Shown here piece by piece: positions 1 through 64,000 of a DNA stretch of 64,000 bases. A program made the translations under genes and the position numbers. The notes under the pieces are model-generated. The model was not told the origin of the DNA. It did no database searches and saw nothing but the letters and a program-made list of their open reading frames with translations. Location of the stretch: positions 2,454,162-2,518,161 of the forward strand of contig NZ_LN851186.1 of the NCBI RefSeq assembly GCF_001243895.1, written 5' to 3'. Source of the stretch: Bacillus testis (GTDB lineage Bacteria > Bacillota > Bacilli > Bacillales > DSM-1321). Every line of letters begins with the position of its first letter. Position 1 is the first letter of the stretch.

Positions 1-7
1 TCGGGGG

Positions 8-66
8 TAAGCACCGGTTTAGCATTTCATTGTTGACTTATCGTAGAAAAAAGATGCGAGGTTCCC
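8..66 (+). repeat. Partial copy of the dispersed 3'-end repeat
   Basis: This stretch carries the 13-base core TTGACTTATCGTA (32-44) followed by GATGCGAGG. The same core and flank occur downstream of fer (33764-33776, 33913-33925) and, on the minus strand, between ugpE and ugpB (55581-55593). The 5' part keeps the 'AGCACC-GGTTTAG' block but lacks the middle of the unit, so this is a deleted copy. By analogy with the other loci its host gene would lie to the left of the window on the plus strand. Confidence 0.7.
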
Positions 67-100
67 AAATCTATTAACCTAAAACTCTATAAAACTCCAT

Positions 101-145
101 AAAAAACAATGCCCTAAACCCTTGCAGTTCATTGGACATTGTTTT
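101..145 (-). terminator. Terminator of hepS-menH-hepT
   Basis: On the minus strand the stem AAAACAATG-T-CC pairs with GGGCATTGTTTT and runs into further T residues. It lies 20 nt beyond the hepT stop. Confidence 0.7.
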
Positions 146-164
146 AGCGTGATCTATCAATCGG

Positions 165-1127
165 CTAGAATTTGCGTTTGCCGATATATTTAGCGATATC
201 CTGGAGATTCTTTCTCGGTCTTCCGTTCGGAAGCTTCTTCAACTCATCGAAGGCTTTTTGCAGGAATCTGTCGCTGATTTCGATGGACTGGTCAATTGCG
301 CCTGATTTCTTGATCTCCTCAATGATCTCTTGCATTTCCTCATCGGAAATGCCTTCGTGGACAGTTATAATCTTTTCCCGCAATTCTTTATGCTTAAGGG
401 CGAATAATACCGGCATGGTGATATTGCCTTGTTTCAGGTCGCTTCCAGCCGGTTTGCCGAGCACTTTTTCAGAAGCCGTGAAATCGAGGATATCATCCAT
501 CACCTGGTAGGACATGCCTACATAGTATCCGAATCGGAAAAGGGTCTTATGGGTCCGCTCATCCACGCCGGAGACAATGCCGCCCAGCTGACAACTTGTC
601 GCAATTAGCAGAGCTGTTTTACGCTTGATGCGCCGAAAATAATTCCTCACAGTTTGATCAAATATGTACTTGTCCCTGATTTGCTCGATTTCGCCAATGC
701 ATACCTCTACGATCGTGTTAGAGATCAATTTATGGGCTGCCGGCTTTCCGACCTCCGTCATCAGTTCCTGGGCGCGGGCAAATATATAATCGCCCGTATA
801 CATGGCAACTTTATTATTCCATTTTGCTTGGATGGTCGGCGCCCCCCTGCGGAGAAGCGATTCATCAATAACATCATCGTGGACCAACGAAGCCATATGG
901 ATCAATTCCAACGCCATGGCCACTTTTTTGACAACATCTATGTCATATGTACCGAACTTGGCGGCAAGCAAAACAAAAACCGGACGGATTCTCTTGCCCC
1001 CTGCCTGCAGCAAATGAAGCGATGCTTCATGGAGCAGAGGATCGCTCGCTTGGATGCTATTTTCCAACTCTTTTTCAATTGTTTGCAAATCTCCATTCAA
1101 CAAGGAGGACAACATTTTATATTTCAT
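165..1127 (-). CDS. hepT: Heptaprenyl diphosphate synthase component II
   Basis: Catalytic subunit of the two-part trans-prenyltransferase that adds isoprene units to farnesyl diphosphate to make the C35 side chain of menaquinone-7. About 320 residues. It shows both aspartate-rich Mg-diphosphate motifs of the family, DDVID (near residue 85) and DDILD (near residue 215), plus GGKRIRP near the N-terminus. The chosen ATG gives MKYKMLSSLL; a start three codons earlier is possible. It is the last gene of hepS-menH-hepT, followed by a terminator. In B. subtilis ndk follows, but here a repeat fragment and the window edge do. Confidence 0.95.
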   Translation of the reverse strand: MKYKMLSSLLNGDLQTIEKELENSIQASDPLLHEASLHLLQAGGKRIRPVFVLLAAKFGTYDIDVVKKVAMALELIHMASLVHDDVIDESLLRRGAPTIQAKWNNKVAMYTGDYIFARAQELMTEVGKPAAHKLISNTIVEVCIGEIEQIRDKYIFDQTVRNYFRRIKRKTALLIATSCQLGGIVSGVDERTHKTLFRFGYYVGMSYQVMDDILDFTASEKVLGKPAGSDLKQGNITMPVLFALKHKELREKIITVHEGISDEEMQEIIEEIKKSGAIDQSIEISDRFLQKAFDELKKLPNGRPRKNLQDIAKYIGKRKF

Positions 1128-1151
1128 ACGAACCACCCAGCTTTATTTTCA

Positions 1152-1880
1152 TCAATTGCTTTCATTTCTTGCTTTATAACCAATATGTGTGGCAGCCACA
1201 CCGCCAGTATGGGCTTTATAGGCCACATTCGTAAAGCCTGCTTTTTCAAACATCTTGGCAAGTTCCTTCATTCCAGGGAACTCCGAAGCCGATTCCTGAA
1301 GCCAGGAGTATTCCTGATAGCTCTTTGCAAAGAACTTTCCGAATAGCGGCATGATATGCTTAAAGTAAAAGTAGAAGCCTTGACGGAATACCGGCATGGT
1401 CGGTTGGGATGTTTCCAAGCAGACTGCCATTCCTCCCGGCTTCAGCACACGGTTCATTTCATTAAGCACTGTCTGGTAATCAGGCACATTCCGCAAGCCA
1501 AAACCGATGGTCACATAATCAAAGCTATTGTCTTCAAACGGAAGGCTCATCGCGTTGCCGTGTATGAGTTTGACGTTATCCAGCTTCAGCTGCTTCACTT
1601 TCTCTTGTCCGACACTTAGCATATTCTCGCTGAAGTCCAGACCGGTGACAAACCCATCCTTGCCGACAGCTTCAGCTAATGCGATTGTCCAGTCGGCAGT
1701 CCCGCAGCAGACATCCAGGGCCTTGCTTCCCGGTTGGACGCCCATAATTTTCATGGTACGGTCACGCCATTTAATATGCTGTTGAAACGATATGACAGAA
1801 TTCATCTTATCGTAATTTTGAGAAATATTTTCAAAGACTTTATGTACTTTTTCTTCCTTTTCATTCTTTGATGGTTGCAT
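1152..1880 (-). CDS. menH: Demethylmenaquinone methyltransferase
   Basis: SAM-dependent C-methyltransferase (UbiE/MenG family) that converts demethylmenaquinone to menaquinone, the last step of the pathway. About 242 residues. The SAM-binding motif [10 protein letters not shown] and the family motif GFGLRNVPD are present. The frame is open for 39 further codons upstream, but those overlap hepS. The ATG at 1880 gives [11 protein letters not shown], fits the family N-terminus, follows a purine-rich GAAGGG site and starts 2 nt after the hepS stop. It sits between the two prenyl synthase subunits, as in B. subtilis. Confidence 0.95.
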
Positions 1881-1882
1881 GT

Positions 1883-2701
1883 TTACCCTTCTTCCCCGTT
1901 TGACGTCAAAATTACTGGTTCTTCTGCCAGTCGCCCAGCATAAAAACCAGCTACCGACGATCCTTTCAATTCCTGTTGATGCAGTTCTTCTATGCATAAT
2001 GCCTGGACTTCCTGCATGATCGTTTCAGCTTGCTGCTTCAAGCTCTCTATCTGTTCTTCTGCAAGGCTGGCCAGTTTCTCTGAAAATAGCAATCCTGACA
2101 AAGCTTGATAGAATGGCGCATCTCCCTTTTCGATAAAAGCCTGGCGCTCTTTTTTCAGCCGTTCAAGCAACAGGAAGTTTTCAATGAAATTCCGGTAGCG
2201 CGGAACGGTGAAGCATTCTTCAAGCTTAACAATCAACGCAGCTTCTATCACCTTAACCGCATCCAACAACGACGCCAGATCGCTATAGTGTTGTTCATAA
2301 AAAATGATTTTCTTTTCATTGACATCCATGATGCCTTCCGACAACAGACGGATCAAATCATTATTTTCCGTTTCTGCGAGGAGGCTGTAGTACAATCCGC
2401 TGTAATAATCACCTGCAAGCACGGTAAGCTGCCGCAATTTCAATGCATCGTTTTCAGCATGGCCATCCGGCGATGTGACGTCATTATGGACATCTAGCGC
2501 GGCCTGGACAAGGAGAGTGGCGGTTATGTATTGTTTTCTATCTTCCTCAGGGATATTCAGTTCATTCAAAATTAAAATCAGCAATAAGAGCTTCTGTTCT
2601 TCAATCACAGGCTCATTTAAGTATCGGCGCAAGTATGGATGATATGCTTCTGAAATGATGTACTCATGCAAGTCCCTACTGTACGAAAAAATATTTTCCA
2701 T
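1883..2701 (-). CDS. hepS: Heptaprenyl diphosphate synthase component I
   Basis: Non-catalytic subunit that pairs with HepT and sets the chain length of the heptaprenyl product. About 272 residues, close to family size, mostly helical, with no aspartate-rich catalytic motifs, as expected for this subunit. It is first of the hepS-menH-hepT operon. A TATAAT -10 hexamer and a perfect 8-bp hairpin lie in the leader. The assignment rests on position and on the typical N-terminal half; sequence conservation in this family is low. Confidence 0.88.
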
Positions 2702-2768
2702 TATTTATCACCCTTGTACCTTGATAGTGAAATAGGATAGGTATTCCTATTATGTTTGACTATTAACA

Positions 2769-2801
2769 GGCTTTTCACAACGAAAAGCCATTGTTATTAT
2801 A
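2769..2801 (-). promoter_or_regulatory. hepS -10 box with a 5'-terminal hairpin
   Basis: On the minus strand TATAAT (2801-2796) is followed within about 7 nt by GGCTTTTC-gttgt-GAAAAGCC (2789-2769), an 8-bp perfect stem with a 5-nt loop. It would sit at the very 5' end of the hepS-menH-hepT transcript. No good -35 box is visible 17 nt upstream. Confidence 0.45.
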
Positions 2802-2840
2802 GCATAAAAAAACTTGAGTAGGTTCTTGCCAGTGCAGAGA

Positions 2841-2872
2841 TTTTGTCCCCCACACCATTCCCTATTGGGGAC
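2841..2872 (-). terminator. Possible terminator of folE-mtrB
   Basis: GTCCCC pairs with GGGGAC around a 16-nt loop just after the mtrB stop. The tail (AAAATCTC) is poor in T, so termination may be weak and read-through into hepS is possible. Confidence 0.4.
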
Positions 2873-2888
2873 TTAGGTAACGACGCTC

Positions 2889-3113
2889 TTATTTACGTTC
2901 GCTTTCGACTTCACCGAACGCCGTCAAGATCTGAGCATGGCCCCGTACTTTAATGGCTGATGTATGCTCGGTGAACTGAGCAATCATTACCTCGCCTGTA
3001 TCCAATTTCTCCGAGTGATGGAAACGAGTATCGGACCCTCTTGTCAATCCGATCACATTTACGCCGTCTTCCTTCGCCTTAATGATGACATACTCTTCAT
3101 TTTTCTCTGCCAC
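2889..3113 (-). CDS. mtrB: Tryptophan RNA-binding attenuation protein TRAP
   Basis: Forms an 11-subunit ring that, with tryptophan bound, wraps trp leader RNA at (G/U)AG repeats and causes attenuation. 74 residues, normal size. The RNA-contacting lysine and arginine residues (SEKLD, AIKVRG) and the tryptophan-pocket segment [12 protein letters not shown] are visible. It follows folE by 31 nt with an AGGTGG ribosome site, matching the B. subtilis mtrAB operon. No TRAP target is recognised in this window. Confidence 0.96.
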
Positions 3114-3144
3114 TCTAATCCACCTCCATTCGCTAAAAATCCAT

Positions 3145-3717
3145 TCAGTTTTTGATCAGTGACAGCACTTCTGAACGCGACCGGGCATCGGAGGCAAATA
3201 TTCCTCTCACAGCCGAGGTGACTGTCTTAGCGCCTGGCTTTTTGACACCTCTCATCGTCATGCACATATGCTCTGCTTCCACGACAACCATCACACCATG
3301 CGGTTCAAGGCTTTCTAAAATACTGTCTGCAATTGTCGATGTAATCCGCTCTTGCAGCTGCGGCCTTTTCGAAACAGATTCCACCGCCCTAGCCAGTTTG
3401 CTTAAACCGGTGACCTTTCCGCCTCGGGGAATGTATGCCACATGGGCATGTCCGTAAAAAGGAACAAGATGGTGCTCGCAAACGGAATAAAAAGGAATAT
3501 CTTTCACTAACACCAATTCCTCATGCTCTTCGCCGAACACGGTTTGGAAATATTCCTTTGGATCCTCATTCAATCCCGAAAAAATTTCCTCATACATTCT
3601 TGCCACCCTTTTCGGCGTATCCACAAGCCCTTCACGTTCAGGATCCTCGCCTACTGCTTCAAGAATCATCGTAATTGCCTGTTCAATTTTCGCATGGTCT
3701 ACTTTATTCATACCCAT
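3145..3717 (-). CDS. folE: GTP cyclohydrolase I
   Basis: Makes 7,8-dihydroneopterin triphosphate from GTP, the first step of folate synthesis. About 190 residues. The zinc ligands in [10 protein letters not shown] and MCMTMRG, and the GTP-binding segment GLSKLAR, are intact. The frame opens five codons earlier at ATG 3732; MNKVDHAK or [10 protein letters not shown] is more likely from family alignment. It is co-transcribed with mtrB. Its leader of roughly 200-300 nt contains a GGCTGC/GCAGCC hairpin, but no known riboswitch is recognised. Confidence 0.96.
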
Positions 3718-4013
3718 TTCTTCCTCCATCAATCAAACCATCTATCAGTCAAATGATTATCGTATGTATTTATCAAGCTATTTTGGGAAACAGCCTTGCC
3801 CTGTATGGGAAAAGGCGTAACTAAGCTGCCTCCATCCAAGAAAGAGATGAAGCTAGACGGCTGCCTCTTCCATCAAGCAGCCCGGTTCCTGTTCTGTCTC
3901 CTATCCATCATAAAAAAGTCATATTATCATATTAGCACAGATACGAAAACACAATCAAAAAAAGGGGCACTTTCCGCCGGTCCTTTTTCTTCCTGTTCTG
4001 TGCCAAACAAAAG

Positions 4014-4050
4014 AAAAAACCCCTCGCACACATTGCATGCGAGGGGTTTT
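4014..4050 (-). terminator. Terminator of hbs
   Basis: The stem ACCCCTCGCA/TGCGAGGGGT on the minus strand is followed by TTTTTTC. It lies about 70 nt beyond the hbs stop. Confidence 0.85.
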
Positions 4051-4120
4051 ATGTAGATATGCCAGGCAGTGCCTGATTAATGCTGAAGCTTATAAAGCCT
4101 CCCGCACTAACAGGTTAGCA

Positions 4121-4393
4121 TTACTTGACTGCATCTTTAAGTGCTTTACCTGGTTTGAATGCAGGCACTTTGCTTGCAGCGATTTCGATCTCTTCCCCAG
4201 TTTGAGGGTTGCGACCTTTACGTGCAGCACGCTCACGCACTTCAAAGTTACCGAATCCGATAAGTTGTACTTTATCACCAGATTTCAAAGCATCCAAGAT
4301 TGTATCAAAAACAGCATCAACAGCTTTAGTTGCATCTTTCTTAGAAAGTTCGCTAGCTTCTGCAACTGCATTAATTAGTTCTGTCTTGTTCAT
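4121..4393 (-). CDS. hbs: DNA-binding protein HU
   Basis: Nucleoid protein that binds and bends DNA as a dimer. 90 residues. It shows the HU signature [18 protein letters not shown] and the arm region typical of the family. The ATG at 4393 ([10 protein letters not shown]) has AGGAGGTGA 5-6 nt upstream; the in-frame GTG at 4402 lies inside that ribosome site and cannot be the start. It is monocistronic, with its own promoter candidate and terminator. Confidence 0.97.
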
Positions 4394-4488
4394 GCCATTC
4401 ACCTCCTCCCAAAGGGAATTTCATTTTCAACATCCGTATTAATCCATACATGTTGTAGAATGAAAGTTCGTTTTAATGTTATGTTTAT

Positions 4489-4518
4489 TAATAACTTCCA
4501 GACAGTAAAGACTGTCAA
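4489..4518 (-). promoter_or_regulatory. SigA-type promoter of hbs
   Basis: Minus-strand TTGACA (4518-4513), 18-nt spacer, TTATTA (4494-4489), about 100 nt upstream of the hbs start. The -35 is perfect and the -10 is weaker. A longer leader or further promoters are possible. Confidence 0.5.
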
Positions 4519-4693
4519 AAGTCGATTTTTATCCTACTCTATCTCCAAAAAGAAATCAAGTGGCAATCGAGCCCGACAACATGCCTTAGAAGTTAAAAAA
4601 CGGAGTAAAACCCTATAAAATCAACACTTTATCTGATTTACTGTATGTAGATTATCATAATAAAATCTCGTTATCAAGAGAATTCAATAAATA

Positions 4694-4790
4694 ATGGTAA
4701 TCTTTTGAGGAATTGTTGCATTTATTTTGGAATTACCATGTTATTATGCCATTCTTCCCCAAAAAGGGTGGCATAATCCCTTTTTTATTA
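4694..4790 (+). ncRNA. Orphan tandem hairpins ending in a plus-strand terminator
   Basis: ATGGTAAT (4694-4701) pairs with ATTACCAT (4732-4739). A second stem, ATTATGCCA (4743-4751) with TGGCATAAT (4769-4777), has a CCC/GGG inner pairing and is followed by CCCTTTTTTATT. This is a good Rho-independent terminator on the plus strand only. The flanking genes hbs and spoIVA are both on the minus strand, and no plus-strand gene lies upstream, so a small RNA is one reading. The rest of 4519-4864 shows nothing else. Confidence 0.35.
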
Positions 4791-4864
4791 AATATTTGTG
4801 ACAATTGTTACTCCCGTTGGGATCGGCAGCAAATCTCTTGATTTTTCTTTATGACATGCATACC

Positions 4865-4898
4865 AAAAAGGCTGTTCCAGTTATGGAACAGCCTTTTT
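4865..4898 (-). terminator. Terminator of spoIVA
   Basis: AGGCTGTTCC/GGAACAGCCT with a short loop and a T-run on the minus strand, immediately after the spoIVA stop. Confidence 0.85.
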
Positions 4899-4900
4899 GC

Positions 4901-6379
4901 CTATAAAATGATTGCGATCAGTCCACCCGATCCTTCATTGATAATGCGCTCAAGTGTTTCTTTCAGCTTGTAGCGGGCGTTTTCAGGCATCAATGAAAGC
5001 TTAGCCTGAATGCCTTCGCGCACAATGCTGCTTAAGGAGCGGCCGAAGATATCTGAACTCCAGATTGACAAAGGATTCTCCTCAAAATCCTGCATCAAGT
5101 AACGGACAAGCTCTTCACTTTGCTTCTCAGTTCCGATAATCGGCGCGAACTCTGATTGAACATCCACCTTAATCATATGGATAGAAGGGGCGACAGCTTT
5201 CAATCTGACCCCAAAACGAGGCCCTTGGCGGATAATCTCCGGTTCATCCAGGCTCATATCAACCAATGAAGGCGCCGCAACACCATAGCCGGTCTGTTTG
5301 ACCATCTTTAACGCGTCTGCAATCTGGTCATATTCCGCCTTCGCATGCGAGAAGTCCTGCATCAATTCAAGCAAGTGGTCTTTGCCCCTAATTTCTACCC
5401 CAACGATTTCCTTCAGGATGCTGTCGTACAGTTCATCCGGCGCATAAAGATCGATTTCAGCTACACCCTGGCCCATTTCCATCCCCGCCAAACTAGCGTC
5501 CGCAATAAATTCAAAATCTACGAACTGATGGACGACCCGGTCTACATCCCGGAGCCGCTTAATATCTTTAACCGTTTCTTTCACAGCGTTTTGGTAGCTT
5601 TCTCTTAACCAATGATTGTCTCTCAGCACCATTACCCAGCTTGGAAGATTGACATTCACCTCTAGTACAGGGAACTCATATAAGGCTTCCCTGAGGACGT
5701 TCATGACATCACTTTCACGCATGCTCTCAACGCTCATCGCCAGCACTGGGATATTATACTTCTCTTCCAGCTTAAGGCGGAGATTTTCCGTATCAGGATG
5801 GTACGGCTGCACAGAATTTATGATAATGATGAAGGGTTTCCCTACTTCTTTCAGCTCTTCGATGACACGCTCTTCCGCTTCCAGATAATCTTTTCTCGGA
5901 ATCTCACCGATCGTCCCGTCCGTCGTAACGACGACACCCAGCGTAGAATGGTCCTGTATGACCTTGCGGGTACCGATTTCTGCCGCCTCGTGAAAGGGGA
6001 TCGGATCTTCGTACCACGGCGTATTGATCATTCTCGGCCCGTTTTCATCCTCATAGCCCTTTGCTCCCGGAACCGTATATCCGACGCAGTCCACCAGGCG
6101 GATATTCACTTCAAGCCCCTCTTCCACCCGCACGGTTGCCGCTGAATTTGGAACAAACTTAGGCTCTGTTGTCATAATCGTCTTGCCGGCTGCGCTTTGC
6201 GGCAATTCATCCATCGCCCGCGCCCGGTCGGCTTCGTTCTCCATATTAGGAATAACAACTAATTCCATGAATTTCTTAATGAAAGTTGACTTACCTGTCC
6301 GAACGGCGCCAACAACCCCCAGATAAATGTCCCCCCCGGTCCGTTCGGCTATATCTTTAAAAATATCGACTTTTTCCAC
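4901..6379 (-). CDS. spoIVA: Stage IV sporulation protein A, coat basement ATPase
   Basis: Cytoskeletal ATPase that polymerises on the outer forespore membrane and forms the basement layer of the spore coat. 492 residues, equal in length to the B. subtilis protein. The Walker A motif GAVRTGKS (near residue 24) and the following P-loop region RLVDCVGYTVPGAKG are intact, and the conserved C-terminus is present. The start is GTG, preceded by GGGAGGG. A SigE-like promoter lies upstream, as expected for mother-cell expression. Confidence 0.97.
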   Translation of the reverse strand: MEKVDIFKDIAERTGGDIYLGVVGAVRTGKSTFIKKFMELVVIPNMENEADRARAMDELPQSAAGKTIMTTEPKFVPNSAATVRVEEGLEVNIRLVDCVGYTVPGAKGYEDENGPRMINTPWYEDPIPFHEAAEIGTRKVIQDHSTLGVVVTTDGTIGEIPRKDYLEAEERVIEELKEVGKPFIIIINSVQPYHPDTENLRLKLEEKYNIPVLAMSVESMRESDVMNVLREALYEFPVLEVNVNLPSWVMVLRDNHWLRESYQNAVKETVKDIKRLRDVDRVVHQFVDFEFIADASLAGMEMGQGVAEIDLYAPDELYDSILKEIVGVEIRGKDHLLELMQDFSHAKAEYDQIADALKMVKQTGYGVAAPSLVDMSLDEPEIIRQGPRFGVRLKAVAPSIHMIKVDVQSEFAPIIGTEKQSEELVRYLMQDFEENPLSIWSSDIFGRSLSSIVREGIQAKLSLMPENARYKLKETLERIINEGSGGLIAIIL

Positions 6380-6445
6380 GAGATTCCCTCCCGATATTAG
6401 AATGCTTGGGATATGATATCCAGATGTATTTAGTTAAAACAATAT

Positions 6446-6476
6446 ATATCTATGATGTTGTCCTATAAAAATATGC
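6446..6476 (-). promoter_or_regulatory. Candidate SigE promoter of spoIVA
   Basis: Minus-strand GCATATT (6476-6470), 15-nt spacer, CATAGATAT (6454-6446), close to the SigE consensus (ATATT and CATACAnT). It is 67 nt upstream of the GTG start. SigE control of spoIVA is established in B. subtilis; this exact site is inferred. Confidence 0.5.
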
Positions 6477-6652
6477 TTTCTTTTTCCTCCTTCACCGAAA
6501 AGATCTGGCAGTCATTGCTTGGTTCTTCCATACCGAAAACCGCCAAACTTCAGTATTTTAAACCCCCGCCAGCCATTCATCCGCTTGCTCAACAAACATA
6601 AAACAGCAGGATGATGTATGAAAAGGTGATAGAAATTCCTTATTTTCATGTA
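6477..6652. other. spoIVA-yphF intergenic region
   Basis: The gap between spoIVA and yphF (6380-6700) holds the spoIVA promoter and the yphF terminator. I see no gene or clear repeat in the remaining bases. Confidence 0.5.
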
Positions 6653-6697
6653 TAAAAAAACCCTTCTTCTACAATATATTTTGCAGAAAAAGGGTTA
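6653..6697 (-). terminator. Terminator of yphF
   Basis: Minus-strand AACCCTTTTTCTGC pairs imperfectly with GTAGAAGAAGGGTT, followed by TTTTTTT. Confidence 0.75.
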
Positions 6698-6700
6698 TGC

Positions 6701-7420
6701 CTATTTCAATAAGAATACTGGCTCGTTTTTTTCATCAATTGTATAGGGCAATGAAAATGCGGGAGCATAAAATGAATCTTCCATCAATACAGCCCGTATA
6801 TCCTCTCCCTTTTTATAAACATGTTTGCTTTCCTTAAGCGATGCCATCAGGTCCGGCGTATAATCGGCATAAACTCCTCCCTTGGCATCGTAGACAAGCC
6901 CAAGCTTCGCATGGGTGTAAGGGCTTTCCACAACCGGTGCCTCTTTATATCCGAGCTTTTTATAGTCCAGCAGAAACACCGATTTAGCCAATGTTTCTTT
7001 ATAAGGCGGATATTTGTTTTTATCGAGGTACACCGACAGGCGCATATGGTAATCCTGGATCACATCAGCGATCCTCAAGTCATAGATTTTGACTGTTGGC
7101 TTCTTTTCCACGTCAACAAGGACATATTGGAACACTCCCCCGCTCTCATAGGCATTGCCCGGCGGTTCGGCCAAATATTTTGCTTTCAATTTAGTGAAGT
7201 CGATCGGGTATTTTTGGTAATAAGGCACCGTCGCCTCTTGGTTTTTAATCGGCAACAGGCCACCCGAATCGGAACGGTATTGATCCACCGCCTTCTGGAC
7301 CGATGCGATCTGATCCTCATAGCCTATCTTATTCTCGCTTTTCTCGCTCTGCGGATACATACAGCCCGAAAGCAAAGCCAGCATCACCATCACCATTGTT
7401 GCCAGATATGTTTTCTTCAT
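6701..7420 (-). CDS. yphF: YphF-like lipoprotein
   Basis: Probable membrane-anchored lipoprotein of unknown function. The ATG at 7420 gives MKKTYLATM, a hydrophobic stretch and the lipobox LLSGC (Cys near residue 20), so the mature protein would carry a lipid on that cysteine. About 239 residues. The first 16 codons of the longer open frame are rejected because they overlap yphE's region and lack a ribosome site; GGGGATC precedes 7420. Position between spoIVA and yphE matches yphF of B. subtilis. Function cannot be read from the sequence. Confidence 0.85.
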   Translation of the reverse strand: MKKTYLATMVMVMLALLSGCMYPQSEKSENKIGYEDQIASVQKAVDQYRSDSGGLLPIKNQEATVPYYQKYPIDFTKLKAKYLAEPPGNAYESGGVFQYVLVDVEKKPTVKIYDLRIADVIQDYHMRLSVYLDKNKYPPYKETLAKSVFLLDYKKLGYKEAPVVESPYTHAKLGLVYDAKGGVYADYTPDLMASLKESKHVYKKGEDIRAVLMEDSFYAPAFSLPYTIDEKNEPVFLLK

Positions 7421-7439
7421 AAATGATCCCCATCTTTTC

Positions 7440-7637
7440 TTAGTTTGTAGGCCCGCTAAGCACGACAAACAGAATAATAAGCCCTGCCAATACCATCAAT
7501 ATGTAGGCAATAACAGCCGTAACAATCTTAAAAAAACCTTTCAACTTATAGCGGCTGAAATAAATGCTGAATAGCGAGATAATCATAAATCCCATCGCTA
7601 TAAACGATATCCACATTTTTTGCAATCCTGGCGTCAT
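7440..7637 (-). CDS. yphE: YphE-like small membrane protein (DUF2768)
   Basis: About 65 residues with two predicted membrane helices (roughly residues 8-25 and 38-60) separated by the basic stretch SRYKLKG. It fits the DUF2768 family found in spore formers. The ATG at 7637 is preferred; a GTG four codons earlier overlaps the GGGGGAG ribosome site. It lies 19 nt upstream of yphF and is probably co-transcribed. No activity is known. Confidence 0.75.
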   Translation of the reverse strand: MTPGLQKMWISFIAMGFMIISLFSIYFSRYKLKGFFKIVTAVIAYILMVLAGLIILFVVLSGPTN

Positions 7638-7803
7638 CCTTAGTGTCACTCCCCCAAATAATTACTGAATAACCAAAAACGCACACCGGCCATCTTTTCC
7701 ATTATAGTATAAAATTTACATGAATGAATGCAATACTTGCATAATTACCTGTTTAAAAAGAAATTTTTCCGGCTACGGCACACTCCATCCCCTCATGGAC
7801 ATA

Positions 7804-7837
7804 AAAAAACAGGGAAAAGCAAATTACTTTTCCCTGT
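7804..7837 (-). terminator. Terminator of der-gpsA
   Basis: ACAGGGAAAAG/CTTTTCCCTGT on the minus strand followed by TTTTTTT. Confidence 0.85.
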
Positions 7838-7954
7838 CAATCGACTAAAATCCATATTCCTTCCAGGTCTATCACTTTTATCTGTGCATTACCATGCATC
7901 ATATGCATTCTTGGTAAAGCAGGTGCCCGCGTCGGTGTGATTTTCCGGCAAAGA

Positions 7955-9004
7955 TTACTTGCTTTCCTGCAGGATATTCACTAAATCATCCATTTCCGAC
8001 TTCTTGTCACGGGACATAAGAGAATCTACTGCATCCCGGACGTCTTTGCCGTCAAACAAAACGCCGTACAATGCCATGGTGATCGGCATTTTCACATTGT
8101 ACTTCTCAGCCAGCTGGTAGGCGGCTTTCGTAGTGCGTACACCTTCGACCACCATTCCCATGTTTTCAAGGACATCATCGAGTTTTTGCCCTTTGCCGAG
8201 CATGTTGCCCGCACGCCAGTTGCGTGAATGGACGCTCGTACAGGTGACAATTAGATCGCCGACGCCAGTCAGACCGGCAAACGTGAGCGGATTGGCCCCC
8301 ATCACGGTGCCGAGGCGGGCTATTTCAGCCAACCCCCGGGTCATAAGGGCTGCCTTGGCATTATCCCCGTAGCCCAGGCCATCTGTGATACCGGCAGCAA
8401 GCGCAATGATGTTCTTCAAGGCGGTGCCGATTTCCACTCCCACTAGGTCAGGATTTGTGTAAACCCGGAAATTGTGATTGATGAACAGATCTTGGACACT
8501 CTTTGCAGCTTCCATGTTCTTTGAAGAGACCGTTACAGTTGTCGGATGGCGCAAGCTCACTTCTTCAGCATGGCTAGGACCCGCAAGAACAACCACATCC
8601 TTGACAACGGCGGCATCGCCCTCTTCTTCGATCATTTCGGAGATCCTCATGAGTGTTCCCGGCTCAATCCCTTTGCTTACATGCACTACTGTCAGCGGCT
8701 GCTTAGCAGCTTCATTGATCTGCTTGACCACATCGCGGATTGCTTTCGTGGGCACAGCCACGATAACTGTATCGACGCCTTCAAGCGCTTTATCAAGCGA
8801 CGAGTGCCCTACAATGTTTTCCGGAAGGGTGACTCCCGGCAAATACGCCTCATTCGTATGTTTGCCGTTAATCTCTTCAATCTGGGCAGGTTTGTTTCCC
8901 CACAATCTCACATCGCAGCCATTGTCAGCAAGGACCATTGCCAGCGCAGTTCCCCAACTGCCTGCTCCGGCAACTGCCACTTTTTTCTGTTTCTCCATGT
9001 TCAT
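7955..9004 (-). CDS. gpsA: Glycerol-3-phosphate dehydrogenase [NAD(P)+]
   Basis: Reduces dihydroxyacetone phosphate to sn-glycerol-3-phosphate, the backbone for phospholipids. The N-terminal Rossmann motif [10 protein letters not shown] and the C-terminal catalytic segment with GLAEIARLG are intact; about 349 residues, normal size. The long upstream open frame overlaps der and is rejected. Starts at 9004 (MNMEKQ) and 8998 (MEKQKK) are both possible, and neither has a strong ribosome site. It lies 10 nt after der and is probably co-transcribed, as in B. subtilis. Confidence 0.96.
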
Positions 9005-9014
9005 CACTACTTTC

Positions 9015-10325
9015 TTATTTTCTTTTTCTTGCATAGATTTTAATCGGTGTACCTTCGAAATCAAAGGCGTCACGGATTCGGTTTTCAAGAAATCTCGAAT
9101 ATGAGAAATGCAGCAGTTCTGGATCATTCACAAAGACAACAAAGGTCGGCGGCTTAACCGCCACTTGCGTCGTATAATAAATTTTCAGGCGCTGGCCTTT
9201 ATGGGTCGGCGTTGGATTCATAGCGACAGCATCCATGATGACTTCATTCAGGATATTAGTCTGTACCCGCAATGCATGGTTTTCACTCACCCGATCGATG
9301 ACAGGCACCAACGTATGAATCCGTTTTTTTGTTTTGGCCGACAAGAAAATAATCGGCGCATAATCAAGGAAAAGGAAATGATCGCGAATTTGCTGTTCAA
9401 AATCCTTCATGGTCTTTTCATCTTTTTCGATCGCATCCCATTTATTCACGACAATAATGATCGCACGCCCAGCTTCATGAGCATAACCTGCGATTTTCTT
9501 ATCCTGCTCGCGGATTCCTTCCTCCGCGTTCAGGACAACGAGCACCACATCGGAACGCTCGATCGCACGCAATGCACGAAGAACGCTGTATTTTTCTGTG
9601 CTTTCGTATACCTTGCCCTTTTTGCGCATCCCGGCGGTATCGATAATGACATATTCTTTGCCATTGTACTTATAAGGGGAATCGATCGCATCCCGGGTTG
9701 TGCCTTCAATATCGCTGACGATTACACGTTCCTCGCCAAGCAAGGCATTAACAAGTGAAGATTTCCCTACATTCGGACGCCCGATCAAAGAAAACTTAAT
9801 GACACCTTCGTCATAATCTTGGCCGCCCTGTGAAGGGAAATGCTTGGCTGCTTCATCCAACAAATCCCCAAGGCCTAGGCCATGCGTTCCGGAAATCGGG
9901 AAAGGCTCGCCAAAACCAAGGGCATAAAAATCGTAAATTTGGTCGCGCATTTCAGGGTTATCGACTTTATTTACCGCCAGCACGACCGGCTTTTTCGAAC
10001 GGTAAAGGATTTTTGCCACTTCTTCATCAGCAGCGGTAACCCCTTCACGGCCGTTCGTCATAAAAATAATGACGTCCGCTTCGTCAATGGCGATTTCCGC
10101 TTGTTGGCGGATTTGCTCAAGGAACGGCTCGTCCCCTAAATCAATTCCACCGGTATCAATTATATTAAAATCATGATTAAGCCATTCACCGGAACTGTAG
10201 ATCCGGTCTCTGGTCACTCCTGGTATGTCTTCCACAATCGATACTCTTTCTCCTACAATCCGATTGAAGATTGTTGATTTACCAACGTTAGGTCTACCCA
10301 CTATGGCAACTACAGGTTTTGGCAT
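9015..10325 (-). CDS. der: Ribosome biogenesis GTPase Der
   Basis: Essential tandem-domain GTPase for 50S subunit assembly. 436 residues. G-domain 1 has [11 protein letters not shown] (near residue 9) and DTGG; G-domain 2 has [11 protein letters not shown] (near 183) and DTAG. NKVD and NKWD specificity motifs are present, and a KH-like C-terminal domain ends in a basic tail. The ATG at 10325 follows AAAGGATG and matches the family start ([10 protein letters not shown]). Confidence 0.97.
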
Positions 10326-10440
10326 GATCATCATCCTTTCATTTATCATCTATGGACACTTTATTTTTTTGGAAGGAAATGATTATTAGTTCAGTGCTTC
10401 TGACACATTTCTTATTTTCATTTAACTTCTCGCCCTGCAA

Positions 10441-10468
10441 AACAACCCTTCTTAAAATAAGAAGGGTG
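10441..10468 (-). terminator. Terminator of the yphA-YIEGIA-capping operon
   Basis: ACCCTTCTTA/TAAGAAGGGT stem followed by TGTTTTG on the minus strand, 62 nt beyond the capping-subunit stop. Confidence 0.75.
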
Positions 10469-10529
10469 CAACTATCCTATAGTACCAAATTTTTTTGTTT
10501 CCAACAATAACATCCATACCGGCGGATGC

Positions 10530-10715
10530 CTAATGTTTCACAATTATGTACACATCGTCCGATAATTTATGTGCGATTCCGTCGAGAATCGCTTCGAGGT
10601 TAACGGCGAAAGTATCCATTTCTTCTATTGTATCACAATAGAAGAGTGCCGGGGCGATAGGAACTTTTTGTTTGGCAGTAGTGACGGCTGCCAGAATATA
10701 TTTTTCTAACACCAT
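10530..10715 (-). CDS. Capping complex subunit for YIEGIA
   Basis: 61-residue soluble protein with no membrane helix. Its start codon overlaps the stop of the YIEGIA gene (TAATG), so the two are translationally coupled. Small proteins in this position in spore formers carry the name 'capping complex subunit for YIEGIA' in public annotation. The biochemical role is unknown. Confidence 0.75.
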   Translation of the reverse strand: MVLEKYILAAVTTAKQKVPIAPALFYCDTIEEMDTFAVNLEAILDGIAHKLSDDVYIIVKH

Positions 10716-11605
10716 TAGAGCAACCCTTCCTTTTCTTTATCGATTTTGCTCGGCAGGCGGATGGCATTTTCCAAAGTTGGCACATTTCCGATCACTTTGA
10801 TCGCCTTCTGAATATTTCTCTCCTGCGGAATAATGAAGACTCCCACTCGGCCATCGTCCAAGTCCCTTTTCGCAAGGGGAACGAGCGCAGGTGTGCCCGA
10901 ATCTCTGTATACACCAAGAGCAACCGAGCAATCATGGAGAATCGCCTGCCGCTGCCCAAGATTGGAGATTGTTGTCCGGACATTGAAGTTCTTCGGCTTA
11001 AGGATAAAACCTAGGCCGTGGCGGAGGATCTCTTCCTGCCTTTCCGGAATACCGATATTCATAATATAAATATTGTCGATATATAAGCCCGCTCCATCGA
11101 AGCGCAGTTCACAGTATTCGATATCGACCAGGTCCCTTAATGTCGAGCCGGACATCAGCATTTTGGAAATGATTATGCAGGCGACCATGGCGGCAAGGGC
11201 AACCCAAACATTGAAAAAAATATAAGCAGCAGTCACCAGTATAGATGTAAAGATGACGAGATAATTGCGTCCTTCAAACGCAATGGCAATACCTTCGATA
11301 TACGTATTGCCCCTTTTGACAAGTTCATATTCGTCAAGGCCAGTGAGCGTGTTTCTTTCCATATTGCGAACCTCGCGGAACTGGGAAGCGGCAACCGTCA
11401 GGAAGGTGATAGCCGTGTATTCCTCCAATAAGAGGGCGGGCACAACAATACTACCCAAACCAGCGGCAATCACCCCTAACGCCAAGTGGATGATTTTGCC
11501 GTGCAGATAGGTGGGATACTGGCGGTAATCGCTTTTTAACATGAATAAACGGGTTATAATGCCGGCTAGCGCGCCAACAACAATGGGCCAAAAATATGCA
11601 TGCAT
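10715..11605 (-). CDS. yphB: YIEGIA family membrane protein
   Basis: 296-residue protein that contains the family-defining motif YIEGIA (in GNTYIEGIAIAF, near residue 105). Predicted helices lie near residues 5-20, 42-75 and 115-145, and the C-terminal half is soluble. The ATG has GAGGT upstream and lies 4 nt after the yphA stop. Restriction to endospore formers suggests a sporulation role; the molecular function is not established. Confidence 0.88.
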   Translation of the reverse strand: MHAYFWPIVVGALAGIITRLFMLKSDYRQYPTYLHGKIIHLALGVIAAGLGSIVVPALLLEEYTAITFLTVAASQFREVRNMERNTLTGLDEYELVKRGNTYIEGIAIAFEGRNYLVIFTSILVTAAYIFFNVWVALAAMVACIIISKMLMSGSTLRDLVDIEYCELRFDGAGLYIDNIYIMNIGIPERQEEILRHGLGFILKPKNFNVRTTISNLGQRQAILHDCSVALGVYRDSGTPALVPLAKRDLDDGRVGVFIIPQERNIQKAIKVIGNVPTLENAIRLPSKIDKEKEGLL

Positions 11606-11609
11606 CTGG

Positions 11610-12206
11610 TCATACCTCTTTCTTATGCTGAATTAATTTACTAGAGTTCATCAAACGGAATGCTGATAATTGGCATAGCGCAAACACAAGATAGCAGAGC
11701 GTCACACTTGCCGCTCGGTCCAGCCATGACAGCGAGAAAACCGGATATATAATGCCGAAACGCCCATATAGAAGCAAAAATAGTACCTCATGTACAATCA
11801 TCCCCATCATAAGGGCTAGCATACGCTGTTTGCTGTCTTTTAACATGATTATGCTGATCAGCACCATGGGTACCGCAATTGACCAGTCAGGCATCCATAG
11901 AAATGTGATGGGTTCCATCATACGGAATAATTCATAGCTGCCTAAGCAGAGTGCAATCGTAATGGAAGCCATAATCTGCATGTTCATTGCTTTGAACCGT
12001 AAAACAGACATATAAAAGCAGAGCACCAGAACGACATAAAGCGCTGCTGCGTTTACAGTCAGGCGATCATCGCCCAACGTGAATTGAGAGAGGAACAAGA
12101 GACATAATAAATGTATGCTGAAGGAGGATGGAACTTTAGTGTGGAAGAAAAAAACGAATAAAATGAGCAACAGCCAGCAACTCCATACAAATATCAAACC
12201 TTCCAT
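11610..12206 (-). CDS. yphA: YphA-like polytopic membrane protein
   Basis: 198 residues, almost entirely hydrophobic, with about six predicted membrane segments and a basic tail. AAAGGAG precedes the ATG. First gene of the yphA-YIEGIA-capping operon, which matches gene order in B. subtilis. No catalytic motif is visible and the function is unknown. Confidence 0.8.
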   Translation of the reverse strand: MEGLIFVWSCWLLLILFVFFFHTKVPSSFSIHLLCLLFLSQFTLGDDRLTVNAAALYVVLVLCFYMSVLRFKAMNMQIMASITIALCLGSYELFRMMEPITFLWMPDWSIAVPMVLISIIMLKDSKQRMLALMMGMIVHEVLFLLLYGRFGIIYPVFSLSWLDRAASVTLCYLVFALCQLSAFRLMNSSKLIQHKKEV

Positions 12207-12317
12207 ACAAACACTCCTTTCAGATTCAGTATGGTCAGCTTTCCGGCTGATAAAACCGGAAGGCGCATAATATTTTCAGGCAAGCTACCATGACATTTAA
12301 CGTAGGAGGTGCAGCTT

Positions 12318-12455
12318 ATGGGAAAAGATCGCCAGGAGAAAAAGCTGAAGCAAAGCAAAAGAGTCGAGTCAGACCGTGACCAGTCTTTGCACCACGATGG
12401 AGCTACTGTCCTTGATACACCAGCAGAAGCAAGGAAAATCAATCAACATAATTAA
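12318..12455 (+). CDS. ypzI: YpzI family small protein
   Basis: 45-codon plus-strand gene beginning MGKDRQEKKLKQSKRVESDR, very hydrophilic and highly charged. A strong TAGGAGGTG site lies 6 nt before the ATG, and a hairpin follows the stop. The N-terminus matches the YpzI family of spore formers. It stands alone on the plus strand between minus-strand genes and is short enough to be missed by length cut-offs. Function unknown. Confidence 0.88.
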   Translation: MGKDRQEKKLKQSKRVESDRDQSLHHDGATVLDTPAEARKINQHN

Positions 12456-12488
12456 GCCGGAAAGCCCCCAAGGCAGGGGGCCTTCTCT
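12456..12488 (+). terminator. Terminator of ypzI
   Basis: GCCCCC/GGGGGC stem right after the stop, followed by the T-rich CTTCTCTGTTTCTT. Confidence 0.55.
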
Positions 12489-12566
12489 GTTTCTTAGTAT
12501 AGTTTATAGATTGATTTAATGATTCAGGAAGCATCCTTCTTCCTCGCCATAAAACGTGGAAGCAGC

Positions 12567-12597
12567 AAAAAGACGGCCCCTGGCTACAGGGACCGCC
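12567..12597 (-). terminator. Terminator of fni
   Basis: Minus-strand GGCGGTCCCTG pairs (with G-T pairs) with CAGGGGCCGTC, followed by TTTTT. Confidence 0.75.
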
Positions 12598-12604
12598 TTT
12601 CCTA

Positions 12605-13681
12605 TTAATCATTCTTTTGTATTCCCGCCATTGGTGCCTGCCCGTGCAAGCCCGAAAAGCCCATCTGCCTTTGTGACAGCCAATGATAGGTCGGGCCGGA
12701 AATCACAAGCTTAGCGTCGGGAAAATCCACCAATGTCTTTATTCCCAAAGCAGTCATGATCATCATCAAATCTTCATGCAAAAAATGGATTTCTTCAATA
12801 AGCGATTCCAGGCCGTTATCTTTATAGACTTTTAACAAACGGCCTGCCATGCCGACTCCTTTGGCTCCAAGCGCAAGACATTTTGCAGCATCCAAAGCAT
12901 GCTGAATGCCGCCAGAAGCCAGGACAGTCATTCCCTGCACGCTCGCTGCCTCCCGGACGGATACAGCGGTAGGAATGCCCCAATTATTGAAATAAGAAAG
13001 CATCCGGCTTCTCCGGTGGTTCTCGATGGCCGCAAAATTGGTGCCGCCGAATCCACCCACATCCACATATCTAACGCCTATTCCAGACAATGTTTCGACC
13101 GTTTCTTTGCTCATGCCAAAGCCAACTTCCTTCACAATAATTGGCACATCGATTTTTTCATTGATTGCTTCTATATTGTGCAGGATAGCCGTGAAATCTC
13201 TGTCCCCCTCAGGCATGACAAGCTCCTGAATAACATTCAGATGGATTTGCAAAGCATCCGCTTCCAATAGGTCAACTGCTTGTCTCGCTTGGTCAACGGT
13301 TGCTTCCCCGCCGATATTTCCGATGATGATTCCCTTGGGGTTCTCTTTTCGGACAATTTTATAGGTAGCGGCCTGCGTTTTATCCTTTAATGCGGCCATC
13401 TGGGAACCGACTGACATGGCGATCCCTGTCTCTCGCGCGGCGATTGCCATATCACGGTTGATGTTTTCTGTCTCTTGGCCGCCCCCGCCCGTCATGGCAT
13501 TTATAAAAAAGGGTGAACTTAAAGTAAGTTCACCCAATTTTACAGAAAGGCTAGCTTCATCAAGAGACATTTGCGGTAAGCTCATATGAACAAAAGAGAT
13601 ATCATCCAACCCTGTCAACCTACTTTGGCCGGTTTTAAGGGCGTATTCAATATGCTCTAACTTACGTTGTGTTCTTGACAA
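12605..13681 (-). CDS. fni: Type 2 isopentenyl-diphosphate delta-isomerase
   Basis: FMN- and NADPH-dependent isomerase that interconverts isopentenyl and dimethylallyl diphosphates; it feeds the polyprenyl synthesis that HepS/HepT also use. 358 residues in a TIM-barrel. Family motifs: ITGMTGG-like [25 protein letters not shown] and ASGGIQ. No ATG is available at the N-terminus; the TTG at 13681 has GGTGAT 6 nt upstream and gives the usual start. It is 14 nt downstream of ypfD. Confidence 0.95.
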
Positions 13682-13695
13682 ATTTTATCACCATT

Positions 13696-14826
13696 TTAAT
13701 CTCTTAATTTTTTTAACTGATCACCGATTACATCGCTGAAAGAAAAGCCTGTTGTTTCTTCCGGAAGTTCGTAATCATGGTCTTGCGGCTCTTTTTCTTG
13801 AAGATCTTTAATGCTCAAGGACAGGCGCTCTTCATCTTCATTGACGTCAAGCACTTTTACTTTCACCTTCTCGCCTTCAGAAAGCACTTCATGCGGAGTG
13901 CCAATATGTTTGTGGGAAATTTGGGAAATGTGTACCAATCCTTCCACGCCAGGGAAGATTTCCACAAACGCACCGAAGGAAACTAAGCGGCGTACAATCC
14001 CTTCCTGAACAGAGCCTTTTGGTGCTTTTTCGCTGATGTTTTCCCAAGGTCCAGGCAATGTTTCCTTGATGGAAAGTGAAATGCGCTCATTGTCGCGATC
14101 CACGGAAAGAACCTTCACTTGCACTTCTTGGCCTTCGCTGACAACATCGGACGGCTTTTCTACATGCTCATGCGATAATTGCGATACATGGACAAGGCCG
14201 TCGATGCCTCCGATATCAACAAAAGCACCGAAATCAGTCAATCGTTGGACAGTCCCTTTAAGCACTTGGCCCGCTTCGATTTCTTCCAGGCGGCTTTGTT
14301 TAGTCTTATTCTTTTCGTCTTGTACCACTGCACGGTGGGAAAGGATCAGGCGGTTATTTTCCTGATCGATTTCAACGATCTTAAAGCTGAGGGTTTTCCC
14401 TTTATAGTCAGAAAAGTCCTCTACATAATAATCTTCCACTAATGAAGCAGGAACGAAACCGCGAACGCCCAAGTCAACAACAAGGCCGCCCTTTACGACA
14501 TCCTTAATCTCAGTTTCAATGATTTCTCCGTCTTCAAATTGTTTATATAATCTTTCCCATGCTTTATGGGCTTCCACCTTACGTTTAGATAGGATCAAGC
14601 TTTCTTCTTCCACCTTTGTCACTTCAAGCTCCAACTCTTCGCCTTCAGAAATGACATCAGATGCTTTCTCAACATGCAAGCTGCTTAATTCACTGATCGG
14701 AATAATACCGTCAATTTTACTATCGGCTACATCAACATACACCTGTTTGTCTTCTACCTTAGTAACGGTACCTGTTACATGATCGCCAACTTTATAATCT
14801 TTTACTTCATATTGTTCTTCATTCAT
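13696..14826 (-). CDS. ypfD: S1-domain protein, YpfD (RpsA homologue)
   Basis: 376 residues with four S1 RNA-binding repeats (about residues 14-85, 100-170, 185-255 and 270-345). The last two each contain a GAFV(D/E)I ... GLVH(V/I)SQ(L/I)S block. It resembles ribosomal protein S1 but is shorter than the six-repeat E. coli form, as usual in Bacillus, where it is not essential. The acidic C-terminal tail lacks S1 features. The ATG follows AAGGAGGAG. Confidence 0.94.
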
Positions 14827-15032
14827 ATGTACTCCTCCTTACCCATGACTGCTGAAAGGTTTAATATATACTATTAACCATGCTATATCCTATTATTGCT
14901 AGGTTCAAACATAAAATGCGCAATTATTAATAGCAACCACAACATTATTCCGTAGCGGTCATAATTTGTTAGGAATAAATATCCTTATAAATAAAATTCT
15001 TATAATTTACTCTTTTTGTCAAGAGAAACGGC

Positions 15033-15620
15033 TTATTTATTCTCCCTAATTAGCGTGGCAATATGTTCCATTATGATTTCTGTTGCCTGCTCTGCGTGCA
15101 TTTTTACGCCTTCTTCCTTATATTTGGAAAAATCGATTGGCTCGCCATAGACAATCTTCAATCTTCTGAAAGCCTTATAAGGGCCGATTACCGCACATGG
15201 CACAACCGCCGCGTCCGTCCGCAGAGCAAAGAAGCCTGCACCAGCCAGCCCTTTTCCTAGTTCGCCGGTCTTGGAACGGGTACCCTCAGGGAACAGCCCC
15301 ACAACTTTCCCATCCTTGAGCAACTTGAGCGCCGTACGCAACGCCTCCCGGTCGCTCATCCCTCTTTTAACCGGAAAAGCATTGATATGTGGCATCAATT
15401 TTTTGAGGACCGGTACGGAAAACAGTTCCTCTTTCGCCATGAAGTGGACCGGACGGGGAACATTGGCCCCGACTACCGGCGGATCCAGATTGTCGATGTG
15501 ATTGGAACAGAGAAGAACTCCCCCTTCTTTCGGAAAATTCTCCCGGCCGATCACCTCAAAGCGATAAATTGGCTTCAACACAGCATAGACGACATTTTTG
15601 GCAAAATTATAAAAGGTCAT
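15033..15620 (-). CDS. plsC: 1-acyl-sn-glycerol-3-phosphate acyltransferase
   Basis: Membrane-associated enzyme that acylates lysophosphatidic acid to phosphatidic acid. 195 residues. The acyltransferase motifs SNHIDNLD (HX4D), GLFPEGTRS and the late VPCAVIGP block are all present. Its start is 1 nt after the cmk stop, so the two are coupled. The symbol is by family; Bacillus genomes carry more than one such gene. Confidence 0.92.
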   Translation of the reverse strand: MTFYNFAKNVVYAVLKPIYRFEVIGRENFPKEGGVLLCSNHIDNLDPPVVGANVPRPVHFMAKEELFSVPVLKKLMPHINAFPVKRGMSDREALRTALKLLKDGKVVGLFPEGTRSKTGELGKGLAGAGFFALRTDAAVVPCAVIGPYKAFRRLKIVYGEPIDFSKYKEEGVKMHAEQATEIIMEHIATLIRENK

Positions 15621-15621
15621 A

Positions 15622-16296
15622 TCACAAGGCCCTTTCCTTAATAAGAGATATGATGCGCTTTGCTGTTTCGTCTATGCTTAAAGAAGTCGTATCAATTTCG
15701 ATGGCGTCATCCGCTTTGCGCAATGGAGAGACTTCCCGCTCAGAATCATATTTATCGCGGGCTGCGATTTCGGATTTAAGCGTCTCAAGGTCGGACGGGA
15801 ATCCTTTCGCCTGATTTTCCGCATGGCGGCGTTTTGCGCGCTCATCGACGGACGCAATGAGAAATACCTTGAGCTCCGCGTTCGGCAATACATGCGTACC
15901 GATGTCGCGGCCATCCATGACGATTCCGCCTTTTTCAGCCATTGCTTGCTGTTTCAGCACCATTTCTCGGCGCACTGAAGCATGCTTGGACACGGCGGAT
16001 ACGTTGCTTGTCACTTCCGCCATACGTATTTCCTTGGACACATCTTTGCCGTCAAGGAATACCATTTGGCCTTGGATACCCGGTTCCAGCACGATTTCGC
16101 TATTAAGCAGGCAATGGTATAGCGCTTCTTCATCCTCCACATCCACTGATTGTTTTAAAGCTTTTAATGTTAGTGCCCGGTACATAGCACCCGTATCTAC
16201 GTAAACGTATGAAAAATGTTCTGCCACAATTTTGGCCACTGTACTTTTCCCGGCTGCGGCAGGTCCATCGATTGCGATTGAAATGTTTTTTCCCAT
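15622..16296 (-). CDS. cmk: Cytidylate kinase
   Basis: Phosphorylates CMP and dCMP to the diphosphates. 224 residues. The P-loop GPAAAGKST is near residue 11 and [11 protein letters not shown] near residue 100. The ATG at 16296 is fixed by a perfect AGGAGGAAAT ribosome site; the 13 upstream codons are rejected. It forms a tight pair with plsC. Confidence 0.96.
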
Positions 16297-16443
16297 ATTT
16301 CCTCCTGTAACTGTTACACCATAAATAAAATTCACCCTTTATTCTATCATAAATAAACAGTGTGCACAGGTCGTTTACAGCACTTATGCTATTTTCCCGC
16401 AGCCAGGGGGCTCTAAGAAAAAAACGGAGCCATAAAGTTGAAG

Positions 16444-16647
16444 TTATTTCATGCCGGCGGAGGATTTCAGCTGCGCATCGAAAACCTCGGCAATTTTTTC
16501 ATAATGATCCAAGTAGACGCCTTCGTATAAGGAAAGTCTCTTCCATTCTTCGAATGTGCCGGCACGATGAAAGCCAAACTGAAAAAATACAAGGAAGGCA
16601 AATTGGATCAATATAAGCTTAATCAACCATCTTTCTATCCGTCTCAT
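16444..16647 (-). CDS. ypfB: YpfB-like small membrane protein (DUF5359)
   Basis: 67 residues with one N-terminal membrane helix (about residues 8-25) and a short charged extracytoplasmic or cytoplasmic tail. The ATG at 16647 follows AAAGGTGAC. It lies between motI and cmk, the position of ypfB in B. subtilis. No function is known. Confidence 0.75.
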   Translation of the reverse strand: MRRIERWLIKLILIQFAFLVFFQFGFHRAGTFEEWKRLSLYEGVYLDHYEKIAEVFDAQLKSSAGMK

Positions 16648-16701
16648 CTTCTTGTCACCTTTTTGGTGATTAGTTTGGTCGTTTAGACGGAATGCCATAC
16701 A

Positions 16702-17355
16702 TCAATCTCTCGTTTTCCGTTGCTCCAACTGCTTCTCGAAACAGAATCGGATTAACTGCTGGCGCTCTTTATCGGACAGGTCATGGAATTGCAGCGTCAT
16801 AATTCGGTGATTCCCCTGGGGCCGATCAATCAACCGGACCACCTGGCTTTCCACCTTCACGTAGTTTATTTCCCCTGTTCTCGCCGGGAGGGCCATCCAT
16901 ACGGAGACCATGCTATTTTCCTTCACCTGCACTTGCTTCGGCACTAGCAAAGCCGCACCGCCTGCGCTGATATCCTCTGATACCGTTGTAAAAGGGAGGA
17001 ATTCATGATTCGCGCTATGCACCGCCGCATCCACATTCGTTTCAATTCTTACATATTCCCTGCGCTGTATCTTCTGGTGCTGGTCCTCGGGAGGGCAGCT
17101 TAATTGAATCAGCGGTATAGCCGCTTTTCTTTTCCCTATTACTTCAGTCGAAAAATAATAAGCTACATCTTCCTGTCCGACATAAGTCGCCTTCAATTTA
17201 GTTCCGTCCACCAAAAAAGCGGTTTTATTCGTCTTCGTATTTAAAGGATAATCAATAAAAATGCTTCCCCTTGTCATCTCCAAGATTTTTGATTTGTACT
17301 TTTCCACTGTCCCTGCGCCTTTTTTCTCTAATACAAGGCGATCTCCGACCTTCAT
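16702..17355 (-). CDS. motI: c-di-GMP receptor PilZ protein, flagellar brake
   Basis: YpfA/DgrA-type protein of about 217 residues: an N-terminal YcgR-like domain (1-95) and a C-terminal PilZ domain. The c-di-GMP binding motif RREYVR and the matching DISAGG are intact. In B. subtilis the homologue binds c-di-GMP and brakes the flagellar motor at MotA. The frame is open 44 codons further upstream, but GGGAGATT before the ATG at 17355 and family alignment favour the shorter form (MKVGDRLVL). Confidence 0.92.
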   Translation of the reverse strand: MKVGDRLVLEKKGAGTVEKYKSKILEMTRGSIFIDYPLNTKTNKTAFLVDGTKLKATYVGQEDVAYYFSTEVIGKRKAAIPLIQLSCPPEDQHQKIQRREYVRIETNVDAAVHSANHEFLPFTTVSEDISAGGAALLVPKQVQVKENSMVSVWMALPARTGEINYVKVESQVVRLIDRPQGNHRIMTLQFHDLSDKERQQLIRFCFEKQLEQRKTRD

Positions 17356-17436
17356 TCTAATCTCCCACTCTTCCCCAATTGATATATGTAATATGGCACG
17401 CATCGTTTGCACTATCTTTATTATGACAGACAATCC

Positions 17437-17469
17437 AAAAAAGGAAAAGTATTGAAAAACACTTTTCCT
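17437..17469 (-). terminator. Terminator of sleB-ypeB
   Basis: GGAAAAGTG/TACTTTTCC stem followed by TTTTTTGG on the minus strand, 15 nt after the ypeB stop. Confidence 0.8.
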
Positions 17470-17483
17470 TTCTTGGAATTCCG

Positions 17484-18830
17484 TCATAGAGAGCTGACCG
17501 CTTCGCTTTCATTCAACTTTTCAACCAATTCCTCATCGCCATTATCTGCATTGATGAAAATCCGGTATGTTTCATTGTTCATGACTCCCAGCAGTTCATA
17601 GCACAATACTTCTTTTCCACCCGGGTCAGTGATGATTGCAAGGCGGTTTTCCATCAATTTGACTTTATTATGCAATTTCTTTTTCGCTTCTTCTAATGAA
17701 AGCTTCGGCTTATCCAATTTTCTCTCTTTATTGGTCTTCAAATAATTTTCCGCCGAATAGCCAATGAGGCCTCCGTCATCCAGTGCTATTTTGACCTTGA
17801 TGGAATCGGTATAAACACGGACACCCTTTTCAACATGCACAAAATTGAAGATCGCCACTGAATCATATTGGGAGCTTTCATACATCTCCATAGACGTGAA
17901 GTGTTGCTTATCAAGTACACTCTTCGCCTTTTTCTCAGCTTCATTCAAACTGATGTTCGCTTCCTTCACGTCACGGTTGTTCATATAAATAATCGGATAA
18001 CCGACCTTCTTTGTTAAATCGACAGTGCTTACTTGGTCTGAATTAGTGTCTTTCAGCGTTACGCTGTAAAAAGGGAAATCGGATCCCTTTCTGTTTTCAA
18101 CGACAGTTGCTTGGGCCGAAGAGCTGTTCGGAACCAGTTTTCTGGCGATTTTCACTGCTTCTTCCTTAGTGATCTCTTTGCCTTTTATTTGGCGGTATTG
18201 TTCATCCTTTTCCTTGTGGGCAACGAATGACGGGCCAAATTGCGAAGCCTCTGCATAACCGCCGACTTTCTTCTCAACCATATTGAAGCCATCTACAATC
18301 GAATTATCCTTCGGTGAGTTGCCTGTATTCATGGCCCGCTCCACATCTGTCCAGCGCAGATTATTGGCCATCACATTTGCCTGCACTTGGCGCAGATCGT
18401 TCTGGATTTCGGCTGATTGTTTATACAGTCTCTGCAACGTGCTGTACTCTTCCTCGGATAAAGGTTCTTTTTCCAGATCCCTTACCGCTGTGCGATAGCT
18501 AAAGTTGCCGATATTGTTCAGGAATTCTTCAGTCTGGTTGAATGTCATCAGTGTCAAAGGCAGCTGGCCGACATCGCTCTGCGCTTCAGAAGTGATTCTC
18601 CACACATCCGTTAAGGCGGGGGATAGCGATTTTCTTGTATTCATGGCCAGCGTAGTCCCGATCTTATCATTCAGAAGGTCCATTTGATAAGATAGGTCAT
18701 GGAAAGCCCTTTGGTAATTATTCTCTGCCTGCACCAATACTGCGTTCTTTTCTCTATGCTCTTTATAGCCGTAAAAGCCTGTTCCTGCCACGGCTATAGC
18801 CAAAAGGGCAATAATAATATTTTTAGCCAT
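17484..18830 (-). CDS. ypeB: Germination protein YpeB
   Basis: Needed to place and stabilise the cortex-lytic enzyme SleB in the spore. About 448 residues: an N-terminal membrane anchor (4-22), a coiled helical region, and C-terminal PepSY/YPEB repeats. The ATG at 18830 follows AGGAGCG. It overlaps the 3' region of sleB's downstream edge by a few bases only and is co-transcribed with it. In known systems both are made in the forespore under SigG. Confidence 0.95.
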   Translation of the reverse strand: MAKNIIIALLAIAVAGTGFYGYKEHREKNAVLVQAENNYQRAFHDLSYQMDLLNDKIGTTLAMNTRKSLSPALTDVWRITSEAQSDVGQLPLTLMTFNQTEEFLNNIGNFSYRTAVRDLEKEPLSEEEYSTLQRLYKQSAEIQNDLRQVQANVMANNLRWTDVERAMNTGNSPKDNSIVDGFNMVEKKVGGYAEASQFGPSFVAHKEKDEQYRQIKGKEITKEEAVKIARKLVPNSSSAQATVVENRKGSDFPFYSVTLKDTNSDQVSTVDLTKKVGYPIIYMNNRDVKEANISLNEAEKKAKSVLDKQHFTSMEMYESSQYDSVAIFNFVHVEKGVRVYTDSIKVKIALDDGGLIGYSAENYLKTNKERKLDKPKLSLEEAKKKLHNKVKLMENRLAIITDPGGKEVLCYELLGVMNNETYRIFINADNGDEELVEKLNESEAVSSL

Positions 18831-18844
18831 ACTTTTCGCTCCTC

Positions 18845-19675
18845 TTACTTGCAAAATATATGCTTACCAATTTTCTTGATTTGCGGACGGGACCAGATCC
18901 ATTTGCTTGTTGCAGTCTCCGGGTTGAAATAGTACGTTGCGTTCTCAGAAGGATCCATCCCATTAATGGCATCGATTACTGCTTTTCTGGCGGTTTCATC
19001 GGGCTGCAGATAAATTTGGCCATCCGCCACTGCCGTGAAGGCTAAAGGTTCAAAGACAATCCCGGATATGCTATTCGGGAATGAAGGGCTTTCCAGCCTG
19101 TTCAGGATTACCGCAGCTACAGCCACCTGTCCTTCATACGGTTCACCGCGTGCTTCACCGAATACCGCCGCTGACAACAACTGAATATCATTTTCCGAAA
19201 AACCGGCCGGAATATTTTGGGCTGTATTTTTTTTCGTTGAAGCAGGTTGCTTATTGGCTGTCCCTGTTTGTTTTCTTGGCTTTATTTGCTTTTCGATCGG
19301 CACGTTGCCGTAATACGTAAACTCATTTCCTTTGTTGATCTGGCCATGCACAAATTCCCTGTTGAAATGCGAAGCTTTCACCAATTTAGCCTTGGTAGCG
19401 GAACCCGCCAAGCCGTCGATCGGCAAACCGAAATCATTCTGGAAGTTGCGCAATGCCCAGTATGTACCCCAACCGAATACACCATCGATTTTTCCATGAT
19501 AAAAACCGATATTCTGGAGCCTCGCCTGAAGTTCGACTACGTCATCGCCTGTAGCCCCTTTCTGGATGACCTGGGGAGAAAAAGCGCCCGCGCCACTGGG
19601 CCCCATCAAAAACGCCCCGGCTAACATCAAGCTAAGGCATGCCAAACGAAGATGCTTACTTAATATAAATTTCAC
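18845..19675 (-). CDS. sleB: Spore cortex-lytic enzyme SleB
   Basis: Lytic transglycosylase that breaks cortex peptidoglycan at muramic delta-lactam sites during germination. 276 residues: a signal peptide to about residue 31, a peptidoglycan-binding domain (about 38-98, GDDVVELQARL), a polar linker, then the SleB hydrolase domain (about 160-276) with the catalytic glutamate in FGEARGEPYEG. The start is GTG with AGGAGTG upstream. Confidence 0.96.
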   Translation of the reverse strand: MKFILSKHLRLACLSLMLAGAFLMGPSGAGAFSPQVIQKGATGDDVVELQARLQNIGFYHGKIDGVFGWGTYWALRNFQNDFGLPIDGLAGSATKAKLVKASHFNREFVHGQINKGNEFTYYGNVPIEKQIKPRKQTGTANKQPASTKKNTAQNIPAGFSENDIQLLSAAVFGEARGEPYEGQVAVAAVILNRLESPSFPNSISGIVFEPLAFTAVADGQIYLQPDETARKAVIDAINGMDPSENATYYFNPETATSKWIWSRPQIKKIGKHIFCK

Positions 19676-19697
19676 TAAGGAACACTCCTAACAATAG

Positions 19698-19726
19698 TAA
19701 TAATGGAAGTATCCCTATTTTTTTCA
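19698..19726 (-). promoter_or_regulatory. Candidate SigG promoter of sleB
   Basis: Minus-strand TGAAAA (19726-19721), 15-nt spacer, CATTATTA (19705-19698), similar to SigG promoters (TGnATA, CATnnTA). It is 22 nt upstream of the sleB GTG. The short distance and imperfect -35 leave this uncertain. Confidence 0.35.
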
Positions 19727-19762
19727 ATCAGGCCGTTTTTATACGGAATAATTCCACAAAGA

Positions 19763-19792
19763 AAAAAGCATCCGGACATTCCGGATGCTTTG
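19763..19792 (-). terminator. Terminator of the BCCT transporter gene
   Basis: AGCATCCGGA/TCCGGATGCT stem followed by TTTTTTC on the minus strand, directly after the stop codon. Confidence 0.9.
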
Positions 19793-19794
19793 GG

Positions 19795-21300
19795 TTATCC
19801 CACGTTTTCTTTTCTCAGTTCTTTCATGAATGAAACCACCATCAGGATGATGACAAAAGCGAATGGAAAGGCGCCAACGAGCGCGGTCGTCTGTAAGGCG
19901 TTAAGTCCGCCTGCACCAAGAAGAATCATAGCCAATACAGAAATAATGATTCCCCAGCTTAATTTGAGCCTATTGCTTGGAGTCTGCGAACCGTTCGCCG
20001 TTTGCATGGCGACTACATAGGTAGCAGAATCGGCGGACGTAACAAAGAAAGTACCGATCAGAACGATACCCAGTGCCTGTGTAATTTGCGCAAACGGCAG
20101 GTTGCTGAGCAACGAGAACAAACCGACTTCTGGTCCGTTCGTAAGGATGTCCTTGGCAATCCCCGCCCCTTCTGCCACGTCCAAATGCAGGGAGGTTCCG
20201 CCAAAAACCGCAAACCAGAAAGTCCCAATCACCGCTGGAACCAATACAGCTCCACTGATGAATTCGCGGATGGTTCGGCCTTTACTGATCCGGGCAATAA
20301 AATTGGCCACAAATGGCGTCCAAGAAATCCACCAACCCCAATAAAAGATCGTCCAGCTGCGTATATAGGATGATTCATCCTCATTCAGCGGATTCAACTT
20401 AAACGTCATTTCTGGCAGAGTCTGAATATACCGTCCCAATGAATCGGTGAAAAAATCCATGATAAACAACGTCGGTCCGGCGAACAGCACAAAGAACAAT
20501 AAACATGCTGCCAGGATGAGATTGAAGTTACTCAGATATTTAATCCCTCTTTTTATGCCACTTTGAGTCGAAAGCAGGAATATAACCGTAAATACTGCAA
20601 TCAGAGAAATTTGCAAACCAGTTGTATTCTCGATCCCCGGAAACAAGTAGCTCAATCCTCCCGCAATTTGCTGCGCCCCGATTCCCACAGTCGGAACAAC
20701 CCCAAACACGATGGCCAACACGGACAGTATATCGATGATCCGGCCAAATACAGAGGAAGAAGATGCCTTAAATAAAGGAGCAACGGTCGATGAAATCGTG
20801 CCTGATTTCCCTTTTCTGAAGGTGAAATAGGCGATAACCATAGCGGCCACTGCATAAATGGCCCAGGGGTGGATTCCCCAATGAAAGAAGGAATAACGCA
20901 TGGCAAAATTCATTTTTTCGCTGTCGCTTTGGCCGTCGACTAACGGCGAAGTCATATGCGTAATTGGCTCTGATATACCATAAAAGACCAATCCGATACC
21001 CATTCCGGCTGCAAAAAGCATCGATAGCCAGGTCAGATAACGGAACTCCGGACGGTCTGTGTCTTTTCCCAAGCGAATTTTTCCGTATTTAGAAAAAGCA
21101 AAATAAGCGGCCAGGATGACAATCCCTGTCAACAGCATGCTGTAAAACCAGCCGAACTTTTCTAGTAAGAACTGATTTCCGGCAGACATAGTCCGTTCCA
21201 ATGACCATGATCCTGCCCAACTGGCCGGAAGTACGCCCCACACGATAAATAACGCGATAATTGATACAGATACAGTCAAAACAGTATGCTTATTCTTGAT
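19795..21300 (-). CDS. BCCT family betaine/choline/carnitine transporter
   Basis: Secondary transporter with about 12 membrane helices, likely for glycine betaine or a related compatible solute (OpuD-like). The family substrate motif is visible as WTIFYWGWWISWTPFVANF, with GMGIGLVFYGISEP near residue 90. The only conventional start is a TTG at 21279 without a ribosome site, which trims the first residues of helix 1. Seven codons upstream an ATC at 21300 sits 4-5 nt after AAAGGGTGG and would give a normal hydrophilic N-terminus. It is extra to the B. subtilis gene order. Substrate is inferred only. Confidence 0.88.
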   Translation of the reverse strand: MKNKHTVLTVSVSIIALFIVWGVLPASWAGSWSLERTMSAGNQFLLEKFGWFYSMLLTGIVILAAYFAFSKYGKIRLGKDTDRPEFRYLTWLSMLFAAGMGIGLVFYGISEPITHMTSPLVDGQSDSEKMNFAMRYSFFHWGIHPWAIYAVAAMVIAYFTFRKGKSGTISSTVAPLFKASSSSVFGRIIDILSVLAIVFGVVPTVGIGAQQIAGGLSYLFPGIENTTGLQISLIAVFTVIFLLSTQSGIKRGIKYLSNFNLILAACLLFFVLFAGPTLFIMDFFTDSLGRYIQTLPEMTFKLNPLNEDESSYIRSWTIFYWGWWISWTPFVANFIARISKGRTIREFISGAVLVPAVIGTFWFAVFGGTSLHLDVAEGAGIAKDILTNGPEVGLFSLLSNLPFAQITQALGIVLIGTFFVTSADSATYVVAMQTANGSQTPSNRLKLSWGIIISVLAMILLGAGGLNALQTTALVGAFPFAFVIILMVVSFMKELRKENVG

Positions 21301-21425
21301 GTTACCACCCTTTCTGTCTAGCCATTAAACAATTAGCCTTTAATCCCAATTAAAAAGCCATGTTTAATAGGATACAGACCTAGGCGGAGAACATCAAGAA
21401 ATACGCTTATATGGTTCCGGACACC

Positions 21426-21460
21426 AAAAAAGAAGCATCTTCCAAAAAAATGCTTCTTTT
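21426..21460 (-). terminator. Terminator of prsW
   Basis: AAAGAAGCAT/ATGCTTCTTT stem and T-run on the minus strand, overlapping the prsW stop. Confidence 0.85.
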
Positions 21461-22145
21461 ACCTCATCATTTCAACAGCATATACATCCGAAAGCCTTCT
21501 CGCCTTTTTATATTTCCGCAAGCCGAACCACCATAAGAAAATCATGAATGGGGCTATGCCATACAACCAAATGCTTTCCTTCAAGAGAATATAATCGTAT
21601 ACCCCATGCAGAAAGACCGGAATTATTAAAGCATAACACATAAATGCACGTTCCCTGTTGCTGGCAAACTTTCCTTTGCCTAGATAATAGCCCATGATGA
21701 CGCCAAAAAGCGCATGGCTTGATACCGGCAGCAATGCCCTGCCGAACGCAAATTCAACGCCGTTTGAAATCAAGTAGAAGATGTTTTCAGCACTGGCGAA
21801 CCCTAAAGAAACTGCTGATCCGTAGACAATCCCGTCATAAGGTTCATCAAATGACACGTGGGAATAAATCGTGTACATGAGGACGAACCACTTGACAAAC
21901 TCCTCCAGAAAGCCTGTCGCCAAAAACGACGACACTGCATCATTGGAAATCAAGCCTTCCGTCCCGAGCACATACTGAATGAACATAATTGGAAAGACAA
22001 GTACGGCCCCGAATAGAAATGTCCGAACCACCACAAAAATCGGCTCGGTCCCATAATAATCTTTTAAATAAAAGTAACTCAACAATGCCAGTCCAGGCGC
22101 AAGACCAGCTGTAAAAATGACCAGCATCCGCCGACCCCATTTCAT
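21459..22145 (-). CDS. prsW: Intramembrane protease PrsW
   Basis: Membrane glutamic-type protease that in B. subtilis makes the first cut of anti-sigma factor RsiW. 228 residues with about eight hydrophobic segments. The conserved EEFVKW motif (near residue 82) and later SAEN and SSHALFG motifs, all tied to catalysis in the family, are intact. It lies at the known ypdC position. No sigW-rsiW pair is in this window. Confidence 0.94.
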
Positions 22146-22257
22146 GGCAATTTTACTACTATCGTATCATGATGAACGAAAAAAATCAGCATTTGAATCT
22201 TTTTTAAACATTTTAGCCCATATACAAAAACGAGTTCCTCAGACCTAGAAAAACAGT

Positions 22258-22288
22258 AAAAAGGGGAAGCTGGGCTTAGCCAGCTTCG
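22258..22288 (-). terminator. Terminator downstream of ansA
   Basis: GAAGCTGGC/GCCCAGCTTC stem followed by CCCTTTTT on the minus strand, about 190 nt beyond the ansA stop, so the transcript has a long 3' tail. Confidence 0.65.
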
Positions 22289-22477
22289 CCTTTCACGGAG
22301 ATGATCCCATTATAAATGAAGCTTAGACTCCCACTTCAAATGCTGAACGAAACGAAGAAGTATTAGCGGAAGTCTTAGCTCCAGCCAGACCGATGGTGAA
22401 TGAATAAAAACGCCCACCAATCAAAGTTTTACTTGCTGTATGTCTAGTATATGAACTCGTTAAGTAGCTATTCGGCT
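22289..22477 (-). other. Long 3' region of ansA with an imperfect stem
   Basis: The stretch between the ansA stop and the terminator has no gene. AGCTTAGACTCC (near 22321) pairs at 10 of 12 positions with GAAGTCTTAGCT (near 22372). Short open frames on both strands are broken by stops. It could be a structured RNA tail or a remnant. Confidence 0.35.
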
Positions 22478-23449
22478 TTAATAAGAAAAATCGGATTGGC
22501 TTACCCGATCCTGGGAGGCTAGCAGTACTGCCAATTTGATCCGCGCCTTTTTGCTGTCATAATCTTCCCCGAGAAGGACGCCTCTTTGCTTGAGGTCATG
22601 CGCGCTTCCTTCATATCCATAAGAAGGATAGACTTTCCCTTCCTCGGCACTTGTAGTCATTACGACTGTGATCCCTTTATCAAGGGCTGCCTGGATGGAC
22701 GGAATCATCATCGGCGTCACCTGGCCGCGCCCTACGCCTTCCAGTACAATGCCCTCAGCGCCCGCAGCGACACTGGCATCAATGAACACTCCATCCTGTC
22801 CAGTATGGCATTTAATAATATCGACCCTTCCCAATGGCCTGCACAAGTCGAAACTTTCTTTTCGGACAGGTTTTTGGTAAATGGACACGATATCATTATC
22901 GATAATGCCCAAATATCCATAGCCGAACGATTCAAAGCCCTGCAGATTGGAGGCATGGACCTTTTTGACGTATTTAGCCGAGTAGATCCGTTCATTGAAA
23001 ACCACGACAACGCCGACATTATGCAGCAGCTCGCTGGAAGCCGTATAGATCGAGTTTTTCAAGTTGGAAAACACATCCGTGCCCACCTCTTGAGGGGATC
23101 TTTGGGAACCCGTCACCACGATGGGACGGTGGTCATTTATAGTTATATCCAGAAAATAAGCGGTTTCTTCAAGGCTGTCAGTACCATGTGTAACCACAAT
23201 TCCACTGACACTTTCATCCTTCAGTTCTTCCTCTATCGCCTTCCTGATTAAATCCATTTTGGAAAAATTGATATGCATGGAAGGGACGCCCATGATATCG
23301 ACGATATGGATATCGTATCCTTGCGGCAAATCGCATAATGAAGCTAACTCTTCACCGCTAATTGCCCCGGAATCAAGCAAGCCTTTGTTGATTTCTTTGC
23401 TGGCGATTGTTCCGCCGGTTGTTATAAGCGTAATTTTTTTCTTAATCAT
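22478..23449 (-). CDS. ansA: L-asparaginase
   Basis: Hydrolyses L-asparagine to aspartate and ammonia. 323 residues. Both catalytic threonine motifs are present: TGGTIAS at residues 10-16 and HGTDSLEETA near residue 89. No signal peptide is seen, so it is likely cytoplasmic. It stands between ypdA and prsW with its own long 3' tail. The gene symbol is by family; a second asparaginase elsewhere cannot be ruled out. Confidence 0.9.
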   Translation of the reverse strand: MIKKKITLITTGGTIASKEINKGLLDSGAISGEELASLCDLPQGYDIHIVDIMGVPSMHINFSKMDLIRKAIEEELKDESVSGIVVTHGTDSLEETAYFLDITINDHRPIVVTGSQRSPQEVGTDVFSNLKNSIYTASSELLHNVGVVVVFNERIYSAKYVKKVHASNLQGFESFGYGYLGIIDNDIVSIYQKPVRKESFDLCRPLGRVDIIKCHTGQDGVFIDASVAAGAEGIVLEGVGRGQVTPMMIPSIQAALDKGITVVMTTSAEEGKVYPSYGYEGSAHDLKQRGVLLGEDYDSKKARIKLAVLLASQDRVSQSDFSY

Positions 23450-23639
23450 ATCTACACCTCACCACTATGATACTATATCAAACCCAAAAAGCGGTAGTGC
23501 TGTTTTAACAAACAATATCGCCGTTTTGCCGGCATATTATTAGTGTTTTCCTAACCAGTTTGACTGATTGCAGTAAATTTCTCCAATCAGCCAAAACGTC
23601 CCTTCTTGCAAGTAGGAACCACCCTAAAAAACTGCTCCC

Positions 23640-23674
23640 GATGCTCCCTTTCCGTAGAGCAAACGGTGAGCATC
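23640..23674 (-). other. Stable hairpin in the ansA-ypdA gap
   Basis: On the minus strand GATGCTC and GAGCATC (7 bp) enclose CCGT and ACGG (4 bp), giving a two-step stem without a T-run. It lies 5' of ansA and just after the ypdA terminator, so it may be in the ansA leader or be an inserted element. The surrounding sequence 23600-23710 is richer in G and C than the flanks. Confidence 0.4.
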
Positions 23675-23714
23675 CCCGCCATTGGGACCTTTCCCTGCCC
23701 CACTAACGTTGATA

Positions 23715-23743
23715 CAAAAAAAGAACGACTGCTCAGTCGTTCT
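23715..23743 (-). terminator. Terminator of ypdA
   Basis: AGAACGACTG/CAGTCGTTCT stem plus TTTTTTT. The ypdA stop codon lies inside the stem. Confidence 0.85.
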
Positions 23744-24710
23744 CTCTTTGTGATTGTATATATGCGGCAATCTGCGGGCCATGGAATCGGCCGTTTTCGA
23801 TAAAGATTTCATTCGCATTATTCCCGGCCGCAATGACGCCAGCGATGAACAACCCTTTTACGTTGGATTCCATCGTTTCACTGTCAAATACAGGGCGGCC
23901 GCTCTCTTGATCCACTTCCACACCCATTTGCTTCAGGAACGATTGGTCGGGATGGTAACCGATCATAGCGAACACATAATCTGCCTTCACCTTCTGTATG
24001 GCACCGCCGCCAATTTGATAATGTACATCGTTTTCTGTGATGGAATCGATGGTTGCATTAAATTCCATTTTGATCGTGCCATTGCGGACAAGCGATTCGA
24101 ATTCAGGAAGAATCCACGGCTTCACGCTTGGAGAATAGGCGCTTCCGCGATACAGGACCGTCACTCTTGCCCCTGCTTTCACAAGTTCGAGCGCCGCGTC
24201 CACACTTGAGTTCTTGCCGCCGATGACCGTCACATCGCAATCAAAGAAAGGATGCGCCTCTTTGAAGTAATGGAAGACATGGGGAAGCTCTTCGCCGGGA
24301 ACGTTCAACATATTAGGCTGATCATAATACCCGGTTGCCACGACTACGTAAGGCGTTATATACGTATTTTTGTCGCTTTCCACTACAAAAGAACCATCAG
24401 CCTCCTTTGTGGCCTTTAGGACTTTTTCAAAAGCATGGACGTTGATTTGTTTGCGTTTCACTACTTCTCTATAATAGGACAGCGCTTGGTTTCTGACAGG
24501 CTTTCTGTTTTCGGTAATGAACGCAACGTCGCCGATTTCCAGGCGGTCGCTGCTACTGAAAAACGTCTGGTGCGTAGGATAATGATAAATGGAATTGACC
24601 ACATTTCCTTTTTCAATAACGACCGGCTGTAATCCAATTTCCTGCAAAGCGATGGCCGCCGCCAGTCCGCACGGGCCACCACCGATTATGATAGCATCTT
24701 TCTTTTCCAC
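23733..24710 (-). CDS. ypdA: Bacillithiol disulfide reductase YpdA
   Basis: FAD/NADPH flavoprotein that reduces oxidised bacillithiol. About 325 residues. The FAD motif GGGPCGL (with the cysteine conserved in YpdA) is at the N-terminus and the NADPH motif VIGGKNSSVDAAL is near residue 165; the segment YPTHQTFFSSS is typical. The GTG at 24710 has AGGAG 7 nt upstream and gives the family N-terminus; ATG at 24725 is the alternative. Confidence 0.93.
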   Translation of the reverse strand: MEKKDAIIIGGGPCGLAAAIALQEIGLQPVVIEKGNVVNSIYHYPTHQTFFSSSDRLEIGDVAFITENRKPVRNQALSYYREVVKRKQINVHAFEKVLKATKEADGSFVVESDKNTYITPYVVVATGYYDQPNMLNVPGEELPHVFHYFKEAHPFFDCDVTVIGGKNSSVDAALELVKAGARVTVLYRGSAYSPSVKPWILPEFESLVRNGTIKMEFNATIDSITENDVHYQIGGGAIQKVKADYVFAMIGYHPDQSFLKQMGVEVDQESGRPVFDSETMESNVKGLFIAGVIAAGNNANEIFIENGRFHGPQIAAYIQSQREND

Positions 24711-24761
24711 ATGATCACTCCTCATAAGGCTCACCTACGGACAAATAGTTTCTCCTTAGAT

Positions 24762-24797
24762 AAAAAATAAAACTCCTATCTTAAAGATAGAAGTTTT
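24762..24797 (-). terminator. Terminator of the glutamate dehydrogenase gene
   Basis: AACTTCTATCTT/AAGATAGGAGTT stem followed by TTATTTTTT on the minus strand. Confidence 0.8.
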
Positions 24798-24842
24798 CTT
24801 ACAATAATTCAATAAAAAGAACCCGCCATGCAGAATACTCGG

Positions 24843-26126
24843 TCAAATCCATCCGCGGAAGCGTGAAGCTTCGGCCATTTTACGGACGCCGATCATATAG
24901 GCGGCTAAGCGCATATCGACGCGTCTTGTCTGGGCGGTTTCATAGATCGCCTGAAAAGACTTTACGAGAATCTTTTCTAATTTTTCCTCTACCTCTTCTT
25001 CTGTCCAGTAATATCCCTGATTGTTCTGAACCCATTCAAAATAAGAGACAGTCACACCACCGGCTGAAGCCAGAACATCCGGAACAAGCAATATACCGCG
25101 GTCGGTTAAGATCTGCGTCCCTTCCAGAGTGGTTGGGCCATTTGCCGCTTCCACCACAATCTTTGCAGCGATATTATGAGCGTTTTCTTCAGTAATCTGG
25201 TTTTCAATGGCAGCGGGCACAAGGATATCGCAATCAAGCTCAAGCAATTCTTTATTAGAGATCGTATGATCAAACAAGTTTGTTACGGTTCCATAACTAT
25301 CTCTGCGGTCCAACAGATAATCGATATCCAGACCTTCAGGATCGTGGAGTGCCCCGTATGCATCGGAAATGCCTACAACCTTTGCACCGGCGTCATGCAT
25401 GAACTTCGACAAATAACTGCCCGCATTCCCGAATCCTTGGACAACTACTTTGGCGCCTTTCAAATCGATTCCTCTCTTTTTGGCGGCTTCCCTAATGACT
25501 ATTGTGACACCTTTTGCTGTAGCCGATTCACGTCCATGAGAACCCCCTAGGACCAAAGGTTTGCCCGTAATGAAGCCCGGTGAATTGAATTCATCAATCC
25601 GGCTATATTCATCCATCATCCAGGCCATGATCTGCGAATTGGTAAAAACATCAGGTGCCGGTATATCCTTCGTAGGCCCGACAATTTGGGAAATGGCACG
25701 CACATAGGCACGGCTTAAACGTTCCAATTCACCAAAGGACATCGTGCGGGGATCGCAGACGATTCCTCCTTTACCGCCGCCATAAGGCAAATCCACAATT
25801 CCGCATTTTAGGCTCATCCAGATGGACAGCGCCTTCACTTCGCGCTCTGTGACGCCCGGATGAAAGCGAATGCCTCCTTTTGTCGGCCCGACCGCGTCAT
25901 TATGTTGGGCCCGATAGCCTGTGAATACCCTTACACTTCCATCATCCATTTTAACGGGAATCTTGACCGTCAGCATACGCAATGGCTCCTTCAGAAGTTC
26001 ATACACTTCCTCGGGATACCCTAATTTATCCAACGCCTTATGGATCACTGTTTGGGTCGAAAGTAACACATCATTTTTATTTGTCTGAGTAGACTTTGTT
26101 TGGTCTGTATTATTTTGAGCTGCCAT
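24843..26126 (-). CDS. gudB: NAD-specific glutamate dehydrogenase
   Basis: Catabolic enzyme that deaminates glutamate to 2-oxoglutarate. 427 residues, as in GudB/RocG. The substrate lysine motif PYGGGKGG is near residue 115 and the nucleotide motif GFGNAGS near residue 230. The tandem 9-bp duplication that inactivates gudB in B. subtilis 168 is absent, so the enzyme should be active. The ATG at 26126 follows GGAGGTCC. gudB is chosen over rocG by its place next to ypdA and mecB. Confidence 0.93.
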   Translation of the reverse strand: MAAQNNTDQTKSTQTNKNDVLLSTQTVIHKALDKLGYPEEVYELLKEPLRMLTVKIPVKMDDGSVRVFTGYRAQHNDAVGPTKGGIRFHPGVTEREVKALSIWMSLKCGIVDLPYGGGKGGIVCDPRTMSFGELERLSRAYVRAISQIVGPTKDIPAPDVFTNSQIMAWMMDEYSRIDEFNSPGFITGKPLVLGGSHGRESATAKGVTIVIREAAKKRGIDLKGAKVVVQGFGNAGSYLSKFMHDAGAKVVGISDAYGALHDPEGLDIDYLLDRRDSYGTVTNLFDHTISNKELLELDCDILVPAAIENQITEENAHNIAAKIVVEAANGPTTLEGTQILTDRGILLVPDVLASAGGVTVSYFEWVQNNQGYYWTEEEVEEKLEKILVKSFQAIYETAQTRRVDMRLAAYMIGVRKMAEASRFRGWI

Positions 26127-26331
26127 GTAAGGACCTCCTAGAAAATCAACGATTGGTAAAATATATACCAACATCCAGTTGTTAGTATACACCTTGCATT
26201 TTTTAATCAAGCCATTATATGAAACATTCAGAAATAATAGATTACTGGTTTATTCCTTTCTTTTCAACCGTTAAAACGTCTTTTCCCGGTCGTAAATGGC
26301 TGTTCGATAAGAGGCTTACAAAATCCATTAT

Positions 26332-26904
26332 TTAGGTAAAGTAATCATAGAAAGTAGAAACCCCACATCCTTCCACAATTATTTTTCCATACTCCTGCAA
26401 GCGGGACAGTGTGATCGTACTTGCCTCGCCAAATTCAGATGCTAGCGAAACAATAAAATCATAATGGCCAGCATCCATTTTATCTATATAAAGATAGTAT
26501 CTTTCTTGCAGAAAATAAATAGAATTTTCCACATCCATCATCTTATTCCTTGCCATCCCAGCGAATCGGACCAGCTCTTCAAACTGGAAGCAATACAGGA
26601 AATCTTTCCTTGTGGCGTTATACAGCCGCAGATCCAAGAGGTCATCTTCCTCGCAGATTGTTTCATCATCCCTGCTGATGATCATGATGACGCCCTGGGC
26701 ATGGAGAGAGAAGATTTCGATCTCGATCAATCCCTTGAATGGAAAATCCTCTTCCTGGCAAGCTTGTTCGATCATCCCTTTTATGATGGCATGCACCTTA
26801 AGGCTATCACTTTTGACGTCTTCCAACTCCAATCCATTCTCATACAAATCATCAAGGGTAAGAAAGATTTTAAGCACATTTTGATTCATTCGCTCAAGCT
26901 TCAA
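26332..26904 (-). CDS. mecB: Adaptor protein MecB (YpbH)
   Basis: Paralogue of MecA, an adaptor that delivers substrates to ClpC-ClpP. About 190 residues: an N-terminal substrate-binding part (KIFLTLDDLYENGL) and a C-terminal MecA-fold region. The open frame extends to 27006, but a TTG at 26904 has GGGAGG 8 nt upstream and gives MKLERMNQN, matching the family N-terminus, so the TTG is preferred. Confidence 0.9.
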   Translation of the reverse strand: MKLERMNQNVLKIFLTLDDLYENGLELEDVKSDSLKVHAIIKGMIEQACQEEDFPFKGLIEIEIFSLHAQGVIMIISRDDETICEEDDLLDLRLYNATRKDFLYCFQFEELVRFAGMARNKMMDVENSIYFLQERYYLYIDKMDAGHYDFIVSLASEFGEASTITLSRLQEYGKIIVEGCGVSTFYDYFT

Positions 26905-27074
26905 CGCACATGCCTCCCGACGGTAAATACAATTTACTACATCATCATATGAATAGCCATGCGCGCTGTGCATATCCTTTGTTAGATTCGATGGAAAGAC
27001 CATCATTTAAAGAGACACTCAAATAAGCGGTGCCCATTCACGAATTCTTTAAGCATCCATGAAGCGGGTTCGGA

Positions 27075-27854
27075 TTAGTTACATCGGGATAAATGAATGA
27101 TATGGGTTTGCGCTTTTGCTCCAAGGCGCAGCGGCAAGACACTCGTTCCATATCCGTTCGATGTAAACATTGTAGTATTGCCCTTAACTGTCACTCCGCC
27201 ATGGGCGTACCGTCCGAAACCGAATAGCCGAATTTGCCCGCCGTGGGTATGGCCGGCAAGGATGAATGAAATTCCGTGGGCCGGATCCACTTTTCGCATG
27301 ATGCTCGGGCTATGGCTGGCCAATATCTTAAAGGTGCCTTCTTCGCTGTCCTGCAAGGCTAAATCCAGCCTTGCCTTGCCCCCGTCACAATAATCGACGC
27401 CAAGCAGCGACATTTTGTCTCCTGTCGGGGATTCGAAGGTTACAGAGGTATTATCGAGGATTTTTACGCCTAAGCTTAGGAGAAGGGCGTCCAGTTCATG
27501 ATAATCAAGCTCATAATCGTTATTGCCCCAGACAAAGTATACCGGTCCAATACTTTTCAGTTTGCGGATATTTTCTTCTATCAATGAAAAAGGAACGCCC
27601 CCTTCAGCAAGATCGCCTCCAATGATCACGCATTCTGCTTTTCCTTTGGCACTTTTAATAATACTGTCATGGATGGACCGCTTATGGATATCCGATATGA
27701 AGAAAAGAGAAACCGTACCGAAGCCGGCAGGGAAATCCATAAATGAGAAAGAGTGTTCCATCACATTATTTTCGTAAGCGAGCCGCCACATATAAAGGCA
27801 GCCAGCCAGACCGGCTGCCACTATGGCAACAGCGCTCCATAATATATATTCCAT
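27075..27854 (-). CDS. ypbG: Membrane-anchored metallophosphoesterase YpbG
   Basis: 259 residues: an N-terminal membrane anchor (about 4-22), then a calcineurin-like phosphoesterase domain. All five metal motifs are visible: SDIHKR, GGDLAE, GNNDYE, ASHSP and AGHTHGGQ. Family members include UDP-diacylglucosamine hydrolase-like enzymes, but the substrate of YpbG is unknown. Confidence 0.88.
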   Translation of the reverse strand: MEYILWSAVAIVAAGLAGCLYMWRLAYENNVMEHSFSFMDFPAGFGTVSLFFISDIHKRSIHDSIIKSAKGKAECVIIGGDLAEGGVPFSLIEENIRKLKSIGPVYFVWGNNDYELDYHELDALLLSLGVKILDNTSVTFESPTGDKMSLLGVDYCDGGKARLDLALQDSEEGTFKILASHSPSIMRKVDPAHGISFILAGHTHGGQIRLFGFGRYAHGGVTVKGNTTMFTSNGYGTSVLPLRLGAKAQTHIIHLSRCN

Positions 27855-27956
27855 ATAAACTCCTTATTTCCAAAAAAAATTTAACATCAAACTACCAAAA
27901 TCATATCACACCTGCACTGTTTAGCATATGACTTGCACTTCTGATTGTACCAGTCA

Positions 27957-27992
27957 GAAAAAAGCCCTTTCCTACGGTCGGAAAGGGCTATA
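27957..27992 (-). terminator. Terminator of the CBS-ACT gene
   Basis: AGCCCTTTCC/GGAAAGGGCT stem followed by TTTTTTC on the minus strand. Confidence 0.85.
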
Positions 27993-28000
27993 AATATGGG

Positions 28001-28633
28001 TCAATCTTCCGTTATGCTCAGAATACGGAACCCTGCTTCCTCGAGTTTCTTTGTGAATTTATCGAGGTTCGCTGTCTGCTCAATCTTCATGACAATCCTG
28101 CGGACAAGCCGGTCTCCTTCATCAAAAGTGACCAAAGAAATGATATGTTCATGGTATTGATGGGCGATATCCGTAAACTTTGCCAAGCGCCCTTCTGTTT
28201 CGACCGATGTAAAGGCAATCCGAACACCTTTCCGCTGCATGCCGAATGCACTTTGGAACTGTTCAAGAACATCAAAGCGGGTGACGATGCCCCGAAAGTC
28301 GCCCTGCGGCCCTACCACTGCCAGCAGCGGAAAATTTTTGAGCGCAATGACCGTATTTTCGAAAATTTCATCCCCCGTCAAGAATTCTTCCTGATGCGTC
28401 ACATTTTCGCCTGCTTTGTTCTCATTCAAAAAAGAAGTACGGTCTCCACCTTTGTTGAAATAATATTCAAAAATATGGTGTCTGGTAATAATCCCTTTGT
28501 ACTTCTTTCCTTCAAGTACCGGAACCGCATCAATTCCGTTTTCATCCATCCGGTCTAACGTGAGGCGCAATGAATCTGAACTTTGGACAGTTATACACTC
28601 GAAGCTTGGCTTCATAATGCTTTTAACAAACAT
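28001..28633 (-). CDS. CBS-domain pair with C-terminal ACT-like domain (AcuB-like)
   Basis: 210 residues: two CBS motifs (about 1-62 and 80-130) that usually bind adenosyl ligands, then an ACT-like segment (about 137-210). The layout is that of AcuB, although sequence identity to the acetoin-cluster protein looks low and no acu genes are near. A role as a small-ligand sensor is inferred. It lies between ypbG and ypbF and has its own terminator. Confidence 0.7.
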   Translation of the reverse strand: MFVKSIMKPSFECITVQSSDSLRLTLDRMDENGIDAVPVLEGKKYKGIITRHHIFEYYFNKGGDRTSFLNENKAGENVTHQEEFLTGDEIFENTVIALKNFPLLAVVGPQGDFRGIVTRFDVLEQFQSAFGMQRKGVRIAFTSVETEGRLAKFTDIAHQYHEHIISLVTFDEGDRLVRRIVMKIEQTANLDKFTKKLEEAGFRILSITED

Positions 28634-28671
28634 CGAACATGTCTCCTTTCAGAGCGGACAGTCAAAAATTT

Positions 28672-29133
28672 TCATTTATTCTGATGGAACAGGTTGATAT
28701 CGTACATTTCCTTCATTACCTGAAAAATCTTATGGCGCTCCTTCCAGGCGTTTTCCTGCTTCCACAAGTCCTTGCTGCGGTCCACAATCTCACATCGCAG
28801 CGCATGGTATTCTTTCTCTGCCTTATCCATTTTCTTTTTCAGGATTAGCATATAGCCATATACACCAAAGGCAACGGTACAGTAAAGCAGCGAAGTGTTG
28901 TGGCCCATGAATTCAGTCAGCACATCGAGTAACGAGGAAGAATAGGGCCGGACGTAGAGAATGTATATATACAGAATCAGTAATAAACCCAAAATTAAGG
29001 TAACGATGGTTGTCCTGAAATGCTTTTTCTTAAGACGGTCGAACTTCCTTTTCCGTTCTATTACATTCTGCAGCATCCGCTTCGTTGCCAAGTCAGTCAC
29101 TGAATCATCCAATTGTATGATGGCTGGATCCAT
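28672..29133 (-). CDS. ypbF: YpbF-like membrane protein (DUF2663)
   Basis: About 153 residues with two membrane helices (about 43-62 and 78-97) and charged, probably coiled-coil flanks. AGGAGTG lies before the ATG at 29133; the longer frame to 29181 is rejected. Position next to ypbE matches B. subtilis. Function unknown. Confidence 0.8.
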   Translation of the reverse strand: MDPAIIQLDDSVTDLATKRMLQNVIERKRKFDRLKKKHFRTTIVTLILGLLLILYIYILYVRPYSSSLLDVLTEFMGHNTSLLYCTVAFGVYGYMLILKKKMDKAEKEYHALRCEIVDRSKDLWKQENAWKERHKIFQVMKEMYDINLFHQNK

Positions 29134-29204
29134 ATCATTCACACTCCTCATAATAAAGAAGTGTATGTCCGCCCACCCCATCTTTAGAACTGGATGTCAC
29201 AAGA

Positions 29205-29975
29205 TCATGGCTTAACCGGGATTTTCAATACTTGTCCTACTGAAATGTTATTGTCCGCTAAGCCATTCCATTGCTTGATTAACTCGATGCCTGCCTGCGA
29301 CTTGTAATAATTCATTGCAATGCGAAAGACAGTTTCCTTTGGTTGAACGGTATGCTTATACACCTTATACCCATTTTCCATCGTATAATGACTGTTTTCC
29401 GCTGGATTGTTTTCCGGATTACTTTCCTTCCCTGCTGTCCCGGAAGCCACTTCTTTCTTCTCCGGCTTAATAGTAACAGGCTGCTTTTGGCCTGCATCTG
29501 TCTGATCTTGATCTGGCGCTTTTTCCGGCGCTTTTTCTGTCTCTTTATTCTGCTCTTGATCTTTGCTGTCATTTACAGCCGTTTCTTTTTTTTCTGGAGC
29601 TTTTGCCTCTTCTTTTTGTTTCTTTGGTTCAGAAGCCTCTTCTTTCACAGCTTTTTTGTCAGAAGACGAATGGTTAATGATGATTTTCTCAGAATAAGAA
29701 TCTTCGTTTCCGCTTGCTTTTTTGCTTGGTTCGTCATCTTTTGTCAAAAACGAATAAATGGCAAAAGTCGTTATAACCAACAATACGAAGAATAGGGCCA
29801 GCAGTTTAACCAACGGAAACTTGATTTTCATCTTCACCTTCTGTTTCTTCCGGCTATGGACTTCCTTCCTTGAAGGCAAGGAAGAGGTGTTCCATTCGAA
29901 ATCGTCCCGATCGGACTGGACCTTTTCCCGCAATTTATCAGCTTGGTCTTTCTGTCTTAAATCCTTCATATGCAT
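29205..29975 (-). CDS. ypbE: YpbE-like membrane protein with LysM domain
   Basis: 256 residues: a basic cytoplasmic N-terminus, one membrane helix (about 56-75), a long low-complexity Lys/Glu/Asp/Gln-rich spacer (about 80-200), and a C-terminal LysM domain (about 208-256) that should bind peptidoglycan outside the membrane. The ATG overlaps the ypbD stop as TGATG, so it is translationally coupled. Role unknown; a wall-tethered linker is the simplest reading. Confidence 0.85.
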   Translation of the reverse strand: MHMKDLRQKDQADKLREKVQSDRDDFEWNTSSLPSRKEVHSRKKQKVKMKIKFPLVKLLALFFVLLVITTFAIYSFLTKDDEPSKKASGNEDSYSEKIIINHSSSDKKAVKEEASEPKKQKEEAKAPEKKETAVNDSKDQEQNKETEKAPEKAPDQDQTDAGQKQPVTIKPEKKEVASGTAGKESNPENNPAENSHYTMENGYKVYKHTVQPKETVFRIAMNYYKSQAGIELIKQWNGLADNNISVGQVLKIPVKP

Positions 29976-30589
29976 CACTCACTTCCACAATAATCATCAG
30001 TACGTGAAGTTGTTTTCACAGCTTTCCTTTTTATGTATAATCCTAGAAGAAGATCAATAACGAAATGCATGGCGATCGTCACCAGCAAATTCCCGCTTTG
30101 CTCAAAAATCCAGCCGAATAATAGGCTGAGCACCATCACATTTATAAATAAATACGGATGGAATAAATACCGATAGTGCACAAGCGCAAAAATGATGCTC
30201 GCCACCCACAGGTTCGTATGTGTCTGGATGGCACCGCGGAATAGCAGCTCTTCGCAGACCGATACGGCAGCCGTCAATATAAGTATCTGCCCGTACGAGG
30301 AACTGCTGAAAATCCTTTCATTGATTCCCCCATCGTCATAATAACGCGGAGGCACGATTTTCATCATCAGCCAATCAAGTGCCACCACCAACACGCCCAC
30401 CCCTCCCCCAACCAGGAGGATTCGGCTGTCATGCCAATCAAACAGCCTAAAAAAGTCCCCGAACGAATCAAACAGGATCAAATTAAGAACCAACGCCACC
30501 GCCAACACAATCCCCTGTGTAAGCCATACATTCATTAGAAGGACATCATCCGATAACTCTTTAATGAGATCTGCCTGCTTATTGTTCAT
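29975..30589 (-). CDS. ypbD: CPBP family intramembrane metalloprotease YpbD
   Basis: 204 residues with about six membrane helices. The Abi/CAAX-protease motifs are present: EELLFRG, FALVHYRY and HFVIDLLLG. Its start lies 11 nt inside recQ and its stop overlaps ypbE, so ypbB-recQ-ypbD-ypbE form one coupled operon. The substrate is unknown. Confidence 0.88.
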   Translation of the reverse strand: MNNKQADLIKELSDDVLLMNVWLTQGIVLAVALVLNLILFDSFGDFFRLFDWHDSRILLVGGGVGVLVVALDWLMMKIVPPRYYDDGGINERIFSSSSYGQILILTAAVSVCEELLFRGAIQTHTNLWVASIIFALVHYRYLFHPYLFINVMVLSLLFGWIFEQSGNLLVTIAMHFVIDLLLGLYIKRKAVKTTSRTDDYCGSE

Positions 30590-32120
30590 GTCTCTCCGCC
30601 TCTTGCGGTGTCAGGAAATAATCCAGCTCCTTCCGCCAGTCATTTTCGAGGACCCGCCATTCAAGATTCATCCCTTCATCTTCCTTACCAAAATAATGCG
30701 ACGCTTCGTAACCGCAATTCGTACAGCAAGGGACAGGGCGTGGCTGATCAGTCTTTTCATGGAAATAATGCAGAATGCCTTTCCGGTAGCAACCTTCGTC
30801 CATCAGCCATTGATAAAATTTCGACCACTTTACCTGCTTCTTACGGGCCACCTCTTCCATGGACTGAGTAAGCTCATGCACGGCCCTAGCGATGGCGCCA
30901 TTTTCCCGCTGGATAAAATACAGCAGAAGCCTGGTTTGCACTTCAGAAAACTGCACATGGTCGAAGCCCGCCTGGAGTTGTTCCGCTGAAAGGCCTGAAA
31001 TCTTATCGCCATACATCCCTGATATAAACTCCATAAAAAGGTCCAGCTGCATCGGGGTCGGCCGTTCGCTTTCCATCAAAAACAGTGGCAACGATTCATC
31101 ACCGCTTGTGTATAACAAAATAGCGGCGCTTTCCTTGCCGTCGCGGCCAGCTCTTCCGATTTCTTGCAGATAAGCTTCCATGCTGGACGGAAGATGGTAA
31201 TGGATCACAAAACGGACATTATCCTTATTGATTCCCATGCCAAATGCATTCGTGGCGCATATAATCTGCAGCTGATTCTGGAGGAATTGCTGCTGGATCA
31301 ACACCCGCTGCTCCTGCTCCATACCCGCATGGTAGAAACCGACCCCTTCCACACCTTGGTCCGCAAGCCAGCGTGACATGCTCTCTGCCGTTTTTTTGCT
31401 AGAAAAATAAATAATTCCCGGTTTACGCAAAGACTCGACCAGCTGCAGAAGCCGATTCTGCTTATTTTCATTCGTCGAAAGTTTTTCGATCATTATCCCG
31501 ATATTGCGGCGGTCGACTGAGCTGACGATTTCCCTGCATTCCTCCAGATGAAGAAATGTGCCAATATCTTTTCTGACTTCCTCTGTCGCCGTGGCAGTCA
31601 AAGCCAGAGTCAAAGGATTGCCAAGACGTTCTCTAACTTCTCCCAGCTGCAGATAATTGGGGCGGAAATCAAAACCCCACTGCGATATACAATGTGCTTC
31701 ATCGACGACGAACAAGCCAATATCCAATCGCTGCAGGGCCGAAATGATACTGGGCATAGCCAGCATTTCAGGCGACAGGAAAATAAAACGATATTCATTT
31801 AGCCTTCTTAAGACGCTTGCCTTCTCGCCGAAATTCAGGAAAGAAGTCAACGCAACCGCCTTCTTTTCTCCATTCATTTTCAGCTGGTCGACCTGGTCCT
31901 GCATCAGGGACAGCAAAGGAGAAACGATGACCGCCGGTTTATTCATCAGATAGGACGGCAATTGATAGCAAAGTGACTTGCCTGTCCCTGTCGCCAAGGT
32001 GGAAATCGTATGATTGCCGTTCATGACCGATTCGATCGTCTCTTTTTGGCCGGGCCGGAAAGCACTATAGCCGAAGTAATGCTTCAATTGCCGTTCCAGT
32101 TCCTGATTCACCGCTCTCAT
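30579..32120 (-). CDS. recQ: ATP-dependent DNA helicase RecQ
   Basis: Superfamily 2, 3'-5' helicase. 513 residues, shorter than E. coli RecQ because the HRDC domain is absent. Helicase motifs: ATGTGKSLCYQLP (I), DEAHCISQWG (II), LTATAT (III) and QEIGRAGRDG (VI). A zinc-binding cysteine pair (CCTNCGY) is near the C-terminus. The start overlaps the ypbB stop by 4 nt (ATGA). Confidence 0.95.
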   Translation of the reverse strand: MRAVNQELERQLKHYFGYSAFRPGQKETIESVMNGNHTISTLATGTGKSLCYQLPSYLMNKPAVIVSPLLSLMQDQVDQLKMNGEKKAVALTSFLNFGEKASVLRRLNEYRFIFLSPEMLAMPSIISALQRLDIGLFVVDEAHCISQWGFDFRPNYLQLGEVRERLGNPLTLALTATATEEVRKDIGTFLHLEECREIVSSVDRRNIGIMIEKLSTNENKQNRLLQLVESLRKPGIIYFSSKKTAESMSRWLADQGVEGVGFYHAGMEQEQRVLIQQQFLQNQLQIICATNAFGMGINKDNVRFVIHYHLPSSMEAYLQEIGRAGRDGKESAAILLYTSGDESLPLFLMESERPTPMQLDLFMEFISGMYGDKISGLSAEQLQAGFDHVQFSEVQTRLLLYFIQRENGAIARAVHELTQSMEEVARKKQVKWSKFYQWLMDEGCYRKGILHYFHEKTDQPRPVPCCTNCGYEASHYFGKEDEGMNLEWRVLENDWRKELDYFLTPQEAERHEQ

Positions 32121-33173
32121 CTCCCTTCCGCAAGCACAAGCCTGATTTGAAAATAACTGGCTTCAACGGCCAGTTCCTGTCTGATCGCTTTAAGTGATTT
32201 CGTTTCCAGTTTTCTTGCAACCCGCCGTATCTCCTCAATTAACGGCTCACTTACATAGTCATCCAATTTGATTTCTGACGTATGAAGAGCCAGCTCCACG
32301 ATATGGTCTTCGATTGTACTTTCTTTCAATTGGCGCACAACTGCTATCTCAGAAACGCTATAGCCTTTTTTTAGATAGACGAGCGTCGACATACTGCTTC
32401 GCGTAATAGGGGAGGAAAGATTTTCAAACAAATCCGCCGTCAATTCCGATAAGAGATTACTTTTACTTTCCTCAATGGAACGCTGAAGCAACAAATGCAG
32501 GCAATCCAAAAAAGCAAAATGGACAAAGTAGGCATCTTTCCCTAATCGGTCGGCAATTTGTCCGTTGCTGTAACCCGCCCTATGGAACCCTGTCAGCTTC
32601 CACAGAAAGATCTGCGCCGTTTCCGGCGGGCATTCCTCAAGAACAGCTTTCAATTCGGCATGCAGCAGTCCTGCCAAGACGTTCATATTACTATATTTAA
32701 ATAACAAATGCTTGATCCAATTCTGAATGATGATATCCTGTTCAATCGGATAATAAGATGCGTTTCCATGAACGCCATTCGATAAAACTTGAAACAAAAA
32801 CGAAAGCCGTTTCCAAAAAGGAATGGCTACCATATGAAAAGCAAAACCATTCATATGGATCGGCAAAGGATTCTTTTCCACATACGCCTTCAACGATCGC
32901 CATCCTTTATCTGTCAGCGTATAAATTGCCTTTTTCATTCAAAATCGAAAGCAGGCCTTCCCGTTCAAGGGAATCGACTCGCTGCTGGAACTGCTCTCTG
33001 CCAAGGGAGGGACAAGTCCTGAAAAAAGACTCTATATAAAAAAACCGGCTGTCCTGGATTGTCTGCGAAGATTTCTTTCCGTAGAGGATATGGTAGACCG
33101 AATAGACCGTCCGCTCCCCGCCGATCTGCGCCAGGCAATGCAGAATGATGGCCTCCAAATACGAATGCACCAT
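32117..33173 (-). pseudogene. ypbB: ypbB with a +1 frameshift
   Basis: Two overlapping frames together match YpbB, a helix-turn-helix protein next to recQ. The first (33173-32907) has the conserved start with LHCLAQIGGERTVYSVYH; the second (32938-32117) carries the rest, beginning in frame as IYTLTDKGWRSL. The total span of 1057 nt is 3 x 352 + 1, so removal of one base restores a 351-residue protein, the usual size. The likely site is the A5 run at 32931-32936. The second frame's ATG has no close ribosome site. Sequencing error, recent mutation or programmed frameshifting are all possible. Confidence 0.8.
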
Positions 33174-33328
33174 TATAATCACAATCCTAAACTTTGTCGT
33201 ATTGATACATTAATTTTATCAGAATTTAGCATAATTTGCTGAAAAACATTTTTTGTACATTCAGTGAAAAATCAGGAACAATTTCTAGACAATACCAGTA
33301 TAGTTCCACACAAACAAAGTAAATACTA

Positions 33329-33357
33329 TTGAAAAGTTATTTGCACACATATACAAT
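33329..33357 (+). promoter_or_regulatory. SigA-type promoter of fer
   Basis: TTGAAA (33329-33334), 17-nt spacer, TACAAT (33352-33357), 63 nt before the fer ATG. Spacing and hexamers match the vegetative consensus. Confidence 0.7.
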
Positions 33358-33359
33358 AA

Positions 33360-33668
<309 letters not shown>

Positions 33669-33675
33669 ATAATGT

Positions 33676-33825
33676 AGAAAAGCGGAAGGGCACGTTTAGC
33701 GACGTACAAACTGGAGCGTTTTTCTCGAGATAAAGGATACACAGCGAACGTAGAGAGCTGATGTTGACTTATCGTAGAGAAAAACGTAAAGTTTGCTAGG
33801 AGCTGTGCCCTGCAGCTGGATCACC
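33676..33825 (+). repeat. Dispersed 3'-end repeat, full unit A1
   Basis: Starts AGAAAAGCGG 7 nt after the fer stop and ends GCAGCTGGATC. It shares with the ugp copy: CGTTTAG, ACTGGAG, GAGATAAAGGA, TTGACTTATCGTA and CTAGGAGCT. Its terminal arms GGGCAC (33688-33693) and GTGCCC (33805-33810) are perfectly complementary. Confidence 0.85.
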
Positions 33826-33963
33826 GAAAAGCAGAAGCCCTCCGTTTAGCGACGTACAAACTGGAGTAGCTTTCTTTGAGATAAAGGAAACACGGCGAAG
33901 GTACGAGCCGATTTTGACTTATCGTAGAAGAAGATGCGAGGTCCCTGGCCGCCGGAGCTGGAT
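33826..33963 (+). repeat. Dispersed 3'-end repeat, unit A2
   Basis: Second tandem unit, about 138 nt, with all the shared blocks. Its terminal arms are only weakly complementary (GCC/GGC), so it may be decaying. Confidence 0.8.
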
Positions 33964-34005
33964 CAGAAAAGCGGTAGCCCTCAGTTTGCTCCATACAAAC
34001 AAAAG
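33964..34005 (+). repeat. Dispersed 3'-end repeat, truncated unit A3
   Basis: Only the first 42 nt or so (AGAAAAGCGG to TACAAAC) of a third unit are present. Confidence 0.65.
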
Positions 34006-34033
34006 GCTTTTTTCATGACCCAAGTACCAAACA

Positions 34034-34097
34034 AAAAGAAAACCACTAAATACCCATGGCCCGAATGAATATCGAGCACTGGTTATTTAGTGGTTTT
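34034..34097 (-). terminator. Terminator after the small lipoprotein gene
   Basis: AAACCACTAAATA pairs with TATTTAGTGGTTT (13 bp) around a 30-nt loop. The T-rich tail TCTTTTTGTTT is on the minus strand; the plus strand also has a short T-run, so it may serve both fer and the lipoprotein gene. Confidence 0.75.
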
Positions 34098-34107
34098 TAA
34101 CGTAGGA

Positions 34108-34303
34108 TCAAAACGGCTCTGTTAGCGGAACATCGGTCTCTACTTCGTCTTCAACAACCGTGAGTTTCTTTATGTGCTATCGTATTAAAATGAAAGGGCA
34201 ACGTTTTTTCGCTTGCTATTAGCTTAACTACAAGGTTTTGCTTACTACAAGCGGCCAACATAATAAAAAGTAAAAACAACAGAGCTACCCCTAATCTCCC
34301 CAT
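34108..34303 (-). pseudogene. Small lipoprotein gene, apparently frameshifted
   Basis: The ATG at 34303 follows GGAAGGGAAA. The reading frame gives MGRLGVALLF, a hydrophobic stretch and the lipobox LAAC (Cys19), then stops at 34151 after 50 codons. In the +1 frame an acidic tail (LTVVEDEVETDVPLTEPF) continues to a stop at 34108, just before the terminator, so one indel near 34170-34185 may have broken a protein of about 64 residues. The 50-residue product could still be lipidated. No family is recognised. Confidence 0.5.
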
Positions 34304-34386
34304 TCAATTTCCCTTCCAAAATACTAAATACTTAGTTATATTGAGCAACGCCATTTTTCAGCATGGTTAAGAAACAAACAAATACG

Positions 34387-34425
34387 AAAAACAAAACAGC
34401 CTCACTTCAAAGCAAGGCTGTTTTG
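34387..34425 (-). terminator. Terminator of ribU
   Basis: AAAACAGCCT/AGGCTGTTTT stem followed by TTTTTCG on the minus strand. Confidence 0.85.
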
Positions 34426-34441
34426 TATATATGTCAATTCT

Positions 34442-35029
34442 TTATTTATTTAATTGGTAAATTGGCGACAATCGTTCAAGCCAACCTTTCAGCTTGCCGA
34501 ACAAAATCAATGTGATACTTGTTACCAACACGCCCTTAATCAAGTTAAATGGAAAAATGGCGGTTATGACCATTGCTCTTGTTTCAGCAGATGTCATCAC
34601 TCCCCAGTTGGCGAAAGTGGCATACGCCGGCAGAATGACAAAATAATTCAAAACTCCCATCAGTACTGCCATAAAAACAGTAGCGACTGAAAGACCGGCC
34701 ACTAAGCCTCTCTTACTGGTGAATTTTTTATAGATAAAGTAGGAAGGCAAAACAAACGCGATGCCTGCAATAAAATTAGCCATATGCCCAATTGGAACCC
34801 CTGTCTCGCTTCCCGTCATGGCATAATCCAAGATATTTTTAAGCATTTCAACGACAATCCCGGCAAGCGGCCCGTAAATGACTGCTGCCAATAAGGCAGG
34901 AATATCACTGAAATCAACATTGAGGAACACTGGGAATCCCGGCATCGGGAAGTTCAGCAGCATCAAGATATAGGCGATGGAACTGAACATAGCGATTGCT
35001 ACAAATCTCTTCAAATTCATGTCTTTCAT
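34442..35029 (-). CDS. ribU: Riboflavin ECF transporter S component
   Basis: Substrate-binding membrane subunit of an energy-coupling-factor importer for riboflavin and FMN (RibU, formerly YpaA/FmnP). 195 residues, about six membrane helices, with the EcfT-contact type N-terminus and the conserved GPLAGIVVEMLKN segment. It uses shared EcfA/EcfT parts not in this window. The upstream FMN riboswitch confirms the substrate class. AAGGAGAG precedes the ATG. Confidence 0.96.
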   Translation of the reverse strand: MKDMNLKRFVAIAMFSSIAYILMLLNFPMPGFPVFLNVDFSDIPALLAAVIYGPLAGIVVEMLKNILDYAMTGSETGVPIGHMANFIAGIAFVLPSYFIYKKFTSKRGLVAGLSVATVFMAVLMGVLNYFVILPAYATFANWGVMTSAETRAMVITAIFPFNLIKGVLVTSITLILFGKLKGWLERLSPIYQLNK

Positions 35030-35094
35030 ACAACTCTCTCCTTCTTTTCTGATCTATTCCACGAAAAGAGGACAGGTTCTGTGACGATGGCATT

Positions 35095-35126
35095 AAAAAA
35101 CCCTTTAGCTTACTTACGCTAAAGGG
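35095..35126 (-). terminator. Riboswitch-controlled terminator of ribU
   Basis: CCCTTTAGC/GCTAAAGGG stem and TTTTTT, between the aptamer and the ribU start; FMN binding should favour this stem. Confidence 0.88.
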
Positions 35127-35194
35127 AGAAAATTCCAAGGTCAAATAAACGTTGTGCCTTTCATTTTTAAAAAGCAAAACGCTCGAACCTCCAC

Positions 35195-35333
35195 CTTCTC
35201 CCATCCAGACTATACTGTCGGCTTTGGAATTTCACCAAATCAACCAAGAACCCAAATTGCAGATTCAAGGCTCGCGGGCTCAGAAAATATTTCTTCACCG
35301 CCGGTCGGGAATTACACCCTGCCCCGAAAGTAG
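35195..35333 (-). ncRNA. FMN riboswitch (RFN element)
   Basis: Minus-strand sequence contains the conserved RFN blocks in order: TTCGGGGCAGGGTG, the segment ATTCCCGACCGGCGGT, then GCCCGCGAGCC, GGTGAAATTCC, CCGACAGTATAGTCTGGATGG in part, closing with GGGAGAAG. It sits upstream of ribU with a terminator between, as in B. subtilis ypaA. FMN should repress ribU. Confidence 0.97.
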
Positions 35334-35553
35334 ATCATTTAATTGTTTTAGTATTATAACTTCATAGCACATAAGTATGCACCTATAGCTATCTAGTTGA
35401 TTATATTTTAGCTCAAGGAAATCTAAAATACAAGAAATTAAATTTTTCAAATAGTGTAAAGGACGACAGGAAACTCTAATAGCCCACTTTCTATTAGCCG
35501 CATTATTTTTTAAAAATAATACATAATAAAGCGTTTACATAATCCGTGCCAAA
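35334..35553. other. ribU-serA divergent intergenic region
   Basis: A/T-rich. It should hold the ribU promoter, which I could not place, and precedes the serA promoter. No gene is seen. Confidence 0.5.
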
Positions 35554-35582
35554 TTGACAACTGCTTTTTTCAACGGTAGAAT
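35554..35582 (+). promoter_or_regulatory. SigA-type promoter of serA
   Basis: TTGACA (35554-35559), 17-nt spacer, TAGAAT (35577-35582), 48 nt before the serA ATG. Confidence 0.8.
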
Positions 35583-35629
35583 GTCGTTAATTCATTTTTT
35601 AAAATATTTTGACTATTATAGGATGGTGT

Positions 35630-37210
35630 ATGTCAGTGTATAAAATATTGGTGGCTGATGCTATAAAACCTGAAGGGCTGACACCTTTTCTCCACGCTTC
35701 AGGAATCGAATTGATCCAACAGACCGTAGAGAAAGCAGCTGAACAACTTCATGAAGTAGATGCAATCCTTGTAAGAAGCGCAACAAAAGTGACCGCCGAC
35801 TTGATTGAAGCAATGCCCAACTTAAAAATCATCGCCCGGGCAGGCGTTGGAGTGGATAATGTTGATATCCATGCAGCAACAAAGAGAGGGATCGTCGTCG
35901 TAAACGCGCCGGACGGCAATACGATCTCCACAGCCGAGCATACTTTTGCGATGATGGCCTCTCTTTTACGCCATATTCCGCAGGCCTACGCCTCCGTCAA
36001 ACAAGGAGAATGGAAACGTTCAGCTTATGTGGGGACAGAATTAAACGGGAAAACCCTCGGAATCATAGGCATGGGGCGGATTGGGGGAGAAATCACGAAG
36101 CGGGCGAAAGCTTTCGGCATGAACGTCGTTGCCTACGATCCTTTCCTGACGGCAGAACGAGCCAAGCAACTGAACATTCTCAATCTTTCATTGGATGAAT
36201 TGATGGCCAAATCCCATATCATCACCGTCCATACGCCCTTGACTAAGGAGACAAAGGGACTCATCAATAAAGAAATGCTGATGAAAGCGCAAAAAGGCCT
36301 CTATGTACTGAACTGTGCCCGTGGAGGAATCATTGATGAAGATGACCTTTATGAGTGCCTCATACAGGGACAGGTGGCCGGTGCCGCGCTAGATGTATTC
36401 GTCGAAGAGCCAGCCGTTACTAATAAACTGCTTGAACTGGATTCGGTGATTGCAACCCCTCATCTCGGCGCATCGACCAAAGAAGCCCAATTAAATGTAG
36501 CAACCCAGGTTGCCCATGAAGTATTGGCATACCTTGAGGGGAACCCTGTCTCCAATTCAATTAACCTTCCTGCTATATCGAAGGAAATATTCGAAAAAAT
36601 ACAGCCATACTATGGATTGGCAAAAAAAATCGGCCAAATCGCCTCCCAAGCGATCAAGGAAGGCGTCAACGAAATTTCTGTGACCTATGCCGGCTCGGTG
36701 CTTGATTTCGAAACAACATTGCTGACCAAAAGCTTGCTGTCAGGTTTCCTGAACCAACGGATCGACCATGCTGTCAACGAAGTGAATGCCCTGCTTGTCG
36801 CCCAAGAACGCGGCATTACTGTCGGGGAAAAGATTTCCCAGAACACGTCCGGCTACACAAATATCATTTCCGCCACAGTAAAAGGCGATAAAACGCAATT
36901 AGAGATCAAAGGAACATATATAGACCATTACGGTCTCCGCATTGTTAGCCTGAACGGCTTCGCCATTGATTTTGTACCAGAGGGGCACCTTCTTTACATC
37001 CAACATACTGACCGCCCAGGCGTAATCGGACGGGTAGGCAAGATCCTTGGAGATCATGCTATCAACATTGCTACCATGCAGGTTGGCCGGAAACAAATCG
37101 GCGGAGAAGCCATTATGGTCTTGTCGTTCGATAAGCCGCTTTCCGATCAAATGCTGTCATTATTGATGGCAGCAGAAGATATCACATCGCTCCACCGGAT
37201 TTCCCTATGA
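35630..37210 (+). CDS. serA: D-3-phosphoglycerate dehydrogenase
   Basis: Oxidises 3-phosphoglycerate in the first step of serine synthesis. 526 residues: catalytic and NAD-binding domains (GMGRIGGEI near 148; NCARGGIIDE; catalytic His in ATPHLGAST), an intervening domain, and a C-terminal ACT domain (about 450-526, HTDRPGVIGRVG) that in this family binds serine for feedback control. The ATG at 35630 has AGGATGGTG upstream; the earlier ATG is rejected. Confidence 0.97.
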   Translation: MSVYKILVADAIKPEGLTPFLHASGIELIQQTVEKAAEQLHEVDAILVRSATKVTADLIEAMPNLKIIARAGVGVDNVDIHAATKRGIVVVNAPDGNTISTAEHTFAMMASLLRHIPQAYASVKQGEWKRSAYVGTELNGKTLGIIGMGRIGGEITKRAKAFGMNVVAYDPFLTAERAKQLNILNLSLDELMAKSHIITVHTPLTKETKGLINKEMLMKAQKGLYVLNCARGGIIDEDDLYECLIQGQVAGAALDVFVEEPAVTNKLLELDSVIATPHLGASTKEAQLNVATQVAHEVLAYLEGNPVSNSINLPAISKEIFEKIQPYYGLAKKIGQIASQAIKEGVNEISVTYAGSVLDFETTLLTKSLLSGFLNQRIDHAVNEVNALLVAQERGITVGEKISQNTSGYTNIISATVKGDKTQLEIKGTYIDHYGLRIVSLNGFAIDFVPEGHLLYIQHTDRPGVIGRVGKILGDHAINIATMQVGRKQIGGEAIMVLSFDKPLSDQMLSLLMAAEDITSLHRISL

Positions 37211-37270
37211 AGAGAAGACAACCGATTTAACGGCCAAACAATTCTCTTCTTACAGAGCAGCCAAAATCAA

Positions 37271-37317
37271 AAGCGCCCTCTGGAAAGAGGGATCTCCTTT
37301 CAGGGGGCGCTTTTTCT
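37271..37317 (+). terminator. Terminator of serA
   Basis: AAGCGCCCTCTGGAAAG pairs with CTTTCAGGGGGCGCTT, followed by TTTTT. Confidence 0.9.
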
Positions 37318-37323
37318 ATTTCC

Positions 37324-38013
37324 TCATTCATTAAGAATCAGTACCTGATTGATAAAAATTTGGTCAGAATCCAATTTATTGAGCTGAAGCAGCCTGTACA
37401 CCGGCACATGATAGCGGTTGCCGATGCTGCTCAATGTATCGCCTTCCCTCACGATATATTTCATCTGGCTTCTGCTGTTCATGACTGGCATGGCTTCTTG
37501 TTCTGACGGTACGCCTCCAACAGCCATTGAAGGATTAATCGCATTTTGTTTATCAAATGTCCATTCAGGCTTATGTATTTCAAAGTGAAGATGGACGCCA
37601 TCGGATGCACCGGTGTTACCCATTTCTCCGATACGCTGCCCCTTCTTGATAGATTGTCCTTCCTTAACGAACCGCTTGTAAAGATGTGCATATACGGTCT
37701 CATATGAATGGTTAGAATGGGTGATAAATACAACTTCTCCATACGTTTGCGATGTATAGGACTTCGAAACCACCCCGTCCTTCGCCGCCACGACCGGTGA
37801 ACGATATTCACCGGCAATGTCGATGCCTTTATGAGTGCCCCCACGGGCGCCAAAATGGTCGCTGATTTCCCCGCGGGCGGGCCAAATCCATTCTTCTCCA
37901 AACCCTTCATGGGAAGGGGCTGCTGCTTTACCAGTTGTGCCGCCTATAAACAGCATGCCGATAAAAGCTGCAACAATTAATGCAATCAATACTCTTTTGC
38001 CGTAATCAAGCAT
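37324..38013 (-). CDS. M23 metallopeptidase with C-terminal LysM
   Basis: 229 residues: a membrane anchor or signal segment (about 8-30), an M23 (LytM-type) peptidase domain (about 45-155) with zinc ligands in HKGIDIAG and HLHFEI, and a C-terminal LysM domain (about 184-229). Likely an extracytoplasmic peptidoglycan endopeptidase. GTAGGAGG lies 11 nt before the ATG. It is next to rsiX-sigX, a regulon for envelope modification, but has its own leader. Exact bond specificity is not deducible. Confidence 0.85.
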   Translation of the reverse strand: MLDYGKRVLIALIVAAFIGMLFIGGTTGKAAAPSHEGFGEEWIWPARGEISDHFGARGGTHKGIDIAGEYRSPVVAAKDGVVSKSYTSQTYGEVVFITHSNHSYETVYAHLYKRFVKEGQSIKKGQRIGEMGNTGASDGVHLHFEIHKPEWTFDKQNAINPSMAVGGVPSEQEAMPVMNSRSQMKYIVREGDTLSSIGNRYHVPVYRLLQLNKLDSDQIFINQVLILNE

Positions 38014-38222
38014 AATAATAAAGTGCCTCCTACTGAATTCATTCCTCCCTAACGTATGCGGAAAGAGAGAATTTCAGAACTGCAAATGTACCAATTGGCA
38101 ATCTTTTTACCAAAATAACCACGTTTACTAGCTTTCTCCATCCCTTAAAAAGTATGCATGGACCTTTTAGGGCATTTTTTCATCTCCCCTGGCCCTTATT
38201 TCGCCAATAAGCCACAAGGAAC

Positions 38223-38252
38223 AAAAAAAGAGAGGCGCACTTCACGACTCTC
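38223..38252 (-). terminator. Terminator of sigX-rsiX
   Basis: AGAGAGTCG/CGCCTCTCT stem followed by TTTTTTT on the minus strand, 10 nt after the rsiX stop. Confidence 0.75.
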
Positions 38253-38262
38253 TAATCAGCCT

Positions 38263-39489
38263 TTAATCGGCGGCAAGCATATTAGGTGCATTTGGCACAT
38301 CTACTTCTTCTTCCAAATTGATGGTGCCAATCATAGGCAGTCCAGCGTTAAGGAAACGCACCGCTTTAAAGCCGAATTCGCGTGCAGCCAGCAAGATCGC
38401 ATGAATACCGGTGATCCCCTCCTCGTTATCTTCCATCGAACAGCCATCAGCAAAAGTGACAACGACCGCATCCCCCTCTTTCTGTATATCCTTAAAGTCT
38501 ACATAATCAGGAATACTAGCCAGCATTCCCGGCTCTTCCCCTCCCTGTTTCATCGCCTGCAAAGCTTGAAGCAAGTCGCTGAAGCTTTCCTGAGTTGGAA
38601 CAAATAAAGAAGAGGAGGAATGTTGGCCTTGATAGACCAATACAGCCCTCTGCGGATAGGGGTTGACAGCAATGGACTGTTCCATTTCGCCAGATTCACC
38701 GTCCTGCTGTATGATCAGCCTGGTTATGCCTATATATCTCATTGTCTCCATAAGCGAATCAAGCCACCGCTTATCAGGATCACTTTCTCCGCCTAGCTGT
38801 CCGGATGTCTCAAGAGTTACAGCTTGGTGGTCGGGGAGATAGGACAGCAATCCCATATCCCGGCTAAATGAATCTAAACCGTATTTACTGTAATCCTTTT
38901 CTTTGATCATCGCTAAAAAAGCAGCTAATTTCCCTTCTACTGTCGCATCCTTGACAGGGACTGTAATGGGCACGACCATCTGCTTGTCCTTCAGGGGAAG
39001 CGCTATCGTAGCATAGCTCGACTGCACTGCTTCTTGATTATAGAAAGAAGCACTTCCTACACCCGCCGCCATGATTCCCTGGCTGGCATTCTGTTTGGCT
39101 TTCGCAGGCGGATTTCCGGTTTCCTCCTTTGTGGGAATTGCTTTCTTTTTCGCTACAGATGCCTTTCTAGCATCGTCCGTTTCCTTCACCTGATCCTTTT
39201 GCGGTGTTTCCGGTTTTAGGGATAACTCCTGCCTATCCTGGAGGCTATCGCTCTTTTCTTCCCCAGATGTATCCTGCCAAAGTGAAATGGTTGCGAATGT
39301 AGCCACACAGGCAACAGCAGCCGATGAAACAGCGAATGGCAACCATCTGCGTTTTTTTCTGAGCCGGTCCTGGTTCATCCGTTCCTCAATTCGGCTCCTG
39401 ACCCATTCAGGATCTCTGCGGTCACGAATAGATGGCATCTGCGCCAAGTACTCTTCCAGCCTATTTCCGTTCCAATCTGACTCCTTCAT
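38263..39489 (-). CDS. rsiX: Anti-sigma-X factor RsiX
   Basis: Membrane protein that holds SigX inactive. 408 residues: a cytoplasmic N-terminus that should bind SigX, one membrane helix (about 47-68), a polar Lys/Glu-rich linker, and a large extracytoplasmic part with two GerMN-like segments. It overlaps sigX by 29 nt in another frame, so the two are co-transcribed. Assignment rests on the operon and topology, since sequence conservation in the outer part is low. Confidence 0.88.
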   Translation of the reverse strand: MKESDWNGNRLEEYLAQMPSIRDRRDPEWVRSRIEERMNQDRLRKKRRWLPFAVSSAAVACVATFATISLWQDTSGEEKSDSLQDRQELSLKPETPQKDQVKETDDARKASVAKKKAIPTKEETGNPPAKAKQNASQGIMAAGVGSASFYNQEAVQSSYATIALPLKDKQMVVPITVPVKDATVEGKLAAFLAMIKEKDYSKYGLDSFSRDMGLLSYLPDHQAVTLETSGQLGGESDPDKRWLDSLMETMRYIGITRLIIQQDGESGEMEQSIAVNPYPQRAVLVYQGQHSSSSLFVPTQESFSDLLQALQAMKQGGEEPGMLASIPDYVDFKDIQKEGDAVVVTFADGCSMEDNEEGITGIHAILLAAREFGFKAVRFLNAGLPMIGTINLEEEVDVPNAPNMLAAD

Positions 39490-40015
39490 CGGCCTTAGCC
39501 TCCTTTCGCTGTTCTTCCTCCATGATTTTCTTCAAATTTTTTAATGCCCTGTGCTGTGTGGTTTTCACTTTAGCGACCGTCCATCCAAGAGCCTCGGCGC
39601 TTTCTGTGATTGACAATGCTTGAATATAACGAAGGATGATAACCATCCGCTGGTCAGTCGAACATTTCTCCAAGCATCTATAAACCATTCTTGTTTCTTC
39701 ATTGCTTTCCGCGATTTCCTCAGGCAACGGCTGAATGTCGGCCACACTGTCCCTGCTCCAATCAAAATTATCCAGCAGCCGCTGCTTCCAGCTTTTGTGC
39801 TTTCTGAAATAGTCGATCGCTGTATTTCTAGCGATCGAATATAGCCATGTCTTCTCACTGCTTTTATTTTCAAAACGATGATATGCGTGAAGCACTTTGA
39901 TATAAACTTCCTGCATTAAATCCTCTGCAGTCTGACGGTCCTTCACCATATAAAATAAAAATTGAAAAAGTTCCTGATGATACTTCTCGTATAAATTTTG
40001 GAAAACGGAGTCCAT
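39461..40015 (-). CDS. sigX: ECF sigma factor SigX
   Basis: 184-residue group IV sigma factor that in B. subtilis controls envelope-modifying genes and resistance to cationic peptides. Region 2 (about 8-75, with AEDLMQEVYIKVL) and region 4 (about 115-165, SITESAEALGWTVAKVKTTQHRA in part) are intact. AGGGGGAAG precedes the ATG. Its own promoter class lies upstream, which implies autoregulation. Gene order resDE-sigX-rsiX matches B. subtilis. Confidence 0.94.
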   Translation of the reverse strand: MDSVFQNLYEKYHQELFQFLFYMVKDRQTAEDLMQEVYIKVLHAYHRFENKSSEKTWLYSIARNTAIDYFRKHKSWKQRLLDNFDWSRDSVADIQPLPEEIAESNEETRMVYRCLEKCSTDQRMVIILRYIQALSITESAEALGWTVAKVKTTQHRALKNLKKIMEEEQRKEAKADEGVRLERK

Positions 40016-40041
40016 ATTTCTTCCCCCTCCGTCATTAGTTT

Positions 40042-40068
40042 GTCGTATTCTTTCGAGAAAAGGTTACA
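40042..40068 (-). promoter_or_regulatory. SigX-type autoregulatory promoter
   Basis: Minus-strand TGTAAC with CTT (from 40068), about 17-nt spacing to CGAC (40045-40042), matching the ECF SigX/SigW pattern (TGTAAC and CGwC). It is 27 nt upstream of sigX. Confidence 0.8.
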
Positions 40069-40479
40069 CTCCCCTAAACACCCCTGGAATACGCAGCATA
40101 ATAACGAAATATTGGCTGTTCTTCCCTCTCGTCCTTCTGTCTATCGTTCTCATTTTTATATCAAGCATTCTAGAAAAAAGCCTGCTGTACCTATAATTGC
40201 ATCATAAACGATGTGTTCAATCATACCATCCCTTACCTATTTGTGCCACCTCGGCTATTGCCCAGCAGGCTGCCGTGAATGGAATGAGCCCTGACCACAT
40301 GATCAGGGCTTGTACCTGCTATTCATCTATTAGGCTGGCATGAACAATTATTTGGCTGAGTAGTGAAGAAAAATATTAAACAAGGTTTCACCTATCCGCA
40401 AGCCCATAACCATTCTTTTTATGGTAACATATAATGTATAATTTTTACATTTATACATTAGAGGAGGAAGTGCCTACCC
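40069..40479. other. sigX to membrane-protein gene intergenic region
   Basis: A 9-bp-stem hairpin AGCCCTGA/TCAGGGCT (near 40286-40310) lacks a T-run. No gene or repeat is recognised; it should contain the promoter of the gene at 40480. Confidence 0.45.
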
Positions 40480-40905
40480 ATGAAAAAAAGAATAGGGATA
40501 CTGACCGCAACGTTCCTATCCGCCATCCTTTTTTGTGCATTATTGACCATTACCTCCATGTCTCCTCTAGCGGAAACCGGCAAGCATGCCAACCAATTTG
40601 GGTCAGTCGAAATGTGGATGGAATTAGGAATGGTGCTTTTGTTTTATTTGTTTCCCCTAATCATCTATACGGCGGGGCTTCGCATGATGAAATTCGTCTT
40701 AGCCTTGTTTTGCGGCATAGGACTGCTGGCGAATTCCTTCTTTCTGGTCTTCGCACTTATAATGGCGGAATTTAAAGAGATCGGTTGGGTTTATTTAACT
40801 TCCATCATCGGTCTTTGCATAGCCGGGATGCTGGTCCATTTCATATGGTTTCTCATCGCATTCCGGCCTTCTTCCTCACCAAAAGAGACTAATCACCCCA
40901 TCTGA
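40480..40905 (+). CDS. Small four-helix membrane protein (possibly DUF5391)
   Basis: 141 residues with four predicted membrane helices (about 7-27, 47-67, 70-92 and 102-125) and a polar C-terminus. GAGGAGG lies 12 nt before the ATG, rather far. The N-terminus and the ANQFGS segment resemble DUF5391 proteins of Bacillus, but I am not sure. It lies on the opposite strand between sigX and resE, where B. subtilis has no gene. Function unknown. Confidence 0.65.
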   Translation: MKKRIGILTATFLSAILFCALLTITSMSPLAETGKHANQFGSVEMWMELGMVLLFYLFPLIIYTAGLRMMKFVLALFCGIGLLANSFFLVFALIMAEFKEIGWVYLTSIIGLCIAGMLVHFIWFLIAFRPSSSPKETNHPI

Positions 40906-40954
40906 CATCTTGAACAAACCATTTTTTCATCCTTCTGGTCCCAAGAAACAAAAA

Positions 40955-40978
40955 GAAGAGATCACAAGGATCTCTTTG
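40955..40978 (+). terminator. Possible terminator of the 40480 gene
   Basis: AGAGATC/GATCTCT stem with the weak tail TTGATAG. Confidence 0.4.
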
Positions 40979-41051
40979 ATAGCCTATTTATTGCCTAATG
41001 TACCAAAAAAGTAAGCCGTTTCTTATGTAACGATATTTTTCGGCAAACATT

Positions 41052-42836
41052 TTAATCAGCATCATAAACGATCGTACTTTGCGGAATGGTGAAAGTAAAT
41101 GTCGTTCCTTTTCCCATTTCGGAAACGACAGAAATGTCCCCATTATGAGCTTTGATGATATTCTGGGCGATTGCGAGACCAAGCCCAGTCCCAGATTGGC
41201 CGCGTGTCCTTGCTTTATCCGCTTTGTAGAAACGTTCAAAAACGAACGGCAGGTCTTCCTGTGGAATGCCGGAACCAGAATCCTGCACCTGGATCATCAA
41301 TTGGTCATTCACGATGTCTTGTATGACCGTCACTGTGCCTGGTGCCGGTGTATGGCGGATGGCATTATCGATTAAATTCGTCAGGACCTGTTCAATCCTG
41401 TCTGGATCCATGACCCAGATATAGTCAGGGTCATGAAGATCCGTTTGGACCGTGATGCCTTTCTCTTTAGCAAGCCCGAAGAATTTGGAAGCAATCCGTT
41501 TTAGATAATCCCGGAGCTCAACTTCCTCATAACTCAGGTTAATATAACCTGCTTCCATCCTTGCCAGGTCAAGGAGATCATTCACCAATCTTCCCATCCG
41601 GAGAGATTCATCATAAATGATTTGTGCCATATCCTTCTTCTCTTCATCCGTTTGGGCAATATCATCAATAATCGCCTCGCTGTATCCCTGAAGCATGGAA
41701 ATCGGCGTCCGCAATTCATGGGAAACATTCGCGATAAAATCATTTCGCATTTTATTCAACTTGCGGTCTTCGGTCATATCGCGAAGAACAGCCACGGCGC
41801 CGCGAATATTTTCATTATTATATAATGGGCTGACAATGATTACCCAATAATGGTCCGACAACTTGATTTCGCCGATCTGTTCCACTTCCCTTTCGACCGT
41901 CGCCTGGAAGAGCTGCTGCAGTTCTTCCGGAGCTTCTTTGATCGAACGGGCCCCATGCTTTCCTTTATTCCAATAGTCCATGAATACATCTGCAGGAGGA
42001 TTAGTAGAAAGGATTGTACCGTCGACACGGATGGTGAGGACACCGTCCGCCATCGAGCTCAAGATACTGGAAAGATTCTCTTTTTCCCGGCTCAACTCAT
42101 CCATATTGAATTTCAGCTGCTTGCCCATTTTGTTGAAGGCATGCGCCAATTCACCGATTTCATCATTGGATGGGCTCGGCACCTTTGTGTCGAATTTCCC
42201 CTTGGCCACTTCAAAAACGGCTTCCCTCATCTTACGGAGCGGAGCAGTAATCCGGGTCGAGAGGAAAAAGGCGAAAATCGTCGTCAGAATAATGGCTACA
42301 CCGGCAGCAAGGATAATAAATTTAGTTGTCGACTGGATGGTCGCCCTCATCGTATCAAGGGATTGGTACACAAATATAACACCCTGCTGCTTGTCGTCCT
42401 TCAACGGGACACCGACAATCATAACCGGCATTTCATCCTCCGTCGACTTGTTAAGCACAAGTTCCTTCTTCACTGTTTTGCCGTCCTCGAATACAGACGA
42501 AAGCTGCTTGTCCTTCTCGATTGTATGTAATGACAGCTGAAATTTTTTATCGCTATTGTCAGAGAAGTAGATATGATCCTTGTCCTTTACAATCATGATT
42601 TTCTTTGAACGGCCTAATAATTGTGATGATATCTCTAAGGTATAGCGCGGATCTTCATGGTACTCAAGTATCTGTACAATCCGGTTGGCTGTCACAAGCA
42701 AATCATCTTCCACTTGATGAACCTGAAAATTTTGAAAAAACTCCAGGAGGAGCACCGTCAATATGAGCAGTACAAAAGATACTAACAATAGAATGGTAAG
42801 CCATAGCTTACCAACGACGCTCCTTAGAAATATCAT
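41052..42836 (-). CDS. resE: Sensor histidine kinase ResE
   Basis: Controls aerobic and anaerobic respiration with ResD. 594 residues: TM1 (about 10-30), extracytoplasmic domain (to about 170), TM2 (about 172-195), HAMP, PAS (about 255-355), HisKA with the phospho-accepting His in NVSHELRTP, and HATPase_c with DNAIRHTP, DSGSGIP and GTGLGLAI. Its ATG overlaps the resD stop (TAATG). Confidence 0.95.
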   Translation of the reverse strand: MIFLRSVVGKLWLTILLLVSFVLLILTVLLLEFFQNFQVHQVEDDLLVTANRIVQILEYHEDPRYTLEISSQLLGRSKKIMIVKDKDHIYFSDNSDKKFQLSLHTIEKDKQLSSVFEDGKTVKKELVLNKSTEDEMPVMIVGVPLKDDKQQGVIFVYQSLDTMRATIQSTTKFIILAAGVAIILTTIFAFFLSTRITAPLRKMREAVFEVAKGKFDTKVPSPSNDEIGELAHAFNKMGKQLKFNMDELSREKENLSSILSSMADGVLTIRVDGTILSTNPPADVFMDYWNKGKHGARSIKEAPEELQQLFQATVEREVEQIGEIKLSDHYWVIIVSPLYNNENIRGAVAVLRDMTEDRKLNKMRNDFIANVSHELRTPISMLQGYSEAIIDDIAQTDEEKKDMAQIIYDESLRMGRLVNDLLDLARMEAGYINLSYEEVELRDYLKRIASKFFGLAKEKGITVQTDLHDPDYIWVMDPDRIEQVLTNLIDNAIRHTPAPGTVTVIQDIVNDQLMIQVQDSGSGIPQEDLPFVFERFYKADKARTRGQSGTGLGLAIAQNIIKAHNGDISVVSEMGKGTTFTFTIPQSTIVYDAD

Positions 42837-43552
42837 TATTCATTCACAACCTCGAATTTGTATCCAACTCCCCAAACCGTAACAATCATTTTGGCAGCCT
42901 CTTCGGATACCCTGTTCAGCTTTTCTCTCAATCGTTTCACATGCGTATCGACTGTACGGAGATCTCCAAAGAATTCATAGTGCCAAACTTCTTTCAGCAA
43001 TTGCTCGCGGTCGAACACCTTGTCCGGAGCTTTCGCTAGGAAATACAGCAATTCATATTCTTTCGGTGTCAGCGACACTTCCTTCTGGTCGGCTGTCACA
43101 CGATGGGCATCATTATCGATTGTCAAATGCGGAAGGACGATAATATCCTTTGTCGTTGTATCCGCTTGAATAAAGGTTGTTTTGGAAGACCGGCGCAGCA
43201 ATGCCTTCACGCGCAGCACAACTTCACGCGGTGAGAAAGGTTTGACGATATAATCATCCGTACCCACTTCGAATCCCTGGACACGGTTGATTTCTTCTCC
43301 TTTTGCTGTCAGCATGATAACCGGAGTCGATTTCTTCTCTCGCAGTTCACGGCACACTTCAATGCCATCCTTGCCCGGCATCATGATATCTAGAAGGATA
43401 AGATCATAGTCGTTCGCAGATGCTTTGGCCAATGCCTCATTACCGTCTGCCGCTTCGTCAATCATATATTCTTCTCTCTCTAAGTACATTTTTAATAGCC
43501 TGCGGATTCTTTCTTCATCATCCACTACTAAAATTCTAATTTCGCTGTCCAT
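42836..43552 (-). CDS. resD: Response regulator ResD
   Basis: OmpR-family regulator of respiratory genes. 238 residues: receiver domain with DDEE, phospho-acceptor Asp in LLDIMMPG and the conserved Lys in VKPFSP; C-terminal winged helix (about 140-235) with TPKEYELL and VDTHVKRLR. GGGGAGG precedes the ATG. Unlike B. subtilis, resABC do not lie immediately upstream. Confidence 0.95.
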   Translation of the reverse strand: MDSEIRILVVDDEERIRRLLKMYLEREEYMIDEAADGNEALAKASANDYDLILLDIMMPGKDGIEVCRELREKKSTPVIMLTAKGEEINRVQGFEVGTDDYIVKPFSPREVVLRVKALLRRSSKTTFIQADTTTKDIIVLPHLTIDNDAHRVTADQKEVSLTPKEYELLYFLAKAPDKVFDREQLLKEVWHYEFFGDLRTVDTHVKRLREKLNRVSEEAAKMIVTVWGVGYKFEVVNE

Positions 43553-44006
43553 CTTATTGCCTCCCCTGTTTGCATATCATCCTTAATGTATAAGCCTGAT
43601 TATGCATCAATGAAATAAGACCCTCTTTTTATGCGTTTTCAACTCTTTCATTATATATAAAAAGAGATAAAAGCGAAATAACCTTTATTCATTTCCCCAA
43701 TACTAGCTGATTCCCCCACTTGCTCGACGAAGAAGGGAAGCGAGACATCAAGCGCCAGTAAGAACTTAGGGTGGTTCAAGGAATGAGCGGCATGGAAAAT
43801 GAAACCCCTCACCGTTCAACATTTCACTTTATCTCAGAGTTGCTATTCCTAGCCTTGCTGCAGCAGCAGCCTTCTATTCTATTGTAATAAATTTGAGTAA
43901 ATATACAACCCATGCACCGAACGATTTTTCAAATAACCTATTTTATTCAATAATTTATTCATAATACCCCTATTTTTTGGATAAATATTTAAAAAAACGA
44001 ATACAG
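43553..44006. other. resD upstream region and synteny breakpoint
   Basis: About 450 nt without a supportable gene. It must hold the resD promoter, which is not obvious. Gene order typical of Bacillus ends here. Confidence 0.5.
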
Positions 44007-44034
44007 AAAAAGCCGCCATCGCCATGGCAGCTTT
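44007..44034 (-). terminator. Terminator of the GNAT pseudogene
   Basis: AAAGCTGCCAT/ATGGCGGCTTT stem and TTTTC on the minus strand, immediately after the old stop codon. Confidence 0.7.
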
Positions 44035-44036
44035 CA

Positions 44037-44616
44037 TTATTCAATATGCCCAGTGATAGACTCATCACGTAATATGCCGCAGATTTCCAGGTCTACCATA
44101 CCCTGATTGCCCCAGAAAGCAAATTGGCGAAGTGCCCCCTCCAGTCTAAATCCGTTTTTCAACAGCACTTTTTAGAGGCCTTATTCTCCGGAAGAACTTC
44201 TGCCTGGACGCGGTTGACCCCCGCTACCGTGAAAAGGAAGGAGAGTGCACAGCCAATCGCCCTGCGCAATCCCCTTGCCCAATGCTTTTCCTGCAGCAAG
44301 GTATCCAATTGTTAAGGCATTAACTTTTTTATCGAGGGCGAACACATCCATAAAGCCGATTAACTCTTCCTTCCTGTCCTCACATATTCCCCACTTCAAT
44401 TTAGAATGCCTCCCATAGTCGCGCGCTCGAAATGGCCGATTGTCTTCTCCACCGTTTTTTATATGCTTCGGCGTAATCCCGCACATACGGAACACACGCT
44501 CTGTCATAAAGCACAAATAGCTCATCCAGATGTACTGCCTCTATCTTTTTCTAGAGGATGCCGCTATGTTTCAGCACAGGGAATTGGCCGAACAGAACAT
44601 CGCTTTCCATGTTCAT
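44037..44616 (-). pseudogene. Decayed GNAT acetyltransferase
   Basis: Remnant of a RimJ/RimL-type N-acetyltransferase. Fragments in different frames line up in order: MNMESDVLFGQ, LDELFVLYDRA, the acetyl-CoA region (ALTIGYL, GKGIA), RVQAEVLPEN, GFRLEGALRQFAFW, and ITGHIE at a stop at 44037. Several frameshifts and stops separate them, so no functional product is expected. A terminator still follows. Confidence 0.8.
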
Positions 44617-44633
44617 CTTCCTTCCACTTTGGG

Positions 44634-45503
44634 CTAAAGCCTTCCATCCAGCCGGACATCATTCATATATCGGTTCCTGCGGATGATGGCTTCAGCCGTT
44701 CGTTTGGTGCCGTCAATGACGGGTATACCGCTCCTGCGATACAGAAGAATCCATCTGATGAGAGCGATTCCTTCGAATAGGATGAGCTCATCATTAGTCA
44801 TCGGCATGCGCGCCAAATAGTGCTCCAGGAAGAGACCTGGTACATCTCCAGGCAACGGATAGATCTGCATCAAAAGCAGCGTCTAGGCGACATCATAACG
44901 GCGGTCGCCAAACTGGATGTTCGTCCAATCAATGATGGTCATTTCCCCTTCATTCTCAACGACATTTTCCCAGTGAAGGTCGCCATGGATCATATCAAAC
45001 TGCCGAATATCCACCATGGATAACAGTTGTTCGAGTTTCTCTTGCAAATCTGGATATTCAGAGCACGCCGGAAAAAAGTAAGACGGAAAATCTTTAACCC
45101 CAAGCTGCATTTCATTCTTCATAGAGGTTGGAATATCATGCAGACTCGCAAGCGCATCGGCCATGGATACCAGCTTATCAGGCGCCACTTCACGCATGCA
45201 TTCTCCATCATAACTAGTCAACAGAACCGGGGCGCCATTTTCCGCCGTTCCCCATCCATGCGGTTCGGCAACAGCGATGCCTTGGCAAGCCAATGCCTTC
45301 AACAGCCGGAATTGTTTTTCCGCATCCGGCTTTGCTTGTTTATTCAAGATTTTCAGAACGAAAAAGTGCCCGCAAGCCTCCACCATTTTCACTTCCGCTT
45401 CCAGGCCTTGCTTCATCGGAAACTCGTTGAACCGGCAACCATCCAAGTTTTCCAATATCTCGCTTTTTTCTTTCCATTTAACTCTTACCGTTAATGTGTC
45501 CAT
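44634..45503 (-). pseudogene. Aminoglycoside-phosphotransferase-like gene with amber stop
   Basis: A protein-kinase-like small-molecule phosphotransferase of about 289 codons. The catalytic loop MIHGDLHWENV and the metal-binding IIDW are intact. A TAG at 44883-44885 follows RRYDVA; the same frame continues as TLLLMQIYPL to 44634, so a single base change (for example TGG to TAG) has cut off the last quarter. The substrate is unknown and antibiotic resistance should not be assumed. Its neighbour is also decayed. Confidence 0.85.
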
Positions 45504-45696
45504 TTATTCCTGCCTTTTCTTGTACCAATAAAATTCCATACTATTTTAAGGAAAAATATGTCATATAAAAATAGATCTGTCAATCTCCTTTTTTAGGTTC
45601 AAAACTTGTCTTGATATGGGTATACATCTTACAGCGGAGTTTTTGCCAAGGCTTTTTAGACACCATGAAAATACCAAAAAACAAGGAGGCGATTGT

Positions 45697-46686
45697 ATGA
45701 AAAAAATCCTTAATGACCCCAACCAAGTTGTGAAGGATATGTTAGCCGGGCTGGTAGCGGCGCATGGCGGTGTACTGAAGCAGCTGCCCGGCACAACCGT
45801 TGTGGCGAAGAAAGAAAGCCCGGTAAAAGGCAAGGTCGGGCTGGTGAGCGGCGGCGGAAGCGGCCATGAACCGGCACATGCCGGCTATATCGGGAAGGGC
45901 ATGCTTGATGCCGCTGTCTGCGGAGAAGTTTTTACATCACCGACACCCGACCAAGTACAGGAAGCCATCAAAGCGGTCGATGGCGGCGCAGGCGTGTTGT
46001 TGATTGTTAAGAATTACAGCGGCGATGTAATGAACTTCGATATGGCGGCGGAACTGGCCAAAATGGAAGAGATTGAAGTAGAACAAGTCATCGTCAACGA
46101 TGATGTAGCCATCGAGGACCCCGCTTCCAGAAGAGGAATCGCCGGCACTGTATTCGTACATAAGATTGCCGGCGCAAAAGCGGAAAGCGGTGCCTCATTG
46201 GCCGAAGTGAAAGCAACAGCCGAAAAAGCCATTCAAAACTTGCGGTCCATGGGAATGGCACTCAGCGCCTGCACCATCCCGGCGGCTGGCAAACCAGGGT
46301 TTACGATTGCAAGCGATGAGATGGAACTGGGAATGGGCATTCACGGCGAACCCGGCATCGAGACTCTTCCCCTCTCACCCGCCGATGCAATCGCCGATCA
46401 GCTGCTTGCTCCAATTTTAAAGGAAGGCATATATGAGGAAGGCGATGAAGTCGCCTTAATGATTAATGGACTGGGCAGCACGCCCCTTATGGAACAATAT
46501 ATCCTGGCAGGTAATGTCCTGGACCGCTTGAAAAGCAGGAAACTGAATGTTTGCCGAACCTTCGTAGGCGATTATATGACGGCAATCGATATGGCCGGGG
46601 TTTCAGTCACGCTGTTGAAGCTCGATGAAGAACTAAAAGAACTGCTCCTTGCCCCTTCAGACGCCCAACATTTTACGATCCAATAA
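45697..46686 (+). CDS. dhaK: Dihydroxyacetone kinase subunit DhaK
   Basis: Binds dihydroxyacetone covalently for phosphorylation by DhaL-ADP, using phosphate from the PTS through DhaM. 329 residues. GSGHEPAHAGYIGKG and the substrate-binding His in GMGIHGEPG (near residue 215) are present. The ATG at 45697 follows AAGGAGGC; the earlier ATG at 45616 is rejected. First of dhaKLM. Confidence 0.96.
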   Translation: MKKILNDPNQVVKDMLAGLVAAHGGVLKQLPGTTVVAKKESPVKGKVGLVSGGGSGHEPAHAGYIGKGMLDAAVCGEVFTSPTPDQVQEAIKAVDGGAGVLLIVKNYSGDVMNFDMAAELAKMEEIEVEQVIVNDDVAIEDPASRRGIAGTVFVHKIAGAKAESGASLAEVKATAEKAIQNLRSMGMALSACTIPAAGKPGFTIASDEMELGMGIHGEPGIETLPLSPADAIADQLLAPILKEGIYEEGDEVALMINGLGSTPLMEQYILAGNVLDRLKSRKLNVCRTFVGDYMTAIDMAGVSVTLLKLDEELKELLLAPSDAQHFTIQ

Positions 46687-46703
46687 CAGAAAGGAAGGAT
46701 ATC

Positions 46704-47333
46704 ATGGGACTGACCACTCAACAGATGATTAAATGGATTCAAAAGGCAAACGAAACGATCCAGGAAAACAAAGCATACTTGTCCGACCTCGACCAAGCAA
46801 TCGGTGACGGCGACCACGGCTTCAACATGGCCCGCGGTTTTGAGGAAACAGCAAAAAAACTCAGCGAAGGCTCCTACAACGAACCGGCAGATGTCCTTAA
46901 AGACTGCTCGATGACGTTAATTTCCAAGGTGGGCGGCGCTTCAGGCCCTCTTTACGGTACCGCTTTCCTAAAGATGGCGCTGGCTCTGAAAGGCAAGGAA
47001 GAAATCGACTACCGCTCCCTTTCTGAAGCCATCACTGCAGCCGCCGATGGCATCAAGCAACGTGGCAAGGCAGCTGAACAGGAGAAGACGATGATCGATG
47101 TGTGGTCCCCAGTCGCATATTATATGGAGACACAGAATGAAATGGATACAGAAGGCTTCCTTAGAACAGCCAAACAGGCCATGGACCGAACCAAAGACAT
47201 GAAGGCGGCAAAAGGTCGCGCCTCTTATCTGAGGGAACGGTCAATCGGCCATCTTGATCCGGGATCCGTATCCTCTTACTATGTATTAAGCACTCTTGCC
47301 CAAATCATCGATGAGGAAGAGGTGTCCTTATGA
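46704..47333 (+). CDS. dhaL: Dihydroxyacetone kinase ADP-binding subunit DhaL
   Basis: 209 residues, all-helical nucleotide-binding subunit. The Mg-ADP ligands in AIGDGDHGFNM (near residue 30) and GGASGPLYGT are intact. It begins 17 nt after dhaK with AGGAAGG upstream and overlaps dhaM by 4 nt. Confidence 0.96.
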   Translation: MGLTTQQMIKWIQKANETIQENKAYLSDLDQAIGDGDHGFNMARGFEETAKKLSEGSYNEPADVLKDCSMTLISKVGGASGPLYGTAFLKMALALKGKEEIDYRSLSEAITAAADGIKQRGKAAEQEKTMIDVWSPVAYYMETQNEMDTEGFLRTAKQAMDRTKDMKAAKGRASYLRERSIGHLDPGSVSSYYVLSTLAQIIDEEEVSL

Positions 47334-47719
47334 GTACAGTCGGCATTGTCCTTGTATCCCATAGCCCCAAAATAGCCGATGGGCTAAAAGATCTGCTCTC
47401 GCAGGCCGTCAAAAACGTGGCGATTGCGACTGCAGGAGGGACCGATGAAGAAGAAATCGGCACCAGCCTGGAAAAGATCCAGCAAGCCATCGAAAAGGTG
47501 CATTCCGATAAAGGAACGCTGCTGCTGTTTGACCTCGGGAGCTCACTGATGAATGCCGAAATGGCGGTGGAGCTGGCAGAAGACGATTCCATTAAAATTG
47601 CTGATGCCCCATTCGTCGAAGGCAGCTATGTAGCAGCTGTCGAAGCAGGAATGGGCAAATCCCTTGATGAAGTCTTACGGGCGGCCGAAGAAACCCGGGA
47701 ACAAAAAAAGAAACAATAA
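47330..47719 (+). CDS. dhaM: PTS-dependent dihydroxyacetone kinase phosphotransferase DhaM
   Basis: 129 residues, a single EIIA-mannose-type domain with the phospho-accepting His in VLVSHSPKIA (His10). It lacks the HPr and EI-like domains of E. coli DhaM, as usual in Gram-positive bacteria, so it takes phosphate from the general HPr. Coupled to dhaL by ATGA overlap. Confidence 0.94.
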   Translation: MSTVGIVLVSHSPKIADGLKDLLSQAVKNVAIATAGGTDEEEIGTSLEKIQQAIEKVHSDKGTLLLFDLGSSLMNAEMAVELAEDDSIKIADAPFVEGSYVAAVEAGMGKSLDEVLRAAEETREQKKKQ

Positions 47720-47732
47720 AGCTTTTTGAAGG

Positions 47733-47766
47733 AGCGGATTCCCCAATAGGACGGATCCGCTTCTTT
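47733..47766 (+). terminator. Terminator of dhaKLM
   Basis: AGCGGATTCC/GGACGGATCCGCT imperfect stem followed by TCTTTC. Confidence 0.7.
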
Positions 47767-48094
47767 CATGTGCAAAAAAACATTTTTCATAAACGGCTGC
47801 TTTCCCCTCTCTTTTCAAACCAAGCAAAAAAGCGGAAATCTCACCTCCGCACCTTTCATTGCAATTAAGGCTTTTCGCACAAACTCGCCAATCCCCCATC
47901 CTCTTTATTAATTCACAGAATCACTAAAGCTTACTTTCAACCTTTTTTATTTCTGAATATTTATAATTTAATATACATTTCCAGGAATATATGATAAATA
48001 TCTACATGAATTTCACGGGATTTACACAGATTGCTAGTATGATTGGTTCGTAGAAAAATCATCGTATATTATTCAACCATTCGAGGTGATTTAG
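47767..48094. other. dhaM to orphan-gene intergenic region
   Basis: A/T-rich stretch with no supportable gene. It should carry the promoter for the gene at 48095. Confidence 0.5.
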
Positions 48095-48388
48095 ATGTCC
48101 ATCACAGCAAACGCAGAACAAAAAATGATCACTGCCCAAACGGCCGGGCAACGGTTAAAACTTTGGAAAGCCCATTTTCCGAATGAAACGGTCAACCATC
48201 TTATAGATGAGCTGTCCAAAGAGTTCTCGCTTGAATTAAAGCGCCCTTATCTATCTAAAAATCCATTCTTCCCCCGTATCCTGGATTTTTTATTCACAAC
48301 TAAACCGGAACAGGCTGAATTGTTCATACGCTGCTTTTATCCGCAAGAAGTCTACGCACTATACAAACAACAATACAGTGAACAATGA
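48095..48388 (+). CDS. Unrecognised small protein
   Basis: 97 residues, soluble, basic and aromatic in the second half, no membrane segment and no cysteine pair. GAGGTGA lies 7 nt before the ATG and a terminator follows, so it looks like a real single gene. No family is recognised; the central ELKRPYLSKNPFFPRILDFL may be an amphipathic helix pair. Confidence 0.65.
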   Translation: MSITANAEQKMITAQTAGQRLKLWKAHFPNETVNHLIDELSKEFSLELKRPYLSKNPFFPRILDFLFTTKPEQAELFIRCFYPQEVYALYKQQYSEQ

Positions 48389-48426
48389 TCCGCATACTCC
48401 CTTAAATAAATAGATAGAACCATAGG

Positions 48427-48465
48427 CAAAAACGCACCTGATATTTAGTTCAGGTGCGTTTTTTT
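48427..48465. terminator. Bidirectional terminator
   Basis: AAAAACGCACCTG/CAGGTGCGTTTTT, 13 bp with T-runs on both strands, between converging genes 48095 and ydbT. The ydbT stop lies in its loop. Confidence 0.9.
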
Positions 48466-49889
48466 GTCTGTTTTATAGATTCATGGTACCAATTAAAAAA
48501 TCCGCTCGCCTCGTCGATGGAAAGGTCCTTCAATTCGTTGACCCTGATTGGTTTGGCCCGGTTCGTAAATTCAATAGTGGCCACATTGAATTTACGCTGG
48601 AGCCAAGAGTGGCGGACTTGGATTTCCTGGATTTTCTCCACTCTTGTCAGGAAGGTCTCGTTCATGAAGCCCCCTTTCCGGATTTGCATGAATGCCCCCT
48701 TTCGCCTGTAGCCTGTCCACACAAAATCAAGAATACGGAAGACGACCGCAATCAAGAAAACAGCCGCAGCAATCCACAGCCATTCAGGCAGCCAGAGAAG
48801 CATAACAATGAAGACAGCCAGTGTTACATAATAAGGACGGATCAACCGCAGCCAAAGGATTTTTTTCGGCAGCTTCATCATTTGTTCTTCAATTTCATAC
48901 ATTGGCAGCAAAGCGTTGACCAATTCATACGCTTCATCCTTTGGCATGAATGGGTATAAGGAATTTGTTTGATCGTCCTCATCTCCTATATTGCCAGCTG
49001 AAATTAACTTGATCTCAGCCATGCCAAACAGCCGTTTAAGCAATGGGCGCCTGACTTCAATCGCCTGGACACGGTCTTTCTGGATAGAAAACGAACTGTG
49101 CTCAAGCATCCCTTTCTTAATATAAATCCTTTCTTCATCCTCTGAAATCTCATAGTTGCCGTATTTAATCATTGTTTGGACAAAGCCGAAGGCCGCCGAC
49201 AACAACAAAGCAACAATCGCCAAAGGAAGCAAAAACAATAGATGGTCGCCGAAGAAGGAGAAAATAGAACCCGCTTTCTTATCTAAATTGAAGACTTCAT
49301 CTATTTTCGAATAAACCGCCAACAAGACCGGAAAGATCGCCAAAAAACTAAAAGAAGTGAATGCCGCTTTCACATTGTCCTTCATTGTCGATCTGAACAT
49401 AACCTCACGAACCGGAACAGCTGGCTCGGCTTCTTCGCCTGTATCCAAGCTGTTAAGATAAACGGCAATAGCATCATATTCTTCCGGTGTAAGCACTTTG
49501 AACACAATGGCGGATTCACCCATCGTAGTACCCGTCTCGATCGTCAACGACGTGAGCCCGAAAATCCGATGGACGATATTCGTTTTGGTGTGGAGATTCT
49601 GGATTTTATCGACCGGAACTATTCTTTCCCTACGGACGAAAACGCCTTCGTGGAAAACGATCGCCTTCTTTTTAAACTCATAATGCAACCTCCACCATTT
49701 ACACACCATATAGACAAGTACGGCCATGGACATAAGGAGATAGCCAATCTTTGCCCAAAGAACCCATCCTGTGTTTATATTAAAGCGGAGGACGAATACA
49801 AATAAAATAATGAAGGAGGTCTGTTTGACATATACGCCCGCTTCAAACAAGATCCACACCGGATGGAATCTATGCTTTTGGTTCGTCAT
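48450..49889 (-). CDS. ydbT: YdbT-like membrane protein with bacterial PH domains
   Basis: 479 residues: paired membrane helices followed by a bPH_2 domain, repeated about three times (domains near 70-150, 225-300 and 395-465). ATG 49889 is chosen; it follows GGGGAG inside the end of ydbS. ydbST-type pairs are linked to resistance to certain bacteriocins in B. subtilis; the mechanism is unknown. Confidence 0.85.
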   Translation of the reverse strand: MTNQKHRFHPVWILFEAGVYVKQTSFIILFVFVLRFNINTGWVLWAKIGYLLMSMAVLVYMVCKWWRLHYEFKKKAIVFHEGVFVRRERIVPVDKIQNLHTKTNIVHRIFGLTSLTIETGTTMGESAIVFKVLTPEEYDAIAVYLNSLDTGEEAEPAVPVREVMFRSTMKDNVKAAFTSFSFLAIFPVLLAVYSKIDEVFNLDKKAGSIFSFFGDHLLFLLPLAIVALLLSAAFGFVQTMIKYGNYEISEDEERIYIKKGMLEHSSFSIQKDRVQAIEVRRPLLKRLFGMAEIKLISAGNIGDEDDQTNSLYPFMPKDEAYELVNALLPMYEIEEQMMKLPKKILWLRLIRPYYVTLAVFIVMLLWLPEWLWIAAAVFLIAVVFRILDFVWTGYRRKGAFMQIRKGGFMNETFLTRVEKIQEIQVRHSWLQRKFNVATIEFTNRAKPIRVNELKDLSIDEASGFFNWYHESIKQTKKRT

Positions 49890-50400
49890 CAACAGCGCTC
49901 CCCTCTTCGAATTCGTCCTTCACCTTCGCAAAACGGGCAATCTGATGGGTAAGTGCGATTGCTTCTTCCTCGCCAAGCGCCGGAATCGTATGTCTGGAAG
50001 CAGTCGTCCCGACATTTACATCGTACAATCGGTACTTCCTCAGGAACGGGCCTTGTGAAGTAGATACATATTCTACCTTCGTCATCGGGATTAGCGTATT
50101 TTCTTCAACCAGATGGCCATGCTTCAATTGAATATACTCTTCATCAATTTCATATCGCCATGTCTTCTGAACATAATAGGGTTTAAGAATAATTGTATAA
50201 AAGCCAGCCAAAATATTGAGGCCCATAGCTATATCAATAACAATGCCGATCCAATTATACCAATCAAATATATGATCAAGAAACAGCAAGGCCACAATGA
50301 CCAGCATCCACACAATGAAAGAGATCGTTCCCGCCAGACGCCAGACAGTGACGGCTTTCCTTGAGATCCGTCTCTCGGGTTGTTTCACTTGCAAATACAT
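49870..50400 (-). CDS. ydbS: YdbS-like PH-domain membrane protein
   Basis: 176 residues: two membrane helices (about 22-45 and 50-72) and one bPH_2 domain (about 80-160). It overlaps ydbT by 20 nt. A TTGACA (50488-50483) lies upstream on the minus strand with AATAAG 17 nt on, a plausible promoter. Divergent from cstA. Confidence 0.85.
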   Translation of the reverse strand: MYLQVKQPERRISRKAVTVWRLAGTISFIVWMLVIVALLFLDHIFDWYNWIGIVIDIAMGLNILAGFYTIILKPYYVQKTWRYEIDEEYIQLKHGHLVEENTLIPMTKVEYVSTSQGPFLRKYRLYDVNVGTTASRHTIPALGEEEAIALTHQIARFAKVKDEFEEGSAVDDEPKA

Positions 50401-50525
50401 ATTTTGTCACCTCTTCTGTTATATGTTTTATGATAACGCATTTTTCAAAATAATACCTACTTATTCTGTTATTCAAACTTTTTGTCAACATAGCGGGATT
50501 TATTCCTGCCAACCGTAAAATCATC

Positions 50526-50554
50526 TTGATAAAACATTTATTCTCAGTTATTAT
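50526..50554 (+). promoter_or_regulatory. SigA-type promoter of cstA
   Basis: TTGATA (50526-50531), 17-nt spacer, TATTAT (50549-50554), 93 nt before the cstA start. Confidence 0.7.
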
Positions 50555-50585
50555 GTGATTGAATTTTAAATATTCAAAAACTTCA

Positions 50586-50624
50586 GAAAGGAGGACTGTG
50601 TTAGAAGAAAGATTATCTATGTGA
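50586..50624 (+). promoter_or_regulatory. Extra Shine-Dalgarno and possible 8-codon leader frame before cstA
   Basis: GAAAGGAGG (50586-50594) lies about 50 nt upstream of the true ribosome site. It is followed 3 nt later by a GTG that opens an 8-codon frame (MLEERLSM, stop 50622-50624). The motif equals the 5' mRNA stabiliser (STAB-SD) known from cry3A of B. thuringiensis. Confidence 0.4.
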
Positions 50625-50646
50625 CCAAGGAAGGAGATGTCAATGA

Positions 50647-52722
50647 ATGAACAAGAAATTGCTGTCTATTTTGATTTGGACCATCATATCCATCGCAGGA
50701 GGGGCCGCCTTCGCATTGCTCGCTTTAGCAAATGGGGAAACGATTTCCGCCGCCTGGCTGCTGATTGCAGCTGTCTGCACCTATGCTGTCGCCTACCGCT
50801 TTTATAGTAAATTCATAGCTTATAAGATTTTCAAATTGAACGACCAACGCGCGACCCCTGCGGAAATAAACGATGACGGAAAAGATTTCGTCCCGACGAA
50901 TAAATGGGTGCTATTCGGCCACCATTTCGCGGCCATTGCCGGGGCAGGACCGCTTGTCGGGCCGATTCTCGCCGCCCAGATGGGTTATCTTCCGGGCGCC
51001 CTATGGATCATTATCGGTGTCGTCCTGGCAGGTGCCGTCCAGGATTCCGTCATCTTGATGGCATCAATGCGCCGAAACGGCAAATCGCTCGGCCAGATGG
51101 CCAAAGAAGAAGTCGGCACATTTGGAGGGATTGTTGCCTCCATCGGGATACTGGCCATCATGATGATCCTGCTGGCAGTTTTAGCGCTCGTAGTTGTGAA
51201 AGCGCTTGCTGGTTCGCCGTGGGGCGTGTTCACGATTGCGGCGACGATTCCGATTGCCTTGCTGATGGGCGTCTATATGCGTTTCATTCGTCCCGGAAGG
51301 ATTCTTGAAGGTTCCATAATCGGCTTCTTCCTTTTGATGCTGGCGCTTTGGGGAGGACAGTATGTATCGGAAACGCCTGAGTTGGCCAAGATGTTCACAT
51401 TCACAGGAGCCCAGCTCTCTATCATGATCGGCATTTATGGTTTTGTGGCATCCATCCTGCCTGTATGGCTGTTGTTGGCACCGCGCGATTATTTGAGTTC
51501 TTTCCTGAAGGTCGGTGTCATCTTCTTGCTGGCGGCTGGCATCCTGATTGTCCTGCCGGATTTGCAAATGCCGAAAATCTCTAAGTTCATCGACGGAACA
51601 GGGCCGGTATTCTCTGGAAACCTCTTTCCTTTCCTATTCATCACCATCGCTTGCGGAGCGGTCTCCGGATTCCACTCACTCGTCTCATCTGGCACCACGC
51701 CAAAAATGATCGAGAAAGAAAGCCATGCCCGCTTCATCGGCTTCGGAGGAATGGTCATGGAATCTGGCGTAGCTATCATGGCACTGATTGCCGCTTGTTC
51801 CCTCCATCCAGGGCTGTATTTCGCCATGAACGCACCGGCCTCCGCCATCGGCACCGAAGCGGCCCAGGCCGCATCCGTCATCTCCAATTGGGGCTTCACC
51901 GTTACACCCGCTGAGATTACCAACGCAGCCAAAGAAATCGGCGAAACGACCATCATGTCTCGAACCGGCGGAGCGCCGACGCTCGCTGTCGGCATGGCCG
52001 AGATATTCACCAGCTTTCTGGCCGGCGCGAAGGCCTTCTGGTATCACTTCGCCATCCTGTTCGAAGCACTGTTCATCCTGACCACCATCGATGCCGGCAC
52101 ACGGATCGGCCGCTTCATGCTGCAGGATCTCGTCGGCAATTTCTATAAGCCGTTCGCCAAGACAAATAATCTGTTCGCCAACATCATCGCTTCCGCACTC
52201 ATCACACTCGGATGGGCCTATATTACCTATCAGGGAGCAGTCGATCCATTCGGCGGCATCAACTCGCTTTGGGCGCTGTTCGGCATTTCCAACCAGATGC
52301 TTGCAGCCATTGCGCTCGCTGTTGCTACCACGATCCTAATCAAGATGGGCAAGGCCCGGCATGCGTGGGTAACCTTCGTCCCGTTCCTGTTCCTGACCGT
52401 CACCACCTTGACGGCGGCATTCATGAAGCTGTTCTCCAGCGTCCCGGCCATTGGCTTCTTCGCCCATGCGGACATCTACCAGAAAGGAATTGATGCCGGC
52501 AAGGTCGTCGCACCGGCCACCGATATGGATGTCATGAAACAGATCGTCTTCAATGACTGGCTCGACGCCATCCTGACCATGGTCTTCATCGCCATCGTCA
52601 TCCTCATGGTGGTGGCTTCCATGAGGATCTGGTACAACATTCTGGTCAAGAAGAAACAAACGCAGCTTCATGAAACGCCTTTCATTCAATCACAGTGGAA
52701 AAACACGAATATAGGAGGTTGA
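50647..52722 (+). CDS. cstA: Carbon starvation protein CstA (peptide/pyruvate transporter family)
   Basis: 691 residues with about 16-18 membrane helices. Members import peptides or pyruvate. The family core HHFAAIAGAGPLVGPILAAQ is near residue 92, and GFHSLVSSGTTPKM near 340. AAGGAGATG precedes the ATG. It is followed by ybdD, its usual partner. The long gene is noticeably richer in G and C than most of its neighbours. Confidence 0.95.
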   Translation: MNKKLLSILIWTIISIAGGAAFALLALANGETISAAWLLIAAVCTYAVAYRFYSKFIAYKIFKLNDQRATPAEINDDGKDFVPTNKWVLFGHHFAAIAGAGPLVGPILAAQMGYLPGALWIIIGVVLAGAVQDSVILMASMRRNGKSLGQMAKEEVGTFGGIVASIGILAIMMILLAVLALVVVKALAGSPWGVFTIAATIPIALLMGVYMRFIRPGRILEGSIIGFFLLMLALWGGQYVSETPELAKMFTFTGAQLSIMIGIYGFVASILPVWLLLAPRDYLSSFLKVGVIFLLAAGILIVLPDLQMPKISKFIDGTGPVFSGNLFPFLFITIACGAVSGFHSLVSSGTTPKMIEKESHARFIGFGGMVMESGVAIMALIAACSLHPGLYFAMNAPASAIGTEAAQAASVISNWGFTVTPAEITNAAKEIGETTIMSRTGGAPTLAVGMAEIFTSFLAGAKAFWYHFAILFEALFILTTIDAGTRIGRFMLQDLVGNFYKPFAKTNNLFANIIASALITLGWAYITYQGAVDPFGGINSLWALFGISNQMLAAIALAVATTILIKMGKARHAWVTFVPFLFLTVTTLTAAFMKLFSSVPAIGFFAHADIYQKGIDAGKVVAPATDMDVMKQIVFNDWLDAILTMVFIAIVILMVVASMRIWYNILVKKKQTQLHETPFIQSQWKNTNIGG

Positions 52723-52726
52723 GAAT

Positions 52727-52921
52727 ATGGCCGCTTGGCGAATGAAAATAAGGTCCATCAATTGCGCGATCAAGACCATCTTCGGCATGCCCAACTACCA
52801 CCGGTATGTTGAGCATTGCCGGCGCAAGCATCCCGGCCGGCCGATCCTGAGCGAAAAGGAATACTATATGTTTGCGCTGAAGGAACGGTATGAGAGCGGG
52901 AAAGTGAATAGATGCTGCTGA
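52727..52921 (+). CDS. ybdD: YbdD/YjiX family small protein
   Basis: 64 residues, basic, with the family segments FGMPNY..YVEHCRRKHP and LSEKEYY. It starts 4 nt after the cstA stop with AGGAGGTTG. Small partners of this type are required for CstA-family transport in enteric bacteria. Confidence 0.9.
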   Translation: MAAWRMKIRSINCAIKTIFGMPNYHRYVEHCRRKHPGRPILSEKEYYMFALKERYESGKVNRCC

Positions 52922-52946
52922 ACTGAATAGCACTAATGAAAATGTT

Positions 52947-52999
52947 AAAATACCCCTTAAAAATTAGATATCTCCACCACTTTTAAGGGGTATTTTTTT
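52947..52999 (+). terminator. Terminator of cstA-ybdD
   Basis: AAATACCCCTTAAAA/TTTTAAGGGGTATTT, 15 bp, followed by TTTT. Confidence 0.9.
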
Positions 53000-53214
53000 C
53001 GTCTAAGAATAAACCTTTATTTCTATTCATTAAATAAACGCAACTCCGTTAGTGATGCATAAAGACTGCCTTGTTAATTATGATTTATTCCCCCGCTTTT
53101 TACGAGATCAATCGCGTTGACTTGAACACTGCTTACCACTCCGATCGACCAACATGCTTCCACAGTGAACAAAACCCAAACAATCAAACTTCCCCTTAAT
53201 TATAAACTTCCATG
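53000..53214. other. Converging intergenic region ybdD-ugpQ
   Basis: Low-GC stretch between two terminators. A 61-codon minus frame here (53108-53293) has no ribosome site and runs through the ugpQ terminator; I see no gene. Confidence 0.5.
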
Positions 53215-53259
53215 AAAAAATACCCAAAGACCGTGTATCCTCTTTGGGTATCTTATTTT
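53215..53259 (-). terminator. Terminator of the ugp operon
   Basis: GATACCCAAAGA/TCTTTGGGTAT stem followed by TTTTTTC on the minus strand. Confidence 0.85.
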
Positions 53260-53296
53260 TACTATTAACGGGACAGGCAATGTTTAAGGCCATGTA

Positions 53297-54004
53297 TCAC
53301 TCCCGTTCAATGGCATGACGCAATGTTTCCACATCATCTGTCATAATCACGTCCACTTTCCCATCCAGCTCCTTCATTGTTTCCGTATCATCGACGGTAT
53401 AGACACGGAGCTTCGTGCCGTGAAGGCGGAGCATTTGTGCTTCTTCAGTAAATGGAAAATCAGGAGGGCAATGGATTGCTTCGGCGTCCAACTCCTTTAC
53501 CCACTGCTTCAGGCGTGGAATCGAGTGATGGATCAGGATGCCAATCCGGGCATCTGGTGCTGCCTCCCGCAGTTCCTCCAGGGTTTGGAGATTGAAGGAA
53601 GAGAAGACCGTCTGATTGACGAGCCCATAAGCTTCCACCAAGCGATAGGTTTTCTCGGCTATGCCTTCGTAAGGGATGAAATCCGTCTTGAGCTCGATAT
53701 TCAAGGTGAAATCCTCCAAGCCCCTTGCCCATTCGAGGACATCGACAAGCCGTGGGACATATTGATCTTTGTCCCCGCCCCTGATCGAAAGTGAATTGAT
53801 GCTGTTGTAATCTTCGTCCTTCACCAGCCCCTTGCCGCTAGTCGTCCGGTCCAGCGTCTCGTCATGGATGATGACAATCTCGTCATCCCTCGAAAGCTGG
53901 ACATCGAACTCGATTCCTTGGGCATATGGAAGTACCGCCTTGAAGGCCGCCATCGTGTTCTCGGGATACTTGGCGCTGTACCCCCTGTGCCCATATAACT
54001 CCAT
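53297..54004 (-). CDS. ugpQ: Glycerophosphodiester phosphodiesterase
   Basis: Cytoplasmic enzyme (no signal peptide) that splits glycerophosphodiesters into glycerol-3-phosphate and an alcohol. 235 residues in a TIM-barrel. The catalytic residues lie in GHRGYSAKYPENT, EFDVQLSRD and IIHDETLDRT. The ATG at 54004 overlaps the ugpB stop (TGATG). Last gene of the ugp operon. The symbol is by operon context; glpQ would also do. Confidence 0.92.
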   Translation of the reverse strand: MELYGHRGYSAKYPENTMAAFKAVLPYAQGIEFDVQLSRDDEIVIIHDETLDRTTSGKGLVKDEDYNSINSLSIRGGDKDQYVPRLVDVLEWARGLEDFTLNIELKTDFIPYEGIAEKTYRLVEAYGLVNQTVFSSFNLQTLEELREAAPDARIGILIHHSIPRLKQWVKELDAEAIHCPPDFPFTEEAQMLRLHGTKLRVYTVDDTETMKELDGKVDVIMTDDVETLRHAIERE

Positions 54005-55350
54005 CACTTGCCGCCCTCCCCCAGCGCTTTGGTCGTCTCATCGGCCGCACGTTCGAGGGCATCCTTTACTTTTGTTCCCTGATACAGGCTTTCCATCGCC
54101 GAAACAACACTTTGGCGCGATTGCGGGAAGGAAGAAATCAATGCACCTTGGGTCGCAGGAGACGGTTTCGTATCATGCAACTGATCGACCGTTACCTTCA
54201 ATTGCGGATATTTCGCCCACATATCTTTCACGACTTGCTCGTCATATGCCTCCGGGTTGATGGCGAAATATCCAGTCGCCACATGCCACTTGGCCTGCGC
54301 CTTGGAAGTTGCCACATACTTCATGAATTCCCAGGCGCCTTGCTTTGTGTCAGCGGAAATACCGGATCCCATCCATAGTGAGGCACCACCGATGATCACT
54401 CCTTCACGCTTGCCCTCATCCGGTACGGGCAAATAGGAAGCACCGACTTCAAAAGGCGAGTTGTCCGCAAGCGTTCGGATTCCAGCCGAAGAATCGAGGA
54501 ACATCGCTATTTTTCCCGATTGGAAGGCGGCCCGCATATCGTCCCAGTTCTGGCCGACATTCATAAAGGTGCCGTCATCATACATATCCTTGATCAGCTT
54601 GAAGGCGTTTTTCCCTTCCTCTCCGTCAAAGACGGCTTTCTTAGCATTGCCGCCGCGTCCGTTGTCATGATCGACATATAGGCCTCCCTGCGCCGCCACT
54701 AATTCCTCGAAGAACCATCCGTAATTCAGAATGGAAAAGCCATATTGCTTCGTCGCTTTTTGGTCTTTGATCGTCAGTGCCTTGGCCGCTTTCTTTAGTT
54801 CATCGTAGGTGCGCGGAGGCTTTTCCGGATCAAGCCCCGCTTTCTTAAAGGCATCCTTATTATAGACCAGGATTGGCGTGGAAGAATTGAAAGGCATGGA
54901 ATACTGCTTGCCGTCTACCTGATAATAGTTGGAGATGTTCTTCTCCCATTGTGATGTATCATAGTCCTCTTTATCGATGAATTCCTGCACCGGCGTGATC
55001 TTTTCGCTGTCAATCATATACTTGGTGCCGACCTCAAACGTCTGCATGATGGCCGGCGCATCCTTCGTGCCCGCTACCGTATTGAACTTTGTCAGCGCTT
55101 CTTCATAGGTCCCCTGGAAAATCGGCTTCACTTCGTATTTGTCCTGCGAAGCATTGAAATCCTCCACTTGATCTTTTAGGGCCGTTTCAGCATCGCCGCT
55201 CATCGCATGCCAGAACGTTACTTCCACCTTCCCGTCCCTGGTCTTGGCAGGCTCTGCCTGCGTTTCTTTATCACCGCCTGTACAACCGGCAAGCATTAAT
55301 GCTGAACCCAACAACCCGGCAAGCAAGCTGCGCTTCCAATGGATTTTCAT
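54004..55350 (-). CDS. ugpB: ABC transporter glycerol-3-phosphate-type binding lipoprotein
   Basis: 448 residues. Lipobox LAGC (Cys23), then a two-domain solute-binding fold of the UgpB/MalE class. With UgpQ downstream, the likely ligands are glycerol-3-phosphate or glycerophosphodiesters such as glycerophosphocholine. AAGGGGGAAGG precedes the ATG, so translation is independent of the repeat inserted upstream. Confidence 0.9.
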   Translation of the reverse strand: MKIHWKRSLLAGLLGSALMLAGCTGGDKETQAEPAKTRDGKVEVTFWHAMSGDAETALKDQVEDFNASQDKYEVKPIFQGTYEEALTKFNTVAGTKDAPAIMQTFEVGTKYMIDSEKITPVQEFIDKEDYDTSQWEKNISNYYQVDGKQYSMPFNSSTPILVYNKDAFKKAGLDPEKPPRTYDELKKAAKALTIKDQKATKQYGFSILNYGWFFEELVAAQGGLYVDHDNGRGGNAKKAVFDGEEGKNAFKLIKDMYDDGTFMNVGQNWDDMRAAFQSGKIAMFLDSSAGIRTLADNSPFEVGASYLPVPDEGKREGVIIGGASLWMGSGISADTKQGAWEFMKYVATSKAQAKWHVATGYFAINPEAYDEQVVKDMWAKYPQLKVTVDQLHDTKPSPATQGALISSFPQSRQSVVSAMESLYQGTKVKDALERAADETTKALGEGGK

Positions 55351-55425
55351 TTACCTTCCCCCTTGGGATTTTTTATTTAAATAGTTTTAAAAAATCATAA
55401 TGAATTGCTAGGCCTTATCGTTATT

Positions 55426-55529
55426 AACCAGCTGAAACAATATGGGTTCGTGGCCTTGACTTGTTTCCTTTATCTCGAAAGAAAGGCACTCCAGTTTGTA
55501 CGTCCCTAAACGGTCACTTCCGCTTTTCT
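55426..55529 (-). repeat. Dispersed 3'-end repeat, truncated unit B2
   Basis: On the minus strand it starts AGAAAAGCGG at 55529 and shares CGTTTAG, GACGTACAAACTGGAG and GAGATAAAGGAAACA with unit A2, then diverges before the TTGACTTATCG core. Confidence 0.8.
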
Positions 55530-55532
55530 TAA

Positions 55533-55680
55533 TGTCCAGCTCCAAGCACCCAGCTCCTAGTGAACTTCGCATTTCTTTCTTACGATAAGTCAACATCGGT
55601 TCGTGCCTCACCGTGTTTCCTTTATCTCGAAAGAAACACTCCAGTTCATACGGAGCTAAACGGGTGCTTTCCGCTTTTCT
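55533..55680 (-). repeat. Dispersed 3'-end repeat, full unit B1, inside the ugp operon
   Basis: Starts AGAAAAGCGG at 55680, 2 nt after the ugpE stop, in the sense direction. Arms AGCACCC (55668-55662) and GGGTGCT (55551-55545) are perfectly complementary, while the corresponding arms in unit A1 are GGGCAC/GTGCCC. An inner hairpin GTGTTTC/GAAACAC is also present. Confidence 0.88.
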
Positions 55681-55682
55681 TT

Positions 55683-56495
55683 TTATTTTATCGCTCCTTG
55701 GGTTAGGCCTTCTTGTAGTTGTTTTTGTCCTGCGAATAGGAGAATTAGGGTCGGCAGGACGATGAGGATGACGGCGGCCATGACGACTCCCCAGTCGGAG
55801 GCGATTTCGTTTGACTGCATTTGCTTGATGCCAATTTGGACGGTCCGCGCCTGTTCGGTGTTGGTAACGAGGAGCGGCCAGAGGTACATATTCCATGTTG
55901 TCAGAAAGCCATAAACGCCAAGTGTGGCAATGCTTGTTTTCGATACCGGGAGGACGACATTCCAAAAGAAGCGGAAACGGCCGATACCTGCTACCTGGCT
56001 CGCTTCATAGAGCTCATGGGGAATGGTCTTGAAATTCTGACGCAATAGGAATGTACCGAATGCTAGCGTGAAGAATGGCAGCGTGAGCCCCAAGTACGAA
56101 TTGGTCCAGCCAAGGGCCTGGATGGTCTGGAAATTGGGGACCATCGTCGATTCCCACGGGACCATCATAGTGGCAACAAACAGAAAGAAAATGGCGTTCC
56201 GTCCTCTGAACGGGATGAAGACGAAGGCGAACGCCGCCAAACTCGAAAGCGCCACCTGCCCGGCCATGACGATTAACGACACGATTAAGCTGTTGATCAA
56301 ATATCGGAGCAGGGGCACCTTCTCAAATGCTTTGCTATAGTTTTCGAGCGAAAGAGAGCCTGGGAGCAGCTTCCCTTGGAGTACCTCCCCGCTGTTCATG
56401 AACGAAATCGATAGGGCGTAGAACACAGGAAACATGACAAAGATGGCGCAGATGATCAGCAATAAATAGATAACGGTCTTTCGGAGAGCGGTCAT
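55683..56495 (-). CDS. ugpE: ABC transporter permease UgpE
   Basis: 270 residues, six membrane helices, with the permease EAA loop (EASQVAGIGRFRFFWNVVLP). It overlaps ugpA by 4 nt (ATGA). The longer open frame to 56555 is rejected. Translation ends in GAIK, after which the repeat begins. Confidence 0.93.
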   Translation of the reverse strand: MTALRKTVIYLLLIICAIFVMFPVFYALSISFMNSGEVLQGKLLPGSLSLENYSKAFEKVPLLRYLINSLIVSLIVMAGQVALSSLAAFAFVFIPFRGRNAIFFLFVATMMVPWESTMVPNFQTIQALGWTNSYLGLTLPFFTLAFGTFLLRQNFKTIPHELYEASQVAGIGRFRFFWNVVLPVSKTSIATLGVYGFLTTWNMYLWPLLVTNTEQARTVQIGIKQMQSNEIASDWGVVMAAVILIVLPTLILLFAGQKQLQEGLTQGAIK

Positions 56496-57397
56496 TGGTA
56501 ATGCACCCTCCTTTCCCCAATCTTGAATTGCAGCCATGTCAGCACCAACACGCATAGGAACAACAGCACAGCTTGCGCACTCGCGCTGCCAACATTGTAA
56601 TTGATGAAGGCGTCTTTATAGATGCTGTAGACAATCACATTGGTGACATCGGTCGGACCGCCTTTCGTCAAAATATCAATTTGCCCGAATGTCTGAAATG
56701 CGTTGATCAATGTGACGATGATGACAAAGAAGAGTGTCGGTGACAGCATCGGCAACGTTATTTTCCGCAATTGGTACCAATAACCCGGCCCAGCGATCCG
56801 CGCACTTTCATACAAAGTGCGGTCGATATTTTGCAGCCCTCCCAACAAAACAAGAAAGGTGAAGCCGAGATTCATCCACACGGTAGCAAGCGATACCGAA
56901 AACAAGGCATATTTCGGATCGAGCAACCATTGGATGCCGCTCCAGCCGAACAGTTCGATGATCCGGTTAAACACGCCGATCGCCGGATTGTACATGAACA
57001 TCCAAATAATCGAGGAAGCGGCAACGCTCATGCCCATCGTCGAAGAAAAGAAGGTCCTGAAGATACCGATCCCTCTCAGCTTCTCGTTCGCTAGCAGCGC
57101 CAGCCCCAGTGCAAGAATTACGGTCAGCGGAACGGTGTACAGGACAAATCCGATTGTCGACTGCACGCTTTGCCAAAAGCCTGGATCCTCGAACAACCGG
57201 GTGTAATTATCGAGGCCCGTATAGGAAATCGGATTCCCCTGCGTGTCACTCCGGAATACACTGAGATAAAAGGTCCGAATCAACGGATAGACAAGGAATA
57301 CCCCAAATAGGATGATAGATGGCGACAGGTACAGCAGCCCGGTGCCGGCCGAAGCCAGATTGGACGTCCATCTGGCAGGAGGAACCTTGATGTTCAT
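56492..57397 (-). CDS. ugpA: ABC transporter permease UgpA
   Basis: 301 residues with six membrane helices and the EAA loop (ESARIAGPGYWYQLRKITLP). Start overlaps the ugpC stop (ATGA). Partner of UgpE in the membrane channel. Confidence 0.93.
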   Translation of the reverse strand: MNIKVPPARWTSNLASAGTGLLYLSPSIILFGVFLVYPLIRTFYLSVFRSDTQGNPISYTGLDNYTRLFEDPGFWQSVQSTIGFVLYTVPLTVILALGLALLANEKLRGIGIFRTFFSSTMGMSVAASSIIWMFMYNPAIGVFNRIIELFGWSGIQWLLDPKYALFSVSLATVWMNLGFTFLVLLGGLQNIDRTLYESARIAGPGYWYQLRKITLPMLSPTLFFVIIVTLINAFQTFGQIDILTKGGPTDVTNVIVYSIYKDAFINYNVGSASAQAVLLFLCVLVLTWLQFKIGERRVHYQ

Positions 57398-58482
57398 AAG
57401 GCCTCACCCTTATCAGGACCAGAAATGAAGCTGCCTGCTGCGGCCTGGCCTTCCTTGTCGAACAGCATCACATGCTCGGGCGCCACATAGCAAGGCACCC
57501 TTTGTCCGACACACAGCTGCCATTGCCCCGGCCACCTTGCACTCCACTGATGGTTCCCCACCGCAAAACCGAGGAGTGTCTCTGTTCCAAGCACTTCTAC
57601 ATTGAGAAGCTCCGCAAAGAAAGTAACTTTTTCCTCCGCACGGCTGATATGTTCCGGACGGACACCGATTGTCCCCTTTTTTCCCGGCAATGAATGCGCA
57701 CTATTGATTGCAGGCCCCGCTGGAATCCGCCACCTGCCGTCTTCGTAGTCTGCCTCGGCAAGGTTCATCGGCGGGGATCCGATGAAAGAAGCGACAAATG
57801 TGTTTCCGGGGCTGTTATAGATATCCAAGGGCCGCCCTACCTGCTGGACCACCCCCTTATCAAGGATCATCATCCGGTCCGCCATCGTCATCGCCTCCAC
57901 CTGGTCATGGGTGACATAAATCATCGTCAGGCCAAGACGCCTCTGAATTTGCCTGATTTCCGAGCGCATCTTCGCCCGCAGCTTGGCATCCAGGTTCGAC
58001 AACGGCTCATCCATCAGGCAAATCGGCGACTGCGTCACGATTGCCCGCGCCAATGCCACCCGCTGGCGTTGCCCACCCGACAGCTGGCGTGGCTTGCGCT
58101 TCAGCAATTCGGTGAGGCCGAGCATCTCGGCCGTCTCCAAGCAACGGCTCCTTTGCTCTTCCTTCGATATCTTCTTGGTGTACAGGCCGAACGTAATATT
58201 CTGTTCCACCGTCAAATGGGGGAACAATGCATAGTTCTGGAAAACCATCGACAACTGTCTTTTATTGGCAGGCAGCCCGTTGGCATATACGCCATCAATC
58301 CACAGAGAGCCTTCAGTGATATCCTCCAGGCCGGCGATCATCCGGAGAATCGTACTTTTCCCGCATCCGGACGGGCCTACAAGGACAAAGAACTCCCCCG
58401 CTTCAACAGTAGCGTCGATTCCTTTGATCACTTCCCCGCCGTCATACTTTTTGCGAATGTTCTCCAATCTCAATGATTTCAT
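57394..58482 (-). CDS. ugpC: ABC transporter ATP-binding protein UgpC
   Basis: 362 residues: nucleotide-binding domain with Walker A GPSGCGKST, signature LSGGQRQR and Walker B CLMDEPLSNLD, then a C-terminal regulatory TOBE/OB domain of the MalK/UgpC class. The ATG at 58482 is preferred (GGGTG upstream); an in-frame GTG lies three codons earlier. First gene of the operon, below a candidate PhoP box. Confidence 0.93.
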   Translation of the reverse strand: MKSLRLENIRKKYDGGEVIKGIDATVEAGEFFVLVGPSGCGKSTILRMIAGLEDITEGSLWIDGVYANGLPANKRQLSMVFQNYALFPHLTVEQNITFGLYTKKISKEEQRSRCLETAEMLGLTELLKRKPRQLSGGQRQRVALARAIVTQSPICLMDEPLSNLDAKLRAKMRSEIRQIQRRLGLTMIYVTHDQVEAMTMADRMMILDKGVVQQVGRPLDIYNSPGNTFVASFIGSPPMNLAEADYEDGRWRIPAGPAINSAHSLPGKKGTIGVRPEHISRAEEKVTFFAELLNVEVLGTETLLGFAVGNHQWSARWPGQWQLCVGQRVPCYVAPEHVMLFDKEGQAAAGSFISGPDKGEAL

Positions 58483-58603
58483 GCCCAACACACCCTTTCA
58501 TCCCGCCTGCATGCTATGTATGATTCTAAGTTGTGCACGTCACATTGCCGCCAGCATATTGATACGGTTTTATCTTCGATTCTAAAGGTTATTTATTGAA
58601 AAA

Positions 58604-58642
58604 TTCCAATAGTTCTGTAATAGTTTATGAAGGTGCTGTTAA
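58604..58642 (-). promoter_or_regulatory. Candidate PhoP box of the ugp operon
   Basis: On the minus strand four hexamers recur every 11 nt: TTAACA (58642), TTCATA (58631), TTACAG (58620), TTGGAA (58609). PhoP of B. subtilis binds TT(A/T/C)ACA-like repeats with this spacing. It lies 122 nt upstream of ugpC. Confidence 0.5.
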
Positions 58643-58890
58643 ATTAGAATAAATTTACAACCAAAGGGTTGCCCAGAGAAAAGGATGCCGACACGCTTCA
58701 ATTAACCGTGGCCAATAGGCTGATTCCGAAGCCCCATCCTTCAGCATTCAAATCATGTACATAATGGTGAAGTCGTGAAATTTGGTTTATTCAATGGCCC
58801 GAGCGGGAATGGGACTATGGTTGCATATGCCATCTATAGAAATGCACCTTTACACACAAAACCAGAAAGAGCATAAGGGAGAGATAAAGC

Positions 58891-59793
58891 ATGCAATTCA
58901 AACATATAACAGTAGCCGGCAGCGGTGTCCTGGGAAGTCAAATCGCTTTCCAAACCGCATTCAAAGGTTTTGATGTAACGATCTATGATATTAACGATGA
59001 TGCCATCAAGAAAGCAAAAGAGCGCATCGCCAGTTTGGAAGGCGTCTATACCGAATATTTCAAGAATGAACAAGATGCAGCTAAGTCGGCTCAATCACGT
59101 ATCCGTTATGCGACCGACCTTGCGGAAGCCGTGAAAGATGCCGACCTCGTCATCGAAGCGATTCCTGAAGTCGAAAAAATCAAACAAGATTTCTATAAAC
59201 AATTAGGAAAAGCAGCACCGGCTGATACGATCTTCGCCACCAACTCATCCACCATGCTGCCAAGCCAGTTCGCCGAATATACTGGCCGCCCGGAAAAATT
59301 CCTGGCATTGCACTTTGCGAACCATGTGTGGCAGAACAACACCGGGGAAGTCATGGAGCATGCGGGAACCGATCCAAAGGTCGTCCAAGAAGTGCTTGAT
59401 TTTGCAGCAGCAATTGGCATGGTCCCACTGCATATTAAAAAAGAACAGCCCGGCTATATCCTGAACAGCCTGCTCGTTCCGTTACTCGATGCGGCTCAGG
59501 GATTATGGGGCAATGGCGTCGCTGATCCGCAAACAATCGACAAAACATGGATGATCGCCACTGGCGCACCGATGGGCCCATTCGGCATCATCGACGTCGT
59601 CGGCTTGCAGACCGTCTATAACATCGTCAGCACCAAAGCAGCGCAACATCCGGAAAACAAAGGCTACAAAGCCATTGCCGACATGGTCAAAACCCAATTT
59701 CTCGATAAAGGAAAAATGGGGATGGGCACAGGCGAAGGTTTCTATACCTATCCGAACCCAGCTTATCTAGAAAAAGACTTTTTACAGCCTTAA
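58891..59793 (+). CDS. 3-hydroxyacyl-CoA dehydrogenase family protein
   Basis: 300 residues: N-terminal NAD-binding domain with GSGVLGSQIA (near residue 10) and C-terminal helical domain. The catalytic His is in ALHFANHVWQN and the Asn in TNSS; MGTGEGFYTY is near the end. It may act on 3-hydroxybutyryl-CoA or another hydroxyacyl substrate. It stands alone, with AGGGAGAG before the ATG and a terminator after, and no beta-oxidation genes nearby. Confidence 0.88.
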   Translation: MQFKHITVAGSGVLGSQIAFQTAFKGFDVTIYDINDDAIKKAKERIASLEGVYTEYFKNEQDAAKSAQSRIRYATDLAEAVKDADLVIEAIPEVEKIKQDFYKQLGKAAPADTIFATNSSTMLPSQFAEYTGRPEKFLALHFANHVWQNNTGEVMEHAGTDPKVVQEVLDFAAAIGMVPLHIKKEQPGYILNSLLVPLLDAAQGLWGNGVADPQTIDKTWMIATGAPMGPFGIIDVVGLQTVYNIVSTKAAQHPENKGYKAIADMVKTQFLDKGKMGMGTGEGFYTYPNPAYLEKDFLQP

Positions 59794-59799
59794 TAGTAA

Positions 59800-59840
59800 A
59801 AAAAAGGATGGCTTTGTCTATGACAGTAGCCATCCTTTTT
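59800..59840 (+). terminator. Terminator of the hydroxyacyl-CoA dehydrogenase gene
   Basis: AAAGGATGGCT/AGCCATCCTTT stem followed by TT; A-rich on the other side, so it may also serve the converging M20 gene. Confidence 0.85.
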
Positions 59841-59868
59841 GAATTGCTTTAACATGAATGAGATTGCT

Positions 59869-61020
59869 TTATTCATGATTTTCCAAATAAACCATTGCCA
59901 GCTCTGCGAAATAATTCGCCGCTACTTCAAGCGCTTCTTCATTCAAATCATATCGCGGATGATGCCAGTCAAACTCACCGCCTACCCCTATCCAAACAAA
60001 AAATCCAGGAATCTTTGTCTGATAAAAGGCAAAATCCTCTCCTGCAGGGCTTTGTTCTGCTTCCACAAACGTATAATCCAGATTTTGCGCGGCTTCTTTT
60101 ATCACTTCCGTAAATCGGGCGTCGTTGTTGACCACCGGCAAATACGGATGCCATCTAAAATCAGCCCTGGCGGCGAATCCTGCGGCGATGCCTTCAGCCG
60201 TACGCTTCATTAGTTGCGGAATCAATTCTCTTGCTTCATTCTGGAAAGTACGGACAGTCCCTTCCATCGTCACTTTGCCGGGGATAACATTCCATGTATT
60301 TCCGCCATGAATTTGCGTAATGCTGATAACGGCATTATGGAAAGATGAAATATTACGGGAAACGATTGACTGAAGCGCTACAATAATCTGACCAGCCACA
60401 ACAATCGGGTCAATCGTATTATCCGGTATGCCCGCATGGCCCCCAATCCCGTATACATCAAGCTCAAAACGGTCAACACTTGCCATAAGGGAGCCTTCTC
60501 GAACCCCAATCGTACCGACGGGTAAATCAGGCTTATTGTGCATGCCAAAAATGGCCTCCACATCTTGAAGGACTCCTGCTTTTTCTAGTGCGACTGCCCC
60601 TTGCGCGATTTCCTCGGCTGGCTGGAACAGGATTAGGACCTTTCCTTTCAATTTATCTTTTTTCGCATGCAGAAGGATTGCAGCCCCGATCATCGCCGCC
60701 GTGTGAAAGTCATGGCCGCAAGCATGCATGACTCCTTCTCTTTTTGATGCAAAAGGAAGCCCTGTTTCTTCATTGATTGGAAGGGCGTCGATATCTGCCC
60801 GCAAAGCGATTGTCGGTCCCTCCTGGTTCCCGGTGATTTCAGCGATCACTGCTGTCTCGATCTCGGAATCGACAACCGGTATGCCCGCTTCCTTTAGCCA
60901 AGCTCGGATTCTCTCAGCAGTCTCATACTCTTTAAAGGATAGTTCCGGATGTTCATGCAGTTCGCGCCGATATTCAATTAATCTCTCTAATAAGGAACAT
61001 TCCTGGTGTCCGTCCATCAT
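59869..61020 (-). CDS. M20 family N-acyl-amino acid amidohydrolase (YxeP-like)
   Basis: 383 residues. Metal-binding and catalytic motifs: HEHPELSFKEYETA, HACGHDFHTA, PAEE, and the His in the late HPRYDLNEEAL. Enzymes of this class remove acetyl or other acyl groups from amino acids. Together with the three transport genes upstream the layout is that of the B. subtilis yxeMNOP set, which takes part in handling modified cysteine compounds such as S-(2-succino)cysteine. The substrate here is inferred. Confidence 0.85.
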   Translation of the reverse strand: MMDGHQECSLLERLIEYRRELHEHPELSFKEYETAERIRAWLKEAGIPVVDSEIETAVIAEITGNQEGPTIALRADIDALPINEETGLPFASKREGVMHACGHDFHTAAMIGAAILLHAKKDKLKGKVLILFQPAEEIAQGAVALEKAGVLQDVEAIFGMHNKPDLPVGTIGVREGSLMASVDRFELDVYGIGGHAGIPDNTIDPIVVAGQIIVALQSIVSRNISSFHNAVISITQIHGGNTWNVIPGKVTMEGTVRTFQNEARELIPQLMKRTAEGIAAGFAARADFRWHPYLPVVNNDARFTEVIKEAAQNLDYTFVEAEQSPAGEDFAFYQTKIPGFFVWIGVGGEFDWHHPRYDLNEEALEVAANYFAELAMVYLENHE

Positions 61021-61065
61021 TTTCCCTTCTTCCTGCTTAACTTTTGCGCTTATCCCCGCATCCAG

Positions 61066-61806
61066 CTAATGGGCCAGATTACGAAGAAATTGCTTCGTTC
61101 TATCCTTTTGCGGATTCTCAAACAATAATTCTGGTCTATTCGTTTCAACCACTTTACCGTCAGCCATGAACACAACCCTGTCTGCCACCTCTTTGGCAAA
61201 ATTCATTTCGTGCGTGACAATGACCATTGTTTGGCCTTCCTTTGCCAGGTTCTTCATGACAGCCAGCACTTCTCCCACAAGCTCGGGATCCAATGCGGAT
61301 GTAGGCTCATCAAACAGAAGCACCTCCGGTTTCATGGCTAAAGCGCGGGCAATAGCGGCTCTTTGCATTTGCCCCCCAGAAAGCTGTTCAGGATATTTAT
61401 CGCAGTGCTCCGATAAGCCCACCTTTTTTAATAATTCTCTTGCTTCTTCCATGACTTCTTGTTTATTTCTTTTTTGAACGAGGATTGGTGCTTCAGCCAC
61501 ATTTTGAATTACGGTCAAATGAGGAAATAAATGGAAACCCTGAAATACCATTCCGGAATATCGGCGAATCTCGGAAACTTGTTTTTTTGTTGGCTGTTTT
61601 CCTTGAAACGTGATCGTTTTATCGCCAATGGAAATGCTGCCCTTTTCCGGTGTCTCTAATAGATTCAAACAACGGAGTAGGGTAGTCTTGCCTGATCCCG
61701 AAGGACCGATTAAGCAGAGCACTTCTCCTTGGTTGACTGAAATAGATATATTTCTTAGGACCGTCTGCTCGCCAAAGCTTTTATCTAAATCCTTAATTTC
61801 GATCAA
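61066..61806 (-). CDS. Polar amino acid ABC transporter ATP-binding protein (YxeO-like)
   Basis: 246 residues with Walker [10 protein letters not shown], signature LSGGQMQR and Walker [12 protein letters not shown]. The start is TTG with GAGGTG 7 nt upstream. Second transport component of the yxe-type operon. Confidence 0.92.
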
Positions 61807-61817
61807 TCTTCAACACC

Positions 61818-62498
61818 TCATTTCATATGGCGGCTATATTTTTTCTCCAAATAATTTTGCAGAACCGATCCGAGTGAACAAATGGCCCAGTAAATCAGCG
61901 CCACCAAAATATACATGGTCATCGTCTCATATGTACGCCCAGCAACCACTTTAGCATTATAAAGCACTTCAGGGACCGTAATAACCGCAGTCAAGGAAGT
62001 ACCTTTAATGATGTCTATGAAGAGGCTCGATAATGGGGGCAAAGCCACTCTGGCAGCCTGTGGCAAGATAATTTTGCGCATTGTTTGCCAGTAACCCATC
62101 TGTAAAGTAGCGGCGGCTTCCCATTGCCCTTTAGGAATAGACATGATGGCCGATCGGATTACCTCGGCGATATAACCGGCGAAATGCGTCGATATCCCGA
62201 TAATAGCCGCAGCAATCGGCGTAAATTCAATGCCTACCATCGGCAAGCCAAAATACAGAATAAAAAGCCATACCAACAGCGGAGTCCCTCTCATAAATGA
62301 AATGTAGAACCGGGCAATCCAGTGAAGAAGCTTATTGGCCGACATTCTGCCTGTCGCGATCAACAATCCCAACAGCAGGCCAATCGCCATACTGGCAAGT
62401 GAAAGCAATAGCGTGTAACCCAAACCTTGAATGACAAAAGGAAATGAGTCAACTACAAGATCCCAGTTAAACACATACTCCCATTTGAAATTTTCCAT
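61818..62498 (-). CDS. Polar amino acid ABC transporter permease (YxeN-like)
   Basis: 226 residues with about five membrane helices and the HEQ/HisM-type permease loop (EAAATLQMGYWQTMRKIILP). ATG 62498 follows GGGGGAAAG; the longer frame to 62525 is rejected. Confidence 0.92.
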   Translation of the reverse strand: MENFKWEYVFNWDLVVDSFPFVIQGLGYTLLLSLASMAIGLLLGLLIATGRMSANKLLHWIARFYISFMRGTPLLVWLFILYFGLPMVGIEFTPIAAAIIGISTHFAGYIAEVIRSAIMSIPKGQWEAAATLQMGYWQTMRKIILPQAARVALPPLSSLFIDIIKGTSLTAVITVPEVLYNAKVVAGRTYETMTMYILVALIYWAICSLGSVLQNYLEKKYSRHMK

Positions 62499-62576
62499 CT
62501 TCTTTCCCCCTGAATGGACATACAATCGAAGAATACCGCCGGAATGGGATTTTTCTTGTTCTCCCTCAATCCGTCT

Positions 62577-63410
62577 TTATTCGACGATATCTTTTTCATC
62601 CACTTTTTTAGTGACATCCGATCCGAGGAATTTTTCCGAAAGCTTCTTGATGGTTCCATCTTCAAGCATATCCTTAATGGCACCGTCCACCTTCTTCTTC
62701 AGTTCATCATTGTCCTTTTTCATCACCATGACGCCGACGTTCGGCTGGAATTTAATGTCACCAAGCATCTTCAGGCGATCATCATTCAGCTGTTTCAGAG
62801 CGAGTTCGATCATCAAATGATCATTGAGGAATCCATCAATTCTTCCAACAGCAATGTCCCGCAGAATAGTGTCAGTTCCTTCTGTATAAGAAACCACTTC
62901 TGCACCGTGCGCTCTTGAGAAATCAGCAAAATTGCTTGTTGGCGAACCGCCAAATTTTTTATTTTTAAAATCATCCACTGATTTTATTCCGGAAGAATCG
63001 CTTGAACGTACAACGATTGTCCCGTATGAATATTTATAAGGAATCGTAAAATCAAATTTCTTTTTCCGTTCTTCATTCACTGTGAAATTATTGGCAGCCA
63101 GATCAATCTGACCGTTTCGCAGCGCAGGGAGAATGCCATCAAATTCCATGGTCTTAAACTCCGCTTTCACACCCAATCTTTTACTGAATTCCTTCGCGAT
63201 TTCAACTTCGAACCCAGTAAGCTCGTTACTCTTTGCATCTTTATAATCCATTGGATAATAAGTCCCGGATGTGCCGATCACAATTTTCCCTTTTTCCTTA
63301 ACCTTTTCCCAACTATCTTGGCTCTTGTCATCTTTTTGCCCGCATGCAGTCAATACAGCGATTAGCATGACAACCGAAACTACGATACCTAAACTTCGTC
63401 TTCTCACCAT
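62577..63410 (-). CDS. Polar amino acid ABC transporter binding lipoprotein (YxeM-like)
   Basis: 277 residues. Lipobox LTAC (Cys23), then a family-3 solute-binding domain (GTSGTYYPMDY, LTGFEVEIAKEF, GRIDGFLNDHL). GAGGGAG precedes the ATG. First gene of the operon, under a good SigA promoter. Confidence 0.92.
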   Translation of the reverse strand: MVRRRSLGIVVSVVMLIAVLTACGQKDDKSQDSWEKVKEKGKIVIGTSGTYYPMDYKDAKSNELTGFEVEIAKEFSKRLGVKAEFKTMEFDGILPALRNGQIDLAANNFTVNEERKKKFDFTIPYKYSYGTIVVRSSDSSGIKSVDDFKNKKFGGSPTSNFADFSRAHGAEVVSYTEGTDTILRDIAVGRIDGFLNDHLMIELALKQLNDDRLKMLGDIKFQPNVGVMVMKKDNDELKKKVDGAIKDMLEDGTIKKLSEKFLGSDVTKKVDEKDIVE

Positions 63411-63443
63411 TCTCCCTCTTTTCCTATTACTTTAATCGGAATA

Positions 63444-63472
63444 AATATAACATCCCACCATAATACAGTCAA
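63444..63472 (-). promoter_or_regulatory. SigA-type promoter of the yxe-like operon
   Basis: Minus-strand TTGACT (63472-63467), 17-nt spacer, TATATT (63449-63444). An imperfect inverted repeat TTCC...GGAA lies just downstream near the start point and could be an operator; CymR control is known for such operons in B. subtilis, but this site is not certain. Confidence 0.65.
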
Positions 63473-63480
63473 TATACTAT

Positions 63481-64000
63481 TCAGAAAAGTCCTGCAATCG
63501 TGCTCAAAGAAGGAATCTCATTGAAGTGATAAATGTCCAAGTATCCTTTATCACCGATATAATAAGGAATCGTCCAAATCCTTTTTCTTTCCGCTTCATC
63601 AAAATCTGCCTGAGCTGCTTCCCTATATAACGGATTATCCAACGCTGCCTTGAACTCTCCCCGATTCATGCCTGCTTGGAAGGCGATATCCGCAAGTTGA
63701 TCAGCTTTTTCCACCGTCTCCCCCAATCGCCAAATCGCTTCAAAAACGAGTTGTTGATACGTGCTATATTTGCCTTCCGCTGCAGCATATTTTCCGCCGG
63801 TATGCGCGAGCACTGTGGAACCCTTCTTGGAAGGCGGAAAAATCGCCAAGCCTTTCTCCTCCCTTACTTGCTTCAGATACCTTTTCACCTGCTCCCCATA
63901 ATCGCTTGGTTTTGCAGGCGGAGAGGCATTCTCAGGTTTCTGGTAAGAGCGCCACTCCAACGTAATGCCTCTGTTTTCAAGCTCTTGAAGCCGTAATGAT
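63481..64000 (-). CDS. DsbA-like (FrnE-type) thiol oxidoreductase, 5' end outside the window
   Basis: The last 172 residues or so of a protein that continues past the right edge (frame open with SLRLQELENRGITLEWRSYQ). The helical insert and C-terminal segments (IAFQAGMNRGEF, IPYYIGDKGYLDIYH) resemble DsbA/2-hydroxychromene-isomerase-like proteins. The N-terminal thioredoxin half with the active-site cysteines is not in the window. It lies just upstream of the yxe-like operon, but that operon has its own promoter. Confidence 0.65.
   Translation of the reverse strand, partial: SLRLQELENRGITLEWRSYQKPENASPPAKPSDYGEQVKRYLKQVREEKGLAIFPPSKKGSTVLAHTGGKYAAAEGKYSTYQQLVFEAIWRLGETVEKADQLADIAFQAGMNRGEFKAALDNPLYREAAQADFDEAERKRIWTIPYYIGDKGYLDIYHFNEIPSLSTIAGLF

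Follow-up and report, generated by a model that had tools for sequence, protein, structure and literature searches.

Dispersed intergenic repeats are known from the Bacillus cereus group, where the families bcr1-bcr18 are partly transcribed in untranslated regions (UTRs) and bcr1, at 147-167 bp, is called MITE-like (PMC3446304; PMC2267715). REP elements are intergenic hairpin repeats that occur in arrays and are thought to be moved by Y1 transposases on single-stranded DNA (PMC3733652); they measure 20-40 bp and carry a GTAG or CGTC tag. A structured sequence of the Bacillaceae themselves, the Bacillaceae-1 RNA (RF01690), is filed as an sRNA gene, and its finders were unsure of its strand (PMC4333381).

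The locus considered here lies in the window, i.e., the whole stretch of 64,000 nucleotides that was analysed, and holds copies of a repeat whose unit is one long six-helix hairpin of ~145 nt. The unit is similar in size to bcr1, a likeness drawn from published descriptions. As with REP elements and their RAYT systems, the units are intergenic hairpins that form arrays; unlike the short tagged REPs, they are ~145 nt long, contain multiple helices and run one way. The features that define MITEs, absence of coding capacity and terminal inverted repeats, are both seen in the units, the second imperfectly, and shortness and flank-copying linkers add to this likeness; unlike MITEs, the repeat has covarying inner helices with asymmetric loops and stands in head-to-tail arrays, and no autonomous partner was noticed. 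The Bacillaceae-1 RNA is likewise structured, intergenic and found in Bacillaceae, but its 67-nt model is unmatched by the units, and it is nested in the repeat rather than being the repeat itself. On balance we consider it probable that the repeat is a non-autonomous mobile element of many Bacillaceae, which is predicted to move at replication forks in the form of a folded single strand and to depend on an enzyme acting in trans. It represents a large covarying family across many genera without a matching Rfam entry, and offers a testable case of structured-repeat spread, of a strand that follows the replication fork and of siting at stop codons.

The earlier note had reported a 13-mer shared by four copies, and the window has exactly four occurrences of TTGACTTATCGTA, at 33, 33764 and 33914 (+) and at 55581 (-); allowing up to two mismatches gives five matches against 1.11 expected. 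Its description of two units and a fragment after fer, one unit and a fragment after ugpE, and a fragment at the left edge agrees with the unit anatomy (A1, A2 and a 5' partial; B1 and B2; 31-70). Both gene names come from that note and the gene coordinates from the list of open reading frames. The fer (ferredoxin) gene occupies 33405-33668 (+) with its TGA stop at 33666-33668, and the first unit begins in sense 7 nt past this stop, at base 33676. Unit A1 (33677-33820, +) is full length, with the arms GGGCAC/GTGCCC at 33688-33693 and 33805-33810, and was delimited by nhmmer and as an extracted unit; its helix P2 is mispaired, with CGAC on the left and GAG on the right. A linker, TCACC (33821-33825, +), leads to unit A2 (33826-33962, +; nhmmer and extracted units), which has lost part of its right arms, and a 5' partial unit seen directly in the sequence (33966-34000, +) closes the array. 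An inverted repeat followed by a T run, terminator-like in appearance, lies 3' of this array (34039-34097, inverted-repeat pair I17). On the other strand, ugpE (55683-56555, -) ends 2 nt before unit B1, which begins in sense at base 55680 and was placed by nhmmer and unit extraction at 55535-55679 (-); this unit is full length with the paired arms AGCACCC/GGGTGCT, and is followed by unit B2 (55433-55528, -; nhmmer), 3'-truncated at model position 95. The left-edge fragment (31-70, +; nhmmer and sequence) covers model positions 86-124 and represents the 3' part of a unit split by a 119-nt sister element; it is repeated in the scaffold across a single-N join. Compared with dinucleotide shuffles, the fold z was -6.28 for unit A1 and -7.97 for unit B1. 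Because P2 of unit A1 is unpaired and the right arms of unit A2 are partly lost, the window copies display covariation of the outer arms and not the whole fold. Rfam gave no match for the units in the window, and none up to E 5 in the array region; its sole match in the window is an FMN riboswitch (RF00050) at 35189-35335 (-).

The family is much larger than the window copies on which the earlier note was based. A BLAST search with unit A1 returned 102 matching pieces in the window's own genome and a covariance model (R1) returned 87 matches, which were merged by hand into 37 independent arrays, with places 1473, 29164, 705184 (one shared flank), 31024 and 707044 and core-only pieces excluded. 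In nhmmer searches of fetched stretches the arrays run head to tail with a period of ~150 nt, the longest reaching 11 units. In L034 (3213-4838), ~3.5 copies of a 454-bp block of three units make up an 11-unit array, which points to recent growth in tandem. The model matches 18 of 43 genomes of the family, the window's genome included, and the exact core pattern occurs in at least 118 stretches of named genomes from at least about 20 named genera, mostly Bacillaceae; among the matches listed are Siminovitchia, Neobacillus, Oceanobacillus, Virgibacillus, Pontibacillus, Halobacillus, Lederbergia, Lentibacillus, Cytobacillus and Niallia. When run on 80 of these core-pattern loci, the covariance model gave 117 matches. 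A shorter sister family, mostly 113-122 nt, has the same ends, GAAAAGCG and AGCTAGACA. Unit A1 had no match in plasmid and phage collections, from which near records may be omitted, and viral contigs had none to one exact core pattern. Papers containing pieces of the repeat sequence are unrelated, judging by their titles and the starts of their abstracts, and no description of the family was recognised in the literature on bacterial repeats, within a coverage that leaves most subscription journals outside.

The fold was assessed on 53 distinct full-length units extracted from the window's genome, 50 of which entered an alignment (alignment A1) on which a six-helix hairpin drawn by hand was scored. 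Units begin with GAAAAGCG and finish with AGCTRGA, and AGCNGNAG together with the arms of helix P1 forms their imperfect terminal inverted repeats. In this alignment 91.9% of cells are paired, both sides have changed in 24 of 39 pairs, and the covariation score was 0.413 against 0.183 in shuffles and at most 0.117 after sliding, while further pair types did not rise above the shuffles (187/500). In other genera (80 loci, 117 model matches) 35 of the 39 pairs show changes in both partners, and the score is 0.368 (shuffles 0.129; after sliding at most 0.059), in an alignment that was fitted to the model and leans towards it; helix P4 is the weakest there, at 72% paired. Covariation is strong in this genome and is seen beyond it, and the earlier note's observation of altered sequence with preserved pairing extends from the outer arms to five further helices, in keeping with its picture of a mobile-looking, maintained and structured element.

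Whole arms change jointly (51 of 53 units parsed), P1 appearing as TGACC/GGTCA, GGGCAC/GTGCCC, GACCTCC/GGAGGTC or GAACACCC/GGGTGTTC, and a few units are chimeras with mismatched arms. Such joint change, along with the imperfect terminal inverted repeats and flank-copying linkers of ~5 nt, would be consistent with a long-hairpin MITE moved by a DDE transposase, its covariation coming partly from hairpin-templated correction of one arm by the other and not from selection on a single-strand fold. We regard this as unlikely, since the asymmetric internal loops conserved in the aligned units would be erased by arm-by-arm correction, and the arrays run one way only.

The sense strand is the better folder in 52/53 units here and 88/88 elsewhere with RNA parameters, and in 53/53 and 86/88, respectively, with DNA parameters, counts that are not independent because the units are related. 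As both parameter sets favour the same strand, they do not separate a DNA from an RNA route. Counts of G-U versus A-C cells, a further strand test, were 97 vs 50 in alignment A1, 154 vs 77 in alignment A3 and 13 vs 7 in helices P2, P3, P5 and P6 only; they are not taken as proof of strand because they are blurred by alignment shifts.

The placement of the units relative to genes confirms that copies often begin right after stop codons. In the window's genome, with genes called by our own codon-based caller, 15 of 31 scored arrays have their start between -2 and +8 nt of a sense stop; this count omits the left-edge fragment, arrays with a cut first unit and seven places that are assembly duplicates or mere pieces. 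In other species 78 arrays were scored, leaving aside those less than 400 nt from the end of a locus. Of these, 48 have a sense upstream gene, and 22 of the 48 begin at -1 to +5; where the upstream gene is antisense (30 arrays), 26 begin at least 17 nt away and the other four are overlapping gene calls. Starts are concentrated at sense stops both here and elsewhere. Sense orientation to the gene, which the earlier note had seen in the window, does not hold as a rule: between same-direction gene pairs of other species there are 29 sense and 25 antisense arrays, with 19 more between convergent and five between divergent genes, and in the window's genome orientation follows the replication fork and not the genes.

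Of 34 arrays, 23 have a TAA in the 8 nt upstream, compared with 13.5% of non-coding 8-mers, and TAA also flanks 9 of the 16 scored arrays that lie away from a called sense stop, a hand-read figure for which the caller may have missed a few stops. These flanks away from called stops mean that a target preference can explain the stop-codon position. They bear on the suggestion, made in the earlier note, of a functional 3'-UTR RNA, according to which units are kept after stops because their RNA, once folded, would protect the 3' ends of mRNAs or shape them. Starts at sense stops (15/31 here, 22/78 elsewhere), the conserved asymmetric loops and the better-folding sense strand agree with that suggestion, and its parts concerning stop-codon starts and structure stand; the consistent sense orientation that it implies does not, given the near-equal sense and antisense counts, arrays oriented here against both the fork and the gene trend, and TAA flanks away from called stops. 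As a general account it therefore appears improbable, while a 3'-UTR role is possible for single copies, as distinct from the rule that places them.

Orientation in the window's genome was read from dnaA, located at 177.5 kb of the main scaffold. Thirty of the 37 arrays point against the replication fork (p 0.0002), whereas in 24 of the stretches the genes with 100 or more codons show the opposite trend, 149 being co-oriented with the fork and 37 opposed to it. In other species, where direction was taken from GC skew, the counts are 49 vs 37, a weak strand bias. Arrays against the fork average 2.8 units and those with it 1.7, the latter being seven arrays. Moreover, scaffold C9 contains at ~1.20-2.42 Mb a 1.22-Mb array-free stretch that includes the expected terminus, and such a gap arose in 0 of 20000 random placements, on a scaffold order that is uncertain because of single-N joins. 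Either insertion or the loss of badly oriented strong hairpins could produce the fork bias, and these data do not separate the two. Loss would be a matter of survival, in which arrays whose better-folding strand serves as lagging-strand template are deleted and the rest point against the fork. We treat this as a tentative possibility: it suits the better folding of the sense strand with DNA parameters too (53/53), the greater length of arrays against the fork and the weak bias elsewhere, where most scored arrays are single units, but the length difference rests on seven arrays, and the TAA flanks and linkers are left unexplained. Of 119 rows, 10 have a DnaA-box-like motif, TTATNCACA, within 75 nt downstream of the unit and one has it within 70 nt upstream; the motif sits ~20 nt downstream of units in L095, L116, L122, L123, L139, L140, L150, L153 and L161.

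Several observations suggest mobility. The 5' ends of units are precise. Many units in other genera have a conserved AT-rich END of ~40 nt on their 3' side, while arrays in the window's genome mostly terminate in a 5' partial unit and not in END; single units with END have possible flanking duplications in a few cases by eye, none of them established. The gap between tatA and tatC holds a unit with its 3' END in 2 of 30 tatC loci (one locus per genome), and in the closest other locus, L224, whose TatC is 85% identical, the end of tatA is followed by a terminator-like hairpin and a ribosome-binding site but no unit, giving one empty site in all, with tatA-tatC orthology read for three loci only. 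Furthermore, the linkers between units copy the local upstream flank: the mean shared suffix is 2.69 vs 0.76 across 29 arrays, with 0 of 20000 permutations as high, and the last 4 nt are identical to the flank in 10 of the 29 arrays against 0.96 expected. The strand bias against the fork in this genome, and the nesting of insertion sequences and sister elements in units, count on the same side. Taken together, the fold, the flanks, the linkers and the filled and empty site speak for mobility and for recognition of the element in folded single-stranded form.

A candidate enzyme was sought among known families. Of the 18 genomes with the repeat, 16 contain Y1 transposases (PF01797), as do 4 of the 25 that lack it (Fisher p 2e-6, shared descent ignored). 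In contrast to RAYT systems, none of the Y1 genes examined (21 of 47 matches) adjoins a unit, with none found within ~1.5-2 kb, and genome G002 has 13 repeat copies and no Y1 match. A RAYT-type origin was rejected, as 20 Y1 regions and L211 lack a unit and the two matches found were at chance level (E 1.7 and 4.4). Reverse transcriptases (PF00078, RVT_1) have no match in the window's genome and are found in 12 of the 18 repeat-bearing genomes and 13 of the 25 others (Fisher p 0.37); derivation from a group II intron or other retroelement was also rejected, given that absence and the lack of a link to the repeat. The core of integron attC sites is GTTRRRY, which GTTTAG does not fit, and judged by this core such an origin was set aside.

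For a mobile element that moves as a folded single strand, a new unit would enter at a resident unit's left edge, duplicating a short target (~5 nt), and insertion at this edge would build head-to-tail arrays. A preference for TAA, combined with selection against hits inside genes, may place copies at stop codons, and the fold would be kept because the single strand must be recognised; effects on upstream mRNAs would be a by-product or a later use. It is conceivable, though rather doubtful, that the repeat constitutes a new class of mobile element, a ~145-nt multi-helix hairpin that enters replicating DNA beside TAA as a folded single strand, with the fork determining the side, and preferably at the left edge of a resident copy, thereby building head-to-tail arrays that carry nested 119-nt sisters and Bacillaceae-1 RNA.

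Several kinds of sequence are nested in the units. Bacillaceae-1 RNA gave 12 matches in 9 of 26 scanned loci (L071, L075, L084, L087, L095, L102, L114, L135 and L157), all 12 surrounded by unit sequence by eye, many of the 26 having been chosen for holding units or showing an insert; the array-bearing loci L034 and L057 had no match to RF01690. In the loci seen here, this RNA is recast as a nested part of mobile repeats. Sites for the RNA-binding protein CsrA have been proposed for its reverse complement (PMC4333381), and the GGA within CTGGA and AAGGA is invariant across the 50 aligned units. Both would be consistent with a putative CsrA sponge, in which units offer GGA sites and arrays multiply them, an idea that we consider very improbable, as it accounts for neither the strand nor the insertion pattern.

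The 119-nt type of sister interrupts the unit core in several arrays (L045-L048, L056, L061 and L217). Single-N scaffold joins with duplicated repeat-bearing ends were noted in L031, L044, L048, L052, L056 and L217, and some apparent copies at such joins are likely to be assembly artefacts. Insertion sequences, with families assigned from Pfam domains, also occur within units. An IS110-family gene (DEDD_Tnp_IS110, Transposase_20) lies between unit halves in L052 (1883-3154) and L044, and since these insertions fall at the conserved core GATAAAGG, the insertion sequence seems to be aimed at the repeat. Similarly, an IS3-like element, a pair with rve and HTH domains, separates unit halves at GTACAAACTG in L032, L038 and L048, with an apparent duplicated target of ~10 bp.
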